A stretch of 64,000 bases of DNA, from assembly GCA_027488815.1 (NCBI GenBank), contig JAIYAX010000012.1:248001-312000 (forward strand). The letters run 5' to 3'. Position 1 is the stretch's first letter. Each line of letters begins with the position of its first letter. This DNA comes from Cytophagaceae bacterium. GTDB taxonomy: Bacteria > Bacteroidota > Bacteroidia > Cytophagales > JAIYAX01. Below the pieces are notes generated by a model, which worked only from the letters and a program-made list of their open reading frames with translations, was not told the DNA's origin and did not search any database. The translations under genes were made by a program, and so were the position numbers. Positions 1-64,000 of the stretch are shown piece after piece.

Positions 1-990
1 AGAAGATTGGCAGAAAGCGAATGGAATGCAGAGAAGATAAGGAAGCGAAGTCTTAAACAATTGGTTTTTATACTGATTTCCCTTGTGATGGGTCATACCA
101 GCATGGCCTATCTGGTAGGGATTGACAGGGTAAAAGAGTTGGTTTCAACCTCTCCACTGGAAAACATGACAGGATTTTTAGGTTTACTACTCTTTACCCT
201 TCTTTTCTATCTGGTCTTCACCAGAGTTAGGGAAATTGCCTGCACAATTATTTGCCCTTACGGCAGATTGCAGTCGGTATTGCTTACCAAAAACTCAGCT
301 GTTGTCGCCTACGATTATGTGAGGGGAGAGCCGAGGGGAAAGATCAACAAACAAGCCGGGGAGATGCCCAAAGGTGATTGCATTGACTGTAAACTGTGCG
401 TTCATGTTTGCCCAACTGGAATAGATATCCGCAATGGCACTCAGATGGAATGTGTCAACTGCACGGCCTGCATTGATGCCTGCAACGAAGTGATGGACAA
501 AGTTGGAAAGCCAAGAGGCCTCATCCGCATCGATTCACTTTTCGGCATTGAAAACAAAATTCCTTTCAGATTTACAGCTAGGGTAGCCATGTACAGCTTG
601 CTGCTGGTTGGCTTGCTGGGCGTTTTCGGTTTCCTGTTGGTACGTCGTACCATGATTGAAGCTAAACTGATGCGTGTTCCCGGCACCTTGTTCCAAAGAA
701 CAGAGGTTGGAATCATAGGCAACATGTACAACATTCAGGCAATCAATAAAACCAACCTACTTCAGGATATTGAAGTCATGGTAGATCACCCGGATGCCAA
801 AATCAGGTTTGTGGCCGAAGAGCTCAGTCTCAAACCACAGGCTTCAAGCAGCACGGTTTTCTTTGTTGAAATACCGGAAAACAAATTGGAAGGAATGAAA
901 ACAGATCTGGAGTTTACCATTTTGGTCGGGGGAAAAGAAATACAGAGTATAAAAACCAAGTTTGTCGGGCCCTCTAAAGGAACAAAATGA
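1..990 (+). CDS. ccoG: Cytochrome c oxidase accessory protein CcoG (5' end outside window)
   Basis: This is the C-terminal two thirds of a CcoG/FixG/RdxA-family membrane ferredoxin. The family is needed to assemble cbb3-type cytochrome oxidase, probably through copper handling. The frame is open from base 1; the TTG at 7 is internal, because family members are about 450-480 residues long. Visible are two membrane segments near residues 20-38 and 52-72, the ICPYGR motif, and two ferredoxin-type clusters (CIDCKLCVHVCP and CVNCTACIDAC, about residues 125-160). A third membrane helix follows near 195-213, then a soluble periplasmic Ig-like C-terminal domain. The stop overlaps fixH by 4 nt, so the genes are translationally coupled. 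ccoNOP presumably lie just upstream, outside the window. Confidence 0.93.
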   Translation, partial: RRLAESEWNAEKIRKRSLKQLVFILISLVMGHTSMAYLVGIDRVKELVSTSPLENMTGFLGLLLFTLLFYLVFTRVREIACTIICPYGRLQSVLLTKNSAVVAYDYVRGEPRGKINKQAGEMPKGDCIDCKLCVHVCPTGIDIRNGTQMECVNCTACIDACNEVMDKVGKPRGLIRIDSLFGIENKIPFRFTARVAMYSLLLVGLLGVFGFLLVRRTMIEAKLMRVPGTLFQRTEVGIIGNMYNIQAINKTNLLQDIEVMVDHPDAKIRFVAEELSLKPQASSSTVFFVEIPENKLEGMKTDLEFTILVGGKEIQSIKTKFVGPSKGTK

Positions 991-1421
991 ATTGGGGAAA
1001 ATGGATTACTGTCGTCCTGATAGTTTTTATGCTACTGATTATAAGCTTTGTATACAGGGCTTTTCAATCAGAAGTAAACCTCGTATCTGCGGATTATTAC
1101 AAGCAAGAGCTAGCCTACGATGAACAGTATGAGAAACAAATGAACACACAACAGATGAAAGGGAAAGTTGGAATTGAGTTTAATGAAGAGGAGCATAAGA
1201 TCGAATTTGAATTCCCTACCTCTGTTGAAAAGGGGGTCATACATTTTTATAGACCCTCTGATGATCGAATTGATGTGAAAGTTCCACTAGGGTCATTCTC
1301 TACAGGTCGCAAACAAGTTGATATTTCTGAGCTGAAGCGGGGAATTTGGAAAGTGAAAATAGAGTGGCTGGACTCAGCCAAGACACCCTATTTTTACGAA
1401 CATCACCTTTACATTCAGTAG
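987..1421 (+). CDS. fixH: FixH family protein
   Basis: A 144-residue protein of the FixH/CcoH family, which stabilises early cbb3 oxidase subcomplexes. It begins MNWGKWITVV, has a single N-terminal membrane anchor (about residues 7-24), then a periplasmic domain containing the family sequence SADYYKQELAYDEQYEK. A beta-rich domain makes up the remainder. The start codon overlaps the ccoG stop by 4 nt (ATGA), and the next gene begins 6 nt after its own stop, so it is the middle gene of an assembly operon. Length and topology are normal for Bacteroidota FixH. Confidence 0.88.
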   Translation: MNWGKWITVVLIVFMLLIISFVYRAFQSEVNLVSADYYKQELAYDEQYEKQMNTQQMKGKVGIEFNEEEHKIEFEFPTSVEKGVIHFYRPSDDRIDVKVPLGSFSTGRKQVDISELKRGIWKVKIEWLDSAKTPYFYEHHLYIQ

Positions 1422-1427
1422 GTTGCA

Positions 1428-2123
1428 ATGGAGCTAATGGCTTGGGCTGCTTTTGGGCTAGGTTTAGGTTCAGGCCTTCACTGCACCCTGATGTGCTCAC
1501 CACTAATGCTGAGTTTTTCCGGCCATTCTCTTTATGCTCAGATCCTTTATCAATCCGGCCGAATCACTTCTTACGCTTTGTTGGGCTTACTGATGGCCTT
1601 AGTGGGCAAAGCATTTTGGTTTATAGGTATTCAAAATCACCTCAGTCTTTTAGCAGGTATTCTTATCGTGGCCATCGTACTACTGCCTGAGAGGTGGTTT
1701 ATAGCCGGGGTGGTTTCTACTTTTTGGCTTCGACTCAAAACAAAAGTCTTAACAGGTTTAAAAGCTTCCGGTCTGCTTAATCGATTTTTTCTGGGCATGC
1801 TTAATGGTTTTTTACCCTGCCCTATAGTGTATATCGCTCTGGCCGGCTCTCTTGCAGCAGAAACCTGGCAGCAAGCTGCTGTATGGATGATCCTTTTCGG
1901 ATTAGGTACTCTTCCTTTGATTTGGATCTTTATTTTTGGGCTTGGTAAGCTGTCTTCTTTTAAAAAGTTCAGCCCAGCAATGAGAAAGTTGTCTCCAGCC
2001 TTTGCTTTGCTGGTAGGCATCATGTTGATTATCAGAGGAAGTAATGTAGAAATTCCTTACCTCGCTCATAAGTTAAAAGCTCCACAAGCAGCTACAGCGG
2101 CTACTCCGGTTGTTTGTGAGTGA
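1428..2123 (+). CDS. Sulfite exporter TauE/SafE-type membrane protein (UreH/CcoS-position)
   Basis: A 231-residue polytopic membrane protein with about six hydrophobic segments. The N-terminal GLGLGSGLHCTLMCSPLML and the later LNGFLPCPIVYIAL are paired Cys/Pro motifs typical of the small SafE/UreH-like family (COG2836 type), distantly related to CcdA and copper-handling transporters. It sits directly behind fixH, the usual place for this family in Bacteroidota cbb3 operons, so a role in metal or redox supply to oxidase assembly is inferred. The Cys residues in both half-repeats fit metal passage; the transported species cannot be read from sequence. Confidence 0.8.
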   Translation: MELMAWAAFGLGLGSGLHCTLMCSPLMLSFSGHSLYAQILYQSGRITSYALLGLLMALVGKAFWFIGIQNHLSLLAGILIVAIVLLPERWFIAGVVSTFWLRLKTKVLTGLKASGLLNRFFLGMLNGFLPCPIVYIALAGSLAAETWQQAAVWMILFGLGTLPLIWIFIFGLGKLSSFKKFSPAMRKLSPAFALLVGIMLIIRGSNVEIPYLAHKLKAPQAATAATPVVCE

Positions 2124-2184
2124 TCACAGTTCAAACCATTCAAAATCCTCAATAACTATTTTGCTGAAAATTTGTTTGGAAAAA

Positions 2185-2216
2185 TTTGAAACTAAACAAC
2201 GTGCAGCCTATCTTTG
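2185..2216 (+). promoter_or_regulatory. Bacteroidota-type promoter of the FNR gene
   Basis: TTTG at 2185-2188 and TATCTTTG at 2209-2216 match the -33 and TAnnTTTG -7 elements with 20 nt between them. The -7 box overlaps a possible TTG start at 2214, so translation should begin at the ATG at 2238. Confidence 0.72.
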
Positions 2217-2237
2217 AACATAAGAGGTTTCACTGCT

Positions 2238-2951
2238 ATGGTTTCGCCAGAATATAAATTCACCCAAAAGTGCATCAACTGTGATTGCCATCACAAAAGT
2301 ATGCTCAATGACCTTCATATTCAGGAACAGGAAGTGATTGACGAACACAAAGAATGTGTTCGCTATCGTAAAGGGGATGTCATTTTTCACGAAGGGGGAA
2401 TTCCCAAAGGCATTTATTGCATAAGGAAGGGGGGTGTTAAAATCTCTAAGATGACCAGCCAGGGCAAGGAGCAAATCCTTTTTCTTTCTCAGCCTGGAGA
2501 TTTTATTGGTTACCGTGCCCTCATTGGTGAGGAAGTTTACAACGCCACTGCCACTTCCATCGAAGACTCCAGCATCTGTTATATTCCCAAATCTGATTTC
2601 CTTGAAATCATGCATCGCAACCCGGCATTTTTCAATAAAATGATCAAGAAGGTTTGCAATCAGTTAGGCATAATGGAGCAAAACCTCACGATCATTGCGC
2701 AGAAATCAGTGAAAGAGCGACTCGCCACCACATTGCTCATGCTTAAGGAATCCTATGGAATGGATGGGGATGAAAGCACCCTGATCGATATACGTTTGAG
2801 CAGAGAAGAAATCGCAAATGTGGTTGGCACTGCAACTGAAACTGTAATCCGCTTGCTTTCCACGTTTAAAAACGAAGGATTGATAGATTTTGATGGCAAG
2901 AGAATCAAGGTCATCAATGAGGAGCAATTGAAAAAACTAGCAGTAGCCTAG
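2238..2951 (+). CDS. fnr: Crp/Fnr family transcriptional regulator, FNR-like with Cys cluster
   Basis: A 237-residue cyclic-nucleotide-binding-fold regulator with a C-terminal winged helix (LSREEIANVVGTATETVIRL is the helix-turn-helix). The N-terminus carries C12-x2-C15-x1-C17, and C114 (SSICYIP) aligns by eye with the fourth cluster ligand of E. coli FNR (C122). An oxygen-sensing [4Fe-4S] form is therefore likely, although the first Cys spacing differs from the E. coli protein. The position right after cbb3 assembly genes fits control of microaerobic respiration. The ATG at 2238 was chosen because the upstream TTG at 2214 lies inside the promoter. Confidence 0.87.
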   Translation: MVSPEYKFTQKCINCDCHHKSMLNDLHIQEQEVIDEHKECVRYRKGDVIFHEGGIPKGIYCIRKGGVKISKMTSQGKEQILFLSQPGDFIGYRALIGEEVYNATATSIEDSSICYIPKSDFLEIMHRNPAFFNKMIKKVCNQLGIMEQNLTIIAQKSVKERLATTLLMLKESYGMDGDESTLIDIRLSREEIANVVGTATETVIRLLSTFKNEGLIDFDGKRIKVINEEQLKKLAVA

Positions 2952-3138
2952 TCTAGATTTGGGAATTTCTTTCCCTTCATAGGTCTGTTAAAGGGACTTT
3001 TTTGCTTTAGTATGCTCCTGATTTGATTTAGACCCCTACTTTTGGCCTTGGCATACTATTGTCTAATCTGTAGTGGAAGGAAGGACATGCCTGAAAAGGC
3101 AGGTTAAATAAGTTGTTTTTTCATAGTTTGGTTTATGG

Positions 3139-3170
3139 AAACCCCGTTTGCATTGCATTCGGGGTTTTTT
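3139..3170 (+). terminator. Intrinsic terminator after the FNR gene
   Basis: AACCCCG (3140-3146) pairs with CGGGGTT (3160-3166) across a 13-nt loop, followed by a T run. It lies 34 nt before the next start, so it separates the regulator from the gene at 3204. Confidence 0.75.
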
Positions 3171-3203
3171 GTTTTCTAAACCTTCATTAACTTTCCGTAA
3201 ATA

Positions 3204-4493
3204 ATGAACCTTCAATACATTAACAGAGCCTTTTTTCTCCTGCTGCTCCTGCTGCTCACCCTCTTCTTTGCAGCACATGCACAGGTCACACACCCAGCGT
3301 TTCATCAGCGCAAAGCCAATTCCAAAGAGTTTGCTACTTTAAGGCAGGCTTTTGTAAAGCATCATCCTTTGCCAATGTCTTCAGGTCAACTGGATAGTGT
3401 CTTTAGGAGCTTGGAGGAACAGTCATGGTCCCCCTTTGGTCTATATCCCTTTTGTTTTGAATTGAATAAACAACTTTACAAGAATGGTATTCAAGGTCTT
3501 CAAATCCAACCTGCCGAAGGGGTACACCATTCTCGTAAACACCTAAAAATAGGCATCACCTTCATTGAAGATAAGCCAATTGTAACGGAGAGTGGAGAGG
3601 AAAAACTTCCTGTCGGAGTATACCTGCTTTCTCTAAACCGTAAGCCAATTAAGGATTGGGTGGACATCGCCATTCATCATAAGTACGGAGAGATATACCC
3701 ACATGGAAGCTTTTCGGAGCTCACTGATAATTTTTCAAGCTGGATAGGTGAGCTAAGCCCGACCGATACCTTTTCAATTCTCTATATGGACTTCTTTGAA
3801 AAAAAAGTGCATCAATTGGTACTGTCAGGTCATCGTTTTGAGGGCTTTCAGCAGTGGATGGCTTCCAGAAAAAGCCCTGCAGGTTTAAGCTCAACAGCAC
3901 TTGAGGAGACAGATCCTTCAGAACTAGTTTATTCCCGTGCGATTTATGGCATCGATAAAAGTTGGGAAGAACTCTGCAAACAGGGTGCAAAGACGGGTGT
4001 TCTTGATCTGAGGGATACAGATACGTTATTGCTTCAGGATGCGGTAGGTTGGTCAAAGGTATTGACAGGAAACAAAGTCGGCTTTTCCATTAGCAAAAAG
4101 GCTGCAACACCAGATATGCTTGGTAGTGAGCTAAAACCCAAAGAGGCTTGCCCGGTTAACATCACTTTACTCACCAATGGAAGGACAGGAGTTGCAGCCA
4201 CGCTGTTGGCTTCAGCCATTCATGATCATCAGGCTCAAATGCTTGCCGGATCGGAAACAGGAGGAGCCTACCAGGGAGGCTTTCTGCCCATTTTCCAATG
4301 GCTTACGCTTTTTGAAGGAAAAGTTAAAATTGGAATTCCCCTGTACTACCTAAAGTACGAAGGAGATCTGTACCCCTTAAAAGATAGAGGCATCATTCCT
4401 GAACACCTTTTTCAGGGCACATGGGAGGATTACATGCAGGGTGAGGATGCGGAATTGTCTGCTTTGATCAGACAGCTGACTGAGGGTCGGTGA
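3204..4493 (+). CDS. Secreted S41 (tail-specific) peptidase-like protein, catalytic Ser absent
   Basis: A 429-residue exported protein with a signal peptide ending about AHAQ (residue 27). The C-terminal half follows the S41/CtpA fold: VNITLLTNGRTGVAATLLAS occupies the place of the nucleophile motif, followed by MLAGSETGGAYQGG, KIGIPLYYLK and DRGIIPEH, all normal landmarks of this family. The nucleophile position, usually a T-A-S-A or similar turn, reads T-G-V-A, so the serine is replaced by valine. The protein is probably a binding or scaffolding pseudoprotease. The 3' end overlaps the convergent merC gene by 26 nt. Substrate and partner are unknown. Confidence 0.7.
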   Translation: MNLQYINRAFFLLLLLLLTLFFAAHAQVTHPAFHQRKANSKEFATLRQAFVKHHPLPMSSGQLDSVFRSLEEQSWSPFGLYPFCFELNKQLYKNGIQGLQIQPAEGVHHSRKHLKIGITFIEDKPIVTESGEEKLPVGVYLLSLNRKPIKDWVDIAIHHKYGEIYPHGSFSELTDNFSSWIGELSPTDTFSILYMDFFEKKVHQLVLSGHRFEGFQQWMASRKSPAGLSSTALEETDPSELVYSRAIYGIDKSWEELCKQGAKTGVLDLRDTDTLLLQDAVGWSKVLTGNKVGFSISKKAATPDMLGSELKPKEACPVNITLLTNGRTGVAATLLASAIHDHQAQMLAGSETGGAYQGGFLPIFQWLTLFEGKVKIGIPLYYLKYEGDLYPLKDRGIIPEHLFQGTWEDYMQGEDAELSALIRQLTEGR

Positions 4494-4890
4494 TCGTGCA
4501 TTGGCAAGCAGCGCAGTGCTTTCTAGACCTCCAATTCAGGAAAAAAGCCAGAAGAAGCACAGAGGCACCTGCTAGAGATAGCCAGATTTGCTCATGATCA
4601 TGCTCAATAACATGGTGCAAAATCATAAGGCTAAAGCCTAAAGTGGCGACTAACATGGGTACCAGATGTCGGTGGCTTCTGAAATCCTTAGCAAAGGTAT
4701 AGGCCAGAAAAAAGCCACTTACGATCAGTAAAATACTTTCGGCCAATGGATGTGAAATGAGTTGGGCTAAGGTACCCGGTGTAACTGCCAGGATGATGGG
4801 CATACTCAGGCAATGTACTGCACAAGCCAGACCTAGGCCTTCATGAAGTTTGATTTTTTTACTATTGACGAGAGTTTCGCTTTTTGCCAT
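4468..4890 (-). CDS. MerC domain-containing membrane protein
   Basis: A 140-residue membrane protein with four hydrophobic segments. LACAVHCLSMPIIL (C23, H26, C27) is the MerC signature that in mercury systems binds the metal for uptake. A second set of thiols lies at the C-terminus (HCAACQC, residues 125-131), and His residues sit between helices 3 and 4 (HHVIEHDHE). In Bacteroidota such MerC proteins are commonly associated with zinc or other metal homeostasis rather than mercury resistance; here the neighbours (TonB receptor, metal-type lipoprotein, ABC permease with His-rich loop) argue for that. The gene starts 20 nt before the 3' end of the TonB receptor gene, so it may be the last cistron of that transcript as well as having its own promoter. 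Confidence 0.8.
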   Translation of the reverse strand: MAKSETLVNSKKIKLHEGLGLACAVHCLSMPIILAVTPGTLAQLISHPLAESILLIVSGFFLAYTFAKDFRSHRHLVPMLVATLGFSLMILHHVIEHDHEQIWLSLAGASVLLLAFFLNWRSRKHCAACQCTITDPQSAV

Positions 4891-4892
4891 AT

Positions 4893-4905
4893 TGTTGCAA
4901 ATATA
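4893..4905 (-). promoter_or_regulatory. Candidate -7 box and operator half-site of merC
   Basis: On the minus strand TATATTTG (4905-4898) matches TAnnTTTG and overlaps TTGCAACA (4900-4893), the same half-site word as in the palindrome at 8243-8262. Transcription would begin only a few bases before the ATG at 4890. No clear -33 element was found. Confidence 0.4.
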
Positions 4906-4910
4906 GTTAA

Positions 4911-7325
4911 TTATGATTTGGCCTTGTGTTTTTTTTCAAGCTTCCAGCTGAGCTGCACAATAAAATTGACTCCAGGCTCAGGCAGATTGAGTATTCTATA
5001 TCTGCTCAAATGATTGAAGTACAGAGTGTTTGTGGCATTTCGGCATTGAAGGGAGACCTGTACAATTTCTTCTTGTTTGTGATAAAGACTAAATCCACCA
5101 CTCAGGTGAAGCATTTGATAGCCAGGGGTAGACCACTCATTTCTTTCCACTCTTTTTTGAGCACTTATAATTCCCATGTTTGCTTCAAAGTACAGCTTTC
5201 TGATTTTTCCTCTCTGCTTGCCCGACTGCCAGCTCAAACCTGAAAAGTAGCTTGCTGGTGGCATATAAGGCAATGGCAAGCCAGTGCTCAGGTTTTCGCC
5301 CCAAACCCATTCCATGTTCTGGCTTATCTTCCAACCTGAGCCGATCGCCCATTCAACTTGAACCTCCTGACCGGTTATCTGAGCCTTAGTCTGAGTATGT
5401 TCAAATACCTGACTGGTACTGGGTAGGGCATAAAGTGCCCCATCAATTTCAACCCTGGGAAATAACCCTGTTGGTCTTTGGAACAAATAGTTGCTGAAGT
5501 AGTAAAGAAACGGACTGTACTGCATACTCAACCCTCCAATTTGATACTTAAACTCCGCATCAAACTGATAGCCTTGCTCAGGTTCTAAGTTTGGATTGCC
5601 TTTCTCAAACCTAAATGTGGCATGGTGCATACCATTTGCAGTGAGCTCTGGTACCACAGGTAGCCTGTAACTTTTTGCTGCATTCAATTTCAAATGCAAT
5701 CTTCTGGTCAGATCCCAGCTCAGCCCAAATGCCGCTGCATAGTTTAAATACCTTCGTGCAACTCTGGAGTTTCGTTCAACTGAATCGATGAATACAAACC
5801 TTCTGTAAAACGGGAATATTGATCGGTCAGCTATTTGTCTGGCAGTCTCTATTCTGGCTCCAATGTGGATGGTTAGATGATCTATAGGTTTGTATTTATG
5901 TAACATGAAAATACCCAACTGAGTGCTACTAAACGAAGGTAATAGAAACTCAAAACCACTTGGTCGGTTGTTCTGCTGACTAAGTTGAGCTCCAAAGACG
6001 AGCGTATGTCGATGCCCTTTGGGTACAAAATACCTGAGCCCAGCACTTATGCTCTGTAGCTGCAATCTTAGAGCAAGCGTGCTGTTGTCCGGAAGTGGCT
6101 GGCCATGGGTATGGGGTACTGATCTTTCCTGTCGGTCGTTGTGCTGATAACCAAGGTCAGATTCTAGCCATCCTTTCCCAAGTTGCAGAGTGGTGTTGCT
6201 TATTACCTTGAAATGATTGATCTGCTGAAATGGCAAGCCAATGTTGCGCCTGCCATCTTGAAAAAGCCTGTCTGTGGTTACCCTGCCAATGGCACCAGTA
6301 AACAAGCCAACTTTTTGATGATAGTTCGAAATTGTCAGATGAGTATACCCCCATTTGCGATGAACGCCCAGCATTAAATTGCTATGCACTTCACGGCCTG
6401 CAGTGTTTTTGAGCCTTCCGCCAAACAGTGGGAAGTAGGTGTCCTGGTAGTAAAAGGTATCAGAAGGTACCCTATAGTCACCATAGCTCAAGCCGGTAAC
6501 TCTGGCTTGATAAACAAAGCCTTTCTTGTTGCCCTTTGCTGTACTTGTGATGCCATATGTGTGGTTGTTTGTTTTGTAAATCAACCTACTCTCTGAGAGA
6601 TGCGTGCCTTCCTGTAAAATGTTTGGCTTGCCAAGACTTATGACACCTCCTATAGCATCAGAGCCATACAAAAGGGATCCTGGACCTTTGATAATTTCTA
6701 TGTTTTCTACACCATATTGGTCTATTTCCAGCCCATGGTCAGCTCCCCACTGTTGCCCTTCTTGTTTAATTCCTTGATCTGCAACAAGTACACGCTGAAA
6801 ACTCAATCCTCTGATTACAGGTTTGGAAACGCCCACTCCAGTATTAATGCTACTCACTCCAGGTAATCGATCAAGAGTTTCCATTAGAGTATTGCCATTG
6901 TTGCGCCTGATGTACTCCTTACCAACCTGTATGATGGGTTGACTGCTTTCCTTCTCGCTGAATTTGTTACGGTCGGCCTCAATCACAACTTCTTGTAACT
7001 GCCCAATACTTTCTTTAAGTTCCGTTTCGATAAATACATCATCAGTTTTGAGATTTACCCATTTGCTTATCTTTTCATAGCCAATCAATTGCACATGCAG
7101 ATGATACACTCCAGGGCTCAATCCTTTTAAGGAAAAGAAACCTAAGCTGTCAGTTAAGCCTGCCTGTAAGGTTTCATGGAGATAAACAGTTGCACTTTGC
7201 AGGGGTTGCTTGTTTTCATCAAGTACCCGGCCACTCAAGACCAATGGCTGCGCATTTATAACTGAGGTTATAAACAAACACAGTATCAAAATACACTTTA
7301 AATGAATAGAAAACTTAAAGGTCAT
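4911..7325 (-). CDS. TonB-dependent outer-membrane receptor
   Basis: An 804-residue TonB-dependent receptor: signal peptide ending near INAQ, a carboxypeptidase-like regulatory domain (LSGRVLDENKQPLQSATVYL), a plug domain (DRLPGVSSINTGVGVSKPVI, GPGSLLYGSDAIGG), then a 22-strand type barrel ending in an aromatic residue-rich terminus. A loop contains SVPHTHGQ, consistent with metal binding. The start at 7325 (MTFKFSIHLK) was preferred because the 13 residues upstream would run through the intergenic hairpin. It follows the DUF4625 lipoprotein gene by 58 nt on the same strand. Zinc or another divalent cation complex is the inferred ligand; a siderophore cannot be excluded. Confidence 0.9.
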   Translation of the reverse strand: MTFKFSIHLKCILILCLFITSVINAQPLVLSGRVLDENKQPLQSATVYLHETLQAGLTDSLGFFSLKGLSPGVYHLHVQLIGYEKISKWVNLKTDDVFIETELKESIGQLQEVVIEADRNKFSEKESSQPIIQVGKEYIRRNNGNTLMETLDRLPGVSSINTGVGVSKPVIRGLSFQRVLVADQGIKQEGQQWGADHGLEIDQYGVENIEIIKGPGSLLYGSDAIGGVISLGKPNILQEGTHLSESRLIYKTNNHTYGITSTAKGNKKGFVYQARVTGLSYGDYRVPSDTFYYQDTYFPLFGGRLKNTAGREVHSNLMLGVHRKWGYTHLTISNYHQKVGLFTGAIGRVTTDRLFQDGRRNIGLPFQQINHFKVISNTTLQLGKGWLESDLGYQHNDRQERSVPHTHGQPLPDNSTLALRLQLQSISAGLRYFVPKGHRHTLVFGAQLSQQNNRPSGFEFLLPSFSSTQLGIFMLHKYKPIDHLTIHIGARIETARQIADRSIFPFYRRFVFIDSVERNSRVARRYLNYAAAFGLSWDLTRRLHLKLNAAKSYRLPVVPELTANGMHHATFRFEKGNPNLEPEQGYQFDAEFKYQIGGLSMQYSPFLYYFSNYLFQRPTGLFPRVEIDGALYALPSTSQVFEHTQTKAQITGQEVQVEWAIGSGWKISQNMEWVWGENLSTGLPLPYMPPASYFSGLSWQSGKQRGKIRKLYFEANMGIISAQKRVERNEWSTPGYQMLHLSGGFSLYHKQEEIVQVSLQCRNATNTLYFNHLSRYRILNLPEPGVNFIVQLSWKLEKKHKAKS

Positions 7326-7334
7326 ATAATGAAA

Positions 7335-7361
7335 TACCCTGTGACTTGAGGCCACAGGGTA
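7335..7361 (-). other. Hairpin just upstream of the TonB receptor start
   Basis: A perfect 9-bp inverted repeat, ACCCTGTG plus one flanking pair at 7335-7343 and 7353-7361, encloses a 9-nt loop. On the minus strand it lies 9 nt before the receptor ATG and is preceded, not followed, by a T run, so it does not look like a terminator for the upstream lipoprotein gene. A leader or processing element between the two cistrons is possible. Confidence 0.6.
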
Positions 7362-7383
7362 CAAAAAAAATTAAAGGCTAAGT

Positions 7384-8217
7384 TTATTCGACATGAAGTT
7401 CGCCTTCACGCATTCTTACATTCCCCAGCTTATCCGAAACGATTATTTTCACATGAAAATGTTTGCTTGTTCCAGGTGCAACTGATGGAAGTTTGATCAG
7501 ATCGCCCGGATTGATGATGTTGGCAAACTGAAAAGTATTTGCATCAGTGAACAAAGATGGATGGGTAGAAATTTTGAATTCTCTTTTATAAAGAGGTTCT
7601 CCGTCAGTAGCACTTGATATTCTCATGTGTTCGCCTTCTTCTTCCACCTCTATTTTTACTTTTTCGATTTGGTCAGGGTCAGTAGCTGTACCTGCCAGCC
7701 TTAATGTATCCAGTGGCTTCATATCGATTTCGCCCAAGCCAAAATTTGCAGGAGCGGTAATATTGATCACAGGTTCTGAACCATTTGAAAGGTTAAAATC
7801 CAGATAGAAAGAATTTCCTTGATTTCCGGCCGCATCAGTTACGAAAAGTCCCACATGGTATGGACCTGCAAGTGCTGTACTTGGTATCCATGTTTCAATC
7901 TCATCTTCACGAAGTGTGCCACTAAGCCTGATGATGGTATCCCATTCATAGGGAGTGCCAGCTAATCGCCCATGGCTATGCCCGTCAAAGTTGTTGTGAA
8001 CATCGATTTTGAGCTCTTTCAACCCTAGATTGTCTGAAACTTTGTAATGAATTTCCAATTTGTTGCCAGCGTTAATCTTTCCTCCGATCACACCATGTAG
8101 GTGTGTGCTGCTGTTAATTACAGGACGAGTAGTGTCCTGAGGAGCTGCGTCTTCATCTTTGTTACAAGATGCTAAGGCAAAAAGACCCAGTAAAATGATG
8201 ATGCGAAAGTTCTTCAT
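7384..8217 (-). CDS. DUF4625-type lipoprotein, probable metal-binding
   Basis: A 277-residue lipoprotein (lipobox LASC, Cys19) with two Ig-like repeats of the DUF4625 type, about residues 30-145 and 146-277. His-containing segments such as STHLHGVIGG and FDGHSHGRL suggest divalent metal binding, and a similar HFHVKI strand occurs in the second repeat. In Bacteroidota such lipoproteins commonly pair with a TonB receptor as an outer-membrane capture unit. It is the first gene of the minus-strand unit and is divergent from the ABC transporter genes; both are separated by a 131-nt region holding a 20-bp palindrome. Function is inferred from context. Confidence 0.75.
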   Translation of the reverse strand: MKNFRIIILLGLFALASCNKDEDAAPQDTTRPVINSSTHLHGVIGGKINAGNKLEIHYKVSDNLGLKELKIDVHNNFDGHSHGRLAGTPYEWDTIIRLSGTLREDEIETWIPSTALAGPYHVGLFVTDAAGNQGNSFYLDFNLSNGSEPVINITAPANFGLGEIDMKPLDTLRLAGTATDPDQIEKVKIEVEEEGEHMRISSATDGEPLYKREFKISTHPSLFTDANTFQFANIINPGDLIKLPSVAPGTSKHFHVKIIVSDKLGNVRMREGELHVE

Positions 8218-8242
8218 GTTTGTTTTATTTGCTTTTTGAAAT

Positions 8243-8262
8243 ACTGTTGCAGATGCAATAGT
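8243..8262. promoter_or_regulatory. 20-bp palindromic candidate operator between divergent metal-locus genes
   Basis: The sequence reads ACTgTTGCAgaTGCAAtAGT: eight-base arms of ACT and TTGCA match their inverted partners, separated by two central bases and one mismatched base in each arm. A third TGTTGCA copy follows at 8262-8268, and the merC promoter holds TGTTGCA at 4893-4899. Length and symmetry fit a Fur/Zur-family site. The regulator itself is not in the window. Confidence 0.55.
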
Positions 8263-8348
8263 GTTGCAAAAGTAATTTTATTCATTCAATTCACAAAACA
8301 ATTATCAAAGAGTCCTGATTTTTGCTTTGCGGACTACAACACGGATAA

Positions 8349-8975
8349 ATGCTAGAAGCTCGTTCACTACAATTTGCTTATCCCGGTCAGAAAAGTATAC
8401 TTTTTCCTGACTTAACACTCCATACAGAAGAGCAGGGCATTTTACTTGGCCAAAGCGGAAAAGGTAAGACCACCTTTCTCCACATGGTATCAGGCCTGCT
8501 TAAGCCTAGTCAGGGGCACGTATTTGTTAACGGGATTGAGTTAAGTCAGTTAAGCGCCAGGGAACTGGATAGTTTCCGTGGCGAACAAATTGGATTGATG
8601 TTTCAGAAGCCGGTGTTTGCTCCAGCACTTAGCGTTTGGGAAAATCTGCTGTTGGCTTGTAGTTTTTCTTCAAAAAGTCCAGATCAGGTTTACATGAAGG
8701 ACTTGCTTTCCTTGCTCAACCTGAGTGGGAAAGAGAGGCGAAAACCTCAGCAACTAAGTAGTGGTGAGCAGCAAAGGCTTTCGCTGGCTAGGGCCTTGGC
8801 TCATAAGCCCAGCCTTATTCTGGCTGATGAACCTACCTCTGCATTGGATGATGAAAACTGTGAAAAAGTGATCCATCTCCTCAAAAAGTCCTGCGCAGAA
8901 GCATCTGCGACTTTGCTGGTGGTCACCCATGATCAAAGAGTTAAACAGTCATTTCAAAGAAGCTTTACACTATGA
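8349..8975 (+). CDS. ABC transporter ATP-binding protein (LolD/MacB type)
   Basis: A 208-residue ABC ATPase with Walker A GQSGKGKTT (34-42), Q-loop Gln86, signature LSSGE (136-140), Walker B LILADEP (156-162) and H-loop His194. The short length and spacing are those of LolD/FtsE/MacB-type ATPases that partner FtsX-fold permeases. Its stop overlaps the permease start by 4 nt. The ATPase-permease-DUF3299 order resembles the Zur-controlled zrg genes described in Vibrio, from memory of that literature, which supports a zinc-related role. Confidence 0.88.
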   Translation: MLEARSLQFAYPGQKSILFPDLTLHTEEQGILLGQSGKGKTTFLHMVSGLLKPSQGHVFVNGIELSQLSARELDSFRGEQIGLMFQKPVFAPALSVWENLLLACSFSSKSPDQVYMKDLLSLLNLSGKERRKPQQLSSGEQQRLSLARALAHKPSLILADEPTSALDDENCEKVIHLLKKSCAEASATLLVVTHDQRVKQSFQRSFTL

Positions 8976-10249
8976 ATGCGCTGTACATAGCCTGGAAAAA
9001 TCTGGTTTTCAGACCGCTTTCATCCCTGCTGACGCTCCTTCTACTAGCTATAGGAGCAGGTATCATTTTTTTAATTATCACTCTTTCCAGCCAGTTGGAA
9101 AAGAGTTTCACCTCCAATCTTGCCAATACGGACATGGTAGTAGGTGCCAAGGGGAGCCCTCTGCAACTGATACTTTCTTCCTTGTACCATATTGATGCTC
9201 CTACAGGAAACATACCTATGGCGGAGGTACTCAGTTTGAAGAGAAACCCGCAAGTAAAGCACCTGAGTATGTTGGCCTTGGGCGACAATTATGCAGGCTA
9301 TAGGATCGTTGGAACGGATGATCAGTTTGCGAATTTCTATGAACTTAAGCCAGCAAGTGGAAGTCTTTGGTCTGAACCTATGGAGGTGGTGCTTGGATCC
9401 GAAGCTGCCATTCAGCTTCAATTGACTTTAGCAGATACCTTTTACAGCATTCATGGGCTTGATCAGGAAAATGATCACCGACATGACCAAAGTGCATTTA
9501 GGGTGGTTGGCATACTCAAACCTACCGGAACTGTGGTTGACCAATTGATTCTTACCTCTCTTCAGAGCATCTGGAAAGTACATGAGTCACATGACCATGA
9601 GGAATCAGCTTCTTCAGAGGGACAGCCGCATGTGCATTCGGAAGACTGTGAGCATGATCATCATGACCATGATCACGAGCATGAAGAAGCGGAAGTTGAG
9701 GAAGATCGAGAGGTCACTTCTGCATTGGTGATGTTCAAAAGCAGCTTAGGCAATGTCACAATCCCTAGGATGGTCAATGAGCAAACAGGAATGCAGGCAG
9801 CACTTCCGGCTATTGAGATAAACAGACTGCTTAGTCTGCTGGGTCTTGGTTCAAAATTGCTCAGTGCGCTAGCCTGGTTACTTATGCTCGTGGCGGGACT
9901 TAGCCTTTTCATCGCTTTGTATAACTCCATTAAAGAAAGGCGATACGAAATGGCCCTTCTCAGGACCTTTGGTGCAAGTCCATTCAAGGTTTTGGTATTG
10001 TTGCTTAACGAGGCCATAATCCTCACATTGGCAGGATGCGTTTTGGGATTTGCGCTAAGTAGAGTTGCCATGCTCATTCTTATTGCCAATTTGCCTTCTC
10101 AATCGATGTATCAGTTTCAAATACTTGGTCCACAAGCGGAAGAGTGGGGTATCATTGCTGCTTCTTTTGTGCTGGGACTGGTTGCAGCTCTGCTACCAGC
10201 ATTGAGAGTTTATAAAATAGACGTATCACGAACACTTTCAGGAGAGTAA
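8972..10249 (+). CDS. ABC transporter permease, FtsX/MacB-like, with His-rich periplasmic loop
   Basis: A 425-residue permease: one N-terminal helix (about 15-37), a large periplasmic domain, and three C-terminal helices (about 285-310, 335-362, 385-408), the FtsX/MacB plan. It ends with the usual LPALRVYKIDVSRTL. Residues 204-238 are exceptionally rich in His, Asp and Glu (for example HDHDHEHEE), a low-complexity insertion seen in zinc-handling proteins. The insertion sits in the periplasmic domain and could bind or sense Zn2+. Start ATG overlaps the ATPase stop. With the ATPase it forms a mechanotransmission-type or lipoprotein-remodelling ABC complex. Confidence 0.87.
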   Translation: MNALYIAWKNLVFRPLSSLLTLLLLAIGAGIIFLIITLSSQLEKSFTSNLANTDMVVGAKGSPLQLILSSLYHIDAPTGNIPMAEVLSLKRNPQVKHLSMLALGDNYAGYRIVGTDDQFANFYELKPASGSLWSEPMEVVLGSEAAIQLQLTLADTFYSIHGLDQENDHRHDQSAFRVVGILKPTGTVVDQLILTSLQSIWKVHESHDHEESASSEGQPHVHSEDCEHDHHDHDHEHEEAEVEEDREVTSALVMFKSSLGNVTIPRMVNEQTGMQAALPAIEINRLLSLLGLGSKLLSALAWLLMLVAGLSLFIALYNSIKERRYEMALLRTFGASPFKVLVLLLNEAIILTLAGCVLGFALSRVAMLILIANLPSQSMYQFQILGPQAEEWGIIAASFVLGLVAALLPALRVYKIDVSRTLSGE

Positions 10250-10255
10250 CCCATC

Positions 10256-10708
10256 ATGAAGAACTACCTTTTTTCATTCTTTTCGGCATTGATTTTTCTG
10301 CTCATGACCAACAGTTGGTCGATGGGACAGAAAGTAATCACTTGGAAAAACCTGGAGGATGTCACGTACAAAGAGAAGTTTTCTGCGGAAGCCGATGCCT
10401 ATTTCTGGTTCCCAACTTTTGGTAAAAGTGTATTGGATATGGAAGGAAAAGAGGTCCAGATCAAAGGCTATGTGATCCCTGTCGACGTTAAGGAAAACCT
10501 ATATGTTTTATCAGCCTTCCCTTTTGCAGCTTGCTTTTTCTGTGGAGGAGCCGGTCCTCAAACCGTTTTGGAGCTGGCCTTTGCTAAAAAGCCACGAAGG
10601 TACGAAACGGATGAGCGTTTGACTTTCAAAGGCAAGTTCAAGCTAAATTCCACTGATATTTACCGCATGAACTACATTCTGGAGTCAGCAGAACAAGTCA
10701 AAGAATGA
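10256..10708 (+). CDS. Exported DUF3299-like protein with FFCGGAGP motif
   Basis: A 150-residue protein with a signal peptide (cleavage about MGQ, residue 25). The core has GYVIPVDVKENLYVLSAFPF followed by CFFCGGAGPQTV (C93, C96), the most conserved motif of this DUF3299-like group. The CxxC could bind metal or act in redox chemistry. Six bases separate it from the permease gene, and its end overlaps the next gene by 4 nt, so it belongs to the same transcription unit. DUF3299 proteins are part of zinc-responsive ABC operons in Vibrio, which is the basis for the proposed role. Confidence 0.7.
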   Translation: MKNYLFSFFSALIFLLMTNSWSMGQKVITWKNLEDVTYKEKFSAEADAYFWFPTFGKSVLDMEGKEVQIKGYVIPVDVKENLYVLSAFPFAACFFCGGAGPQTVLELAFAKKPRRYETDERLTFKGKFKLNSTDIYRMNYILESAEQVKE

Positions 10709-11205
10709 AATTATGCCCTTTACTTTTTCTATTGCTCATAGGATTTGAGCTATCTGCGCAAGAGTATCTCTCGCTGCAGAAGCCATTTAGGTTCAAGAAC
10801 ATCACTTATCGGCAGGGCGACTTGCTGAAGTTTAAAACCCATCAGGATAAAGGAAGGAAAGAAGGATATCTATTGTCATTTGATGAGACATCATTTCGGT
10901 TGGATGATGGGCGTGCCTATCAAATAAAAAATGTTCGTACTGTCGTAAGAGGTCCTGAACGAGGAGGTATTGTTGTGGCAGCCCCAACAAAAGTGGTCAT
11001 AGCATCGATCATTTTCCTTTTAGCTGATATGATCTCTTCAAGTGGTTTTTCACCTGGTCCTCCCTCCTTTATCGTTACCGGGGCAATTGCCTCTTCATCT
11101 CTGCTCTTTTTACCATTCAGAAACCGTTTACACCGCAAGAGCTTTGGCTGGAGACTGTATTTTGTTAATCCAAGTCCATTAAAAGTTCCAATTCCAGAAA
11201 ACTGA
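10705..11205 (+). CDS. Hypothetical protein with signal peptide and central membrane segments
   Basis: A 166-residue protein not recognised as a known family. It has a signal peptide ending LSAQ (about residue 19), a beta-rich segment (residues 25-80, ending in YQIKNVRTVVRGP) and two hydrophobic stretches at about 90-112 and 122-137, then a basic tail (RNRLHRKSFGWRLY). It overlaps the DUF3299-like gene by 4 nt and is the last gene before the terminator at 11428, so it is probably an accessory part of the transporter unit. Confidence 0.6.
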   Translation: MKLCPLLFLLLIGFELSAQEYLSLQKPFRFKNITYRQGDLLKFKTHQDKGRKEGYLLSFDETSFRLDDGRAYQIKNVRTVVRGPERGGIVVAAPTKVVIASIIFLLADMISSSGFSPGPPSFIVTGAIASSSLLFLPFRNRLHRKSFGWRLYFVNPSPLKVPIPEN

Positions 11206-11427
11206 TCCTGGTTTAATCTTAGGTAGCCGATAGAGGATAATCATCCTCCAAAAAGGTATCAAGATCAGATTTTGAAACTCAATTTACGGTTGTGCGTATA
11301 CTGGCACAGTGATTGTAAAGAAGTAAATAACATTGGATGTGGCCTAGGCATCTGTGTCTCATGCACTTGTGCTGGCCTGTTCCAACTGAATTAGAGTAGT
11401 TTTTTCTCAACATTTATATTCAGAATA
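11206..11427. other. Intergenic region after the metal locus
   Basis: No gene seen. A 6-bp hairpin GAGGAT-AATC-ATCCTC lies at 11233-11248 without a T run. The rest is unstructured to the eye until the terminator at 11428. Confidence 0.5.
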
Positions 11428-11458
11428 GGCGGCGCAATCGTGCCGCCCATTTTTTTTC
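11428..11458 (+). terminator. Intrinsic terminator ending the ABC/DUF3299 unit
   Basis: GGCGGCGC (11428-11435) pairs with GTGCCGCC (11440-11447, one G-T pair) around a 4-nt loop and is followed by CA and eight T residues. A GTG inside its right arm (11440) opens the downstream frame but is not a credible start. Confidence 0.85.
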
Positions 11459-11499
11459 CGGTAATCAAGCCGAATTTGCTAAACTTGTTCTCAAGCAAT

Positions 11500-14133
11500 A
11501 TGCCGGATCAAATTCGATTTCCCATCATTTTAAGAAACACCCTGCTATTCCTGTTTATCTCAAGTGGGTTTTCACTTTGTTATGGGCAAACCAAGCCGGT
11601 TATTTCAAATTACAGCAACAAGCTCTACAAGGCACATACCCAAAACTGGGGCTTTGCTCAGGATAGTAGAGGCATATTGTATGTAGCCAACAATGATAAT
11701 GTTGCAGGCCTGCTTGAATTTGACGGAAGTAACTGGAGAAGTCATTCCACTGCCCATAATAGCTCGATTTACAGTTTGGCGATTGATACAGCAGATCGCT
11801 TGTATGTGGGTGGTGAAAGCGAGTTTGGTGTTTTTCTGATCAATGAAAAGGGTGGAAAAACGTATGAGGAGCTAAGTACCTTGCTGCCTGATAGCCTGCG
11901 GGAGTTTACTTATGTGTGGTGCACGCACTACTCAAACGGAAAGGTGTTTTTTCAGGCAAGGGAGCTACTGGTGGTATGGGAGGCTGGCAAGATGAGCGCA
12001 TTTCAGCCGGATGAGTACTTTCATAAGTCGTTTCTTGTAAATGGTGAAGTATGGGTTAGGGAGCAGGGTAAAGGATTTCTGGTGTATCGAAACAACCAGC
12101 TCATGCCCATTAAAGGTTCTGAAGCCTTTGCCGAGATCAAGGTAGATTTTGTACTCCCTTTTGCCAAGGATACCCTGCTGCTGGGGACACGAAGTGATGG
12201 GCTTTTTATTTTTGACCAGCGCCTAGGATTGAGCAAGAGGCTTAAAACCAGCCTTGATGATGCCTGGACCTCTTACGATATCTATGGAGGACTAAAACTT
12301 AACAATGGCTATTACGCCATCATTACCCTAAGCAACGGACTTTATCTGCTCAATGAACAGCTAACTCTTGTGCAGCACATCAGTAGGGAAGATGGTCTGC
12401 AATCCGAAAAGATTTGGGGAATACTGGAAGATAAAAATCAAAATATCTGGCTGGCTATGCACAAAGGAATTGCAATGATGGAAGCAGAGAATCCCATTTC
12501 AATAGCACAGGAAGGGGCTGGATACAGTGGAGAGATCAATGACATTATTCGACATCAGGGCCAATTGTATATCGCCACTTCCCAGGGGGTTTATAGGGTC
12601 AATGAACATACTGATCCTGGACTTTCAGCAGGCGAAGAGAGCCAGTTTGACTATTTTGAACCCATAAATGACATTCAGGAAATCTGCTGGGACCTGCTTT
12701 CTGATGGAGAAGATCTGTTTGTAGCAGGGAACTATGCTGTTTATAAAATCAAATTTGACAGCAAGCGAAATGCACAGGTGAGTACTTTAGCGGAAGGAAG
12801 TCCTAAAACCATTCGTTTGTTTCCCGGAAAGCAGCGAATGCTATTGGTTGGGGGTGGTAGCCTTCTGTTACTCAAAGAGAAAACGGAGGGCAACTGGTTC
12901 TCGCAATGGGAGTATGATGAATTGCCCGGAGAAGTGAGAGATTTATTGATTGAGCCTGGAAATGAACAAGGACCTCAAACCGTCTGGGCTGGAGTTTCGG
13001 GTGATGGACTCTACAAGCTTACAATGGATATCGAGCGGTCTGAATCGCCATTGATCAATCTGACCAAGTTTGACTCAACCCATCGGTTGGATCAGCAGTA
13101 TTTTACCCTTTCATGGGTCAGGGATCACTTTGTAGTTGGCACCGCAAAAGGCCTGGTCAGCTTCAATGCACAGAAGGGTTATTTTGAAAGAGACCTTAGC
13201 TTAGGTAAGGCATTTAGTGACAGTCACCGTCAAGTTTACAAAATACACCATGGCGAAAATGGGGATATCATGGTCGTGTTGGAGGAAAGACTGTACAAGG
13301 TCAATTTTGGCTCAGGAGATCAATTACGCATTGACTCATTGCCTTACCGCACACTCGATCTTGGGCTTATCAATGGCCTATTGCTTGAGCGCATCGGAAA
13401 AGCATGGATCGGAGGCTCTGACGGGTTGGTTCACTTCAATATTAATAAGCATAAAGACCTGAAAAAGTCTTACGCCACCGTAATCAGGCAAGCAAGTCTA
13501 CGTTCAGGTGAGCGTTTGTTCTTAGGAAACTTCTTCAAATACCAAGACTCGGAGTATTTGGCCGCTTCAAGTCAACAGGAAGAGCATGAAATAATTCTCG
13601 ACTATCACCAAAACTCCATTGTAATCGAGTATGCTGCAATACGTTTTGAATCGAATGTCCAATTGCATTATTCCTACCAACTTGAAGGATACGAAACTAG
13701 TTTTGGAGACTGGACACCGGAACTCAAAGCCACTTACACCAATTTGAGTCCCGGCGATTATGTTTTCAAAGTCAAAGCCAGGGATATTTACGGCCATGAG
13801 TCATCAGAAGCCCAGTTCAATTTTAGCATCAATCCACCTTGGTATTCAACTTGGTGGTTTTATTTGATACAGGTAAGTTCGTTGCTTGGATTGGTCATGT
13901 TATCCTATGTTGCGAACAGGTCAGGAGGTAACAGCAGGCTTTCTCACATCCTTACATTTGTGACCATCATCACCATATTTGAATTTTTAATCTTGTTTTT
14001 CGAGGGCTATCTTGATCGGTTTTCAGGAGGAGTTCCTATTTTCAAGCTTATCATGAATGTGGTTTTGGCCGTTTCCCTCAACCCATTGGAGAAGTTGTTC
14101 TCCAGACTGCTTTCAAAAGAAGAGGCTACTTAG
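11500..14133 (+). CDS. Propeller/Y_Y_Y-domain sensor-like membrane protein lacking an output domain
   Basis: An 878-residue exported protein. After a signal peptide ending in CYGQ come repeats of the two-component-regulator propeller type (for example GILEDKNQNIWLAMHKGIAM, with WxA/WIGG-like motifs), then a Y_Y_Y domain (LHYSYQLEGYETSFGDW, LSPGDYVFKVKARD). Four or so membrane segments follow (from about residue 790). In hybrid two-component and LytTR/LuxR relatives a kinase or DNA-binding region follows; here the protein ends at LFSRLLSKEEAT. Start ATG at 11500 was chosen since the longer frame begins within the terminator. It overlaps crtZ convergently by 8 nt. Signalling would need a partner. 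Confidence 0.75.
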   Translation: MPDQIRFPIILRNTLLFLFISSGFSLCYGQTKPVISNYSNKLYKAHTQNWGFAQDSRGILYVANNDNVAGLLEFDGSNWRSHSTAHNSSIYSLAIDTADRLYVGGESEFGVFLINEKGGKTYEELSTLLPDSLREFTYVWCTHYSNGKVFFQARELLVVWEAGKMSAFQPDEYFHKSFLVNGEVWVREQGKGFLVYRNNQLMPIKGSEAFAEIKVDFVLPFAKDTLLLGTRSDGLFIFDQRLGLSKRLKTSLDDAWTSYDIYGGLKLNNGYYAIITLSNGLYLLNEQLTLVQHISREDGLQSEKIWGILEDKNQNIWLAMHKGIAMMEAENPISIAQEGAGYSGEINDIIRHQGQLYIATSQGVYRVNEHTDPGLSAGEESQFDYFEPINDIQEICWDLLSDGEDLFVAGNYAVYKIKFDSKRNAQVSTLAEGSPKTIRLFPGKQRMLLVGGGSLLLLKEKTEGNWFSQWEYDELPGEVRDLLIEPGNEQGPQTVWAGVSGDGLYKLTMDIERSESPLINLTKFDSTHRLDQQYFTLSWVRDHFVVGTAKGLVSFNAQKGYFERDLSLGKAFSDSHRQVYKIHHGENGDIMVVLEERLYKVNFGSGDQLRIDSLPYRTLDLGLINGLLLERIGKAWIGGSDGLVHFNINKHKDLKKSYATVIRQASLRSGERLFLGNFFKYQDSEYLAASSQQEEHEIILDYHQNSIVIEYAAIRFESNVQLHYSYQLEGYETSFGDWTPELKATYTNLSPGDYVFKVKARDIYGHESSEAQFNFSINPPWYSTWWFYLIQVSSLLGLVMLSYVANRSGGNSRLSHILTFVTIITIFEFLILFFEGYLDRFSGGVPIFKLIMNVVLAVSLNPLEKLFSRLLSKEEAT

Positions 14134-14578
14134 ACTTCTCGTACTTTCTGGGGGCAAATAAAAATCCAAACGCCTCCGCCCCATACTTGGTATGCACCTT
14201 ATGATGAATGTAATGTGCATTCATAATCCTTTTCATATACCGGCTTCTTGCCATGTATTTGATCTTTATCCTTCTGTGTACAATGATATCGTGAAAGATG
14301 AGGTAAAAAATGCCATAAGCAGTTACCCCGATCCCAATAAAAAATAAAAATCGTAGCTCGGGGAATTCGCTTCCGACTACGATCAGCACAATGGCTGGAA
14401 CAGAAAAAACCAAAGCAAACAGATCGTTTTTTTCAAGTGTATGCTTATGCACCTTATGATGCGAGGCATGCCAGTTCCACAGGAAGCCATGCATGATGTA
14501 CTTATGTGTAAACCAAGCCACGCCCTCCATAAAGAAGAAGGTCAGTACCACTAAAAACACATGAAAAGCGAGTTCCAT
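14126..14578 (-). CDS. crtZ: Beta-carotene hydroxylase, CrtZ type (fatty acid hydroxylase superfamily)
   Basis: A 150-residue membrane di-iron hydroxylase. Histidine boxes HKYIMH, HASHH, HDIIVH and HYIHHKVH are all present, as required for the non-haem di-iron centre. The family hydroxylates beta-carotene at C3 and C3' to form zeaxanthin. The start at 14578 lies 2 nt behind the ispH stop; the longer frame into ispH is rejected. Being last in crtI-crtB-ispH-crtZ suits zeaxanthin-type pigment synthesis, but no lycopene cyclase is in the window. Confidence 0.87.
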   Translation of the reverse strand: MELAFHVFLVVLTFFFMEGVAWFTHKYIMHGFLWNWHASHHKVHKHTLEKNDLFALVFSVPAIVLIVVGSEFPELRFLFFIGIGVTAYGIFYLIFHDIIVHRRIKIKYMARSRYMKRIMNAHYIHHKVHTKYGAEAFGFLFAPRKYEKSK

Positions 14579-14580
14579 TC

Positions 14581-15429
14581 TTAGCTGATATGCTCCAGTC
14601 TTTGTTTTACCTCTTCCATCAACCACATCGGCGTACTCGTTGCTCCACAGATTCCAACGGTATCATTTGCAGAGAACCATTCCGCCTTCAACTCATCCGG
14701 ATTAGAAACAAAAAAAGTGCTCGGGTTAGTTTCTTTACACACGTTGTAAAGCACCTTGCCATTCGATGATTTTGATCCTGAAACAAATACAATCTTGTCA
14801 AACTGACGTGCATAATTGCGTAATTCCTCATCTCTGTTGGACACCTGCCTGCAAATGGTATCATTAGAGTTTACCTCTATTCCTCTTTCTTCCAGAATGC
14901 TTTTGATCTCGTAGAATTTATCTGTGCTTTTGGTGGTCTGACTGTACAGGGTGATCCGAGAAGGTAAGCTTTCGATATCCAATTCATTTATGTCCTGAAA
15001 AACTACAGCTTCCTGATTGGTTTGACCTAGCAAGCCCATCACTTCGGCATGCCCGTGCTTTCCGTATATGTAGATTTTCTCCTGCTTATCGAAAGAAGAT
15101 TTGATCCTGTTTTGAAGTTTAAGTACCACAGGGCAACTGGCATCGATCAGCTCAAGATTATTATGCATGGCCAACTCATAAGTTGAGGGAGGTTCTCCAT
15201 GGGCTCTGATCAGCACCTGCTCATTGTATAGTCTACTTAATTGCTCATGATCAATGATTTGCAAGCCTTTTTTCTGTAGTCTTTTCACCTCTTCGTCGTT
15301 GTGCACAATATCTCCAAGGCAGAAAAGTTTTCCTTTTTCATTGAGGATTTCTTCAGCCATTTCGATGGCGTAAATCACACCAAAGCAAAAGCCTGAGTTG
15401 GAGTCGATATCTACACGGAGGTTGAGCAT
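14581..15429 (-). CDS. ispH: 4-hydroxy-3-methylbut-2-enyl diphosphate reductase
   Basis: A 282-residue IspH/LytB, the last enzyme of the MEP pathway, which makes IPP and DMAPP by reductive removal of water on a [4Fe-4S] cluster. The three cluster ligands are present: C15 (SGFCFGV), C99 (DASCPVV) and C193 (TICRQVS). Other family motifs include LGDIVHN, RAHGEPP and TTKSTD. Its location in the carotenoid operon supplies the isoprenoid precursor. It lies 33 nt after crtB and 2 nt before crtZ. Confidence 0.95.
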   Translation of the reverse strand: MLNLRVDIDSNSGFCFGVIYAIEMAEEILNEKGKLFCLGDIVHNDEEVKRLQKKGLQIIDHEQLSRLYNEQVLIRAHGEPPSTYELAMHNNLELIDASCPVVLKLQNRIKSSFDKQEKIYIYGKHGHAEVMGLLGQTNQEAVVFQDINELDIESLPSRITLYSQTTKSTDKFYEIKSILEERGIEVNSNDTICRQVSNRDEELRNYARQFDKIVFVSGSKSSNGKVLYNVCKETNPSTFFVSNPDELKAEWFSANDTVGICGATSTPMWLMEEVKQRLEHIS

Positions 15430-15462
15430 GAAGGAGCTTGCTACAATCTAAAACCTACAGAT

Positions 15463-16302
15463 CTATAAAAAGTTTAGACGATGCCTGAAGTAGGTCTGAA
15501 CCAGAAGGGCAAATTTCTGCTCATCCGGTACACGAACACGTTGCTGCATGATGGTCTTTGCAGGTAGATTTTTGATCTTACTAAACAACTTCAGGTAATA
15601 GATATACGCCAGGTATACTCCAAGTCTGGAGCCTTTGGGTAATCGCAATATGCCTTCATAAGCCGCCTCGAAGTCTTCCTTGATATCCTGCTCAATCAAG
15701 AGTTTATCCTCATTGGTGAAGCTCTGGAAATTTACACCCGGGAAGTATACCCTGCCTCTTTCTTCCAGGTCACTTTTGATGTCCCTTAAGAAATTGACTT
15801 TTTGAAAGGCCGCTCCCAGTCTGCGGGCAGGTGCTTTCAGCGACTCATATAAAGCTTCCTCTCCTTTGCAGAATACCTTCAGGCACATGAGCCCTACTAC
15901 CTCGGCTGAGCCGTAGATGTACTCTTCATATTGCGATTTTTCATAGCCTTTTTGGTGAAGGTCCAGCTCCATGGAGTACAAAAATGCTTCGATGAGACGT
16001 CGGTCAATTTGGTAAGTGTTTACCGTTAACTGAAAAGCATGAAGGACAGGGTTAAGAGAAATCTTATTTTCAATCGCCTCGTATGTATCTCTTTTGAATT
16101 TGTCTAGAAGGTATACTTTATCCTGATCATGAAACGTATCCACAATTTCATCGGCATAGCGTACAAAACCATAGATGGCATACACCGGCATGTGGTAGGG
16201 CTTATCAAGGGTTCTTATACCCAGCGAAAAGGAAGTGCTGTACCGACGGGTAATTACCTTGCTGCATTCCAGAGCGGTGTCATCAAAAAGCGATCTCATC
16301 AT
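15463..16302 (-). CDS. crtB: Phytoene synthase
   Basis: A 279-residue squalene/phytoene synthase that condenses two geranylgeranyl diphosphates. Both Asp-rich Mg2+-binding motifs are present: DEIVDTFHD (first) and NFLRDIKSDLEERGRVYFP (second), together with YCRR-equivalent RYADE. The initiator (ATGATG) directly follows the crtI stop at 16303, so crtI and crtB are coupled. Length is normal for the bacterial enzyme. Confidence 0.94.
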   Translation of the reverse strand: MMRSLFDDTALECSKVITRRYSTSFSLGIRTLDKPYHMPVYAIYGFVRYADEIVDTFHDQDKVYLLDKFKRDTYEAIENKISLNPVLHAFQLTVNTYQIDRRLIEAFLYSMELDLHQKGYEKSQYEEYIYGSAEVVGLMCLKVFCKGEEALYESLKAPARRLGAAFQKVNFLRDIKSDLEERGRVYFPGVNFQSFTNEDKLLIEQDIKEDFEAAYEGILRLPKGSRLGVYLAYIYYLKLFSKIKNLPAKTIMQQRVRVPDEQKFALLVQTYFRHRLNFL

Positions 16303-17784
16303 TCAGACGTTAAGGTCTTTTACTATTTCATCTGCGACGACTTTTCCTGAAATCAGGGAGGGAGGTACCCCGGGCCCCGGAACAGTCAATTGTCCAGTAT
16401 AATACAAATTTTTGAGTTTTTTGTTTTTGATGCCCGGTTTTAGGATGGCTGTTTGCATCAAGGTATTTGCTAGTCCGTAGGCATTGCCTTTAAAGGAATG
16501 ATAGTCTTTGATGAAATCCTGATGGGAATAAGCTCTCTTGTAGATTACATGAGGTCTGATGGGTTCTCCGCAGTAGGCTTCCAGCCGATCCATTATCCGA
16601 TGGTAGTATTTTTCCTGAATCTCCTCATTATCCTCTAAGTCCGGCGCTACAGGAACGAGCAAAAACACATTTTCCATTCCCTCAGGTGCCCCTGAAGGGT
16701 CAGTTTTAGTGGTGCAGCTCACATAAAAGAGAGGGTAATCAGGCCAGGCTGGGTTCGTGTAGATTTGTCGGGCATGCTGGTCGAAATCCGCATCAAAAAA
16801 CAGGTTGTGATGCAAAAGGCGATCTATTTTTTTGTTGACACCCAGGTAGTAGATCAGGGAAGAAGGGGCCATTACCCTTTTGCCCCAATAGTTTTCGCTG
16901 TAATTGGCCTTTTTCGGCTCCAACACCTCACGGTCAATGTGATGGTAATCTGCACCGGCTACGACAACTTCAGCCGGGTATTTGGCCCCATTACGGGTTA
17001 AGGCAGCAGTGATTTTCCCATTTGCATATTCAAATGAGCTTACTTCTGCATCATAAACCATTCTCACACCTAGCGATTGAGCCAACTTTACCATGCCTTG
17101 CACGATTTGATGCATGCCACCAACGGGATACCAGGTACCCAGCTTCATGTCAGCATAGTTCATCAGGCTATAGAGCGCAGGAGTATTTTGCGGCACAGCT
17201 CCCAGGAACAAAATAGGAAATTCAACAAGTCTGAGCAGTTTGTCATTTTTAAAAAACCTCCGTGCATGCCTATGAATTGAGGTAAAAACATCCATTTTCA
17301 ATAAACCAATCAGCAACCTGATGTCTGCAAACTCAAGTAATGAACGTCCTGGTTTGTACACGAGATCATTGATCCCTACCTCATACTTAAAAGCTGCCTG
17401 ATCCATAAACTCCTGTAAGCCTTTACCGGCACCCGGTTCATAGCGTTCAAATAGTGCTTTGAGAGACTCGAAATCTGCCGGAAGGTCAACGGTATGGTGG
17501 TTTTCAAAAACGACTCTGTAGCTGGGGTCAAGTCGCTGAAGCTGATAATAGTCGCTTACTTTTTTACCGAAATAGGCAAAGTATCTGTCAAATACATCCG
17601 GCATCCAATACCAGCTGGGGCCCATATCGAAGGTAAACCCATACGTTTTTAACTCTCTGGCCCGCCCTCCCGGGCTGCTGTTTTTTTCAAGAAGGGTTAC
17701 ATCGAAGCCGGCTTTGGCAAGGTGAGAGGCTACAGAAAGGCCGGCGAAGCCACTGCCAATCACCAGTGCTGTCTTTTTGGTCAT
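16303..17784 (-). CDS. crtI: Phytoene desaturase (CrtI family)
   Basis: A 493-residue flavoprotein with an N-terminal dinucleotide-binding motif (VIGSGFAGLSVASHLAKAG) and the CrtI-specific C-terminal LYYTGQLTVPGPGVPPSLISG. It introduces double bases into phytoene to give lycopene. The ATG at 17784 is immediately preceded by seven T residues that close a terminator-like hairpin overlapping the sigma-factor stop (17785-17809), an unusual arrangement for a start. It is followed without a gap by crtB. No second desaturase is present. Confidence 0.94.
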   Translation of the reverse strand: MTKKTALVIGSGFAGLSVASHLAKAGFDVTLLEKNSSPGGRARELKTYGFTFDMGPSWYWMPDVFDRYFAYFGKKVSDYYQLQRLDPSYRVVFENHHTVDLPADFESLKALFERYEPGAGKGLQEFMDQAAFKYEVGINDLVYKPGRSLLEFADIRLLIGLLKMDVFTSIHRHARRFFKNDKLLRLVEFPILFLGAVPQNTPALYSLMNYADMKLGTWYPVGGMHQIVQGMVKLAQSLGVRMVYDAEVSSFEYANGKITAALTRNGAKYPAEVVVAGADYHHIDREVLEPKKANYSENYWGKRVMAPSSLIYYLGVNKKIDRLLHHNLFFDADFDQHARQIYTNPAWPDYPLFYVSCTTKTDPSGAPEGMENVFLLVPVAPDLEDNEEIQEKYYHRIMDRLEAYCGEPIRPHVIYKRAYSHQDFIKDYHSFKGNAYGLANTLMQTAILKPGIKNKKLKNLYYTGQLTVPGPGVPPSLISGKVVADEIVKDLNV

Positions 17785-17809
17785 AAAAAAAGGGTTAATT
17801 ACTTAACCC
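17785..17809 (-). terminator. Terminator-like hairpin between sigma factor and crtI
   Basis: On the minus strand GGGTTAA (17809-17803) pairs with TTAACCC (17798-17792) over a 4-nt loop and is followed by seven T (17791-17785) and then directly by the crtI ATG. The left arm contains the sigma-factor stop codon. Confidence 0.65.
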
Positions 17810-18318
17810 CTTCCTACGCCATATGGTTTTAAACTGTCTTTTAATTCCTTTCGGGCAATGTGAATTCGATTTTTCACTGTGCCAATAGGGATGGACAACT
17901 GATCAGCAATTTCATGGTATTTGTAACCGTTGAAATGCATCAGGAAAGGTCTTTTGTAATTTTCATCCAGTCGCTCGATGGCATGGTTGATATCTCTCAT
18001 GGCAAATGTGGAGAATGCCAGGTTTTCAGTAAGGGCATCACTGGAGTTGATGTAATGGAGATTGTCCGTAGTATCAATGAAGGTATTTCTTCTCACCATA
18101 CGTTGATAGTTGGTGATGAAGGTGTTTTTCATGATGGTATAAAGCCATGCCTTCAGATTAGTACCATCAGAAAACTTGTCTCTGTTCAGGAAGGCTTTCA
18201 TCGCTGTTTCTTGTAGCAGGTCATTAGCATCTTCGGCGTCTTTCGTAAGACGCATGGCAAATGGCCTCAGAGTTTTGGTCATTTTACCAATGGTTTGGCT
18301 GAATTCGATGGTGGTCAT
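17803..18318 (-). CDS. Sigma-70 family (ECF-like) RNA polymerase sigma factor next to crt genes
   Basis: A 171-residue sigma factor with regions 2 (AFLNRDKFSDGTNLKAWLYT) and 4 (YHEIADQLSIPIGTVKNRI); there is no C-terminal extension. No anti-sigma gene is beside it. Similar sigma factors sit beside crtI-crtB in many Bacteroidota and are the presumed carotenoid or light/stress regulators, analogous to CarQ; this is inference from neighbourhood. The start ATG 18318 is used because the longer frame from 18342 begins inside the promoter -7 box (18347-18340). crtI begins 18 nt after its stop. Confidence 0.88.
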   Translation of the reverse strand: MTTIEFSQTIGKMTKTLRPFAMRLTKDAEDANDLLQETAMKAFLNRDKFSDGTNLKAWLYTIMKNTFITNYQRMVRRNTFIDTTDNLHYINSSDALTENLAFSTFAMRDINHAIERLDENYKRPFLMHFNGYKYHEIADQLSIPIGTVKNRIHIARKELKDSLKPYGVGRG

Positions 18319-18339
18319 AGCTGAAAAAGTTTTGTCGAT

Positions 18340-18369
18340 CAAAGCTAGCTAAAAAATTATTACCTCCAA
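18340..18369 (-). promoter_or_regulatory. Promoter of the sigma factor / crt genes
   Basis: On the minus strand TTG (18369-18367), 19 nt, then TAGCTTTG (18347-18340) matches the Bacteroidota consensus. The -7 box overlaps the 5' extended start and supports initiation at 18318. Confidence 0.7.
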
Positions 18370-18644
18370 GCACTTTGTTTAATATTTGATTAAGAAGATT
18401 AAACAAAAAGCAAGGCTCTGTGTAAATATTGCCTCCGGTCGATATTTTGAAAAATATTCTTAACAAGGTGCAGGCGGCCATTTGTAAACTCAGAAGCCGT
18501 GTTTATTGTAAAACGAGCTGTTTAATTGCTGTAGTCAATCGTTAAACAAAGTACAGCCATGCATGTAAGATTATTTTGCCAAAACTGCTCAATGCTCAAG
18601 GGAGATGCTCTGGCTTTTTTGTTTTTTGCAGCAAATCGAATGGT
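18370..18644. other. Intergenic region between divergent sigma factor and symporter genes
   Basis: No gene supported. The divergent upstream gene promoter lies at 18340-18369; I see no complete TAnnTTTG promoter for the plus-strand symporter. Confidence 0.45.
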
Positions 18645-20408
18645 ATGCAACTTATAGACTGGGTGATCGTTGGCGTGTATTTGCTTGCCTCTATGTGGAT
18701 CGGATGGTGGGCTGGAAAACCTTCAGGAGAGGGAAGCACTGCTTATTTCCTTTCTGGAAGGAATATGCCTTGGTGGCTTTTGGGTGTCTCTATGGTGGCA
18801 ACTACTTTTTCGGCTGACACTCCAAATCTGGTGACTGAGATCGTAAGGCAATATGGCATCTGGGGCAACTGGACCTGGTGGGCCTTTTTGATTACCGGAA
18901 TGCTCACAGTGTTTGTTTATGCCAAGCTTTGGCGAAACTCTCAGGTGCTTACAGACCTAGAATTTTATGAACTCAGATATGGCGGTAAGGCCGCAGCCTT
19001 TTTGAGGGGTTTTAGGGCAATTTACCTGGGCTTGTTTTTCAATGTGATGATCATGGCCTCGGTTTCTCTGGCAGGAATTAAAATCTGCGCCATTCTATTT
19101 GGCTTTTCCCCCTGGCAAACCCTGCTGATCGCCGGAAGCATCACTGCGGCATACAGCCTGTATGGTGGGCTGAGGAGCGTGCTGCTGACGGATTTATTCC
19201 AATTTTTATTAGCCATCGGCGGCTCTATCCTCGCTGCCTGGTATCTGGTTGATCTGGTTTCTGAAGGCAAAGGTCTGACATTCATTCTGGAACATGAGAA
19301 CGTGAAGGAGAAGTTGGCGTTTCTTCCCCCAGCAGAGACATTTGGCAGCACGATCTGGTGGTCTTTGTTTTGTATCCCATTGCTGGTACAGTGGTGGAGT
19401 GCGTGGTACCCTGGAGCAGAACCTGGTGGTGGAGGATATATTGCTCAACGTATGCTGGCTGCCAAAGACTCTAAAAATGCCTTTAAAGCCACGCTCTTTT
19501 TCACCCTATCACATTATGCATTAAGACCCTGGCCCTGGATTCTGGTTGCTTTGGCTTCACTGGTTGTTTATCCTGATTTACAAAGCCTTGCAACAGCTTA
19601 TCCTGACTTGCCTCCCGGACAGATCGCACATGATATGGCATACCCAGCGATGATCCAACTCTTGCCACAAGGCTTGAAGGGGATTTTGGCCGCTTCTCTC
19701 CTGGCTGCTTTTATGTCTACCCTCTCGACTCATCTAAACTGGGGCTCATCCTATCTTGTCCTCGATTTTTATAGTCGTTTTTTGAAGCCCGACGCCACAG
19801 AATTGGAGAAGGTATGGGTTGGTCGATGGGCTACTTTTGCGCTTATCGTTTTGGCATCATTGTTTTCTTTGGTGCTTTCCGGTGCCTTGCAGGCATTTGG
19901 TATTCTTTTACAAATTGGAGCCGGCACAGGCTTGATCTATTTCCTAAGATGGTTTTGGTTCAGAATCAATGCCTATTCGGAGATTACCGCTATGGCTGTC
20001 TCTTTTATGGCCGCTATTTATTTTGAATTCATACACACCAGTATGGGCTTTACATCCCTTGAGATTCATGAGAAAATGCTGATCGGGGTAGGCTTCACAA
20101 CTGTAAGTTGGCTTTGGGTCACCTTATTGACGTCGGCAGAGTCGAAACTTACCCTGGAGAGATTTCAGAAAGTAGCCTTTGGAGATGAAGCGGATAGCCG
20201 GCCGGGAGGTAAAGGCTTTAAGTTAAAACTAAGAAATCAGTTGATTGAGTCCCTTTTGGCCATCATCATGACTTATCTTTTACTTTTTGGTACTGGGCAC
20301 TTGTTCATGCGAAATTTAGTCTTGGGACTACTATTTCTGGGCGTTTCAGCCATCATCGCTTATTATCTTTTAGCAAGCAGAAAGAGTTCATCCACTGACC
20401 CCCGTTGA
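18645..20408 (+). CDS. Sodium:solute symporter family protein
   Basis: A 587-residue polytopic protein of the SSS family (LeuT fold), with about 13-14 membrane helices. Typical motifs are YFLSGRNMPWWLLGVSMVAT at the start of the first repeat, GGLRSVLLTDLFQF and LAAFMSTLSTHLNWGSSYL. The substrate cannot be read; relatives transport sugars, amino acids or organic anions. ATG 18645 was taken as the start since the upstream extension has no membrane segment. The 3' end overlaps the convergent gene by 21 nt. Confidence 0.85.
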   Translation: MQLIDWVIVGVYLLASMWIGWWAGKPSGEGSTAYFLSGRNMPWWLLGVSMVATTFSADTPNLVTEIVRQYGIWGNWTWWAFLITGMLTVFVYAKLWRNSQVLTDLEFYELRYGGKAAAFLRGFRAIYLGLFFNVMIMASVSLAGIKICAILFGFSPWQTLLIAGSITAAYSLYGGLRSVLLTDLFQFLLAIGGSILAAWYLVDLVSEGKGLTFILEHENVKEKLAFLPPAETFGSTIWWSLFCIPLLVQWWSAWYPGAEPGGGGYIAQRMLAAKDSKNAFKATLFFTLSHYALRPWPWILVALASLVVYPDLQSLATAYPDLPPGQIAHDMAYPAMIQLLPQGLKGILAASLLAAFMSTLSTHLNWGSSYLVLDFYSRFLKPDATELEKVWVGRWATFALIVLASLFSLVLSGALQAFGILLQIGAGTGLIYFLRWFWFRINAYSEITAMAVSFMAAIYFEFIHTSMGFTSLEIHEKMLIGVGFTTVSWLWVTLLTSAESKLTLERFQKVAFGDEADSRPGGKGFKLKLRNQLIESLLAIIMTYLLLFGTGHLFMRNLVLGLLFLGVSAIIAYYLLASRKSSSTDPR

Positions 20409-20729
20409 GTCTGACTTTTTTTTCCGTTTAAAAAGCCCGGCCACCCTTCTCATCGATTTCTTTTCGAACTCCCAGAAAAAAGAAAATTGCCCAAACACAA
20501 ATCCATAGCACAATAGTAAAATTTGGTAAAGAGGGAGCATAACGGCCAGGTAAATCAATGTCCCCAGAAAACCATCCAGCTTGTTATCCAAATTCAGTAA
20601 GGCGAACAATGGCTTTTTAAGAAAAAGCACGGAGGAGCCGGTCAACGCAAAAACCAACAAGACCAAAAATACCTGAGTGAGCGACTTAAGCTTCCAACGC
20701 TCCTGAAGCTTTTCCCCAATTTTTTTCAT
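20388..20729 (-). CDS. Small membrane protein, DUF6787-like
   Basis: A 113-residue protein with two strong membrane segments (about residues 20-40 and 57-80) and a basic C-terminal tail (KKSMRRVAGLFKRKKK). The layout matches an uncharacterised Bacteroidota family I associate with DUF6787. It overlaps the RluA-family gene by 4 nt and the symporter by 21 nt, so it is likely the last cistron of the panB-rluA unit. Confidence 0.6.
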   Translation of the reverse strand: MKKIGEKLQERWKLKSLTQVFLVLLVFALTGSSVLFLKKPLFALLNLDNKLDGFLGTLIYLAVMLPLYQILLLCYGFVFGQFSFFWEFEKKSMRRVAGLFKRKKKSDSTGVSG

Positions 20730-21427
20730 TGATCTTCGGAGGTAAAGATGTTCCAGGGAAAATAACCGGGCAGTGGTGCTTCTAGTTCAAGGTTTTCTTT
20801 TGAAACCGGATGCTCAAAAGAAAGTTTGTGCGCATGCAGGCCGATTCCCCCATTTTCCAGTGATCTTTTGGCTCCGTATTTCAAGTCTCCCACTATCGAA
20901 TGCCCCATAGCTGACAATTGAAGTCTGATTTGATGGTGCCTTCCGGTTTCAGGGCTTACCTCGAGCAAGGCATACCGCTCTTTTTGCTGAACCAGCCTGT
21001 AGCTTAAAGTTGCTTTCTTAGCCCCGTTTTGTCCTGCTTTAGTCAGGTAGCTTGTGTTTTTTTGTGCATTTTTTGCCATCCAGTTTTCAAGTGTACCTGA
21101 GCTGTTTTCCATAATGCCTTCTACAGCAGCCAAATAGGTTTTCTTTACCTTTCGTGAACTAAAGGCCTCATTGAGGCGCTCAAGTGCCTTTGACGTTTTA
21201 GCCAACAGGACTAAACCACTTACCGGCCTGTCAATCCGATGGATGAGACCTACAAATACATTACCTGGTTTCTGGTATTTGGCTTTCAGGAAGGCAGCCA
21301 CTTTGTGAGTAAGGGGTTCATCACCGGTATCATCGCCTTGCACCAGTAGCCCGGCAGCCTTTGAAACGGCGATCAGATGGTTGTCCTCATAGACCGGGAC
21401 AAATTCATCCTGATTAATAGCACTCAT
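20726..21427 (-). CDS. RluA-family pseudouridine synthase
   Basis: A 233-residue pseudouridine synthase with the catalytic [20 protein letters not shown] (Asp within HRID) and the downstream [20 protein letters not shown] motif. It converts U to pseudouridine in rRNA or tRNA; the position is not predictable. Start at 21427 (MSAINQDE) leaves a 14-nt overlap with panB, which it follows. No S4 domain is present, as in the shorter members of the family. Confidence 0.88.
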
Positions 21428-22232
21428 CCAGATTTGGAAATTGTTGGCCTTTAACATCACTCACATAGTGAAAAATTGCCTCGGTCATGAGATGATTCAA
21501 ATCAGCATACCTTCTCAAAAAGCGTGGTTTGAATTCCTTATTTATTCCCAGCATATCATGAGCGACCAGCACCTGACCGTCCACATAGGGGCCGGCACCG
21601 ATACCGATGACCGGTATCTCAATGTTTTCAGCGACTTTTTTGGCCAGGGATGCGGGAATTTTTTCAAGTACAAGGGCAAAACAGCCGGTTTCTTCCAGTA
21701 TTTGGGCATCCTCAATCAGTTTGTTTGCCTCATCCTCCTCTTTTGCCCTCACCGTGTAGGTTCCAAATTTATAGATGGATTGAGGGGTAAGGCCCAGATG
21801 ACCCATCACCGGGACGCCTGCTGTAAGAATTCTGGCGATCGATTCCTTGATTTCAGATCCACCTTCCATTTTTACAGCGTGTCCACCGGACTCTTTCATA
21901 ATCCTGATCGCACTCCGCAGTGCCTCACTGGAATTGCCCTGATACGAGCCAAAGGGCATATCGACTACCACAAGTGCACGTTGAACCCCCCTAACCACTG
22001 AGGCGGCATGGTAAATCATTTGATCAAGTGTAATGGGTAAGGTAGTTTCATGACCAGCCATCACATTGGAGGCTGAATCACCCACCAGCAATACATCAAT
22101 CCCGGCCTGGTCAAATATTTTGGCCATCGTGAAATCGTATGCAGTCAACATAGCGATCTTTTCTGAGGAGCGTTTCATCTCCTGCAAGGTATGTGTCGTG
22201 ATTTTTTTTGACTCGGCTTTGTGCACAGACAT
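21414..22232 (-). CDS. panB: 3-methyl-2-oxobutanoate hydroxymethyltransferase
   Basis: A 272-residue PanB, which adds a hydroxymethyl group from methylenetetrahydrofolate to 2-oxoisovalerate to make ketopantoate, the first step to pantothenate and CoA. Diagnostic segments: [51 protein letters not shown], and [22 protein letters not shown]. Length normal. Its 3' end overlaps the pseudouridine synthase gene. Confidence 0.95.
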
Positions 22233-22296
22233 AGTCTTGTTCTGATTGAAATTGATGCCAAAGTAGGAAATTAACCCTCCTCCTGCCGATGATTTT

Positions 22297-22329
22297 TTTG
22301 AGTGCTATACTTTTTTAAACATACCTTTG
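22297..22329 (+). promoter_or_regulatory. Promoter of the lipoprotein gene
   Basis: TTTG (22297-22300), 21 nt, TACCTTTG (22322-22329). The initiation point lies close to the first possible ATG (22340), favouring the ATG at 22364. Confidence 0.72.
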
Positions 22330-22363
22330 CGTTTTTACAATGCAATCACCAATTATCGATATC

Positions 22364-23383
22364 ATGAACTCTGTCCTGAAAAAGCTCATACTTTCCATAG
22401 TTGCATTTTTTGCTTTAGGGTCTTGCTCAACTGATTTTGACGTACTTGCTCCTTACAAAGAGATACCTGTGGTCTATGGTTTGCTCAACAGGTCCGATAG
22501 CCTCCACATTATAAAGGTTAATAAAGGCTTTGTCAATCTTGGTGCCGATGCCAACCAGATTGCTTCTCAAATTCCGGATTCAATTAACTATCCGGAAAGT
22601 GTAAGGGTTGAGCTTATCAATCAAAAAACCGGTGTAGCGGTGGCCATGTCCCGTAGTACCAGCATTCAGAAGGACACAGGTCTTTTTGCTTACCCGGATC
22701 AGGTTACCTATACCAGCACGCTGACACTCGATTCATCAGCAAGCTATACTATTAAAGTCACAAACCCTGCAAATGGAGTTACGGCTGAAGCCACAACCCC
22801 AATCGTGGGAAATTTTGCTGTTGAACCCAATTGTTTCCAATGCGAAATTGCCTTGGTACAGGTCAACCCAACAAATGGTGACACGCTTCTTCGCCGTAAG
22901 GTCTTCCCGGTAACATCAGCCCCCAATGCCCGATATTATAGTGTGGACATCAGGTATGTTATCGATGAGTTTTTCAGTGACAGGCCTCAATCTACAAGGA
23001 TCCTAAATGGAGTAATTAATGCCGGAATAAGCACAGGAGCAAATTCAAACATAGAAGTTGTACTTAACCCTTCTGTCTTTTTTAACACGTTGGTCAGCAA
23101 TATTGATATCACAAAAGATCCGGCCACCTTAACAGGCCGCACTGTCAGAGAAGTTGAAATCATCGCATGGGCTACTACTTCTGAGTTTGAACAGTACATA
23201 AGGGTATCCAATAACTTTTCTGCGATCTCTCAAACGAAACCCTTCTATACCAATGTTTCCAATGGGGCAGGCTTAGTTGCTTCCAGAAGGAGGGCAAGCA
23301 GGGCATATACCTTGTCAACCAATACAAGAGCCTACATAATCAGAGTCTACAACAGACCTGTAGGCGGTTACAAATTCTTTTAA
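22364..23383 (+). CDS. Uncharacterised Bacteroidota lipoprotein
   Basis: A 339-residue lipoprotein with lipobox LGSC (Cys about residue 21 from MNSVLKKL). After the Cys comes EIPVVYGLLNRSDSLHIIKVNKGF, a conserved start of an extended family of Bacteroidota secreted proteins; the body looks like fibronectin-like beta domains. Resemblance to DUF4249 proteins was noticed but cannot be confirmed here. It is a single gene: promoter directly upstream, dnaK 105 nt downstream. Function unknown, most likely at the outer membrane surface. Confidence 0.72.
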   Translation: MNSVLKKLILSIVAFFALGSCSTDFDVLAPYKEIPVVYGLLNRSDSLHIIKVNKGFVNLGADANQIASQIPDSINYPESVRVELINQKTGVAVAMSRSTSIQKDTGLFAYPDQVTYTSTLTLDSSASYTIKVTNPANGVTAEATTPIVGNFAVEPNCFQCEIALVQVNPTNGDTLLRRKVFPVTSAPNARYYSVDIRYVIDEFFSDRPQSTRILNGVINAGISTGANSNIEVVLNPSVFFNTLVSNIDITKDPATLTGRTVREVEIIAWATTSEFEQYIRVSNNFSAISQTKPFYTNVSNGAGLVASRRRASRAYTLSTNTRAYIIRVYNRPVGGYKFF

Positions 23384-23386
23384 TTT

Positions 23387-23432
23387 CTGACAGGTTGTCA
23401 TAGTGTACACGGCATTCAGCCGGTGGCATGCC
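23387..23432. promoter_or_regulatory. Cluster of small palindromes upstream of dnaK
   Basis: Three inverted repeats stand in 46 bases: TGACA-GGT-TGTCA (23388-23400), GTGTACAC (23403-23410) and GGCATGCC (23425-23432). There is no clear TAnnTTTG box before dnaK, so a heat-shock operator or alternative promoter here is a possibility. Confidence 0.35.
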
Positions 23433-23488
23433 TGTTGATGTAGCGTTCGCATCTAAGTATACATTCAGCGAACAGAAATCAAATTATT

Positions 23489-25411
23489 ATGGGTAAGATC
23501 ATTGGAATAGACCTTGGAACCACCAATTCTTGTGTGGCTGTGATGGAAGGGAACGAACCACTCGTTATCCCCAACAGTGAAGGCAAGCGCACTACTCCCT
23601 CTATTGTTGCATTTATGGACAATGGAAAAGGAGAAAGAAAAGTAGGTGATCCGGCAAAAAGACAAGCCATTACAAATGCTAGAAACACCATATATTCTAT
23701 CAAGAGATTTATGGGTAAGAAGTTTGTTGACTCTCAGAAAGAAGCATCAAATGTACCCTATGAAGTAGTTAAAGGAAATAACGATGTGCCTATGGTTCGT
23801 ATAGGAGATCGCTCGTATACCCCTCAGGAAATCTCTGCGATGATCCTTCAAAAAATGAAGGCAACAGCAGAAGAATATTTAGGCACAACAGTGACGGAAG
23901 CCGTCATTACAGTCCCGGCTTACTTCAATGATGCAGAGCGCCAGGCAACCAAAGAGGCCGGTCAAATTGCAGGGCTTGAGGTAAAAAGAATCATCAATGA
24001 GCCTACGGCTGCTGCTTTGGCCTATGGCCTGGATAAGCGTAACAAGGACATGAAGATTGCGGTCTTCGACCTTGGGGGAGGAACTTTTGATGTTTCAATT
24101 CTTGAGCTAGGTGATGGAGTATTTGAAGTAAAGGCTACAGATGGAGATACACACCTCGGAGGTGATGATTTTGATCAGGTAATCATCGATTGGCTGGCTC
24201 AGGAGTTTTTAAACGATGAACGCATCGACCTTCGAAAAGATCCTATGGCTTTGCAGCGATTGAAAGAAGCTGCAGAGAAAGCAAAAATCGAATTGTCCTC
24301 TTCAGCGTCCACGGAAATCAATTTGCCCTACATCATGCCGGTAGATGGTATACCAAAACATCTGGTTCGTACCCTAAGCCGTGCAAAATTCGAACAACTG
24401 GCAGATACCCTTTTCATCAGAACACTTGAGCCTTGCAAACGTGCTATGAAGAATGCAAGCATGAGTAATGCAGATATCGATGAAGTTATTCTGGTAGGGG
24501 GTAGCACACGTATTCCCCGCATTCAGGAAGAGGTTGAAAAATTCTTTGGTAAAAAGCCTTCCAAGGGGGTAAATCCTGATGAGGTTGTAGCAGTTGGAGC
24601 AGCCATTCAAGGAGGAGTTCTGACCGGTGAAGTGAAGGACGTTTTATTACTTGATGTTACGCCACTTTCTCTGGGTATTGAAACCATGGGCGGTGTTTTT
24701 ACCAAATTGATTGAGTCGAATACCACCATACCTACACGCAAATCTGAGGTCTTTTCTACTGCTTCTGATAATCAGCCATCTGTAGAGATCCATGTGTTGC
24801 AAGGCGAAAGAGCCATGGCCAAAGACAACCGTACCATTGGTCGTTTCCACCTTGACGGTTTCCCTCCGGCACCCAGAGGTATCCCTCAAATTGAGGTTAC
24901 TTTTGATATCGATGCCAATGGTATTTTAAATGTGTCAGCCAAAGACAAAGGGACTGGCAAAGAACAGAAAATTCGTATTGAGGCTTCTAGCGGACTTACC
25001 GATCAGGAGATTGAACGTATGCGAAATGAGGCGAGGAGCAATGAAGATTCCGACCGTCAGGCCAAAGAGAGAGTGGATAAACTTAATGCTGCTGACTCCA
25101 TGATTTTCCAGACAGAAAAGCAACTGAGCGAGTTTGAAAGCAAATTGAGTGATGGCAACAAAACAGCCATTCGCTCCGCACTCGATGACTTGAAGAAAGC
25201 ACATCAGGCTCAGGACCTGGGTGGTATCGACGCATCACTTGCCGCACTTAACACGGCATGGCAAGCTGCCTCTCAGGAAATGTATGCTGCAGGTGGAACC
25301 CAGTCTGGTCCGGAAAACTCTAACGCAGGTTCAGGGCAGGGAACAGGTACTGCCGATGGAAGTGCAGTGACAGACGTTGATTTTGAGGAAGTCGACAGCA
25401 ATAAAAAATAA
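23489..25411 (+). CDS. dnaK: Molecular chaperone DnaK (Hsp70)
   Basis: A 640-residue Hsp70 with the ATPase motifs [24 protein letters not shown] and VGGSTRIP, the substrate-binding domain from about residue 385, and the acidic C-terminus [12 protein letters not shown]. It acts in cytoplasmic protein folding with DnaJ and GrpE, neither of which is next to it. The gene stands alone, with a strong terminator 20 nt beyond its stop. Confidence 0.98.
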
Positions 25412-25431
25412 TCGGTTTTACTTTTGATAGG

Positions 25432-25466
25432 AAGGTCGGCCCCGCTTGCGGGGCCGACCTTTTTTG
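25432..25466 (+). terminator. Strong terminator after dnaK
   Basis: AAGGTCGGCCCCGC (25432-25445) pairs with GCGGGGCCGACCTT (25448-25461), then T residues. Confidence 0.9.
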
Positions 25467-25721
25467 CAACTATCCTGATCCAAATGGGGTTGAGAACTTG
25501 TGTACTGCCTTTTAATCCTGAGAAACGATCTACACCTGCATGACCATCCCGGTTTTCAATTAGCCTGTCGTTCTATTAAATTTTTAATCTCTACTTTCTA
25601 GATACCTCACTCAAGCTAATTCCATCTAGTTTGAATCACAGGCCCCACAGATGGGTATCGTCAGGTTTTCATCAGTATGCCAAACCTCTGGTTGATTCAA
25701 GCATTTGGGAGCAAGAGGAGA
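25467..25721. other. Intergenic region between dnaK and birA
   Basis: About 255 bases between a terminator and the stop of the convergent birA gene. No gene, repeat or clear hairpin was seen. Confidence 0.5.
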
Positions 25722-26468
25722 CTAAATAATCATCCTGATCTCTTTGGTGTGGAAAGCTTTGAGTTGATCACTGACTTCAACAATAAGTTGGCCTGCCTGA
25801 TTAACATCTCTGATGATCCCTACAAACAGCTTTTCTGCTTCGAACATCCGTTTTTCACCCAAGCCGTATAGATTGCTCTTGTAGGCAGCCTCAATTTGGG
25901 CATACTTTCCAGCCCTCAGTTGGAGATACCTTGCCTCCAGACATTGCAAAGTCATAGCCAGCACTTCATTAAGATCGAAAGTCTTGTCACTTAAAAGGGA
26001 CATTGAGGTAGCTAAAGGAGCCTTGAAATTTTGCTGATTGATATTTAGGCCAATACCAACAACACAAACCATTTGATCCTGTATGTGGCATTCTGTTAGT
26101 ATTCCTCCCAGTTTGCGGTTGTTCAGAAACAGATCATTAGGCCATTTCAGTTTGGCTGATTTTTTCATCAAATGAGTGATCATGTCCGTCAGGGCAAGCC
26201 CAACAGCCATGCTGATCAGGTATTGATTTTCCGGAACAAGAAAATTTGGTCGAAGTAATACTGAAAATGTCAGGTTTTGTCCCGGGTCCGATTCCCATGA
26301 ATTTCCCAGTTGACCCCTTCCATTCGTTTGCTCCTCTGTGACCACTATTGTGCCCTCAGGAACGAACTGATTTTGAATGAGTTCAAACAAATAGCTGTTC
26401 GTTGACTGACACTTTGGCAGCCACAGCTGGTTTTGGCCTGTAAATAGCGTTCCTGATCCGGTAAGCAA
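25722..26468 (-). CDS. birA: Biotin--[acetyl-CoA-carboxylase] ligase
   Basis: A 248-residue biotin protein ligase without the N-terminal helix-turn-helix, so it attaches biotin to carboxylase BCCP but is not a repressor. Motifs: the biotinyl-AMP loop NGRGQLGNSW (49-58), LKWPNDLFLN (108-117), GGILTE, and VVGIGLNIN. The frame has no ATG before the conserved core; TTG at 26468 is the best start, sharing its first base with the divergent rsfS ATG. Length normal for class I ligases. Confidence 0.93.
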   Translation of the reverse strand: MLTGSGTLFTGQNQLWLPKCQSTNSYLFELIQNQFVPEGTIVVTEEQTNGRGQLGNSWESDPGQNLTFSVLLRPNFLVPENQYLISMAVGLALTDMITHLMKKSAKLKWPNDLFLNNRKLGGILTECHIQDQMVCVVGIGLNINQQNFKAPLATSMSLLSDKTFDLNEVLAMTLQCLEARYLQLRAGKYAQIEAAYKSNLYGLGEKRMFEAEKLFVGIIRDVNQAGQLIVEVSDQLKAFHTKEIRMII

Positions 26469-26905
26469 TGAACAAATTGCTATTTTTGCCTGAATCTAAC
26501 GATAAATCCATTTTGCGTAAAAAAAAGAGTGAAGCCGACCGGCTTTGTGAGAGTGTCATCAAAGGAATGCAGGAGAAAAAAGCATCTGATATTGTGATGA
26601 TGGACCTCAGGGAAATCAAAGGTGCCGTTGCCGATTTTTTTATCATGTGCTCTGCTAGTTCTGACAAACAGGTCGGTGCCATAGCAGACGAAGTTGAGGA
26701 GATGGTATTCAAAGAGACCAAGGAATATCCCTGGCATGTGGAAGGAATCGAGAACAAAGAATGGATTTTACTTGACTATGTAAATGTAGTTGTTCATGTT
26801 TTTCAGTCAGGCAAAAGGCAATTTTATGGCCTGGAAGAGCTGTGGGGTGATGCTAAGTCTTCACGTTTTGAACTGGAGCTCAGTTCACAAAACTTTAAAT
26901 CATAG
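26468..26905 (+). CDS. rsfS: Ribosome silencing factor RsfS
   Basis: A 145-residue RsfS/Iojap protein that binds ribosomal protein L14 and blocks subunit joining in starvation. Recognised by KASDIVMMDLREIKGAVADF, FIMCSASSDKQVGAIAD, PWHVEG and WILLDYVNVVVHVF. The ATG at 26468 overlaps the birA start. A perfect TATTTTTG box at 26481-26488 lies inside this coding start and would instead favour a TTG start at 26513 (RKKKSEADRL follows); family alignments by memory start near there. The coordinate given is the longest form. ftsH follows. Confidence 0.9.
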   Translation: MNKLLFLPESNDKSILRKKKSEADRLCESVIKGMQEKKASDIVMMDLREIKGAVADFFIMCSASSDKQVGAIADEVEEMVFKETKEYPWHVEGIENKEWILLDYVNVVVHVFQSGKRQFYGLEELWGDAKSSRFELELSSQNFKS

Positions 26906-26947
26906 GCCTTGTTTTAAAAGTATCTAATTTGCCCGCAAGGGTCATGT

Positions 26948-29035
26948 ATGTCAGAAAATAAAGAAACGAACACACCGGGAATGCAGGGAAACGACAAGCG
27001 TCGGAACAAGAACCTGATTCCTAAACCTCAGGGAAAGCCCAACATTCAATTGTATGTGATTGTAGGACTCTTCCTTTTTGTCCTGGTAATCACCCTTTTT
27101 AGCAAGAGCACTAGTACCATAGAAATACGTCAGAAGCGCTTTGATGAAATGTTTCTGGCTCAGGATGTCAAAGATGTCATTCTCGTCAACAACCAGTTTG
27201 TTGAGATAACCCTCAAAGACGAGGCAAAAAACAATGAAAAGTACCGTCAGGAGCTTCAGGATAAAATTCCTTTTAGCTATCAGAAAGGCCCTCATTACAA
27301 ATTTCTGATCAGCTCGCCTGAGAATTTTGACCGGCATTTTACGGAACTGGAGAAAAGACTTCCTGAAAGTGAGCGGATAGGTTACCGGGTTGAGCAACGC
27401 TCCGACTTTAGCGCTATCTTTCTGCAATGGGGATTTTTATTCCTCATTCTTTTTGGCTTTTGGTACATGATGCGCCGAATGGCTACGGGTGGCGGAGGCG
27501 GACAGATTTTCAACATCGGTAAATCAAGAGCAGCACTTTTCGATGCAGAAAGCAAGGTAAAGGTTACGTTCTCGGATGTTGCCGGCCTCGAAGAAGCCAA
27601 AGAAGAAATCAAGGAAATTGTGGATTTTTTGAAGAATCCAGGCAAATTCACCAAACTGGGAGGTAAAATTCCTAAAGGGGCTCTTTTAATTGGCCCTCCG
27701 GGTACAGGAAAAACCTTGCTGGCCAAAGCAGTGGCCGGAGAAGCCAATGTGCCTTTCTTCTCCCTTTCAGGCTCAGACTTTGTAGAAATGTTTGTAGGAG
27801 TTGGAGCTGCACGAGTGAGAGATCTGTTCAAGCAAGCGAAGGAGAAGGCCCCTTGTATCATCTTTATCGATGAAATTGATGCAATTGGACGCTCAAGAGG
27901 TAGAGGTAGCATGCCGGGTGCCAATGATGAGCGTGAAAACACCCTCAACTCATTACTGGTCGAAATGGATGGCTTTGCAACCGACAGCGGAGTCATTATT
28001 CTTGCTGCCACCAACAGGCCAGATGTGCTCGACACCGCTTTGTTGCGTCCTGGCCGTTTTGACAGGCAAATCAGCATTGATAAGCCTGACATTGCCGGAA
28101 GAGATGCCATCTTCAAAGTACACCTGAAACCACTTACTTTGGGTCAGGATGTTGACTCTAAAAAATTGGCCGCCCAAACTCCCGGATTTGCCGGTGCAGA
28201 AATCGCCAATGTGTGCAATGAGGCAGCACTGATTGCTGCCCGTAAAGACAAGGCAGTGATTGAAATGCAGGACTTCAATGATGCCATCGACCGGGTGATC
28301 GGTGGTCTTGAGAAGAAGAATAAAATCATTTCTCAGGACGAAAAGAACATTGTTGCCTACCATGAAGCCGGGCACGCAGTCGCCGGGTGGTTTTTAGAGC
28401 ATACCGACCCCTTGGTAAAGGTAAGTATTGTGCCCAGAGGGGTGGCTGCATTGGGCTATGCTCAGTATCTCCCCAAAGAGCAGTTTCTCTACCAAACCGA
28501 TCAACTTATCGATGAAATGTGCATGACGCTGGGAGGCCGTGCAGCAGAAGAATTGATGTTTGAGAAAATATCGACCGGGGCACTCAGTGATCTGGAGCGT
28601 GTCACTAAAATGGCCTACAGCATTGTAGCTGTGTATGGCATGAATGAACGCATTGGTAACGTTTCCTTCTATGACTCTAAGCAATCAGAGTATAATTTCA
28701 CCAAGCCCTATTCAGAGTCAACTGCGCAGGCTATTGACGAGGAAGTGCGTAAACTTATCGATGAAGCCTACCTCCGTGTGAAAGGATTACTGCAATTGCG
28801 TAGAAATGAGCTGGAGATCATCGCCAAAGAACTGCTGAAAAAGGAAGTCATCTTCCAGTCAGACTTGGAGCAATTGATCGGTAAAAGGCCTTTTGACAAG
28901 CAAACAGCCTATCAAGCCTACACAGACAAAGACAAGGTTAATGGACAAGCTGTAGTGGTTGAAAACAAGGCAGAGGAGAACAAGCAGGAAGATCATGCCA
29001 TTGATGCCACTCCGGAGCCAAACAAAGAGGTATAA
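26948..29035 (+). CDS. ftsH: ATP-dependent zinc metalloprotease FtsH
   Basis: A 695-residue membrane AAA+ protease. Two membrane helices (about 35-52 and 158-177) flank a periplasmic domain; then the AAA domain with Walker A GPPGTGKT (249-256), Walker [11 protein letters not shown] and second-region-of-homology [20 protein letters not shown]; and the M41 peptidase with HEAGH (about residue 460) and a downstream Glu/Asp zinc ligand. It degrades membrane and short-lived cytosolic proteins. A long acidic low-complexity tail (after about 655) is unusual only in detail. rsfS-ftsH adjacency is common in Bacteroidota. Confidence 0.97.
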
Positions 29036-29046
29036 TCACCTGCCCA

Positions 29047-29697
29047 TTGAGCAACGCAAAGAACAGAGAGATCATCCTCTCCAGAATCAGGCAAGCACTG
29101 GCAGAGCCTACCACCAAGCCGGTCGCCAAGCCTGATTTTTCCTCTGATTTGTATGAGCGTTCCAGCGAAGACTCAGCAGTCATCTTTGCCTCCCAGTTGC
29201 GCCGATCCAAAGCCGAATTTCATTTTTGCATGGACAGTCAGGAACTCATGGGTCTGTTGCTTCAATTGGTAACAAGCAAACGATTTAGAGACATCCGTGC
29301 TTGGGAAGAACCCGTAAGAGAACTTCTCAGAGAGGCAGGCATCAACCATTTGGAACATGACCAACAGCTTGATCAGGTGGATGCCGGCATTACTCTTTGT
29401 GAGTACCTGATCGCTCGTACAGGCTCCATTTTGGTGAGTTCGGCTCAGGCTACAGGCCGCAGGCTTACCGTTTACCCTCCGGTACATATCATCATTGCGT
29501 ATACCTCGCAAATTTTGCCTGATATTGAAGATGGACTGAGAGCTGTCAAAGCTAAGTATGCAGGACAGTTTCCTTCGATGCTTTGTCTGGTTAGTGGTCC
29601 TAGTCGTACAGCTGACATTGAGAAGACACTAGTGCTAGGCGCTCATGGACCTAAAGAACTCATTGTGATTTTAGTGGATGACAGTCCTTACCACTGA
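29047..29697 (+). CDS. LUD domain-containing protein (LutC/YkgG family)
   Basis: A 216-residue LUD-domain protein related to LutC of the lactate utilisation complex and YkgG. Conserved features include AITRTGSILVS-like IARTGSILVSS, VHIIIAYTSQI and ISGPSRTADIEKTLVLGAHGP. It starts with TTG 11 nt after ftsH. Its stop overlaps the lpxH gene by 20 nt. No lutA/lutB partners are present, so a role in lactate metabolism is not implied; relatives next to ftsH are conserved but unassigned. Confidence 0.85.
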   Translation: MSNAKNREIILSRIRQALAEPTTKPVAKPDFSSDLYERSSEDSAVIFASQLRRSKAEFHFCMDSQELMGLLLQLVTSKRFRDIRAWEEPVRELLREAGINHLEHDQQLDQVDAGITLCEYLIARTGSILVSSAQATGRRLTVYPPVHIIIAYTSQILPDIEDGLRAVKAKYAGQFPSMLCLVSGPSRTADIEKTLVLGAHGPKELIVILVDDSPYH

Positions 29698-30451
29698 GCT
29701 TCCTGAGGGCAAATGCCTCTATTTCGCTTCCGATTTTCACCTCGGCGCTCCTGATGCTGCCTCAAGCGCAGCAAGAGAGCGAAAACTGATCCGTTGGCTT
29801 GAGCATATCCGTTCAGATGCTGCCGAAGTATATTTGGTTGGGGATATCTTTGATTTCTGGTTTGAATACAAGCACGTAATACCTAAAGGCTTTACACGAC
29901 TGCTTGGCAAGCTGGCTGAGCTCAGTGATGCCGGTATCAGGATACACTTCTTTACCGGAAACCATGATATGTGGATGTTTGACTACTTCCCTACAGAGTT
30001 GGGTATAGAGCTTCACCGGGAGCCTATTGAGCGAATCTACAATGGTAAAAAATGGATCATCGGTCACGGGGATGGTTTGGGGCCTGGTGATGTTCAATAC
30101 AAATTGCTCAAGAAGATATTTGCCAATCCGCTGTGCCAATGGGCATTCGGTTGGCTGCACCCTAATATCGGGATGTGGATCGCACAGCAATGGTCAAGAA
30201 AATCGAGGCTCCATAATCTTAAGAAAGAGGAAGATCATTTTTTAGGGGAAAGAGAATATTTACTAGCCTATTGCAAAGAAGTGCTTCAGCAGAGGCATGT
30301 CGATTTTTTTATTTTTGGTCATAGGCATTTACCATTGGACATACCACTAACTGCTGAAAGTCGATATGTCAATTTGGGGGAATGGATACGCTTTTTTACG
30401 TACGCCCGTTTTAAGTCCGGTGAACTAGAACTGCTGAAATGGGAAAGTTAA
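29678..30451 (+). CDS. lpxH: UDP-2,3-diacylglucosamine diphosphatase (calcineurin-like)
   Basis: A 257-residue metallophosphoesterase. All five metal-binding blocks are visible: DFHLG, GDIFDFWFEY, GNHD, GHGD and GHRH. The GDIFDFWFEY signature is that of LpxH, which hydrolyses UDP-2,3-diacylglucosamine to lipid X in lipid A synthesis at the inner membrane face. The first residues overlap the LUD gene by 20 nt, so the start may lie slightly further in, but ATG 29678 is the only upstream ATG. Confidence 0.9.
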   Translation: MTVLTTELPEGKCLYFASDFHLGAPDAASSAARERKLIRWLEHIRSDAAEVYLVGDIFDFWFEYKHVIPKGFTRLLGKLAELSDAGIRIHFFTGNHDMWMFDYFPTELGIELHREPIERIYNGKKWIIGHGDGLGPGDVQYKLLKKIFANPLCQWAFGWLHPNIGMWIAQQWSRKSRLHNLKKEEDHFLGEREYLLAYCKEVLQQRHVDFFIFGHRHLPLDIPLTAESRYVNLGEWIRFFTYARFKSGELELLKWES

Positions 30452-31224
30452 TTTGGGGTTTGTTGTGGTTGATGGCAGAGTCTCTTGTAGCCCAACCTCT
30501 GGCCACCGCCAAAGTGGATCAACCGGCAACCCCAAGTCTTGACCGATATGGCAATTTGTACCTGAGTGACCAGGCAGGCAATATCCACAAGTACGATCCC
30601 CAAGGTCAGTTTTTGCTGAATTTTTCTCCTCCAAGACCAGGCGCAATTGCTTTGCTGGAGAGCTGGAACACAGTAAAGATCCTTGTTTTCTACAAAGTGT
30701 TCCAACGGTTTATGATCATGGATCGCTTCCTTACCCAGGTACCTTATTTTGACTTTGACCCCATGTCGGTAGGTTTTGCAAGAGTAGCTACCCTGGCGGC
30801 TGACGAGAATGTATGGCTCATGGACGACGGTGATTTTTCTCTCAAAAAGTTCAATCCCAGACTTAAGAAACTGGAAAACAGCACCCCATTGGATTTGGTA
30901 CTTGATGCCAGGGAATATGATGTACGGTTTGCCCGTGAATACCAAAACCAGCTCTACCTTGCTGATTACCGTTCAGGCATATTGGTATTTGACAATCTGG
31001 GTAGCTACCGCAAGAAAATTGCGCTTGACTCAGTCGACTACTTCAGCTTTTTGGGGGATGAACTGTATACTTTCAAGGGCAATCAGCTAAGTTTTTTTCA
31101 TCTCTACAGCTTTGAGGAGCGAAAAATAAACCTCCCCCAGGAAGGTGTAAAATATGCTTTGGTAACGGATCAGAAGTTAATCCTTTGCTACCCGGATAGA
31201 GTTGAATGGTGGGAGAAACCCTAG
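30439..31224 (+). CDS. Secreted beta-propeller-like hypothetical protein
   Basis: A 261-residue exported protein: signal peptide ending SLVAQ (about residue 18), then blades of NHL/propeller type such as PSLDRYGNLYLSDQAGNIHKY, NVWLMDDGDFSLKKF and NQLYLADYRSGILVFDNLG. No enzyme motif. It overlaps lpxH by 13 nt and is followed by a terminator, so it is the last gene of the ftsH-LUD-lpxH unit. Conserved of unknown function in Cytophagales as I remember it. Confidence 0.68.
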   Translation: MGKLIWGLLWLMAESLVAQPLATAKVDQPATPSLDRYGNLYLSDQAGNIHKYDPQGQFLLNFSPPRPGAIALLESWNTVKILVFYKVFQRFMIMDRFLTQVPYFDFDPMSVGFARVATLAADENVWLMDDGDFSLKKFNPRLKKLENSTPLDLVLDAREYDVRFAREYQNQLYLADYRSGILVFDNLGSYRKKIALDSVDYFSFLGDELYTFKGNQLSFFHLYSFEERKINLPQEGVKYALVTDQKLILCYPDRVEWWEKP

Positions 31225-31252
31225 CAATTAAGAACCGTTGGCTGGAATTAAA

Positions 31253-31281
31253 AAAAAGGCAGATTGTTCTGCCTTTTTGTT
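31253..31281 (+). terminator. Intrinsic terminator at the left edge of the island
   Basis: AAAAAGGCAGA pairs with TCTGCCTTTTT (31253-31263 with 31268-31278) across a 4-nt loop, then GTTTTT. Confidence 0.85.
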
Positions 31282-31304
31282 TTTAAAAGAATGAAACCGT
31301 TTTT

Positions 31305-31415
31305 CGGCTTTGCGAATGCGGGGCTTTTCAGCACTACCGTTCAACCGAAGATCCATACTTCACCTATACGAAAATTTGCCATACGAAGCACTGTACCCCC
31401 GCTTTTGCAAAACCG
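31305..31415. repeat. Long-loop inverted repeat H1
   Basis: Arms 31305-31323 and 31397-31415 match at 16 of 19 positions (CGGCTTTGCGAATGCGGGG against the reverse complement of the right arm), enclosing 73 bases. It sits 24 bases outside the terminator and carries ATGCTAGCGG just after the right arm. Confidence 0.6.
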
Positions 31416-31525
31416 ATGCTAGCGGATGCCCTTCTGTCTTCTGTGTCTTGAAATGCTTTTCTGCCAATAGTTTTGGCTACCATGTCAAGTTGTTTGGTAG
31501 TCCGTGTGTGTTGCCAGTGCGTGGC

Positions 31526-31660
31526 GTATTTTTATTTTTTTGAATCGTGGGAAATTTTTTGGAAACAATTTTTCCAGGGTGGGGCAGACACACTCTCTTG
31601 CAAGTTTTGCTTTCAGCGTTGCCTTGTGAGACTTGCAAGAGTGTGTGTCTGCTGCGTTGG
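31526..31660 (-). repeat. Hairpin element H2 abutting the stop of the minus-strand unit
   Basis: On the minus strand the element begins at the base after the stop codon with CCAACGC. It folds a 22-bp arm pair (31631-31652 with 31584-31605, 21 of 22 matched) over a 25-nt loop, then passes through AAAATTGTTTCCAAAAAAT (31572-31554) and ends near AAAAATAC (31533-31526). The same parts, order and spacing occur in element H3 at 37521-37665. Confidence 0.7.
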
Positions 31661-32359
31661 TTATACAGTTAAAATATTATTTCCGCCTTCATCAATAATA
31701 ATTTTCTGATTGTCAAACTGTGTTACCAATGCGAAACCGTTGTAAAAAGGTTCTATCGCCAAATATCTTTCCTTGTAGATTTGGTTTCCGCTTTTGTCAA
31801 TGTGATGCCAGCCGTTTTTATCTTTTGCCGTTGCGAATTTTTTGTGAAAAATACCCAAGTCAAGAAATGATTTGTCGTTGATGAAATTTCCTTTCGTGTC
31901 AATGTGTTTGCAAAAACCATCATAAGTTTTCACACAAGCAATTCCGTCCTTGAAGTCGCCACAATAAATAAAGTTGTCGGTGTAAATTCTTTTGCCGTCA
32001 AGGTCAATATGAAAGTAGTTATTGCCGTTACAAACTGGACAAAGGTTTTCCTGAAAGTTCCCTGTCCATGAATATGAATGTGAATACGCTTTTAGTCCTT
32101 TGTCTGTGATGTGAAAGCACTTGTCCGCTTGCACAACTGCGGCACGATTGCAATAGAAACCAAAAGTCCTTGTGAACCTTTCATCATAAAGTTGTCTTCC
32201 GTTGCTGTCAATGTGATAACTACCGCTTTCGTCTTGCACCGGTGCTAGACCGGGAGAATGGAACTTCAACACTTCAATAAACTGTCTGTCGAAAATTTCT
32301 TTTCCGTTAAAAAGAAAGTGTGTATTGTCTGCTGAAACTTTTATGTCTTGCCAATTCAT
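31661..32359 (-). CDS. WG-repeat-like protein (five HID/F-type repeats)
   Basis: A 232-residue protein made of about five repeats of 35-40 residues. Each shows a HID.xGxxIYxxxF core followed by an aromatic/FxxGxAxV segment (for example YHIDSNGRQLYDERF, FHIDLDGKRIYTDNF, HHIDKSGNQIYKERYL). This resembles WG-repeat (KWG) proteins that make beta-rich binding surfaces. It has Cys residues in the middle (CPVCNGNN) but no catalytic motif. It starts in the last base of the upstream NTase-phosphatase gene and ends at the stop that opens element H2, so it is the terminal cistron of the minus-strand unit. A binding or targeting role is inferred only. Confidence 0.7.
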   Translation of the reverse strand: MNWQDIKVSADNTHFLFNGKEIFDRQFIEVLKFHSPGLAPVQDESGSYHIDSNGRQLYDERFTRTFGFYCNRAAVVQADKCFHITDKGLKAYSHSYSWTGNFQENLCPVCNGNNYFHIDLDGKRIYTDNFIYCGDFKDGIACVKTYDGFCKHIDTKGNFINDKSFLDLGIFHKKFATAKDKNGWHHIDKSGNQIYKERYLAIEPFYNGFALVTQFDNQKIIIDEGGNNILTV

Positions 32360-33792
32360 TAGTTCAATAGTTTTTGTTTGAGTTGAGAAATTTTATTTTC
32401 CGAGAGTCCGCACCAAAGCAAGTAAGGTTCAATTCCACCCTTTTCTTTCACAATGTCAAGCACAATGTTCAATCGGTGAAGTTGAACATCAACTTCGCTT
32501 GCCAAATAATCAGCATAAACCGTTTCAATCGGTGTTTCAGCAAGTAAGTGAAGAAACGAAATAAAAATCCCTGTTCTGTCTTTACCAGCAAAGCAGTGAA
32601 CGGCAACTGAGCCGTCTTGTTCATTGATAATGGCTTCCATAGCGGTTTTGATTTTATCATTACAACCAATTCCGAAAAAGCGATAAGCGATTTCTTCATT
32701 AGTTCCCTGATGATGGTTCTGAATAAACCAGTCAGGTTGATTCCAAGGGTCAAGCGGTGTTCGCACATAGTTGAATTTGGCTTGTGTCGCTTCGTTGTAG
32801 GGCAACTCATCAATTTCCTTGTCTGCTCTTAAATCAATTACTGTTTTAATCCGCTTTTCATTCAGCAATTCATTAAACCTGTTTTCATTCTGAAACAAAG
32901 TCATTGTAGCGGTTCTGAAAATTCTTCCGCTTTTGATTTTCGGATTGTGTGCGCTGATGTCACGAAAGTTCCAAAGAAGATCTCTGCTGTAAATCCATTC
33001 ACAAAACCATTTTACATCTTCCTGCTCTGTTTCTGTTGTGATTGATTGAATGGATGAATAAAAGAAGTCAAGCAATTTTCTTTTCTGCTTATTCGCTTCG
33101 GGCAAAAACAAAGTTCCTTTTAGCTGATAGAATGGCTCTTGTTCCTCTCTGCTTAAAACATTTGCGATAAAATACTTCGGTAGAAAATTGAACTTATTGT
33201 GCCCTTTTGAAAGATGCTTTAACTGGATAGCAACTTGCAAGGCGATGTTGTAGAAAAAATAAAACTGGTAGCCGTCACTTCTTCGTTGCATTGAAGAACA
33301 ACTTTCAAACTCGTAAAGAAATTTCTCAATCAGTTCTTCAACTTGCTTTTCATTTCGCTGCGTGGTTTTGTTGCGGTTGTAATCTCTTACTAGTTGATGC
33401 AAATATGTTCCAATCTCATACTTGCTTGGTCTTTTTTCATAAAGAATTGTGTCGCCAATGTTAGAAATCTCTGAACCCAAATAATTTCTGTCAATCTCAT
33501 TGATGTTTGTGCAAATGGCAAATTCAATTTTCGGTTGTGCTTTTAAGTATGCAACAACTTTGCTTCGCATCGCTATTTCACGAATGGATTGAACATCATT
33601 CTGAAATTCTTTATGCAATTCATTAATCAAATTCTTCGGCTGAAAATCTTTGTCAACCAAAAGTTGAATGTCAATGTCAGAATTTGGTGTTGCTTCATTT
33701 CTTCCGAATGAACCGTAAAGCAAAGCAACATCAACGCCTTGTATTTTCGAAAATAATTTTTGGATTTGTTCTATTGTTTTTAGTTGTTTCAT
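32359..33792 (-). CDS. Nucleotidyltransferase / tyrosine-phosphatase fusion protein
   Basis: A 477-residue two-domain protein. The N-terminus is an MNT/Pol-beta-type nucleotidyltransferase: YGSFGRNEATPNSDIDIQLL with GSFGR (27-31) and the metal-binding SDID (38-41). The C-terminus (from about residue 295, SAHNPKIKSGRIFRTA) is a Tyr_phosphatase3-like domain with the CX5R motif HCFAGKDRTG (C400, R406). I do not know this fusion. A helical middle (about 130-280) may be the HEPN-like or linker part. It directly follows the glycosyltransferase/radical-SAM gene (1-nt gap), consistent with coordinated expression. Substrates are unknown; both domains are common in toxin and modification systems. Confidence 0.75.
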   Translation of the reverse strand: MKQLKTIEQIQKLFSKIQGVDVALLYGSFGRNEATPNSDIDIQLLVDKDFQPKNLINELHKEFQNDVQSIREIAMRSKVVAYLKAQPKIEFAICTNINEIDRNYLGSEISNIGDTILYEKRPSKYEIGTYLHQLVRDYNRNKTTQRNEKQVEELIEKFLYEFESCSSMQRRSDGYQFYFFYNIALQVAIQLKHLSKGHNKFNFLPKYFIANVLSREEQEPFYQLKGTLFLPEANKQKRKLLDFFYSSIQSITTETEQEDVKWFCEWIYSRDLLWNFRDISAHNPKIKSGRIFRTATMTLFQNENRFNELLNEKRIKTVIDLRADKEIDELPYNEATQAKFNYVRTPLDPWNQPDWFIQNHHQGTNEEIAYRFFGIGCNDKIKTAMEAIINEQDGSVAVHCFAGKDRTGIFISFLHLLAETPIETVYADYLASEVDVQLHRLNIVLDIVKEKGGIEPYLLWCGLSENKISQLKQKLLN

Positions 33793-33793
33793 A

Positions 33794-36091
33794 TTATTTT
33801 GGTTTACGCATGTTACATGTTTTACAAAGTGGTTTCGCTTTGTAGTTTATTACTAAATCCCGATAGTTAGGGCTTGTCAGCACTTCATCAATTGTTGATG
33901 TTTCAATGTTGCCAAAATCGCCAAGAGATTTTCGCAAGTTGTCGGGGGCACAGCAGGGAGATATTTTCCCAGTTGCCGAAATCCAAAGTTCCTTTTCAAG
34001 AAAAGGACATTCATAATCTTCAGGAACTTCTATGTTTTCATTCTCATGTAGCGGAATGATATTTTCCAAAATCACTTTTTCACCATTTGGCTTTTTAAAT
34101 TGCTCCTGTGCTTCGTATGCTTGTTGCACATACTCGTTCCATTTTACAACACTCTCGTTTGATGCTTTCATTGAAAGCCCATCAATCTCTTTGAAGTGTG
34201 TCCACAACTGATGTCCTTTTACTCTGTCAACTCCCAACGCTGCCGCAAGTTTTACTATGTCAGCTAATTCGTGCATATTATTCTGCATAAATGTGAGTTG
34301 TAGTGTAACACGACAGAAGTAACCCGTTTCAAGAAAGTATTCATCACGATAGGCTACAAAGCGTTTTACATTTTCAAGCACTTCATTAAAATTCACACCC
34401 AACATTATTTTCTCTGCTGTTTCAGCTGTTGCTCCATTCCAACTAATCTTTACATCAGTGGTATTCGGCACAATCATCTTTGCCCAATCTTCAACTGAAT
34501 GCTTTTTAGGAAATGTTCCGTTAGTAGTCAGATTGATTTTAATTCCAAACTTTTTTGATAGTTCAAAAATTCCTTCAATGCCCTTGTAGAGTAGAGGCTC
34601 GCCCATCGTTGAGGGAATAATTTCTTTCACTGCCAATTTTTCGGCTTGTTCAAATATTTCTTCAACTGTTTCAAACTTCATTCGTCTGCGTTTCACTCCC
34701 GTTTCTTTGTAAAGCGTTGGAATGAAATCGCTGTAAGGACTGTGTTCCTCACACATGATGCACTTCAAGTTGCAATCTTCTGGATTGGTGTCAATCGTTA
34801 TTCGCCAAAGCTTTTTTAGAGTAAAGCGGTTGTAAATTTTCTCTAACTCTTTACAATGGCCATGAATGTTTGGAACTGTTCCACTCTCTGAATACAAATA
34901 ACCTATATCACCAAACTGTTTCATCAGTTCAGGATTTTGAATAGCAAACTCCATTTGTTCTTTTAGTGAATTTGTATTTCGGTGTTCAAATAAAAGTCCG
35001 TTCAGTTTGTGCTGAACAAACTCTTTCATTCCTCCAAAGTCAGCCGTGATGACTGGAACTTTACATGCTTGTGCTTCGTGAATTACAAGCGGTGAATTTT
35101 CTGCCCAAATACTCGGAACAACAATGCAGTCAACTTTTGCGAAAACATCATTCGCCAAATTGTGATTGATGTATTCTCCTGCAAATTCAATTTTGTTTTT
35201 TGAATTTGCTGCAAGCAATTTCAAGGCATTGGTGCTTTGTCCGTTTTCTCTGCCGAAGATTTTCAATGTTGCAGATTCTTCAATTTGTTTAAACGCTTCA
35301 ATCAAATGATTCAAACCCTTTGCGGGAATGAGAGTTCCGATGTAGCCGAAAGTGAAGTTGGTTTTCTCTTTTGACTTTTCGGTTTGTGTGAGATACTCTA
35401 ACGGAAAACCGTAATCAAGAAATACAATTTTGTTTTCAGGAACTCCAAACTCCTTGATGAAACGGTTTCGCAAATAATTTGAAGGAGCAATGAACAAATC
35501 AACATTGGTTATCACTGCTTTGGTTTCAATCATTCGTTGATGAATCCATTTGCTCCAACTTTCAATGTCGCTTTCTTCGGTTTCTTTTCTGCCACTGAAA
35601 TAAACTTTGTAACAGTCAGTCGCACACTTGCGGTCATTCTGTCCTGAGCATAACCGAAAATTATTTTCGTTGCCAATGCTTCGTGTAAGAAACTGTCCTC
35701 TTGGACACATCAACCAAAAATCGTGAAGCGTAAACACGATTGGAATTTTCTGCTTGTTGAGTTCGTCAACCAAACCAGTTGAAAGGTGATTGAGATGTCC
35801 GATATGAGCTATATCAGGTTTAAGTTGTGAAATGAGTCTTGCAAAATTGCTGTCAAGCAACTTGTGTCTGTATCCGTCTTTACCTTGTGGATTATTTACA
35901 AAATAGAAGTCAAGATTTGCATTTTCGTTTTTGTGGCGAATGGCAAAGTCAGGCGAATAAGGATTTTCCTCTCTCGTGAAAACTGAAACCTTGTGATGCT
36001 TTGAAAGCTCGTTGCAAATGCTTTGGCTGTATACTTCCGAACCAGCGTTGTAGTTTGTCGGGTAGCCATGAATGATTTTAAGGATGTGCAT
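33794..36091 (-). CDS. Glycosyltransferase family 4 / radical SAM-SPASM fusion protein
   Basis: A 765-residue fusion. Residues 1-420 are a GT-B glycosyltransferase of the GT4 type: N-terminal YPTNYNAGSEVYSQSIC, FGYIGTLIPAKGLNHLIEAF and ENSPLVIHEAQACKVPVI with the E-x7-E motif near 331-339. Residues 425-765 are a radical-SAM enzyme: CNLKCIMC (C440, C444, C447) then GEPLL and NLTTNGT; a C-terminal SPASM-type cluster follows (ECPF, ISPCC, CKTC). The radical chemistry suggests peptide or sugar modification coupled to glycosylation. It overlaps the small upstream gene by one base and the NTase gene lies 1 nt downstream. The Cys-rich segment at 148-160 may bind a further metal. Confidence 0.82.
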   Translation of the reverse strand: MHILKIIHGYPTNYNAGSEVYSQSICNELSKHHKVSVFTREENPYSPDFAIRHKNENANLDFYFVNNPQGKDGYRHKLLDSNFARLISQLKPDIAHIGHLNHLSTGLVDELNKQKIPIVFTLHDFWLMCPRGQFLTRSIGNENNFRLCSGQNDRKCATDCYKVYFSGRKETEESDIESWSKWIHQRMIETKAVITNVDLFIAPSNYLRNRFIKEFGVPENKIVFLDYGFPLEYLTQTEKSKEKTNFTFGYIGTLIPAKGLNHLIEAFKQIEESATLKIFGRENGQSTNALKLLAANSKNKIEFAGEYINHNLANDVFAKVDCIVVPSIWAENSPLVIHEAQACKVPVITADFGGMKEFVQHKLNGLLFEHRNTNSLKEQMEFAIQNPELMKQFGDIGYLYSESGTVPNIHGHCKELEKIYNRFTLKKLWRITIDTNPEDCNLKCIMCEEHSPYSDFIPTLYKETGVKRRRMKFETVEEIFEQAEKLAVKEIIPSTMGEPLLYKGIEGIFELSKKFGIKINLTTNGTFPKKHSVEDWAKMIVPNTTDVKISWNGATAETAEKIMLGVNFNEVLENVKRFVAYRDEYFLETGYFCRVTLQLTFMQNNMHELADIVKLAAALGVDRVKGHQLWTHFKEIDGLSMKASNESVVKWNEYVQQAYEAQEQFKKPNGEKVILENIIPLHENENIEVPEDYECPFLEKELWISATGKISPCCAPDNLRKSLGDFGNIETSTIDEVLTSPNYRDLVINYKAKPLCKTCNMRKPK

Positions 36092-36390
36092 TAGTAGATA
36101 ATTTGAAAGTCAGACAATTTTTCTTTTTTGAACAAGTAGTTCGGATGGTCACACCAAAAAGCTGTTTTCAAAAGTTTGTGCTTTAGCACAATCACTAAGC
36201 AGAACTTTTCTTTGACGGCAATTCCTTTTTGACTGAGGAAAGATGGCGTTACGATTGCAAGTTTCTTTTCTTGCTTGCTCACATTAACATGAGGGAGAAC
36301 CTTGTAGAGAAGCGTAGTGTCAATACTTCTGTCCCAACCCTGCATCATGAAATGATGCGATAAGTAAAACTCTAAAATTTGGTTTGGCAT
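36091..36390 (-). CDS. Small hypothetical protein, first cistron of the island's minus-strand unit
   Basis: A 99-residue protein of unrecognised family. The sequence is basic, with a hydrophobic segment (FCLVIVLKH) and two Cys residues (EKFCLV, FWCDHPN). It has no signal peptide and no repeat. The stop shares a base with the start of the glycosyltransferase/radical-SAM gene (TAATG). Being directly coupled to a radical-SAM enzyme it might be a peptide substrate, a recognition partner or a toxin; no motif settles which. There are neither leader-type Gly-Gly nor obvious core repeats. Confidence 0.5.
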   Translation of the reverse strand: MPNQILEFYLSHHFMMQGWDRSIDTTLLYKVLPHVNVSKQEKKLAIVTPSFLSQKGIAVKEKFCLVIVLKHKLLKTAFWCDHPNYLFKKEKLSDFQIIY

Positions 36391-36442
36391 ATCGAAAATG
36401 GTTTTGATTACGGCACAAAGGTGAGTTTAAATTCAAAGCATA

Positions 36443-36475
36443 TTTGATTGGGCTAAAAAATTATCCCTATATTTG
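36443..36475 (+). promoter_or_regulatory. Promoter of the island AAA+ gene
   Basis: TTTG (36443-36446), 21 nt, TATATTTG (36468-36475), 20 nt before the ATG at 36496. The element is entirely inside the divergent spacer. A weaker CACCTTTG on the minus strand (36423-36416) could serve the opposite unit, with no good -33. Confidence 0.72.
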
Positions 36476-36495
36476 TCAAATAATTGCCAATTTAG

Positions 36496-37521
36496 ATGAA
36501 TGAGATAAAATTTATTGGTTCGCCTCTGCGTATGCAAGCGCTTCAAAAGCTAAAAGTGTTTCTTGGAAACCCAGGAAAATTCTGCCTAATCGTTCTGGGT
36601 TCTCGTGGTTCGGGTAAACATTTCGCCATAGAAACTGCTTACAGTGAAATATTCCAGAATGCAGATAAAGACCTTTGTTTAGAAGATTTGAAATTCATTG
36701 AGCCAAATGATTTACCAGTTGAAGCAGATGCGTTGAACGAATTGTTTAAGGAATGGGAACATAAAACATTGGTCATTGAGGACGTTGAAGAATTGACAGA
36801 TGAACAGCAGAAACTTTTGTTCAAAGCGTTGTCAACTACTGATGGGACTTTTGGAATAGGAAAAAGTATCAACTTGCGAATTGTCTTTACTTCTTCAAAG
36901 AGTGCTGATGCTTTACGAACCGATAAGGATTTGATTCTTGGTTTGTTTTGGGATAGAATTAGTCAGCTTATAGTTGAATTGCCTTCTTATAAAAAAGATG
37001 ATGAAAATATTCTGCAAGATTTCTACTCCACTTGGAACAAAATGAGTTTTGAAAAAACAAAAGGTTACAAACACCTTTCAGGAACACCGAAGAATCCGAC
37101 ACTTGAAAGATTCTTAGAAGAAAATGCTAAAAAGTTTGAAGGCGGCTTTCGTGATTTAGATAAAATTGCTTGTTTGTATTTCAACTACAGAATATTGCAT
37201 TATGGAAGTCAAAAGAAAATTATTGATGAAATTGAAAAGAAAGTTGTTAAAAGTGTCACTGATGATTTCTTTTCAAAGTCGCAAATGCAGGGAAGTTCGG
37301 ACAATGATGAAAGTGTTTATCAATTTCAAGTTGGATTAACACATCAAGAATTGTTAGGGAGATACAAGATGCAGTTAAGAAGATGGGCTGTTAAAGAATA
37401 TGGTGGCCTTGGAATAGCGGAAAAGAAACTTGGCTTTAAGCCGGGCAGTATGAAAAATTATGTTGAGACAAAGGTTACAACCAAGCACAAAGCAAACGAG
37501 GCAAAGCCGAAGCAAAAATAA
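36496..37521 (+). CDS. AAA+ ATPase, sigma-54-activator-like with C-terminal HTH
   Basis: A 341-residue P-loop protein. Walker A is GSRGSGKH (35-42), Walker B TLVIEDVEEL (91-100). The arrangement LLFKALSTTDG ... LRIVFTSSKSAD ... LFWDRISQLIVELPSYKKDDENI mirrors sigma-54 activator AAA domains (LYYRLNVVxxxxPPLRER). The GAFTGA loop needed to contact sigma-54 was not found. The C-terminus (LGIAEKKLGFKPGSMKNYV) looks like a Fis-type helix-turn-helix. It is separated from the minus-strand unit by a 105-nt spacer and ends at the start of element H3. It may regulate the locus or act as a switch or motor. Confidence 0.72.
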   Translation: MNEIKFIGSPLRMQALQKLKVFLGNPGKFCLIVLGSRGSGKHFAIETAYSEIFQNADKDLCLEDLKFIEPNDLPVEADALNELFKEWEHKTLVIEDVEELTDEQQKLLFKALSTTDGTFGIGKSINLRIVFTSSKSADALRTDKDLILGLFWDRISQLIVELPSYKKDDENILQDFYSTWNKMSFEKTKGYKHLSGTPKNPTLERFLEENAKKFEGGFRDLDKIACLYFNYRILHYGSQKKIIDEIEKKVVKSVTDDFFSKSQMQGSSDNDESVYQFQVGLTHQELLGRYKMQLRRWAVKEYGGLGIAEKKLGFKPGSMKNYVETKVTTKHKANEAKPKQK

Positions 37522-37665
37522 AGCGTTGGCAAAAGTGGCTCTTTTGGCTTTGCGAAGGGTTGACTTTGTGGGTTGGGGCAAAGCCAAATGTGCCACTTGT
37601 GGGCTGGCTTAAAATTGTTTTCAAAAAATGCGGGTGGCAAAAAGTAAAAATACAGAAGCGTTGGC
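37521..37665 (+). repeat. Hairpin element H3 abutting the stop of the AAA+ gene
   Basis: Begins with AAGCGTTGGC (37521-37530), which recurs at 37656-37665. A 20-bp arm pair (37534-37553 with 37578-37597, 18 of 20 matched) spans a 24-nt loop. AAAATTGTTTTCAAAAAAT (37611-37629) differs by one base from the flank motif in H2, and AAAAATAC closes the element near 37653. Orientation is opposite to H2. Confidence 0.72.
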
Positions 37666-37773
37666 TTGTGCGGTCGGTATGTTGTCAGTCCAAGTTGTCA
37701 AAATAGCTCAATGTCTTTAATGTTTTGCTGTCTGTTTAATGGTTCGGAGTCGCTGAAATAGGGTTTCCGCTAA
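37666..37773. other. Right edge of the island, non-coding
   Basis: About 108 bases between element H3 and the tricorn protease stop (37774). No gene or clear terminator hairpin was identified. Confidence 0.5.
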
Positions 37774-40700
37774 CTACTTCTTTGACCCTAGCTCTTTGAG
37801 GAGTTCTTCCACGGACTTTTCCAATTGAAGATCTTTGCCCTGGGCGCATGATTCAGGTGAATTATACACCACTACATCAGGCACAAGCTGAGTGTTCTCC
37901 AGGTACTTGCCCCTATTATCGACAATGCCCACCTGAGGGATACCGAAGTACAGACTAGGATCCATCAGCGTCTCCCACCATACTGCAGTTGCAGTTCCCG
38001 GTACAGGACTTCCTACAATTTTACCAATGCCAAGCTCACGATACACAAAAGGGAAAAAGTGTGCATCGGAATAGTTTCCTTCATTTACGAGCACGATAGA
38101 AGGCTTGGTCCATTTACGCTGAGGATCAAATCCGATTTTTACTTCTCTGGGCACTAGATCAACATATTTTTTACCGCTCAGAAATGTCACCAAGTCATCG
38201 TGAAGCCATCCCCCGCCATTGAAACGGGTATCTACTATCAGGGCCTCTTTGTTGGCATGCCTGCCCAGTACCCGCTCATAGAAATCACGGTAGGAATAGT
38301 GGCTCATTTCGTCCACATGCACATAGCCAAGTCTGCCCTGTGAAAGTTTCTCCACCATAGCTTCATTTCGTTCTCTCCAGCGGTGATACATCAAATAGCT
38401 TTCTGTGCCTAAGGAGCCTGGTTTCACGGTTTCTTCCCATCGCTCCTTGGTTAACTCATCGTACAATCCAAGTAATGTGTTTTTGCCAGACTTTCGGTTC
38501 AGCAGGGGCCAAAAATCAAGCCCGGGTTCGATGCTGACACCGTCAATGCTTTCTATGATGGTACCTGTTTTTACTTTGCCGGACTTCAGATCGAGTGGTC
38601 CCATAGGAAGCACCTCAGCTATTCGGATACCCTTGCCCCTGTACTGGAAGTCATAAATCACACCCAATGAGGCAGTTTCGTCATTCCTCTGACCCATGCT
38701 CCGATAACCAGCCCCGGTATGAGAGGCGTTGAGTTCACCCAGAAGTTCGCTTAACAGATCAGCAAAGTCCCAGTTGTTGTCAATGCTGGGGAGAAATCGA
38801 GCATATTCTTTTTTGTAGAAATCCCAATCAACTCCATGCAGGTTAGTCACGTAGAATTTCTTTTTCGCCTGTCTCCAAACATGTTCAAAAAGATAGGCTC
38901 TTTCTGAGGGCTCATTTAAGGTCATTTCCCCTTTGATCATGATTGCCTCGGCCTTTCCACTTTCGGGATCTATCTTTTGTAAGTTGCCTCCGGTAAGCAG
39001 AAATAAGTTTTTACCTTCTTTGTCAAACTGAAGGTCTCCTCCTGCGGCACCTAGCTTCACCAATAATTTGGTTTCCTTCTCCCTGATTTTGTGTACCCAA
39101 AGGTCAAATCCTTTTTCAAAGCTTGCCAGGTAGTAAAGTTTTTCGCCATCAGGAGAAAGCAGAGCATCACTTAAGTCAGCGGAGTGAATAGTTAATTTCT
39201 CTTTTCTTTCTTGAAGACCTTTCCAATCAATCAGTAATGGTTTTACTTCGGCATTTTCCTTTTTATCATCTTTCTTGTCCTTATCCTCCTTTTTGCCATC
39301 AGACTCTTTTTTGTTTTTTTCCTCTATTTCCTTCAGGAGCTCAAGCTCTTCTTTGCTCAACTTAAAGCGGTCAAATGCTTCTTTGGTTAGAAAAATCCCG
39401 TACACATCCGATTGGGCACCCCAGGAGGCATGGTTTTTTAAACCATCACGGTCAGAAAACCAGGTGATTACTTTACCTCCCATTGACCAGGTGCCTCCGT
39501 AGTCATTATAACCACTGCGGCTTAGGTTGATCACTTCTGACTTACCGTCTGCTGAAATGAGTCCCAGTTCACCGATCCAATGGTCCTTTTGAATAAAATT
39601 GATCAGCAGCCATTTACTGTCTGGGCTCCAGCTGAAATACTGATCTCCGTCGGAATAGCTGTAGTTTTTGTTTGCCGGATAGATGGTACGGCTGGATTTG
39701 GTGGCTATGTTGTAGACTTTGAGTGCTGTTCGTTCTTCCAGATAAGCGATTTCTTTTCCGTCGGGTGAAAATTCTGGTTGGAATTCTTCTGCCGGACTAT
39801 CCACAATCGTTTCCTCTTTGAGTAAAGTAGATGCATAAAAATAAGGTTCCTGACTACGAACTATGGAACTGGTATACACATTCCAAGACCCGTTTCTTTC
39901 GGCGGCGTAAAGGATTTTTTTACTATCAGGGCTCCAGCTTACAGACCTTTCCTGTTCAGGAGTATTAGTCACTCTTTTGGTTACACTACCGTTTACAGCC
40001 GTTACAAATACTTCTCCTCTGAAAATGAAGGCGATCTCTTTGCCGTTGGGGGCCAGCGAAAATTCTGTTGCTCCGGATTGAACTGGCACTGCTTTTTGGC
40101 TGATGCTACGTTGATCAGTGTAGATGCGAATGTCAAGTTTTTTGGCTTGCTGCCCGGGAACAAGGGTGTAAATACCACCATCAAAAAGAAAACAAAGAAC
40201 CCCTGTGTTGGAAATACTCAAAAAACGAACGGGATGCTTTTCAAACCGGGTAAGTGCTTCTGCTTGAGAAGGCCCTTGCAAGCCTAGCCTATACACATTG
40301 AAACTGCCGGACATTTCGCTGAGATAATACAGTGTTTTACCGTCTGCTGAGGGTGCTGGATTTCGGTCGTCGCCCTCAAAAGAGGTAAGTTTGGTATGTT
40401 TTCCGGAATTACGCTGATACATCCAGATGTCTCTGGCAAAAGCAGATTGCTGATGCTTTCTCCAGGTGTTCTCGTAACCTTTGGCATCTTCATAAAACAT
40501 GGTATACCCATTTGCATCCGCAATGATTTTTGGATTGAGTGCCGGAGTGGTAATCACCTGACTCATGCGACCTCCGTTAACTGGGGACGAATAGACCTCT
40601 GGTAAAGCTCCGGTAGGGTATTGGGTATTTAACACCTGATCCTGAATGCTGGCCGTGTAAATGATCTCTTTATCGTCCAGGCTAAAATCCTGCGGCATTT

Positions 40701-41025
40701 CACCAAAAGAAAAGCTGGTCACTCGTACAGGCTCTCCTCCACTGATCGGCATGGTGAAAACATCCATGTTGCCATACCGATCAGAGGCAAAGGCCAACGT
40801 TTTACTGTCTCTTGACCAAATAGGCCGAAAGTCATGAGCAGCATGTCGGGTGATGGCTTTTGCTTCACCACCTGCTGAGGATATCAGGTATATGTCACCT
40901 TTAAAGGAAAAAGCGATGAATTGTCCATCTGGTGAAATAGCCGGATAGCGCAACCATAAAGCTTCCTGAGCATTTGCATGAGAGAAGCCCATCATGCAGA
41001 AAAGAAGAAGAAGTTTTAATTTCAT
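37774..41025 (-). CDS. Tricorn-like S41 peptidase
   Basis: A 1083-residue exported protease (signal ends about SHANAQ). Residues 20-560 hold beta-propeller/WD40-like strands (YPAISPDGQFIAFSF, repeated SPDGKxIAY type), followed by a Lys-rich low-complexity stretch (about 565-590), a PDZ domain and a C-terminal S41 catalytic domain with the Ser region NEGNYSDAHFFPFVY and the downstream GTATAVWW. Tricorn-type proteases take peptides from the proteasome or other proteases and cut them further; in Bacteroidota they are secreted or periplasmic. It lies just outside the accessory island and on the minus strand as a separate gene. Confidence 0.9.
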   Translation of the reverse strand: MKLKLLLLFCMMGFSHANAQEALWLRYPAISPDGQFIAFSFKGDIYLISSAGGEAKAITRHAAHDFRPIWSRDSKTLAFASDRYGNMDVFTMPISGGEPVRVTSFSFGEMPQDFSLDDKEIIYTASIQDQVLNTQYPTGALPEVYSSPVNGGRMSQVITTPALNPKIIADANGYTMFYEDAKGYENTWRKHQQSAFARDIWMYQRNSGKHTKLTSFEGDDRNPAPSADGKTLYYLSEMSGSFNVYRLGLQGPSQAEALTRFEKHPVRFLSISNTGVLCFLFDGGIYTLVPGQQAKKLDIRIYTDQRSISQKAVPVQSGATEFSLAPNGKEIAFIFRGEVFVTAVNGSVTKRVTNTPEQERSVSWSPDSKKILYAAERNGSWNVYTSSIVRSQEPYFYASTLLKEETIVDSPAEEFQPEFSPDGKEIAYLEERTALKVYNIATKSSRTIYPANKNYSYSDGDQYFSWSPDSKWLLINFIQKDHWIGELGLISADGKSEVINLSRSGYNDYGGTWSMGGKVITWFSDRDGLKNHASWGAQSDVYGIFLTKEAFDRFKLSKEELELLKEIEEKNKKESDGKKEDKDKKDDKKENAEVKPLLIDWKGLQERKEKLTIHSADLSDALLSPDGEKLYYLASFEKGFDLWVHKIREKETKLLVKLGAAGGDLQFDKEGKNLFLLTGGNLQKIDPESGKAEAIMIKGEMTLNEPSERAYLFEHVWRQAKKKFYVTNLHGVDWDFYKKEYARFLPSIDNNWDFADLLSELLGELNASHTGAGYRSMGQRNDETASLGVIYDFQYRGKGIRIAEVLPMGPLDLKSGKVKTGTIIESIDGVSIEPGLDFWPLLNRKSGKNTLLGLYDELTKERWEETVKPGSLGTESYLMYHRWRERNEAMVEKLSQGRLGYVHVDEMSHYSYRDFYERVLGRHANKEALIVDTRFNGGGWLHDDLVTFLSGKKYVDLVPREVKIGFDPQRKWTKPSIVLVNEGNYSDAHFFPFVYRELGIGKIVGSPVPGTATAVWWETLMDPSLYFGIPQVGIVDNRGKYLENTQLVPDVVVYNSPESCAQGKDLQLEKSVEELLKELGSKK

Positions 41026-41163
41026 GGTCTAAGGGTTAAAATCTTGAATTTGAGATGCGTTCACTAAAGCCAATGTAAATGTTCGACAAAAAAAAGAATT
41101 CAAGCAAATTGACCAAACGCCAAAACAGTAGATGAATGGCTGTAATGGTTGACCATTGCAGGC

Positions 41164-42189
41164 TCAAGCAAAGACTGTGGAGCCTTCTGTGCAGTTTTTA
41201 CACATATCGATTTCGGACCTGGATTTTAGCAAAGAAGCCCTAAAATTTTGATAAGGTACACTGTTCCAGATTTGAGCCAAAGGCTGATCGAGTACGGTAC
41301 CCATGGAATGCTGCGCATCCTTGTCAAAGCAGCAGGGCACTACCTTTCCATCCCAGGTAACTACACAGGAATGCCACATTTTCCAGCAGTGGTTGAGCCA
41401 TTTGTTTTTTATCTGCCAGTTGCCATCTGGATGTTGCTCGTAGCGGCTATACTTTTCCTGTATGGGGATTAAGTCTGAGCCAAGCTGATAGTCATAGATC
41501 TGGGCCGTTTTAAATACGATTTGATCAACTCCTAACTTTCTGGCCAATCTTTTAGCCTCTTTTATTTCATGCTCATTGTGCCTGACCACCAAAAACTGAA
41601 AGACAAGATATGGGGTCATAGACCCTAACTTTTTTTTCCACTCAATCACCCTTTTTGTGCCTTCGATCACTTTTTCAAGTTGGCCTCCGATTCGATAGGC
41701 TGCATAGCTTTCCTGGCTTGTGCCGTCAAGCGAAATGATCAGGCGACTAAGGCCACTTTCTACGGTTTTTCTGGCCTGCTCATCACTTAGATAATGAGCA
41801 TTGGTAGAGGTAGCCGTATATATCTTTTTTTGGCTGGCATACCTGACCATATCCAGAAACCGGGGATGGAGGTAGGGCTCGCCTTGAAAATAAAAAGTTA
41901 AATAAAAAGCCGTTTCGCTGACTTCATCCATGAGCCTTTCATACATCGATTGATCCAGCATGCCGGTTGGTCTGCTGAATGATCGTAAGCCACTGGGGCA
42001 TTCCGGGCAGCGAAGGTTGCATGAAGTGGTCGGCTCTATGGCCAGCGACATGGGCAAACCGCTGATGGTGGCTTGCCTGCTAAGCCGGGAATAAAAATAG
42101 CTTCCTACAACCCTGAGCATATTGGAAATCCTGCTCCAGGACAAGGTCTGAAGCATCACGACATAATCATGCCAGGCTGTGATAAGCAT
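41164..42189 (-). CDS. Radical SAM/SPASM domain protein
   Basis: A 341-residue radical-SAM protein with CNLRCPEC (C57, C61, C64) and a C-terminal SPASM-type segment (CWKMWHSCVVTWDGKVVPCC, then CKNC). SPASM proteins mature peptides or modify metabolites using extra Fe-S clusters. The N-terminus (residues 1-45) lacks similarity to known partners. It is the last gene of the pdxJ-mnmH-selD-hydrolase run, 6 nt after the hydrolase gene. Its substrate is unknown, and no precursor peptide lies next to it. Confidence 0.85.
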   Translation of the reverse strand: MLITAWHDYVVMLQTLSWSRISNMLRVVGSYFYSRLSRQATISGLPMSLAIEPTTSCNLRCPECPSGLRSFSRPTGMLDQSMYERLMDEVSETAFYLTFYFQGEPYLHPRFLDMVRYASQKKIYTATSTNAHYLSDEQARKTVESGLSRLIISLDGTSQESYAAYRIGGQLEKVIEGTKRVIEWKKKLGSMTPYLVFQFLVVRHNEHEIKEAKRLARKLGVDQIVFKTAQIYDYQLGSDLIPIQEKYSRYEQHPDGNWQIKNKWLNHCWKMWHSCVVTWDGKVVPCCFDKDAQHSMGTVLDQPLAQIWNSVPYQNFRASLLKSRSEIDMCKNCTEGSTVFA

Positions 42190-42195
42190 TTTGTA

Positions 42196-42969
42196 TTAAA
42201 AGTTAAAGAATGATCTCACGTGTTCGTCCAATGCAGCAGGCTGTTCCGCATGCACCCAATGTCCTGCATTAGGCACGGTCACCAACTCACTTTGGGGAAA
42301 ATGATGAGCAATCAGGTTGCTATCAGAGTTAAGAATGTAACCAGAACGCTCTCCCCTGACAAAGCAAACTGGGCCTTCGAATATTGACTTGTCCGGAAGC
42401 CCTTCCCCAATACGCTCAATATGTTTATCAATCACGGGCACGTTGATCCTCCAGGCAAATTGACCATCTTCTTTTCGGTATAGGTTTTTCATCAGAAATT
42501 GAAGAGTATCTTCTTCCTCTACGTACTTTCTAAGGAGGTCCTCTGCGGCTTTTCGGCTTTCCAGATGGGTATTAAATGCTTCCTCAAGCCCATCTAGTAT
42601 GATGTCATGGTGTACGGGATATTGCTTTGGAGCAATGTCAACGACCATAAGCCGGCTAATAAGGGAGGCATTTAACACCGCTAAATTCATGCATATTTTT
42701 CCTCCCATGCTGTGCCCGATCCATTCCGCTTGGTGGACCCCATGTTGATAGCAGAATTCTTTGAGATCATCGGCCATTACCTGATAGTTAAATTCATCAG
42801 CCCAGGGGCTGCGGCCATGGTTTCGCATATCCATCAGATATACTTTTCTACTATCCGCCCAAGCTTTGGCAAGAGTTTGCCAGTTATCTGACGAGCCAAA
42901 AAGTCCGTGAACAATTAAGAGAGGAGCGCCCTCGCCAAGCACCCTGTAATGAAGTGGTACGGTTTGCAT
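42196..42969 (-). CDS. Alpha/beta hydrolase (YbfF-like)
   Basis: A 257-residue alpha/beta-hydrolase. The nucleophile elbow GHSMGG, the oxyanion region LIVHGLFGSSDNW and the C-terminal NAGHWVHAEQP (catalytic His) place it near esterase YbfF. It has no signal peptide, so it is cytoplasmic. Substrate unpredictable. It follows selD by 12 nt and precedes the radical-SAM gene by 6. Confidence 0.85.
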   Translation of the reverse strand: MQTVPLHYRVLGEGAPLLIVHGLFGSSDNWQTLAKAWADSRKVYLMDMRNHGRSPWADEFNYQVMADDLKEFCYQHGVHQAEWIGHSMGGKICMNLAVLNASLISRLMVVDIAPKQYPVHHDIILDGLEEAFNTHLESRKAAEDLLRKYVEEEDTLQFLMKNLYRKEDGQFAWRINVPVIDKHIERIGEGLPDKSIFEGPVCFVRGERSGYILNSDSNLIAHHFPQSELVTVPNAGHWVHAEQPAALDEHVRSFFNF

Positions 42970-42981
42970 CGGGAGTTAAAA

Positions 42982-44016
42982 TTAGCGTATGTAAACAGTT
43001 TTTTCCTGAATGGCACTCATCTGACCGATGGGTTTCAATGAAAGGCCATGTGCCCTGCCTAGTTCTTCAAATTCTGTGGTAAAATCCGGGTCAATGGCGA
43101 TCAATAAGCCTCCGGAAGTCTGTGGGTCACATACAAGATTTAGATAGTCCGGGTTTTGCAAGTGTAGTTTACTTCCATATGAAGTCCAGTTCCTTTGAGT
43201 TCCCCCAGGGATTGCCTTTTGACTCAGGTATGGGTTCAGCCCATCGATCAAAGGGATTTTTTCATAGTTAATATGTGCCGAAAGCCTGGACCCTTCACAC
43301 ATCTCAATCAGGTGACCAGCCAGGCCGAAACCCGTTACATCCGTAATGGAGTGTACCCAAGCCAAGGGTCCTAATTCATATCCGATTTTATTCAAGGTCG
43401 TCATTTGCTGAATAGCCAGTGCGGCATGTTCTGCTGAGAGTATCCCCTTTTTTTGAGCTGTGCTCAAAATACCAACGCCTAGTGGCTTACTGAGGTATAG
43501 CAGGTCACCTGAAAGTGCACTGCTGTTGGTTTTGACGTGCTCCTTCTGAGCCATGCCAGTGACTGCCAGTCCAAAGATGGGTTCAGGAGAATCAATGCTA
43601 TGTCCACCCGCCAAAGGGATGCCCGCCTCTTCACAAATGGCTCTTCCACCACGCACGACCTCTGCCGCTACCGAAGGAGGCAACTGACCTATTGGCCAGC
43701 CTAGAATAGCAATGGCCATTAAAGGCTTTCCACCCATGGCATACACATCGCTAATGGCATTGGTAGCGGCTATTCTGCCAAAATCATAGGCATCGTCAAC
43801 GATAGGCATGAAGAAATCAGTTGTGTTGATCAGGACTTGTCCATGATCAATTTCCCACACAGCCGCATCGTCTTTGTGTTCATGGCCTACCAGTAAAGCT
43901 TTGAAAGGGCTTCCTTTAGAAGAACCGGCAAGTATTTCATCCAATACAGCAGGGGAAAGCTTGCAACCGCATCCGGCTCCATGACTGTATTGGGTAAGTT
44001 TTATTTTATCATTCAT
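42982..44016 (-). CDS. selD: Selenide, water dikinase
   Basis: A 344-residue SelD, which makes selenophosphate from selenide and ATP. The active-site N-terminus is SHGAGCGCK with Cys at the catalytic position (C16), C18 and Lys19, so this is the Cys form, not selenocysteine. Other motifs: DDAAVW, ATNAISDVYAMGGKPLMAIA and GGHSIDSPEP. It overlaps mnmH by 8 nt. With mnmH beside it and no selA/selB seen, selenophosphate is probably used only for tRNA selenouridine. Confidence 0.95.
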   Translation of the reverse strand: MNDKIKLTQYSHGAGCGCKLSPAVLDEILAGSSKGSPFKALLVGHEHKDDAAVWEIDHGQVLINTTDFFMPIVDDAYDFGRIAATNAISDVYAMGGKPLMAIAILGWPIGQLPPSVAAEVVRGGRAICEEAGIPLAGGHSIDSPEPIFGLAVTGMAQKEHVKTNSSALSGDLLYLSKPLGVGILSTAQKKGILSAEHAALAIQQMTTLNKIGYELGPLAWVHSITDVTGFGLAGHLIEMCEGSRLSAHINYEKIPLIDGLNPYLSQKAIPGGTQRNWTSYGSKLHLQNPDYLNLVCDPQTSGGLLIAIDPDFTTEFEELGRAHGLSLKPIGQMSAIQEKTVYIR

Positions 44017-45049
44017 GGATTTTCTTGAGCATGTTGGTGTTCATCATTTCTTCTACCGCCTGATCCATATTTCCAGAGCAGTTGATTTTACGTATGTTCT
44101 TCGATCCGCCTTTTTCGAGGTCAAATTCATAGCATCGGTCATAATACCTGAGGGTTAGGGCTGCTACCTGATCAAATTGATCAAGTTGTAATGCTTCAAG
44201 AGCCATTTTACAATATTGAGGTCCCATTTTTCTTTCAATTTTCTTGATGGCTTCTTCAAGCAAAGCTTTGTCTACATTGGCATAGCCTTCCACCAGGCTT
44301 TCAATTCTTTTTAGAATGGGAACTTCTACCAAAAAGATGTTTGCCTTTTCAAACTGCCGGTAAAAGCCATCCGGGATACAAAGTCTCCCGATCATTCGGC
44401 TTTCATGCTCTACCCAAAGGGGTTTATGCGGATCAAGTCCATAAAGTGAATACCCCAACAGATTTTCAAACTGCTCCTGACTGGGCTGCTTGGGCATTCC
44501 TAGACCACCAAATGCCGAGCCTTTATGTTTAGCCAGACCCTCGAGGTCTACCACCTGTTCTTCTTTTGCTTTAAGCCTATGTAGTAGCTCCGTTTTACCA
44601 GAGCCTGTGTATCCGGAAACAAGATGTAGAATCCTCTCTTTTTCAACTTCCAGCAGCAATTGCTTTCTGAGAGATTTATAGCCACCGCTAATGACCTGCA
44701 CCTCAAGACCTGCGTTTTGCAGTAGCCAGGCCATTGAGGCACTTCTTTTACCTCCTCTCCAACAATAGAGAGTTATTGGCAATGGGCTTTTGTATCTCCT
44801 CACGAATTGAACAAATCCGGTCATTTTAGGACCAACAAAACTTAAACCCAGATCAAAAGCTGCCTCATAGCCCTTGTGTTTGTAAGCGATGCCTACTTCT
44901 TTTCTTTCTTCGTCTTGAAGCAATGGCAAATTGATTGCACCAGGGAAATGTCCTGAAGTATACTCAGATGGGCTCCGCACATCCAGAAGTAGACCTGCTG
45001 GTTTTTTATGTTTAAGGTAATCCCCAGCTTCGAAGTAGGGAATGGACAT
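44009..45049 (-). CDS. mnmH: tRNA 2-selenouridine synthase
   Basis: A 346-residue MnmH/YbbB that replaces sulfur by selenium in 2-thiouridine at the wobble position of tRNAs. N-terminal rhodanese domain with catalytic C96 (LYCWRGGKRS), C-terminal P-loop domain with GYTGSGKT (146-153). The start at 45049 shares a base with the stop of pdxJ (TAATG), and the gene overlaps selD by 8 nt. Longer frame starting at 45115 runs into pdxJ and is rejected. Confidence 0.93.
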   Translation of the reverse strand: MSIPYFEAGDYLKHKKPAGLLLDVRSPSEYTSGHFPGAINLPLLQDEERKEVGIAYKHKGYEAAFDLGLSFVGPKMTGFVQFVRRYKSPLPITLYCWRGGKRSASMAWLLQNAGLEVQVISGGYKSLRKQLLLEVEKERILHLVSGYTGSGKTELLHRLKAKEEQVVDLEGLAKHKGSAFGGLGMPKQPSQEQFENLLGYSLYGLDPHKPLWVEHESRMIGRLCIPDGFYRQFEKANIFLVEVPILKRIESLVEGYANVDKALLEEAIKKIERKMGPQYCKMALEALQLDQFDQVAALTLRYYDRCYEFDLEKGGSKNIRKINCSGNMDQAVEEMMNTNMLKKIHE

Positions 45050-45765
45050 TAAGCTTTCAGTTGTCGCTTGTACATGCCGATGGTGTTTTCGAGACCATAG
45101 TAAAGCGCATCGCAAATCAGGGCATGTCCTATGGAAACTTCCTCCAGAAAGGGAATTTGTTTTTTCAGAAATCCCAGATTTTCAAGACTAAGGTCATGCC
45201 CGGCATTCACACCAAGCCCAAGACGTTGAGCAAGCTCGGCAGCTTTAACATATGGCCTTACAGCTCCTGATTTGTCTTTTGGGTAAAGGCTTGCGTAAGG
45301 CTCTGTGTAAAGTTCAATACGATCTGTGCCAATTGCAGCGGCAGCCTCAATTTGTTCAAGATCAGTTTCGATGAATATGGACACCCGAATACCTGATTCC
45401 GTGATTTGTCTGATGATCCTCTGAAGGAACGTACCATGTTCAATCACATTCCAACCCGCCTGACTGGTTATTGCCCCCGGAGGGTCAGGTACTAGTGTAG
45501 CCTGGGCAGGCTTTATTTCCTGCAGCAATTGCAGGTATCGATCGTCTGGATAGCCTTCTATATTGAATTCAGTTTGTAAAACAGGCTTGAGTTGAATGAC
45601 ATCCTGATACCTGATATGCCTTTCATCAGGCCGGGGATGAACGGTGATGCCCTCTGCCCCAAAACGCTCACAATCCAAAGCCGATTTCACCAGGTCAGGA
45701 TTGTTTCCACCTCGGGCATTCCTAAGGGTCGCAATTTTATTGATGTTTACACTGAGCCTGGTCAT
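45049..45765 (-). CDS. pdxJ: Pyridoxine 5'-phosphate synthase
   Basis: A 238-residue PdxJ, which condenses 1-deoxyxylulose-5-phosphate with 1-amino-acetone-3-phosphate to give PNP. Motifs: [51 protein letters not shown] and [17 protein letters not shown]. It is the first gene of the minus-strand run and overlaps mnmH by one base. Confidence 0.95.
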
Positions 45766-45780
45766 GCCTGTTAATTTGTG

Positions 45781-45799
45781 TATTTTTGCAGCAAAATTA
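45781..45799. promoter_or_regulatory. Divergent -7 boxes between pdxJ and yqeY
   Basis: TATTTTTG (45781-45788, plus) and TAATTTTG (45799-45792, minus) face each other in a near-palindrome TAnTTTTGCnnGCAAAAnTA. Both match TAnnTTTG. Neither has a -33 box at the normal distance. Confidence 0.45.
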
Positions 45800-45817
45800 A
45801 CTTAAAACTCACCCTTC

Positions 45818-46267
45818 ATGTCACTCAAGGAGAAAATAGAAGCCGACATCAAAGCCGCTATGATAGCGAAAGACAAAGATGCATTGCGGGCCTTGCGAGG
45901 GATCAAATCCATGATACTCCTTGCAGAGACCGAAAAAGGTGCTTCAGAAGCTCTAAGCCAGGAATCGGAAATCAAGTTGCTCCAAAAAGCCGCCAAACAA
46001 CGAAAAGAATCTCTCGAGGTGTACGAGAAACAGGGTAGGGCTGATCTGGCTGAAATTGAAAAGTCAGAGCTGACGATTATCGAACGGTATCTGCCTGCGC
46101 AACTAAGCGGCGATGCTCTTCGTGCAGAAATCGAAAAAATAATCAAATCCGTAGGAGCAAGTTCTGCTGCCGATATGGGCAAAGTGATGGGTCTTGCGAA
46201 TAAAGAACTGGCAGGAAAGGCAGATGGCAAAGCTATCTCGGAAGTTGTGAAAAGTATTTTGAATTAA
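45818..46267 (+). CDS. GatB/YqeY domain-containing protein
   Basis: A 149-residue YqeY-type protein, with SLKEKIEADIKAAMIAKDK at the start and a C-terminal helical region (ADMGKVMGLANKELAGKADGK). The domain also occurs at the end of GatB and may bind tRNA; the free protein's role is not settled. Next to it is a small membrane ORF and the glutaminase. Confidence 0.87.
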   Translation: MSLKEKIEADIKAAMIAKDKDALRALRGIKSMILLAETEKGASEALSQESEIKLLQKAAKQRKESLEVYEKQGRADLAEIEKSELTIIERYLPAQLSGDALRAEIEKIIKSVGASSAADMGKVMGLANKELAGKADGKAISEVVKSILN

Positions 46268-46306
46268 TACAATTTTGCTGAAATTTGTTCCTCGATTCGG
46301 CACATC

Positions 46307-46531
46307 ATGGCAAAAGCAACCAAAACAGCACTCCTTCTAAGCAAAATCATAGGCCGGTTTAAATGGGCCTTGCTGATTTTCGCAGTGCTTTATTGTACTT
46401 CCAAGGCAGCTGATGGAATTGATCATGCTAAAAATCAAACCGATTATATCCATTCGATCATTGCCCCGGTTGGTCCGGCATCTGATCTGATGATAGAGCT
46501 GATCTCCAAAGTTCGCCATTTTAGAAACTAG
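46307..46531 (+). CDS. Small membrane protein of unknown function
   Basis: A 74-residue frame with one hydrophobic segment (about residues 18-33: WALLIFAVLYCTS) and a polar tail. It lies between yqeY and the glutaminase gene, both in the same direction, with 39- and 19-nt gaps. No homologue is recognised; coding potential is suggested by position and by its hydrophobic segment only. Confidence 0.4.
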   Translation: MAKATKTALLLSKIIGRFKWALLIFAVLYCTSKAADGIDHAKNQTDYIHSIIAPVGPASDLMIELISKVRHFRN

Positions 46532-46550
46532 ACTTTTCAGCCAATTTTCC

Positions 46551-47099
46551 TTGCGGCTTTTACTGGTTGATAATTTCGACTCGTTCACGTTTAATTTAGT
46601 TGCCTATTTCAAAACCCTTGGTGCTGAGGTCAAATTAGTCCGAAACGATATTCACCCGGATAAAACAGAGCCCAATTCATTTAACGGGATAGTCTTAGCT
46701 CCCGGTCCGGGTAGGCCGGAGCACTCTGGATTTTTGATGGACTACCTAAAGCTCCAATTGCCCACTTTGGGCATCTGTCTGGGTCATCAGGCCATTGGCT
46801 TGCATGCAGGTGCTGAACTCATCCATGGAAAGCCAATGCACGGTAAACTCTCAACCATTCATCATAAAGCAGACCCTCTTTTTGGGAATATTCCGGAGGG
46901 CTTTAAAGTTGTCCGCTACCATTCATTGTTGCTGGACAACTTACCGGATCGACTCGATTGCCTTGCCTTGACGGAAAGGGGAGAATGTATGGCCATCAAA
47001 CATAAAGACCTCCCATTCTATGGCCTGCAATACCATCCGGAAGCCATACTGACCGAGCATGGACATCAGGTTTTAAAAAACTGGATGAATTTGCTTTAG
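46551..47099 (+). CDS. pabA: Glutamine amidotransferase (anthranilate/aminodeoxychorismate synthase component II)
   Basis: A 182-residue class I amidotransferase: VDNFDSFTFNLVAY, LAPGPGRPEHSG, catalytic LGICLGHQAIG (C76) and QYHPEAILTEHG (His/Glu of the triad, about 162/164). It supplies ammonia to chorismate for anthranilate or 4-amino-4-deoxychorismate; the two cannot be told apart here, since no trpE/pabB is beside it. The start is TTG. Confidence 0.88.
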   Translation: MRLLLVDNFDSFTFNLVAYFKTLGAEVKLVRNDIHPDKTEPNSFNGIVLAPGPGRPEHSGFLMDYLKLQLPTLGICLGHQAIGLHAGAELIHGKPMHGKLSTIHHKADPLFGNIPEGFKVVRYHSLLLDNLPDRLDCLALTERGECMAIKHKDLPFYGLQYHPEAILTEHGHQVLKNWMNLL

Positions 47100-47161
47100 G
47101 CATCTTCAACGTTTTGCATTATAGTTGTATCTTCATTTCAGTTTAGTCCCAACCCGCATTC

Positions 47162-47926
47162 ATGACATATCAAGTCAAAAAGGAACAAAGCTATCAGTTC
47201 ATTGATGAAGGAAAAGGTGAAGTATTACTGTTGTTGCATGGCTTGTTTGGGGCATTAAGCAATTGGGACAAAGTAATCGAGGGCTTCACAACACGTTACC
47301 GGGTGGTCATCCCCTTGATGCCTATTTATGAAATGCCGATTAAAAGTGCCGGAATTGAGGGGCTAGTGCAGTTTGTGGAAGGATTTGTAAAGCATATGGG
47401 GCTTAAAAGATTTTGTTTGCTGGGCAATTCGCTGGGTGGTCATGTTGCCTTGGTTTACACCTCGCAGCATCAGGATCAGGTGGCAGGGATTGTACTAACG
47501 GGCAGCTCAGGCCTTTTTGAAAACTCAATGGGAGGCTCGTTCCCAAAGAGGGGTAGTTATACCTACATCGATGAGCGGGTGCGTTACACCTTCTACGACC
47601 CCAGGACGGCATCAAAAGCCTTGGTCGATGAGGTTTTTGAAATTACAAACAGTATCCCTAAGTGTTTGCGTATCGTTTCAATCGCAAAAAGTGCCCAAAG
47701 ACATAATATGGCATATGAAATCGTGCGGATTAAGAAACCTACTTTGCTGGTTTGGGGTTTAAACGATACCATTACTCCCGTGCAGGTCGCTTATGAGTTC
47801 AATAGACTTATGGAAAATTCAGAGTTGTACTTTATCGATCATTGCGGACACGCTCCAATGATGGAAAAACCCGAACGGTTCAATATTTTATTGGAGCAGT
47901 TTCTATCGAAGAAAATTTTTACATGA
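47162..47926 (+). CDS. Alpha/beta hydrolase
   Basis: A 254-residue alpha/beta-hydrolase with the oxyanion-hole motif LLLHGLFGALSNWD, nucleophile elbow GNSLGG, and a terminal HCGHAPMMEKP containing the catalytic His. The insertion around FENSMGGSFPKRG distinguishes it from the hydrolase at 42196. Substrate unknown. Its stop overlaps the CBS gene start (ATGA), so the two are co-transcribed with nadK. Confidence 0.85.
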   Translation: MTYQVKKEQSYQFIDEGKGEVLLLLHGLFGALSNWDKVIEGFTTRYRVVIPLMPIYEMPIKSAGIEGLVQFVEGFVKHMGLKRFCLLGNSLGGHVALVYTSQHQDQVAGIVLTGSSGLFENSMGGSFPKRGSYTYIDERVRYTFYDPRTASKALVDEVFEITNSIPKCLRIVSIAKSAQRHNMAYEIVRIKKPTLLVWGLNDTITPVQVAYEFNRLMENSELYFIDHCGHAPMMEKPERFNILLEQFLSKKIFT

Positions 47927-48591
47927 TAGCAGAAGAATTCATCAACAATCAAGTACCTCCGCTGAAGCATAGTGATACAGTCGATCTGGCTTTGCGCTGG
48001 CTTGATGAATTCAAAGTGTCTTACCTACCTGTAACCAAGGACCGGAAGTACCTAGGCATGTTTGCTGAAGAACTTTTTATTGATCAGGAAGGAGAGCCGG
48101 AAACCATCGTAGGCAACTATCCCCTTCTATTTGCAGATGTTACAGTGGGTAGGCAGCAACACTTGTTGGATGTGATTAAAATTAGCTCAGATCATCATTT
48201 GAGTACTTTGCCGGTCATCGACGAGGAAGGCAGTTATCTGGGCCTCATCAACCTGAATGTGCCGGAAGCGATTTTATCTAAAGTGACCGCTTCGCAGGAA
48301 GTAGGAGGCATTCTGGAGCTAAGTATGCATGACAAGGACTATTCCATGTCGCACATTTCCAGGCTTATCGAAGCTGAAGATGTCAAAATCCTTTCAAGTT
48401 TTGTTGAAAAAGAGGCTCAGGATCCTCAGCGAATCAGACTTACCCTCAAACTCAATAAACCTGATCTTTCCAGAGTCATAGCTACTCTCGAGCGGTTTGA
48501 GTATGTCATCACCGCTAAGTATCACCAAACTGAGTTAAGAGGAAATGAGCAGGAAAGGCTTGGTTTACTGTTAAAATACTTAAGTTTATGA
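47923..48591 (+). CDS. CBS domain-containing protein
   Basis: A 222-residue protein with two CBS domains: DTVDLALRWLDEFKVSYLPV and VGRQQHLLDVIKISSDHHLSTLPVID, with an extra C-terminal ACT-like region (KIQR..LTLKLNKPDLSRVIATLERF). CBS pairs bind adenosine nucleotides and would make it a nucleotide sensor. It is joined to the hydrolase by a 4-nt overlap and precedes nadK by 18 nt. The combination is conserved next to nadK in Bacteroidota. Confidence 0.85.
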   Translation: MIAEEFINNQVPPLKHSDTVDLALRWLDEFKVSYLPVTKDRKYLGMFAEELFIDQEGEPETIVGNYPLLFADVTVGRQQHLLDVIKISSDHHLSTLPVIDEEGSYLGLINLNVPEAILSKVTASQEVGGILELSMHDKDYSMSHISRLIEAEDVKILSSFVEKEAQDPQRIRLTLKLNKPDLSRVIATLERFEYVITAKYHQTELRGNEQERLGLLLKYLSL

Positions 48592-48609
48592 AGTAAAACC
48601 ACCAGATAG

Positions 48610-49485
48610 ATGAGGATCGCTATACACGGACATGTTTTCAAACCGGAAGCGAAGCCATTTATTCAGGCGATGTTTGATGAGCTCGTGAAAAGAAAGGCTG
48701 ACTTACAGGTGTATTATGCCTATGAGCAGTTTTTAAAAAAGCATGGCATCATCAAGCCGGCATGTAGCACGTATACCACTTCAGAAGATCTCCAAGATGC
48801 TGATATCATTTTCAGTGTCGGGGGAGACGGCACTTTACTTGAAACGGTCTCAATCAATGGTCCCAGAAGAATACCTATTTTGGGGATAAATGCCGGTACA
48901 TTAGGATTTTTAGCAACAACTCCCAGAGATCAGGTCAAGGAGGCCATTACCTGTGTTTTTGAAGGGTTTTTTCAAATCGATGAGCGAGCACTTATTCACC
49001 TGGAGTCGGATAAGCCCTTTTTCGGGAGTTCCAACTTTGGTCTTAATGAGTTTTCCATTCTCAAAAGAGACACTTCCAGCATGATCATCGCCCATACATA
49101 CATTAATGGAGAGTACCTGAACTCTTATTGGGCTGATGGCTTGATTGTTTCTACCCCTACAGGATCTACCGGATATTCACTTAGCGTGGGTGGCCCTTTG
49201 GTTTTGCCCCATTCGAACAACTTTATCATTGCCCCAGTGAGCCCTCATAATCTGAATGTCAGACCACTGATCGTTTCTGATACTTCGGTCATCTCATTTG
49301 AGGTAGAAGGGCGCCACAAAAAGTTCCTGATCTCGTTGGACTCCCGATCCAGGGTAGTTGATGCAAGGTGTCAACTGGCAGTAAGAAGAGAAGATTTTAA
49401 TGCCAGGCTGGTCAAACTTAACGGATACAACTTCCTTGACACACTGCGTGCCAAACTAGGCTGGGGGCATGATGTAAGAAATTAG
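48610..49485 (+). CDS. nadK: NAD kinase
   Basis: A 291-residue NadK, ATP-dependent phosphorylation of NAD to NADP. The GGDGT motif (71-75) and NxE-type NEFSILKRDTSSM, followed by the substrate segment LIVSTPTGSTGYSLSVGGP, are unmistakable. It begins MRIAIHGHVF. Normal length. Confidence 0.96.
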   Translation: MRIAIHGHVFKPEAKPFIQAMFDELVKRKADLQVYYAYEQFLKKHGIIKPACSTYTTSEDLQDADIIFSVGGDGTLLETVSINGPRRIPILGINAGTLGFLATTPRDQVKEAITCVFEGFFQIDERALIHLESDKPFFGSSNFGLNEFSILKRDTSSMIIAHTYINGEYLNSYWADGLIVSTPTGSTGYSLSVGGPLVLPHSNNFIIAPVSPHNLNVRPLIVSDTSVISFEVEGRHKKFLISLDSRSRVVDARCQLAVRREDFNARLVKLNGYNFLDTLRAKLGWGHDVRN

Positions 49486-49489
49486 GGCT

Positions 49490-49519
49490 TTTGAAGTGAT
49501 TAGGCTTTTTTTAACTTTG
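49490..49519 (+). promoter_or_regulatory. Promoter of the first DUF6089-type gene
   Basis: TTTG (49490-49493), 18 nt, TAACTTTG (49512-49519). This places the start at the ATGATG at 49561/49564 rather than in the frame opening at 49537. Confidence 0.65.
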
Positions 49520-49560
49520 CAGGTCTAATACGAAAAGTGACAAAGGGATCAAGCATCACC

Positions 49561-50505
49561 ATGATGAAAAATCTATTCCAATCAGCCTTTAGCCTTCTGA
49601 TCATTTGCATGATCACTCATACCGTTCATGCCCAAAGGTTTGACAAAAGAAAGCATTATTCATCCATAGGAGCGAGCATTGGTGTAGCCAATTACTTTGG
49701 TGATCTGGCACCAAACGCAAGAGTTGCGAGTACGGATATCAAATTTACCCGCCCAAGCATTCACTTTTATGCCATGCACAAGTTCCATCCAAGATTTGGA
49801 GTAAGGGGCACATTCGGCTGGAGTCGTGTCAAAGGCGACGATCAAATTTCTCAGGATCCCGGATCTACTGATGCAAAGTTCAGGTATATGAGAAATCTTC
49901 ATTTTAGAAACGATATTGTTGAATTTACAGCTTCAGGGGTCATTGACCTGTTTGAAAACCGGGGCACTTTTCTAAAGCGACAGCCTTACAATGTGTATGC
50001 TTATCTTGGTATAGGTATTATCTACCATAACCCACGTGCAAAAACTCCTGATAACTATGGAGAAAAAGGTGGGGAATGGGTTTCTCTTCAGCCATTACAG
50101 ACGGAAGGTAAATCCTATTCAAGAGTTCAGTTTGTGATACCAGGTGGAATGGGAATACGTTATAGGCTAGGCAATAGGTTTGATGTAGCTGTTGAAGTAG
50201 GTTTCCGGTACAGCTTTACTGATTATCTTGATGATGTTTCCGGCGATTTTGCTGATCCTGCAGAGCTATCAAGCGAGCTTTCAAGAGTGATGGCCAACCG
50301 CTCAGGAGAAAATGCGGGTGAGCGAAATCTGGATGCCATTTTGCAACCATTGGGTTATGCACTTGATCCTCAGACCGGAACCATCAGAGAGTTCAGACCA
50401 GGGGAAAAGAGGGGAAACAGAGGAGATCGTGACTGGTATGTGGTGAGTGGAATTCACTTGTACTACATCATCGGTGGAGGGGTACAATGCCCTAAATTCC
50501 GATAG
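49561..50505 (+). CDS. Outer-membrane beta-barrel protein, DUF6089 type
   Basis: A 314-residue exported protein: signal peptide ending VHAQ, then glycine- and aromatic-rich beta strands of an 8-stranded barrel (KHYSSIGASIGVANYFGDLAP, RFGVRGTFGW, GIRYRLGNRFDVAVEVGFRY). These proteins lie next to uppS and bamA in Bacteroidota and are thought to be outer-membrane proteins of unknown role. A long insertion (about residues 230-280) distinguishes it from its shorter neighbour. The first of the pair. Confidence 0.75.
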   Translation: MMKNLFQSAFSLLIICMITHTVHAQRFDKRKHYSSIGASIGVANYFGDLAPNARVASTDIKFTRPSIHFYAMHKFHPRFGVRGTFGWSRVKGDDQISQDPGSTDAKFRYMRNLHFRNDIVEFTASGVIDLFENRGTFLKRQPYNVYAYLGIGIIYHNPRAKTPDNYGEKGGEWVSLQPLQTEGKSYSRVQFVIPGGMGIRYRLGNRFDVAVEVGFRYSFTDYLDDVSGDFADPAELSSELSRVMANRSGENAGERNLDAILQPLGYALDPQTGTIREFRPGEKRGNRGDRDWYVVSGIHLYYIIGGGVQCPKFR

Positions 50506-50523
50506 TACTAAGGTCTGTTTTTC

Positions 50524-51207
50524 ATGCTTAGAAAAGTTCTTGCCGGTCTATTCGTAATTTTTTCCTTTCAGCAGGTTAATGCCCAGAAATGGGAAGTAGG
50601 TGGGGGCATTGGCACCGGGCATTATTTAGGAGACATCGGCCGCAACATCAATTTTCTTTTTACAAGACCGGGCGGGCAGTTATTTCTGCGATATAACATC
50701 AATGGCAACTTTGTTTTCAGGGTCAATGCCGGATATTTTATGATTTACGCCACCGATAAGGTTGGGGGTGACCCATATCAGGCTGTACGAGGTGCAACCT
50801 TTGCCAAAAACCTGATTGAAGGGGCTGCCATGTTTGAATTCAACTTCTTCAGTTACCGCAACCCCAAAAGACCCATGCCCTTTTCACCCTATTTATTTGG
50901 AGGATTTGCCATGTTTCGAATGCCGGGTGCTGTTCCAAAGTTAGGAGGCGGCGTAGCAGGGTCATACCAACCTTGTATACCGTTTGGATTAGGTATCAAA
51001 GTGCCGATGGGAAGGAATTGGAATTTTGGGACAGAATTTGGCGCCAGAAAAACCTTTACTGACTATTTGGATAATCTTGGAGATGAGTATGGGAACCCCG
51101 GGTTTCAGCGAGCTGTACCAGACACCAAAGACTGGTACCATCATTTGAGCCTCACCCTCAGCTATACCTTTACTGAAGTGGATTGTAAAGTGCCATTCAT
51201 CTATTAA
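50524..51207 (+). CDS. Outer-membrane beta-barrel protein, DUF6089 type (second copy)
   Basis: A 227-residue exported protein (signal ends about VNAQ) with WEVGGGIGTGHYLGDIGRN, RVNAGYFMIYATDKVGG, SPYLFGGFAMF and FGTEFGARKTFTDYLDNLGDEY, typical of the DUF6089 family. It is shorter than the preceding gene by the lack of the long insertion. Start 18 nt after the previous stop. It is the immediate neighbour of uppS, the usual order in the phylum. Confidence 0.82.
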   Translation: MLRKVLAGLFVIFSFQQVNAQKWEVGGGIGTGHYLGDIGRNINFLFTRPGGQLFLRYNINGNFVFRVNAGYFMIYATDKVGGDPYQAVRGATFAKNLIEGAAMFEFNFFSYRNPKRPMPFSPYLFGGFAMFRMPGAVPKLGGGVAGSYQPCIPFGLGIKVPMGRNWNFGTEFGARKTFTDYLDNLGDEYGNPGFQRAVPDTKDWYHHLSLTLSYTFTEVDCKVPFIY

Positions 51208-51233
51208 ACCCTTTACAAGCTGTTGCAGTATTT

Positions 51234-51241
51234 TATTTTTG
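51234..51241 (+). promoter_or_regulatory. -7 box upstream of uppS
   Basis: TATTTTTG matches TAnnTTTG 22 nt before the GTG start. The only nearby TTG (51223-51225) is too close to be the -33. Confidence 0.45.
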
Positions 51242-51263
51242 TAGCCCGCAAGGATTAATTTAA

Positions 51264-52028
51264 GTGGCGTTGGCAGATCAGATCGACCTTAGGAACATAC
51301 CCCTTCACATTGCAATCATCATGGATGGCAATGGGCGATGGGCAAAAAAGAAAGGAGCAGCCAGAGTGTTCGGGCATTCCAATGCACTTAAGGCGGTACG
51401 TGAAAGTGTTGAGACTTGCGCCAGACTGGGAGTAGGTTACCTTACTTTGTTTGCCTTTTCTACCGAAAACTGGAACCGACCTAAGTCAGAGGTAGAGGCA
51501 CTCATGTCACTTTTGGTATCAACCATCAGGTCAGAAACAAAAACCCTGCTTGAAAATAACATCAAGCTGGCTACCATTGGAGATACTAAGGCGCTTCCGG
51601 AGGGCTGTCAGAAGGAGCTTATGGAAGCAATTGCCCTAACTTCGGCCAGCACAGGAATGATCCTGACCCTTGCCCTAAGCTACAGTGGCCGTTGGGATAT
51701 CTGCCAGGCAGCAAAAACGCTGGGCAGAAAAATCAAATCAGGAGAACTGAACCCTGATCAAATCACAGAGAAGGATTTTGAAGCTTGTTTAAGTCCTGAT
51801 GCAATAAATATCCCTGATCCGGAGTTGCTTATCCGAACCAGCGGGGAATTGAGAATTAGCAACTTTTTTTTGTGGCAATCGGCCTATACAGAGCTCTATT
51901 TTACAGAGGTGCTATGGCCTGATTTCAGAGAGAAAGATATCATAGATGCTGTAGTGGATTATCAAAAAAGGGAGCGAAGATTTGGGATGATCAGTGAACA
52001 GATAAAGGAAAACAACGGATGGATTTAA
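51264..52028 (+). CDS. uppS: Isoprenyl transferase (undecaprenyl diphosphate synthase)
   Basis: A 254-residue cis-prenyltransferase that builds the C55 lipid carrier for peptidoglycan and other polymers. The catalytic HIAIIMDGNGRWAKK (D21) and the C-terminal LLIRTSGELRISNFFLWQSAY are both present. GTG start. The last codons overlap the bamA start by 10 nt. Confidence 0.95.
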   Translation: MALADQIDLRNIPLHIAIIMDGNGRWAKKKGAARVFGHSNALKAVRESVETCARLGVGYLTLFAFSTENWNRPKSEVEALMSLLVSTIRSETKTLLENNIKLATIGDTKALPEGCQKELMEAIALTSASTGMILTLALSYSGRWDICQAAKTLGRKIKSGELNPDQITEKDFEACLSPDAINIPDPELLIRTSGELRISNFFLWQSAYTELYFTEVLWPDFREKDIIDAVVDYQKRERRFGMISEQIKENNGWI

Positions 52029-54550
52029 GGGTAAAGGCTGTTTTCATCATCTTATTTTTCATTGCTGTAAGCGCCTCCGCCCAAATTAATATTGGAGCAG
52101 CGGAAAGCCCCATCGTGCTTGAAGGGGATTACAACAAACCAATGGTCTATGAAATTGGAGGCATTACCACTTCAGGCACCAAATCACTTGACCCTAGCAC
52201 CTTGATTGCCCTAACGGGTATTAAAGTGGGTGATCAAATTACCCTGCCGGGAGAACGGATCAATAAAGCTGTTAAGAAGCTATGGGAGCAAGGCATTCTT
52301 TCAGACATCAAGGTATATGCGACAAAAGTGGAGGGCAAATATTTGTTCATCAATTTTCAGCTAACCGAAAAGCCAAGGCTCTCCAAATTCTCATTCTCAG
52401 GCATAAGCAAAGGTCAGGCAGACGATCTCAGAGAGAAAATATCGCTAGTAAGAGGTAGAGTGGTGAATGATGCCCTTGTTCGTAACACGGAAAACACCAT
52501 CAAGAAGTTTTTTGACGAAAAAGGATTTAGAAATGCAAAAGTCACTATTGCTCAGGAAGAAGACCCTTCGCTGAAAGGCAGTGTGTTGCTCAAGATAAAT
52601 GTGAAGAGAGGGGATAAAATAAAAATCAAACCTTTGAATTTTGAAGGTAACCTCAGCTACACAGACGAGCAACTTCGCAGGAAGTTCAAGGAGACCAAGG
52701 AGAAGAGGTCTTGGAGAGTCTTCAAGAGTTCAAAATTCAGAAGGAAGGAATATGAAGAGGATAAAGAGAAGCTGATAGCCTTTTATAATTCTCAGGGCTT
52801 CCGTGATGCTGCCATCGTTCAGGATAGTATATATGATGTCGATAAGAAAAGCATAGGATTGACTATACGGGTAGAGGAAGGTAAGAAATACTATTTCCGG
52901 AAGATCGATTGGACGGGTAATTTCCTCTATGAAGAAAAATACCTCAGTCAGGTGCTGGGCATCAAGCGTGGTGATGTTTATAACCTTGAGAACCTCGAGA
53001 AGAGGTTGAATTACAATCCATCAGGTGCTGATGTTACTTCTCTGTACATGGATGACGGTTATTTGTTTTTCTCCATTGAGCCTGTGGAAGTATTGGTTGA
53101 CGGAGACAGCATAGACCTCGAGATGCGAGTCTATGAAGGCTCCCAAGCGACCATTAACCGTATTAAAATCGCTGGGAATGATAAAACCAATGACCATGTG
53201 ATTTTGAGAGAGATCAGGACACTACCCGGTCAGAAGTTCAACCGATCACTGCTGATACGTACCAACAGAGAACTAGCCACACTAGGCTATTTTGATCCGG
53301 AGCAGATCGGAATGAATCCAAGGCCAAATTACAATGATGGAACAGTAGACATTGACTACAGCCTGGTGGAAAGGCCTTCCGACCAGATTGAGCTTTCCGG
53401 TGGTTGGGGAGGATTCTTTGGATTTGTAGGTACTTTGGGTTTGACGTTTAACAATTTTTCTACCAAGAATATTTTAAAAAAATGGGATCCCCTGCCAAGT
53501 GGTGATGGGCAGCGATTACAGTTAAGAGGACAAGCAAACGGCAGGCAGTTTCAATCGTATTCCTTTTCGTTTACTGAGCCATGGATAGGTGGCAAAAAAC
53601 CGCACTCATTTACCATTTCATTTAACCACTCGATACAAAGAAGGCTTGAGCGCTTTGGTGGCCGGCAGCTTGGAAAGCTGGGCATTTCCGGAATTACCTT
53701 GACATTAGGCCGCAGGCTCAAAGTCCCTGACGACTTTTTCATTTTGACAAACTCCTTGTCCTTCCTTATCTATCAGCTGGATAATTTTGGGCAGTTCGGG
53801 GCACTTAACGTAACCAAAGGAACATTGAACAACGTGTTCTTTAACACCACTGTTTCCAGAAACAGCTTGAGTGACCCGATTTACCCTCGTACCGGATCCA
53901 ATGTGTCCCTAAGTCTCAGCCTTACGCCACCCTATTCTGTATGGAGTAGATTAAGCACAAGTGAAGACCCTGCGGAACGCTTCCGCTGGATTGAATATTA
54001 CAAAGTGATGTTTGACAACTCCTGGTTTATGAAACTGGCAGGAAAACTTGTACTTAACGCACGAAGCCACTTCGGTTTCCTTAACAGCTATTCAGCCACT
54101 TTGGGTGCTCCTCCCTTTGAGCGCTTCTCCATGGGTGGTGACGGTCTTGCAGGTTTCAATTTTCTCTTAGGTACCGATGTGATAGGATTAAGGGGATATC
54201 AAAATGCATCAATCAATCCAGTTGAGACCTTCGCAGGCACTTCAAGTCGAGTGAGAAGCAACGGAACTGCATTTACCAAGCATGTGATGGAACTCAGGTA
54301 TCCCCTTTCTCTTAATCCTTCGGCTACCATTTTTATGCTCACTTTTCTTGAAGGAGGAAATAACTGGTTAAGCAGTCAGGAGTTTTCACCCTTTAGAATT
54401 TACAAATCAGCCGGGGTTGGTGCCCGTATTTTTATGCCGGCATTCGGACTTATCGGATTTGACTGGGGCTACGGATTTGACCCACTTGTACCAGGTGGAG
54501 AACGTTCAGGGTCCAATTTCCACTTTATCATAGGCCAACAGATAAGATAA
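52019..54550 (+). CDS. bamA: Outer-membrane protein assembly factor BamA
   Basis: An 843-residue Omp85 protein: signal peptide ending ASAQ, POTRA domains from about residue 35 to 440 (YEIGGITTSGTKSLDPSTLIALTG and similar), and a C-terminal 16-stranded barrel. The barrel contains the conserved lid-lock segment RGYQNASINP and ends PGGERSGSNFHFIIGQQIR. It folds and inserts outer-membrane proteins. Genes for OmpH/Skp chaperones follow directly, with a 1-nt overlap (TAATG). Confidence 0.95.
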   Translation: MDLRVKAVFIILFFIAVSASAQINIGAAESPIVLEGDYNKPMVYEIGGITTSGTKSLDPSTLIALTGIKVGDQITLPGERINKAVKKLWEQGILSDIKVYATKVEGKYLFINFQLTEKPRLSKFSFSGISKGQADDLREKISLVRGRVVNDALVRNTENTIKKFFDEKGFRNAKVTIAQEEDPSLKGSVLLKINVKRGDKIKIKPLNFEGNLSYTDEQLRRKFKETKEKRSWRVFKSSKFRRKEYEEDKEKLIAFYNSQGFRDAAIVQDSIYDVDKKSIGLTIRVEEGKKYYFRKIDWTGNFLYEEKYLSQVLGIKRGDVYNLENLEKRLNYNPSGADVTSLYMDDGYLFFSIEPVEVLVDGDSIDLEMRVYEGSQATINRIKIAGNDKTNDHVILREIRTLPGQKFNRSLLIRTNRELATLGYFDPEQIGMNPRPNYNDGTVDIDYSLVERPSDQIELSGGWGGFFGFVGTLGLTFNNFSTKNILKKWDPLPSGDGQRLQLRGQANGRQFQSYSFSFTEPWIGGKKPHSFTISFNHSIQRRLERFGGRQLGKLGISGITLTLGRRLKVPDDFFILTNSLSFLIYQLDNFGQFGALNVTKGTLNNVFFNTTVSRNSLSDPIYPRTGSNVSLSLSLTPPYSVWSRLSTSEDPAERFRWIEYYKVMFDNSWFMKLAGKLVLNARSHFGFLNSYSATLGAPPFERFSMGGDGLAGFNFLLGTDVIGLRGYQNASINPVETFAGTSSRVRSNGTAFTKHVMELRYPLSLNPSATIFMLTFLEGGNNWLSSQEFSPFRIYKSAGVGARIFMPAFGLIGFDWGYGFDPLVPGGERSGSNFHFIIGQQIR

Positions 54551-55137
54551 TGCAAGGTCGGTTTTGCCATATTATTTTACCACTTATCCTGCTTTTAACA
54601 GCTTCTGACGTTTTTGGCCAAAAATTTGGGTATATCGATTCCAAATACATTCTTACCAAAATGCCGGACTATAAAAAAGCTGAAGGTGAGCTTGCCAAAC
54701 TCAGCAGTCAATGGCAAAAGGAGATTGAAACATTGAGAACAGAAGTCGAAAAAATGTATAAATCCTACCAGGCCGAGGAAGTCTTGCTAACGGACGAGAT
54801 GAAGAAGGAACGCCTGGATGAAATCAAAAAGAAAGAAAAGGAGACGTTTGATCAACAGAAGAAAGTATTTGGCTTTGAAGGTTTGTTGTTTCTGAAGAGG
54901 CAAGAGCTAATAAAACCCGTTCAGGATCAGCTGTTTGAAGCAGTAGAGAAGGTGTGCAAGAAGAAAGGACTTCAGGTGATGTTTGACAAATCAGGAGAGA
55001 TTGTGATGATTTATACCAACCCGAGGCATGACTACACCGATTTTGTTTTAGAAGAACTTGGCCTAGGAGAAAAAGACTCAGGAGAAGACAAAGGGGAAGG
55101 AAGCACTGCCCCTTCAAAAAAACCAACAGGACGATAA
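54550..55137 (+). CDS. OmpH/Skp family periplasmic chaperone
   Basis: A 195-residue periplasmic protein with a signal ending VFGQ and a GYIDSKYILTKMPDYKKAEGELAK start that marks OmpH. A long coiled coil (about residues 40-125) forms the chaperone tentacles. The tail is low complexity (GEDKGEGSTAPSK). It carries unfolded outer-membrane proteins to BamA, its upstream neighbour. One-base overlap with bamA. A paralogue follows. Confidence 0.87.
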   Translation: MQGRFCHIILPLILLLTASDVFGQKFGYIDSKYILTKMPDYKKAEGELAKLSSQWQKEIETLRTEVEKMYKSYQAEEVLLTDEMKKERLDEIKKKEKETFDQQKKVFGFEGLLFLKRQELIKPVQDQLFEAVEKVCKKKGLQVMFDKSGEIVMIYTNPRHDYTDFVLEELGLGEKDSGEDKGEGSTAPSKKPTGR

Positions 55138-55177
55138 CCCCATTTTTAATTCAACATTAATTACTCAATTTTACCCC

Positions 55178-55765
55178 ATGAATTACCGTATTTTCATAAC
55201 CTCTTTGCTACTCCTGATGAGCAGCATCACCATGGCGCAAACCAAAGCTGTGCGCATAGGATACACCAATGTCGACTATCTGCTCAGCCAAATGCCGGAG
55301 AGTAAGCAAATCGAAGCCGAGCTTAAGACCTATAAGACACAACTCGATAATTCACTTCAGGCTAAAGTGAAAGATTTCCAGGAGAAATACCAGGCGTATG
55401 AGAAAGGTGCCTCAACCATGACCGAAGTGATCAGAATGGACAAGGAAAAGCAACTGCAAAACCTTCAGGAAGAAATCGAAGAGTTCCAGAAGAATGCACA
55501 GTCTTCATTGCAAAAAAAGGAAGTTACCCTCTTGCAGCCTGCTCTTGATAAGATTCAAAAAAACATTGACCTGGTAGCGAAAGAAAGTGGCTATACCTAT
55601 GTATTCAATACAGATGGTGGTTTAGGAACAACACCTATTCTGCTTTACGGGCCTGATGAAGACAATGTTTCTGATCTGGTTCTTAAAAAGATGGGAATTA
55701 CCCCTCCTGCAAAAAAACCAGAAGGCACAGGTGCCAAACCTGCTCCAAAGCCGGTAGGCAAATAA
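55178..55765 (+). CDS. OmpH/Skp family periplasmic chaperone, second copy
   Basis: A 195-residue paralogue of the gene before it. Signal ends TMAQ; IGYTNVDYLLSQMPESKQIEAEL, coiled coil to about residue 125, and the beta-strand core TYVFNTDGGLGTTPILLYGPDEDNV. The Pro/Lys-rich tail (AKKPEGTGAKPAPKP) is like other family members. A terminator follows. Confidence 0.87.
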   Translation: MNYRIFITSLLLLMSSITMAQTKAVRIGYTNVDYLLSQMPESKQIEAELKTYKTQLDNSLQAKVKDFQEKYQAYEKGASTMTEVIRMDKEKQLQNLQEEIEEFQKNAQSSLQKKEVTLLQPALDKIQKNIDLVAKESGYTYVFNTDGGLGTTPILLYGPDEDNVSDLVLKKMGITPPAKKPEGTGAKPAPKPVGK

Positions 55766-55770
55766 TTCTG

Positions 55771-55794
55771 AGCCCCCAAAGTGGGGCTTTTTTT
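55771..55794 (+). terminator. Terminator after the OmpH genes, adjoining ldcA
   Basis: AGCCCC (55771-55776) pairs with GGGGCT (55783-55788), then seven T. The ATG of the next gene follows at 55795. Confidence 0.7.
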
Positions 55795-56700
55795 ATGATC
55801 AGTCCTCCTTTATTACGTCCCGGTGACTGCATAGCGATCGTGGCTCCTGCCAGAAAAGTGAGCCCTGAGGAACTTTTGCCTGCCATTCAGCTTATTCGGA
55901 AGCAAGGGTTTGAGGTTTTGGAGTCCCCTCACTTATATGGTGCTTCCCATCAGTTTTCAGGCACAGATGCTGAACGCCTTACCGATTTACAATGGGCGAT
56001 CGATCATCCTGAAATTAAGGCTATTTTGTGTGCCAGAGGTGGTTATGGGCTCGGTAGAATTCTGGATCAATTGGATACCTCTGCACTTCAAAACCGCCCC
56101 AAATGGGTTATTGGCTTTTCTGACATCACCCTGCTCCTTAACAGGCTAAATAACGAAGGGCTGCTGTCCCTGCATGCACCAATGGCCTTGCACGCTGGCC
56201 AGGAGTTATTGAAAGATGACTTACTTGTTTTGTTCGGTATCCTGAAAGGGCAATATCAGGACTTGACTTGGCCAATTCAACCTGAGCAAGAAGAGGTCAA
56301 AGCAGAAGGTATTTTGATTGGTGGTAATTTATCCTTATTGGCGCACAGCGTGGGAAGTGCATGCTTCCCGAAGAGTGAAGAAGCGATATTATTTCTTGAA
56401 GAGATTGATGAATACTACTACCATATCGATCGTATGTTTCATCAGCTTCAGCATGCTGGAATTTTTGAACGTACTCGTGCTTTGGTTTTGGGGAGTTTCA
56501 CGGAAATGAAAGACCATTCCATCCCTTTTGGTGAGGACGAGCAACTGATTGCTTCCAAATTTTGCAAAAGGAATAACCTACCCTTGTTAAATGGTTTTCC
56601 GGCTGGACATGGTCCTCGCAATCTGCCCCTGGTATTGGGTGCAAGGGTCTCAATTAACGTAAAAGAAGGGAAAGCAAGCTTAAATTACTTGCCAGGCTAA
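55795..56700 (+). CDS. ldcA: LD-carboxypeptidase (S66 family)
   Basis: A 301-residue LD-carboxypeptidase, cytoplasmic, that releases D-Ala from tetrapeptides during murein recycling. Nucleophile Ser at 109 in GFSDITLLL, Glu in FLEEIDEYYYHIDRM and the C-terminal His in GFPAGHGPRNLPLVLGA match the S66 catalytic triad; also RGGYGLGRIL. Start ATG is directly behind the preceding terminator, so it is likely expressed partly by read-through or from an unseen promoter. Confidence 0.9.
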   Translation: MISPPLLRPGDCIAIVAPARKVSPEELLPAIQLIRKQGFEVLESPHLYGASHQFSGTDAERLTDLQWAIDHPEIKAILCARGGYGLGRILDQLDTSALQNRPKWVIGFSDITLLLNRLNNEGLLSLHAPMALHAGQELLKDDLLVLFGILKGQYQDLTWPIQPEQEEVKAEGILIGGNLSLLAHSVGSACFPKSEEAILFLEEIDEYYYHIDRMFHQLQHAGIFERTRALVLGSFTEMKDHSIPFGEDEQLIASKFCKRNNLPLLNGFPAGHGPRNLPLVLGARVSINVKEGKASLNYLPG

Positions 56701-56702
56701 GC

Positions 56703-56727
56703 AAAAAAAACCGCCATTAGGCGGTTA
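56703..56727 (-). terminator. Terminator of rplU-rpmA
   Basis: On the minus strand AACCGCC and GGCGGTT pair over a 4-nt TAAT loop, followed by eight T (56710-56703). It lies after the rpmA stop. Confidence 0.85.
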
Positions 56728-56732
56728 GGATT

Positions 56733-56990
56733 TTAGTTTACAGGTTCGATGTGAACGTATGAGCGATCATTGACCGATTTTTTGAAAACGATCTTACCAT
56801 CTACCAAAGCAAATAGAGTATGATCCTTACCGATACCTACATTTAGTCCTGGATGATGTTGTGTGCCTCTTTGTCTTACAATGATATTGCCTGCTTTGGC
56901 TACTTGCCCGCCAAATAACTTGATGCCCAGACGCTTGCTATGTGACTCACGTCCGTTTCTGGAACTACCAACTCCTTTTTTGTGTGCCAT
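56733..56990 (-). CDS. rpmA: 50S ribosomal protein L27
   Basis: An 85-residue L27: [20 protein letters not shown] at the N-terminus, [21 protein letters not shown] and [14 protein letters not shown]. It sits near the peptidyl transferase centre. Follows rplU by 13 nt. Confidence 0.97.
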
Positions 56991-57003
56991 GGTATTTTGT
57001 TGG

Positions 57004-57315
57004 TTATTTTGAAATCGTTTCTACTAGGATTTTAGTTAGGTCCTGACGATGACCTTGTGATTTTCTGTACCCTTTTCTTCTTTTCTTTTTGAAGACAAGC
57101 ACTTTGTCGTCTCTTAGGTGAGAAAGGACTTTACCCTTCACTTTCGCTCCGGCGATGGTTGGTGCTCCGACGGTCACTTTGCCGGCGTCGTCAATGAGCA
57201 ATACCTTGTCCATTTCAATAGAAGCACCTTCTTCAGCATCTACACGGTAAGTATAGATGAACTGGTTTGCCTCAACCTTGTATTGCTTACCCAGATAGTC
57301 AACAATTGCGTACAT
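57004..57315 (-). CDS. rplU: 50S ribosomal protein L21
   Basis: A 103-residue L21, beginning [19 protein letters not shown], with [18 protein letters not shown] near the end. The start at 57315 is set by the promoter, whose -7 box (57350-57343) lies in the longer frame opening at 57372. Cotranscribed with rpmA. Confidence 0.96.
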
Positions 57316-57342
57316 TCTGATACACTTTTTAAAACAGGACTG

Positions 57343-57372
57343 CAAAGGTACAAGCTTCATATTAAAAAGCAA
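57343..57372 (-). promoter_or_regulatory. Promoter of rplU-rpmA
   Basis: On the minus strand TTG (57372-57370), 19 nt, TACCTTTG (57350-57343), with the start 28 nt farther. A full match to the Bacteroidota consensus. Confidence 0.75.
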
Positions 57373-57705
57373 GCAATGATTTAGAACTTAGACTTACATC
57401 TGCCCTCAACCGGGTAAGTGACTTCAAATATGCTTCATCAGGCAAGTTCTGCCATTCTGAGTAAATCAAGGTACATTTATTTCATAAATAATAGATAATC
57501 AGGTAGTTGAAATATTTTTTTTGATTCAGATCGGCGCAGTACATGTGGACAACTTTTCCTGTGCACATGCTTTGACAATGAACCCAAGCCTAGTCATATT
57601 TGTAAGACCTATACGGCATTTGTATCCCCACTATGATGAAATCAATGTGAAATGGTACACCTGCTGTACACCTGATTGAAAATCATTCATCAATATATAA
57701 AGGTC
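57373..57705. other. Long leader region upstream of nrdB
   Basis: Non-coding. It contains a DnaA-box-like TGTGGACAA (57544-57552), a promoter candidate TTTG-20-CATATTTG (57571-57602, one mismatch in the -7 box) and the direct repeat GTACACCTG at 57655-57663 and 57666-57674. No classical NrdR box pair was recognised. Confidence 0.45.
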
Positions 57706-58683
57706 ATGAGTACATCAACTGCAGAACCCCTTCTTATCGAGAACCCCAACCGTTTTGTGCTGTTCCCAATAGAGCACGACGATATTTGGAAGATGTACAA
57801 AAAGGCGGAAGCCAGTTTTTGGACTGCTGAGGAAATTGATCTTTCTCCCGATTTGAAAGACTGGGCTAAGCTGAACGATGGAGAAAGGCATTTTATATCA
57901 CATGTGTTGGCTTTTTTCGCTGCAAGTGATGGGATTGTCAATGAGAATCTGGCAGTTAACTTTCTGAATGAGGTACAATACCCTGAGGCCAAGTGTTTTT
58001 ATGGCTTTCAGATCATGATGGAGAACATTCACTCTGAAACCTACTCGTTACTAATAGACACCTACATCAAGGACCCCAAGCAAAAGGATACACTATTACA
58101 TGCTTTGGAGCATATTGATTGTGTGAGAAAAAAAGGGGAATGGGCGCTGAAGTGGATTAATAATGGTAGTTTCACCGAAAGGCTGGTAGCTTTCGCAGCG
58201 GTGGAGGGCATCTTCTTCTCAGGCTCGTTTTGCAGCATCTTCTGGCTGAAGAAGAGAGGCCTGATGCCGGGTCTTAGTTTTTCAAATGAGTTGATCTCAA
58301 GAGACGAAGGACTCCATTGCGATTTTGCTTGCTTGTTGTACGATAAGTACATCAAAAACAAACTCAGTCAACAAAGTATATACGACATCATCACCAATGC
58401 TGTCGAAATTGAAAAGGAGTTTGTAACCGATGCATTGCCGGTGAATTTGATCGGGATGAATGCCAAATTGATGACGCAATACATTGAGTTTGTTGCAGAC
58501 CGGCTTTTAGCCGAGTTAGGGTGTGAAAAATTCTATAAGTCAAGTAACCCTTTTGACTTTATGGAGATGATTTCACTGCAGGGTAAAACCAATTTCTTTG
58601 AGAAGAGAGTGGGAGAATACCAAAAAGCTGGCGTTATGTCAGAACGGGAAACCAATAAGTTTGCTCTGGACGAAGAGTTTTAA
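57706..58683 (+). CDS. nrdB: Ribonucleoside-diphosphate reductase subunit beta
   Basis: A 325-residue class I RNR small subunit, a di-iron/radical protein. Ligand regions ADEW-like [25 protein letters not shown], and [16 protein letters not shown] are present, and [16 protein letters not shown] ends near the C-terminus. The start at 57706 (MSTSTAEP, 5-nt AAGGT Shine-Dalgarno-like stretch upstream) replaces an in-frame ATG at 57676. nrdA follows 48 nt later. Confidence 0.95.
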
Positions 58684-58731
58684 ACCAATCATATTACACT
58701 ACAAACGACACCACGATAAACCGCAAACGAT

Positions 58732-61101
58732 ATGTTAGTAATCAAAAGAGACGGTAGAAGAGAATCAGTAAGATTTGATAAAATCACTGCAAGGATAGAA
58801 CGATTAAGCTATGGCCTGGATCTGAACTATATTCATCCGGTTGAGATCGCAAAAAAAGTGATCGAAGGAATTTATGACGGAGTCAATACACAGGAACTAG
58901 ATGAGTTGGCTGCTGAGACTGCCGCAACGATGACCACCAATCATCCGGACTATGCCATTCTCGCTGCCAGAATAGCCATTTCCAATCTGCACAAAGTGAC
59001 AAGTAAGTCATTCTCAAATACCATGAAGAGGCTCTATACCTACATAGATCCAAAAACTGGCGAGAATGCTTCCCTGATTGCAAAAGAAACCTATGAAGTC
59101 ATTCGTAACAACGCAGCTCTACTGGACTCTGCCATCATTTACGACCGGGATTTCAACTATGACTATTTTGGATTTAAGACACTTGAAAAGTCTTATCTTC
59201 TCAAAGTGGATGGTAAAGTAGTTGAGCGCCCTCAGCACATGCTCATGCGTGTAGCTGTTGGTCTTCACGGAAAGAACATTGATGCAGCCATCGAAACCTA
59301 TAACCTGATGTCAGAGAAGTGGTTTACCCATGCTACGCCGACGCTGTTCAATGCGGGTACACCAAAAGCACAGCTTTCTAGCTGCTTCCTGCTTACCATG
59401 AAGCAAGACAGCATAGATGGGATCTATGATACCCTGAAACAATGCGCTAAAATATCACAATCGGCAGGTGGAATAGGCTTAAGCATTCACAACATACGTG
59501 CAACAGGCAGCTACATCAAAGGCACCAACGGCACATCAAATGGGATCATCCCCATGCTCAAAGTGTTTAATGACACTGCAAGGTATGTTGATCAAGGTGG
59601 AGGCAAGCGAAAAGGTGCATTTGCAGTGTATCTTGAACCGTGGCATGACGATGTTTTTGAATTCCTCGATTTGAGGAAAAACCACGGAAAAGAAGAATTG
59701 CGTGCTCGAGATCTCTTTTATGCCCTCTGGATCCCTGACTTATTTATGAAAAGGGTTGAGAGCAATGGGGACTGGTCACTCTTTTGCCCTAATGAGGCCC
59801 CAGGTCTTGCCGACACCTATGGCGATGATTTTGAGAAGTTGTATGAGAAATACGAGAAGGAGAACCGTGCCCGTAGGAAAGTAAAAGCCCAGGACCTGTG
59901 GTTTGCCATTCTTGAATCTCAAACGGGGAGCGGCACACCATACATGCTATATAAAGACCATGCTAATCGCAAGAGCAATCAAAAGAACTTAGGAACGATC
60001 AAATCTTCCAACCTCTGTACGGAGATCATGGAATACACCAGTCCGGATGAAGTGGCTGTATGTAACCTGGCCTCACTTGCTTTGCCCAAATACATCGTCA
60101 ATGGCAGTTTTGATCACCAAAAGCTGTATGAAGTGACCTATGTGGTGACCAAAAACCTCAACCGCATCATCGACATCAACTATTACCCTGTAGAGGAAGC
60201 CCGCAAATCAAATATGCGCCACCGCCCCATCGGGCTTGGGGTTCAAGGCTTAGCTGATACATTCATTGAGTTACGCATGCCTTTTGACTCTGATGAAGCT
60301 CGTCAGCTCAATAAAGAAATATTCGAGACCATCTATTTTGCTGCAATGACAGCATCAAAAGACCAGGCTAAAGAACTGGGGCCTTATGAAACCTTCAAGG
60401 GCTCACCCGTTTCCAAAGGAATTTTCCAGTTTGATATGTGGGGAGTACAGCCTGACAGCAACCGCTGGGATTGGTCAGCTTTGAAACAGGAAGTAAAGAA
60501 GTATGGTGTACGCAACTCCTTGCTTGTAGCTCCTATGCCGACAGCATCTACCTCTCAGATACTGGGCAACAATGAGTGCTTTGAGCCATATACTTCAAAC
60601 ATATACACCAGAAGAGTTTTGTCAGGAGATTTTGTAGTTGTAAACAAGCATTTGATGAAGGACCTGGTGAAGCTCGGTTTGTGGAATGAGGCAATGAAGA
60701 ACAGACTTATCACGGCAAATGGATCAGTGCAGCAGATCAAAGAGATACCAGACCAGATCAAAGAGATCTATAAAACAGTTTGGGAGATCTCTCAAAAGAC
60801 AATCATCGATATGTCAGCCGACAGGGGTGCCTATATCTGCCAAAGCCAAAGTCTTAACATTCACTTGCAGGATTCCAACTTTGCTAAATTGACGAGTATG
60901 CACTTTTATGCCTGGAAGAAAGGACTTAAAACAGGTATGTACTACTTGCGCACCAAAGCAGCAACTGATGCGATCAAGTTTACCGTTGAAAAACAGGCTC
61001 AAGCTGTGCCTAAGGTAACTCTTGCAAACATGGAGCAAAACAAGAGTGATATGGCCTGCTCTCTGGATAATCCTGAGAGTTGCGAAGCCTGCGGAAGTTA
61101 A
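58732..61101 (+). CDS. nrdA: Ribonucleoside-diphosphate reductase subunit alpha
   Basis: A 789-residue large subunit with an N-terminal ATP cone ([18 protein letters not shown], to about residue 90), the catalytic barrel with [33 protein letters not shown] (substrate Cys), NLASLALP, the [19 protein letters not shown] motif, and the C-terminal redox pair CEACGS. The allosteric ATP cone means dATP inhibition is likely. A terminator follows. Confidence 0.96.
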
Positions 61102-61123
61102 TTAAGACTGTTTTTAAAATCAC

Positions 61124-61150
61124 AAGCCCTGTGAAAGCGGGGCTTTTTTA
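61124..61150 (+). terminator. Terminator after nrdA
   Basis: AAGCCC (61124-61129) pairs with GGGCTT (61140-61145) across 10 nt and leads into a T run. Confidence 0.7.
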
Positions 61151-61882
61151 TTCCTTAGCCATGATCATGATGAGCCGGTCTGAGCTTTCAAGCTGGAAAC
61201 CATCCAAATGGTAGTTGCCATAGCAATACACAATCCTGAGCCCTGCGAGAGTGGCAAAGCGCTCAAAATCGTTTAAGTAAAGAACTTTCACTTTTTCCTG
61301 AAAGAAGTACTCAATCTCATGGTCATAAAACCTGATGGATTTGACGATAAAACCGTTTTTGACCTCACGACTGATGACAAAATCAATATCCTCCACCCGT
61401 TTCACCTCTGTTCGGTTAAGGTTTTTAATGGTTTTGAAAGCATTCAAATAGTCAAGAACAAGGTATCCATCGCTTTTTAAGTTACCTGCGACGGATTGCA
61501 AAACCTGAACATTTTCTTCATCTGTATCGAAATAGCCAAAGGAAGTGAACAGGTTCAGGATGTAATCAAAATGATTAAGATTTCGCCAGTGACGCATATC
61601 ACCTACTTCAAAGTTTAAACCCTGATCAGAGTATAATTTGGCGTGGGCAATGCTTTGAGGTGACAGATCAAGGCCGGTCACCTGAAAGCCTAATTGATGT
61701 AAAAACATGGAGTGTCGGCCTTTACCACAGGCTAAATCCAATATTTGGGCTTGAGCTTTTACCTTGAATTTTAAAAGGATATTTTGAATGAACTCCCGGG
61801 CTTCATCGTGATCACGGTCATTGTAAAGTATGTGATAATAAGGACTATCGAACCAGGTACTAAACCACTCAGGATGCTGCAT
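61148..61882 (-). CDS. Class I SAM-dependent methyltransferase
   Basis: A 244-residue methyltransferase with SAM motif I LDLACGKGRHS (49-59), motif II VTGLDLSPQSI and FEVGDMRHW. The acceptor is not indicated; the N-terminus WFSTWFDSPYYHILYNDRD is conserved in a family of Bacteroidota methyltransferases. Convergent with nrdA, the stop lies in the terminator hairpin. Confidence 0.87.
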   Translation of the reverse strand: MQHPEWFSTWFDSPYYHILYNDRDHDEAREFIQNILLKFKVKAQAQILDLACGKGRHSMFLHQLGFQVTGLDLSPQSIAHAKLYSDQGLNFEVGDMRHWRNLNHFDYILNLFTSFGYFDTDEENVQVLQSVAGNLKSDGYLVLDYLNAFKTIKNLNRTEVKRVEDIDFVISREVKNGFIVKSIRFYDHEIEYFFQEKVKVLYLNDFERFATLAGLRIVYCYGNYHLDGFQLESSDRLIMIMAKE

Positions 61883-62011
61883 AAGTCTAAAAACGCAAAA
61901 GATTATGTGGGTAAAAGTATGTGATATGTCGATTAGATTTTTGGTTCTATTTGGAAAGGCTTAGATTTATCCCCCAATTCAGAACAACTCTATCTACTTT
62001 ACGCACTTTTT

Positions 62012-64000
62012 ATGAAATACTTTTACTTGACCAAAACATCTCGAACTGTCTGGATGTTGGCCTTGATGGCCTCCCTTTTTGGACTATCACCTTCGGCTTC
62101 TGCACAGTATTGCACCACGAACTTGTATTCGACAGGTTGTGATTTTGATGACCGAATTGACCTATTTGTTCTCAATACGATCAACAATCCAACAAGCAAC
62201 TGCCCTACAGGTGCCTACTCTGACTTTACCAATCTAAGCACTCAGCTTACTCAGGGAGTTACATACTCTGTTACCATTGGAGCAGGACCTTTCAGTAACC
62301 AGTTTTTTGCGGTTTGGATTGACTTAGACAACAACCAAACCTTCGATGCGAGCGAGCAACTTTATGCAAGCACAACCGGTGCCGCTGCTAACCAATCCCT
62401 TACTGGAAGCATCACCATTCCTACGAATGTCACCGGTGGGCCAAAGAGATTGAGGGTCAGAGGCAGATGGAACTCAGCGATACCTGCCGGAGATGCCTGC
62501 GCAAACTTTTCTTTTGGCGAAACAGAAGACTACACTGTCAATGTAGGCCTACCTGCTGCAAATGATGCGGGAATAGCGTCCATCATCAGCCCAATATCAG
62601 GATGCGGTCTTAGCGCAAACTCAATCATCACTGTGCGCATCAGAAATTATGGCACTGCTTCAATAAGTAGCATACCTGTTTCTTACAGAGTGAATGGAGG
62701 ACCGATAAGCTCAGAATTTTATCCGGGAAGTATTCCTGCAGGGCTTGATACCGCTTACACCTTTACGGCAACGGCAAACCTTAGTGTGGCTGGCACCTAT
62801 ACCATCACCGCCTGGACATCTTTCTCTGGGGATACTGTTACCTTCAATGATACAGCTTCAAGAACAGTGACTACTATACCAACCATATCATCCTCAGCAT
62901 TTCCTTATTTCCAAAATTTTGAAAGTGGAAATGGTGGTTGGGTTTCCTCCGGGGCTATTTCAAGCTGGGCACTTGGCACACCTGCTGGTCAGGTAATCAA
63001 CGCTGCTGCTTCAGGTACAAATGCCTACATGACTGGATTAAGCAGTAATTACTTTAACAATGAGCTTTCATTTGTGACCAGTCCATGTCTCAACATGACC
63101 AGTCTGACTAATCCTAAAATAGAAGTTAAGGTTTGGTGGGATTCTGAATTTAGCTGGGATGGAGCACAGCTTCAGTCCTCTATTGATGGAGGTAACACCT
63201 GGACAACAGTTGGGGCCTTTGGAGATCCGGACAATTGGTATAATGATAATTCTGTGAATGGATTGCTTCCGGCGGGTAATCAGGACGGTTGGTCAGGAGC
63301 AGCCAGTTCATTTATCCCATCAGGAAGTGGAGGATGGGTTACAGCAAAGAGAAATCTGACCGGATTGGCCGGTCAAGCAAATGTGAGGCTAAGGATCGTT
63401 TTTGGCTCAGATGCCTCTGTCAATAATTTTGATGGATTTGCATTCGATGATTTGTTTATCGGTGACCCTGCAGCCAATGATGTAGGCGTAGTTTCCTTGG
63501 CGAACCCAAGTGCCAACTGCGGTGCATATGCTAACCAGAGCGTGTCTGTCACCATCAAGAATTTCGGGTCAGCGGCCCAAAGCAATTTCCCTGTTTGGTA
63601 CAGAGTCAATGGTGGAACCCCTTCCAACACTACTTTTTCCGGAACGATCCAACCTGACAGCACTGCAATAGTTACTTTCCCAACCCAGTTTAACTTTACT
63701 TCTGCGGTTACAACGACTTTTGTTATTGATGCCTGGACTTCTTTATCTACTGATGGAATTACCTCGAACGATACTCTTTCATCTGTAGCCGTTCGAAATA
63801 ATCAGTTGCCATTGGATAGTGTAACATTTACCGGATATACTGGAGCTAACCTGCCAACAATTACTACCGGATGGACAGAAGCTAACGGAATAATACCAAG
63901 CGGCAATTCAAGCGACTGGACTTCCAACACGTTCGCATTCTCAGGTAACAATGTGGCCAATATTTGGATGGGAGCGTCTGGCACAACCCCACAATGGCTG
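62012..64000 (+). CDS. Large secreted protein with GEVED, CARDB-like and jelly-roll domains (3' end outside window)
   Basis: An open frame of 663 codons running off the window. ATG at 62012 opens MKYFYLTKTSRTVWMLALMA, a signal peptide ending SASAQ; then a GEVED domain (GFxDLNxDxxF-like VWIDLDNNQTFDASE, and SFGETEDYTV), a CARDB-like repeat (NDAGIASIISPISGC ... SVPVSYRVNGG), a jelly-roll region (FENFES-like QNFESGNGGW, WDGAQLQSS), a second CARDB-like repeat (NDVGVVSLANPSANC) and the start of a further domain. Such proteins are usually exported by type IX secretion with a C-terminal signal, which would be outside the window. Confidence 0.85.
   Translation, partial: MKYFYLTKTSRTVWMLALMASLFGLSPSASAQYCTTNLYSTGCDFDDRIDLFVLNTINNPTSNCPTGAYSDFTNLSTQLTQGVTYSVTIGAGPFSNQFFAVWIDLDNNQTFDASEQLYASTTGAAANQSLTGSITIPTNVTGGPKRLRVRGRWNSAIPAGDACANFSFGETEDYTVNVGLPAANDAGIASIISPISGCGLSANSIITVRIRNYGTASISSIPVSYRVNGGPISSEFYPGSIPAGLDTAYTFTATANLSVAGTYTITAWTSFSGDTVTFNDTASRTVTTIPTISSSAFPYFQNFESGNGGWVSSGAISSWALGTPAGQVINAAASGTNAYMTGLSSNYFNNELSFVTSPCLNMTSLTNPKIEVKVWWDSEFSWDGAQLQSSIDGGNTWTTVGAFGDPDNWYNDNSVNGLLPAGNQDGWSGAASSFIPSGSGGWVTAKRNLTGLAGQANVRLRIVFGSDASVNNFDGFAFDDLFIGDPAANDVGVVSLANPSANCGAYANQSVSVTIKNFGSAAQSNFPVWYRVNGGTPSNTTFSGTIQPDSTAIVTFPTQFNFTSAVTTTFVIDAWTSLSTDGITSNDTLSSVAVRNNQLPLDSVTFTGYTGANLPTITTGWTEANGIIPSGNSSDWTSNTFAFSGNNVANIWMGASGTTPQWL

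Follow-up and report, generated by a model that had tools for sequence, protein, structure and literature searches.

A candidate Zur operator in the promoters of a putative zinc-acquisition cluster of a Cytophagaceae bacterium

Introduction

A near-perfect palindrome of 20 bp, ACTGTTGCAGATGCAATAGT, stands between two divergent sets of genes in the genome of a Cytophagaceae bacterium, which raises the question of whether a regulator reads it and, if so, which one and to what end. The original prediction was made on the same 64,000-nt stretch of DNA that is analysed here as a whole (hereafter the window). It noted that half-sites of the palindrome recur in the promoter of a nearby merC gene, which would be explained by a Fur-family repressor of all three transcription units, and it proposed enrichment of the pattern near metal genes as its own test. 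Here, we will compare the palindrome with a second arrangement of the same half-sites that is found upstream of merC in relatives, describe the genes and promoter elements beside it, and discuss which regulator and which metal it may serve.

Results

The gene cluster and its intergenic palindrome

The cluster comprises seven genes, which are listed in Table 1 together with the predicted boxes and promoter elements. The TonB-dependent receptor matches several NCBIfam models below their cut-offs (heme/hemoglobin models, E 1e-36 and 5e-35; ZnuD, E 1e-32). The DUF4625 protein, which appears to be a lipoprotein by its N-terminus, has homologues in only 4 of 59 genomes (its own included), and a contig search with the permease protein returned only two distant relatives. 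No clear motif is seen by eye in the regions upstream of the permease in 29 relatives, with minus-strand loci left unoriented. Homologues of the weakly DUF3299-like protein are found by tblastn in the clusters of several relatives (L079, L104, L137, L139 and L155); compared with solved structures, this protein gives weak matches (E ≥0.56), mostly to copper-resistance/CopC proteins.

Table 1. Genes, predicted boxes and promoter elements of the cluster (coordinates within the window).
Feature	Position	Strand	Basis or remark
MerC-family membrane protein	4468..4890	-	Pfam PF03203, E 4e-12
TonB-dependent outer-membrane receptor	4911..7364	-	Pfam plug + barrel
DUF4625 protein, first gene of leftward operon	7384..8217	-	PF15418, E 1.2e-26
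ABC transporter ATPase	8349..8975	+	PF00005
MacB/FtsX-type ABC permease with His-rich loop, ZrgB-like architecture	8972..10249	+	PF02687, PF12704
Weakly DUF3299-like protein	10256..10708	+	PF11736, E 0.009, below cut-off
Protein of unknown function, last of rightward run	10705..11205	+	no Pfam match at E 0.01
Predicted Zur box 1, TGAAATAcTGTTGCA	8237..8251	.	2 mismatches to TGCAACAnTGTTGCA
Predicted Zur box 2, TGCAATAgTGTTGCA	8254..8268	.	1 mismatch to TGCAACAnTGTTGCA; overlaps -7 element of leftward operon
Predicted Zur box of merC, minus-strand TGCAACAaTATGGCA	4885..4899		2 mismatches; on merC promoter, overlaps start codon
-7 element TACTTTTG (TAnnTTTG), leftward operon	8267..8274	-	begins 6 nt before box 2
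-33 element TTG, leftward operon	8294..8296	-	19 bp upstream of -7 element
-7 element TATATTTG, merC	4898..4905	-	same box register (-6) as 8267-8274

The palindrome lies at 8243-8262 and is self-complementary in eight of its ten base pairs. The two copies of TGTTGCA that had been pointed out in the intergenic region (8262-8268) and in the merC promoter (4893-4899) are present as claimed, together with a further copy at 8245-8251, and the copy on the merC side does overlap the -7 element (4905-4898, minus strand). Taken by itself, TGTTGCA occurs in the window at chance level (16 found, 15.0 expected). The full 20-bp pattern at ≤3 mismatches has one match in the window against 0.51 expected, and at least one in 38 of 100 shuffles, a count that is no separate test of the exact match. 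The 2-bp-spaced core of the palindrome, TTGCAnnTGCAA, is found at eight sites in the 3.37-Mb genome and at none for the reversed control; only the window's site has a promoter location, while the other seven lie inside ORFs according to the ORF tables.

A 7-1-7 box upstream of merC

The merC genes of other genomes of the order point to a different arrangement, a 7-1-7 box with a 1-bp spacer. This box, TGCAACAnTGTTGCA, was derived from their upstream regions after the window had already been read. The merC sample consists of 34 matches in 32 genomes, with loci for 30 (L069 was omitted, as it offers no usable tblastn anchor). A uniform test region of 250 nt upstream plus 45 nt was taken for 28 relatives and for the own merC, resulting in 29 regions. 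The relatives are represented by one merC per genome, but with several that share a genus they are only partly independent.

At ≤2 mismatches, TGCAACAnTGTTGCA is found upstream of merC in 20 of these 28 relatives as well as upstream of the own merC; the remaining eight relatives have no box in this upstream-region test. Control palindromes with permuted half-sites (n=419) match on average 0.02 of the 29 regions, with a maximum of 3. When the spacer of TGCAACA-n-TGTTGCA is varied from 0 to 11, n=1 is found in 21 of the 29 regions, n=11 in three, and all other spacings in none. The reverse order of half-sites in the palindrome's own arrangement (TGTTGCA-2-TGCAACA) is found in 0 of the 29, and the same order with n=7 in six, which would be neighbouring boxes.

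In the window, TGCAACAnTGTTGCA has three matches at ≤2 mismatches against 0.47 expected, a number that is reached in 2 of 100 shuffles. These three sites are Fur-family-type 7-1-7 palindromes located in promoters, each with one or two mismatches. The palindrome at 8243-8262 is probably the seam between two of them, made up of the right half of box 1 and the left half of box 2. The centres of boxes 1 and 2 are 17 bp apart, which differs from the spacing of the seven exact tandem pairs found in relatives (centre distances of 23, 29, 36, 36, 38, 38 and 39 bp).

Alternatively, the operator could be the 20-bp palindrome itself, with a single dimer on its 2-bp-spaced repeat, or a composite site at which two dimers have three half-sites between them. 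A third half-site does lie 2 bp from a full box here, and in 634 kb of fetched loci 8 of 14 near-matches to this arrangement (≤2 mismatches) are located at boxes; two of the eight are the same site present in two loci, and another two lie at either end of a single box. We read these third half-sites as a weak hint of an extended operator. Against the palindrome stand the merC upstream regions, which hold the 2-bp spacing in 0 of 29 cases versus 21 of 29 for the 7-1-7 box, and the seven of eight genomic TTGCAnnTGCAA sites that lie inside ORFs. On the merC spacing counts and the ORF location of the genomic cores, the 2-bp-spaced palindrome is rejected as operator, and we regard a palindromic or composite operator as unlikely. 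The original prediction was right about the half-sites, and the 2-bp-spaced recognition unit that it built from them was wrong.

As in the window, third half-sites at a distance of 2 nt from a complete or nearly complete box were observed in L097, L105, L113, L128, L137 and L169.

Distribution of the box in the genome, the order and the phylum

The exact box is absent from the own genome. At ≤2 mismatches, nine sites are found versus three for the reversed control, and the only three promoter sites among them are those of this cluster. The other six are in coding sequence (five assigned by ORF table, one in an open frame read directly), and one of these six has only one mismatch to TGCAACAnTGTTGCA. 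A genome scan at 3 mismatches is uninformative (148 sites versus 54 in the control). Of 231 genomes of the order, 86 carry the exact box, at 183 sites in total, and the other 145 have none; the reversed pattern, which contains CpG and is possibly depleted, has two sites. Elsewhere in the phylum the exact box is rare: 16 of 380 genomes have it, at 18 sites, and the control has one.

These counts also bear on a simpler explanation, in which the shared TGTTGCA is a mere echo of the -7 element (TAnnTTTGCA), the palindrome has arisen by chance, and no repressor is involved. Such an echo would fit the chance-level frequency of TGTTGCA in the window and the TAnnTTTG elements that overlap two of its three copies. 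However, the -7 element does not include the far half of the box (the TGTTGCA past the 1-bp spacer), and the box as a whole is nonetheless found in 20 of 28 merC relatives, and many of the exact sites in the order adjoin zinc genes. We reject the chance echo on the order counts (183 versus 2) and on the conservation at merC, and consider it highly improbable.

Genes beside the box in relatives

From the 183 exact sites in the order, 75 unique sites were examined, with a target defined as a gene start within 200 nt and genes in the fetched loci called as the longest ORF. Seventy-three of them come from listed matches, and two (in L139) were picked because a permease gene and merC adjoin there; the latter contribute 3 of the 89 target genes. 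Four sites lie deep inside ORFs and a further six lack a target. By Pfam, the 89 target genes include MerC (12), TonB plug (9), Pyr_redox_2 (9), ABC_tran (6), cobW (4), FUR (3) and GTP cyclohydrolase I (folE; 2), and many of the 89 box neighbours are not metal genes.

ZIP zinc transporters, cobW and folE are known zinc-limitation genes, and in relatives the box precedes genes of this kind (cobW, folE, ZIP and zur). Outside the order, where 17 of the 18 exact sites were examined (with the site inside an ORF in 2 of 16 loci), the exact box is found between a FUR-family gene and merC in L173, L174 and L175, between FUR and a ZIP zinc transporter in L179, beside FUR in L177, and before cobW in L182 and L183. 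The loci L174/L175 and L182/L183 are pairs, each from one genus. Passages of PMC2770081 tie COG0523 (cobW) to zinc limitation. The enrichment near metal genes that had been proposed as a test is thus found for the 7-1-7 box in relatives and fails for the 2-bp-spaced palindrome.

The sole relative that has both the DUF4625-TonB pair and the ABC cluster (G008) shows no box at ≤2 mismatches in either of its fetched regions. In the own genome, a cobW search gave three matches, the best of which (E 3.8e-9) lies within a 1158-aa open frame, and no clear COG0523 zinc chaperone was seen.

Several other proteins recur next to exact boxes. A Pyr_redox_2 flavoprotein with the motif GGSYAGLSAAMALGRSLR or a close variant is found in L090-L094, L127, L134, L143 and L150, which places it among the commonest exact-box neighbours (9 of 89 targets). 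Lipoprotein-like proteins with an FKFINLLVSDA-like sequence, which possibly bind zinc, lie downstream of exact boxes in L113, L120, L129, L130 and L136. Furthermore, small His-rich proteins follow exact boxes in L109, L110, L111, L112, L137 (7152-7556) and L140 (5911-6231), and several of these carry a FACDL-type stretch.

Register of box and promoter

Promoters of Bacteroidota follow the consensus TTG-N19-TAnnTTTG. The promoter of the leftward operon is one of only eight TTG-N18-22-TAnnTTTG matches in the window, counting both strands. For the -7 element of merC, no TTG is present at the matching -33 distance. On the side of the ABC operon, the plus strand of 8202-8360 has no TAnnTTTG, and only TAATTTTA at 8273.

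The same register was examined at 36 single-target exact sites of relatives, a sample from which 31 two-sided sites and two near locus ends were excluded. TAnnTTTG is found at offset -6 from the box at 7 of the 36 sites versus 1 of 36 for the mirror position, making this the commonest TAnnTTTG register. A second register has TAnnTTTG 32 nt after the box start (6 of 36 sites versus 0 on the other strand); here, the -33 element at a distance of 19 bp upstream would come from the TTG of the box itself.

The candidate regulator

The own genome encodes three Fur-family proteins. One of these, a Zur-like paralogue encoded outside the window (C20:163269-163679), has two CxxC motifs and Zur as its top NCBIfam model (32.9 bits, with the cut-off at 167); neither of the other two paralogues reaches its NCBIfam cut-off. 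Compared with solved structures, the best match of the Zur-like protein is labelled Fur and the second is E. coli Zur (4mtd). All eight of the Fur-family genes found beside exact boxes match the Zur-like paralogue best of the own three. Zur-like genes are also located inside the box-bearing clusters of L137 and L155 and some 4 kb away in L139, and in all three loci exact boxes are flanked by merC on one side and on the other by a gene for an ABC ATPase, which in L155 is a fragment. No box accompanies the own zur-like gene, whose best site has 6 mismatches. A PerR-like Fur-family gene (C20:580850-581185) stands directly upstream of a peroxiredoxin-like gene.

With three Fur-family proteins in the genome and a Zur-like protein that scores below the Zur cut-off, the boxes might instead be read by another regulator, such as the PerR or Fur paralogue, or their reader might be Zur-like but sense another metal. 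Several Fur-family regulators use 7-1-7 boxes, and Per and Fur boxes are 7-1-7 as well. For Zur, 7-1-7 boxes are named in passages of PMC6103462. Set against this are the eight out of eight box-adjacent Fur-family genes that resemble the Zur-like paralogue most, and the ZIP zinc transporter, cobW and folE among the box neighbours, which make another regulator or another metal quite improbable.

Discussion

A model for the locus

We consider it very likely that the cluster serves zinc acquisition under the control of Zur, with zinc-loaded Zur repressing the DUF4625/TonB operon, the Zrg-like ABC operon and merC. Building on the sequence, promoter register and regulon context observed here, we infer DNA binding, zinc dependence and repression. 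When zinc is sufficient, Zn-bound Zur dimers (probably of the Fur-family protein from C20:163269-163679) would occupy the boxes at 8237-8251, 8254-8268 and 4885-4899. Bound Zur would cover the -7 elements TACTTTTG and TATATTTG, and in this way shut RNA polymerase out of both merC and the leftward operon. Upon zinc starvation, Zur would be released from the boxes.

The proposed Fur-family repressor is well supported, and the box neighbours (zur-like genes, merC, cobW, ZIP and folE) point to Zur. For the divergent ABC operon, repression is proposed from position only: because TAnnTTTG is missing from the plus strand there, we infer this control from the shared intergenic region. The metal sensed is likely zinc, and a zinc role of merC is suggested by the box upstream of it in relatives and by the FUR-family gene beside it in three loci.

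More broadly, we put forward, with about even chances of its being right, that the Zur operator of Bacteroidota (chiefly of this order) is TGCAACAnTGTTGCA with half-sites built into the unusual promoter of the phylum. Its 5′ TG would complete the -7 element TAnnTTTG, or its 3′ TTG would supply the -33 element located 19 bp further upstream; boxes in tandem with a spacing of 36-39 bp would cover both. MerC would then be a zinc-starvation protein and not a mercury transporter. A single palindrome would in this way lead to a zinc regulon that is open to testing and whose operator is defined. Zinc roles are suggested for merC (annotated as mercury resistance), for the DUF4625 and DUF3299-like proteins and several lipoproteins (all annotated without a function), and for the Pyr_redox_2 flavoprotein (redox).

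Comparison with known systems

The Zur mechanism is known. Among the matches listed in PMC open-access literature, no Bacteroidota Zur box was found, nor in passages of PMC6103462, PMC10957091, PMC2770081, PMC9976891, PMC9820375 and PMC6613475. By term search, PMC6103462 (a Zur review) contains no Bacteroid- or Flavobacter- word, nor does PMC2770081 (on COG0523), in which Cytophaga occurs only in a UreG table.

With the MerC transporters of mer operons, the cluster shares the Pfam MerC domain; none of MerA, MerP, MerT and MerR is found among the seven cluster proteins (4468-11205). A parallel in architecture may be drawn to ZrgABCDE of Vibrio cholerae, which passages of PMC9820375 and PMC6103462 describe as Zur-regulated and as containing a MacB-like permease. 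Like ZrgABCDE, the cluster combines a MacB-like permease with an ATPase, the two systems being likened by domain architecture and description. The two differ in that none of the seven cluster proteins was assigned to the solute-binding family ZrgA at the thresholds applied; merC and the genes for the TonB receptor and the DUF4625 protein are present instead.

Zur regulons in general share with the locus a Fur-family protein, a 7-1-7 palindrome, boxes over core promoter elements, and zinc importers, TonB receptors and cobW/COG0523 as targets. More than one Zur box per promoter is already known from passages of PMC6103462. What sets the present system apart from known Zur regulons is the box sequence TGCAACAnTGTTGCA, the presence of MerC and the Pyr_redox_2 flavoprotein among its commonest targets, and half-sites that coincide with the -7 element (TAnnTTTG) and possibly with the -33 element (TTG).
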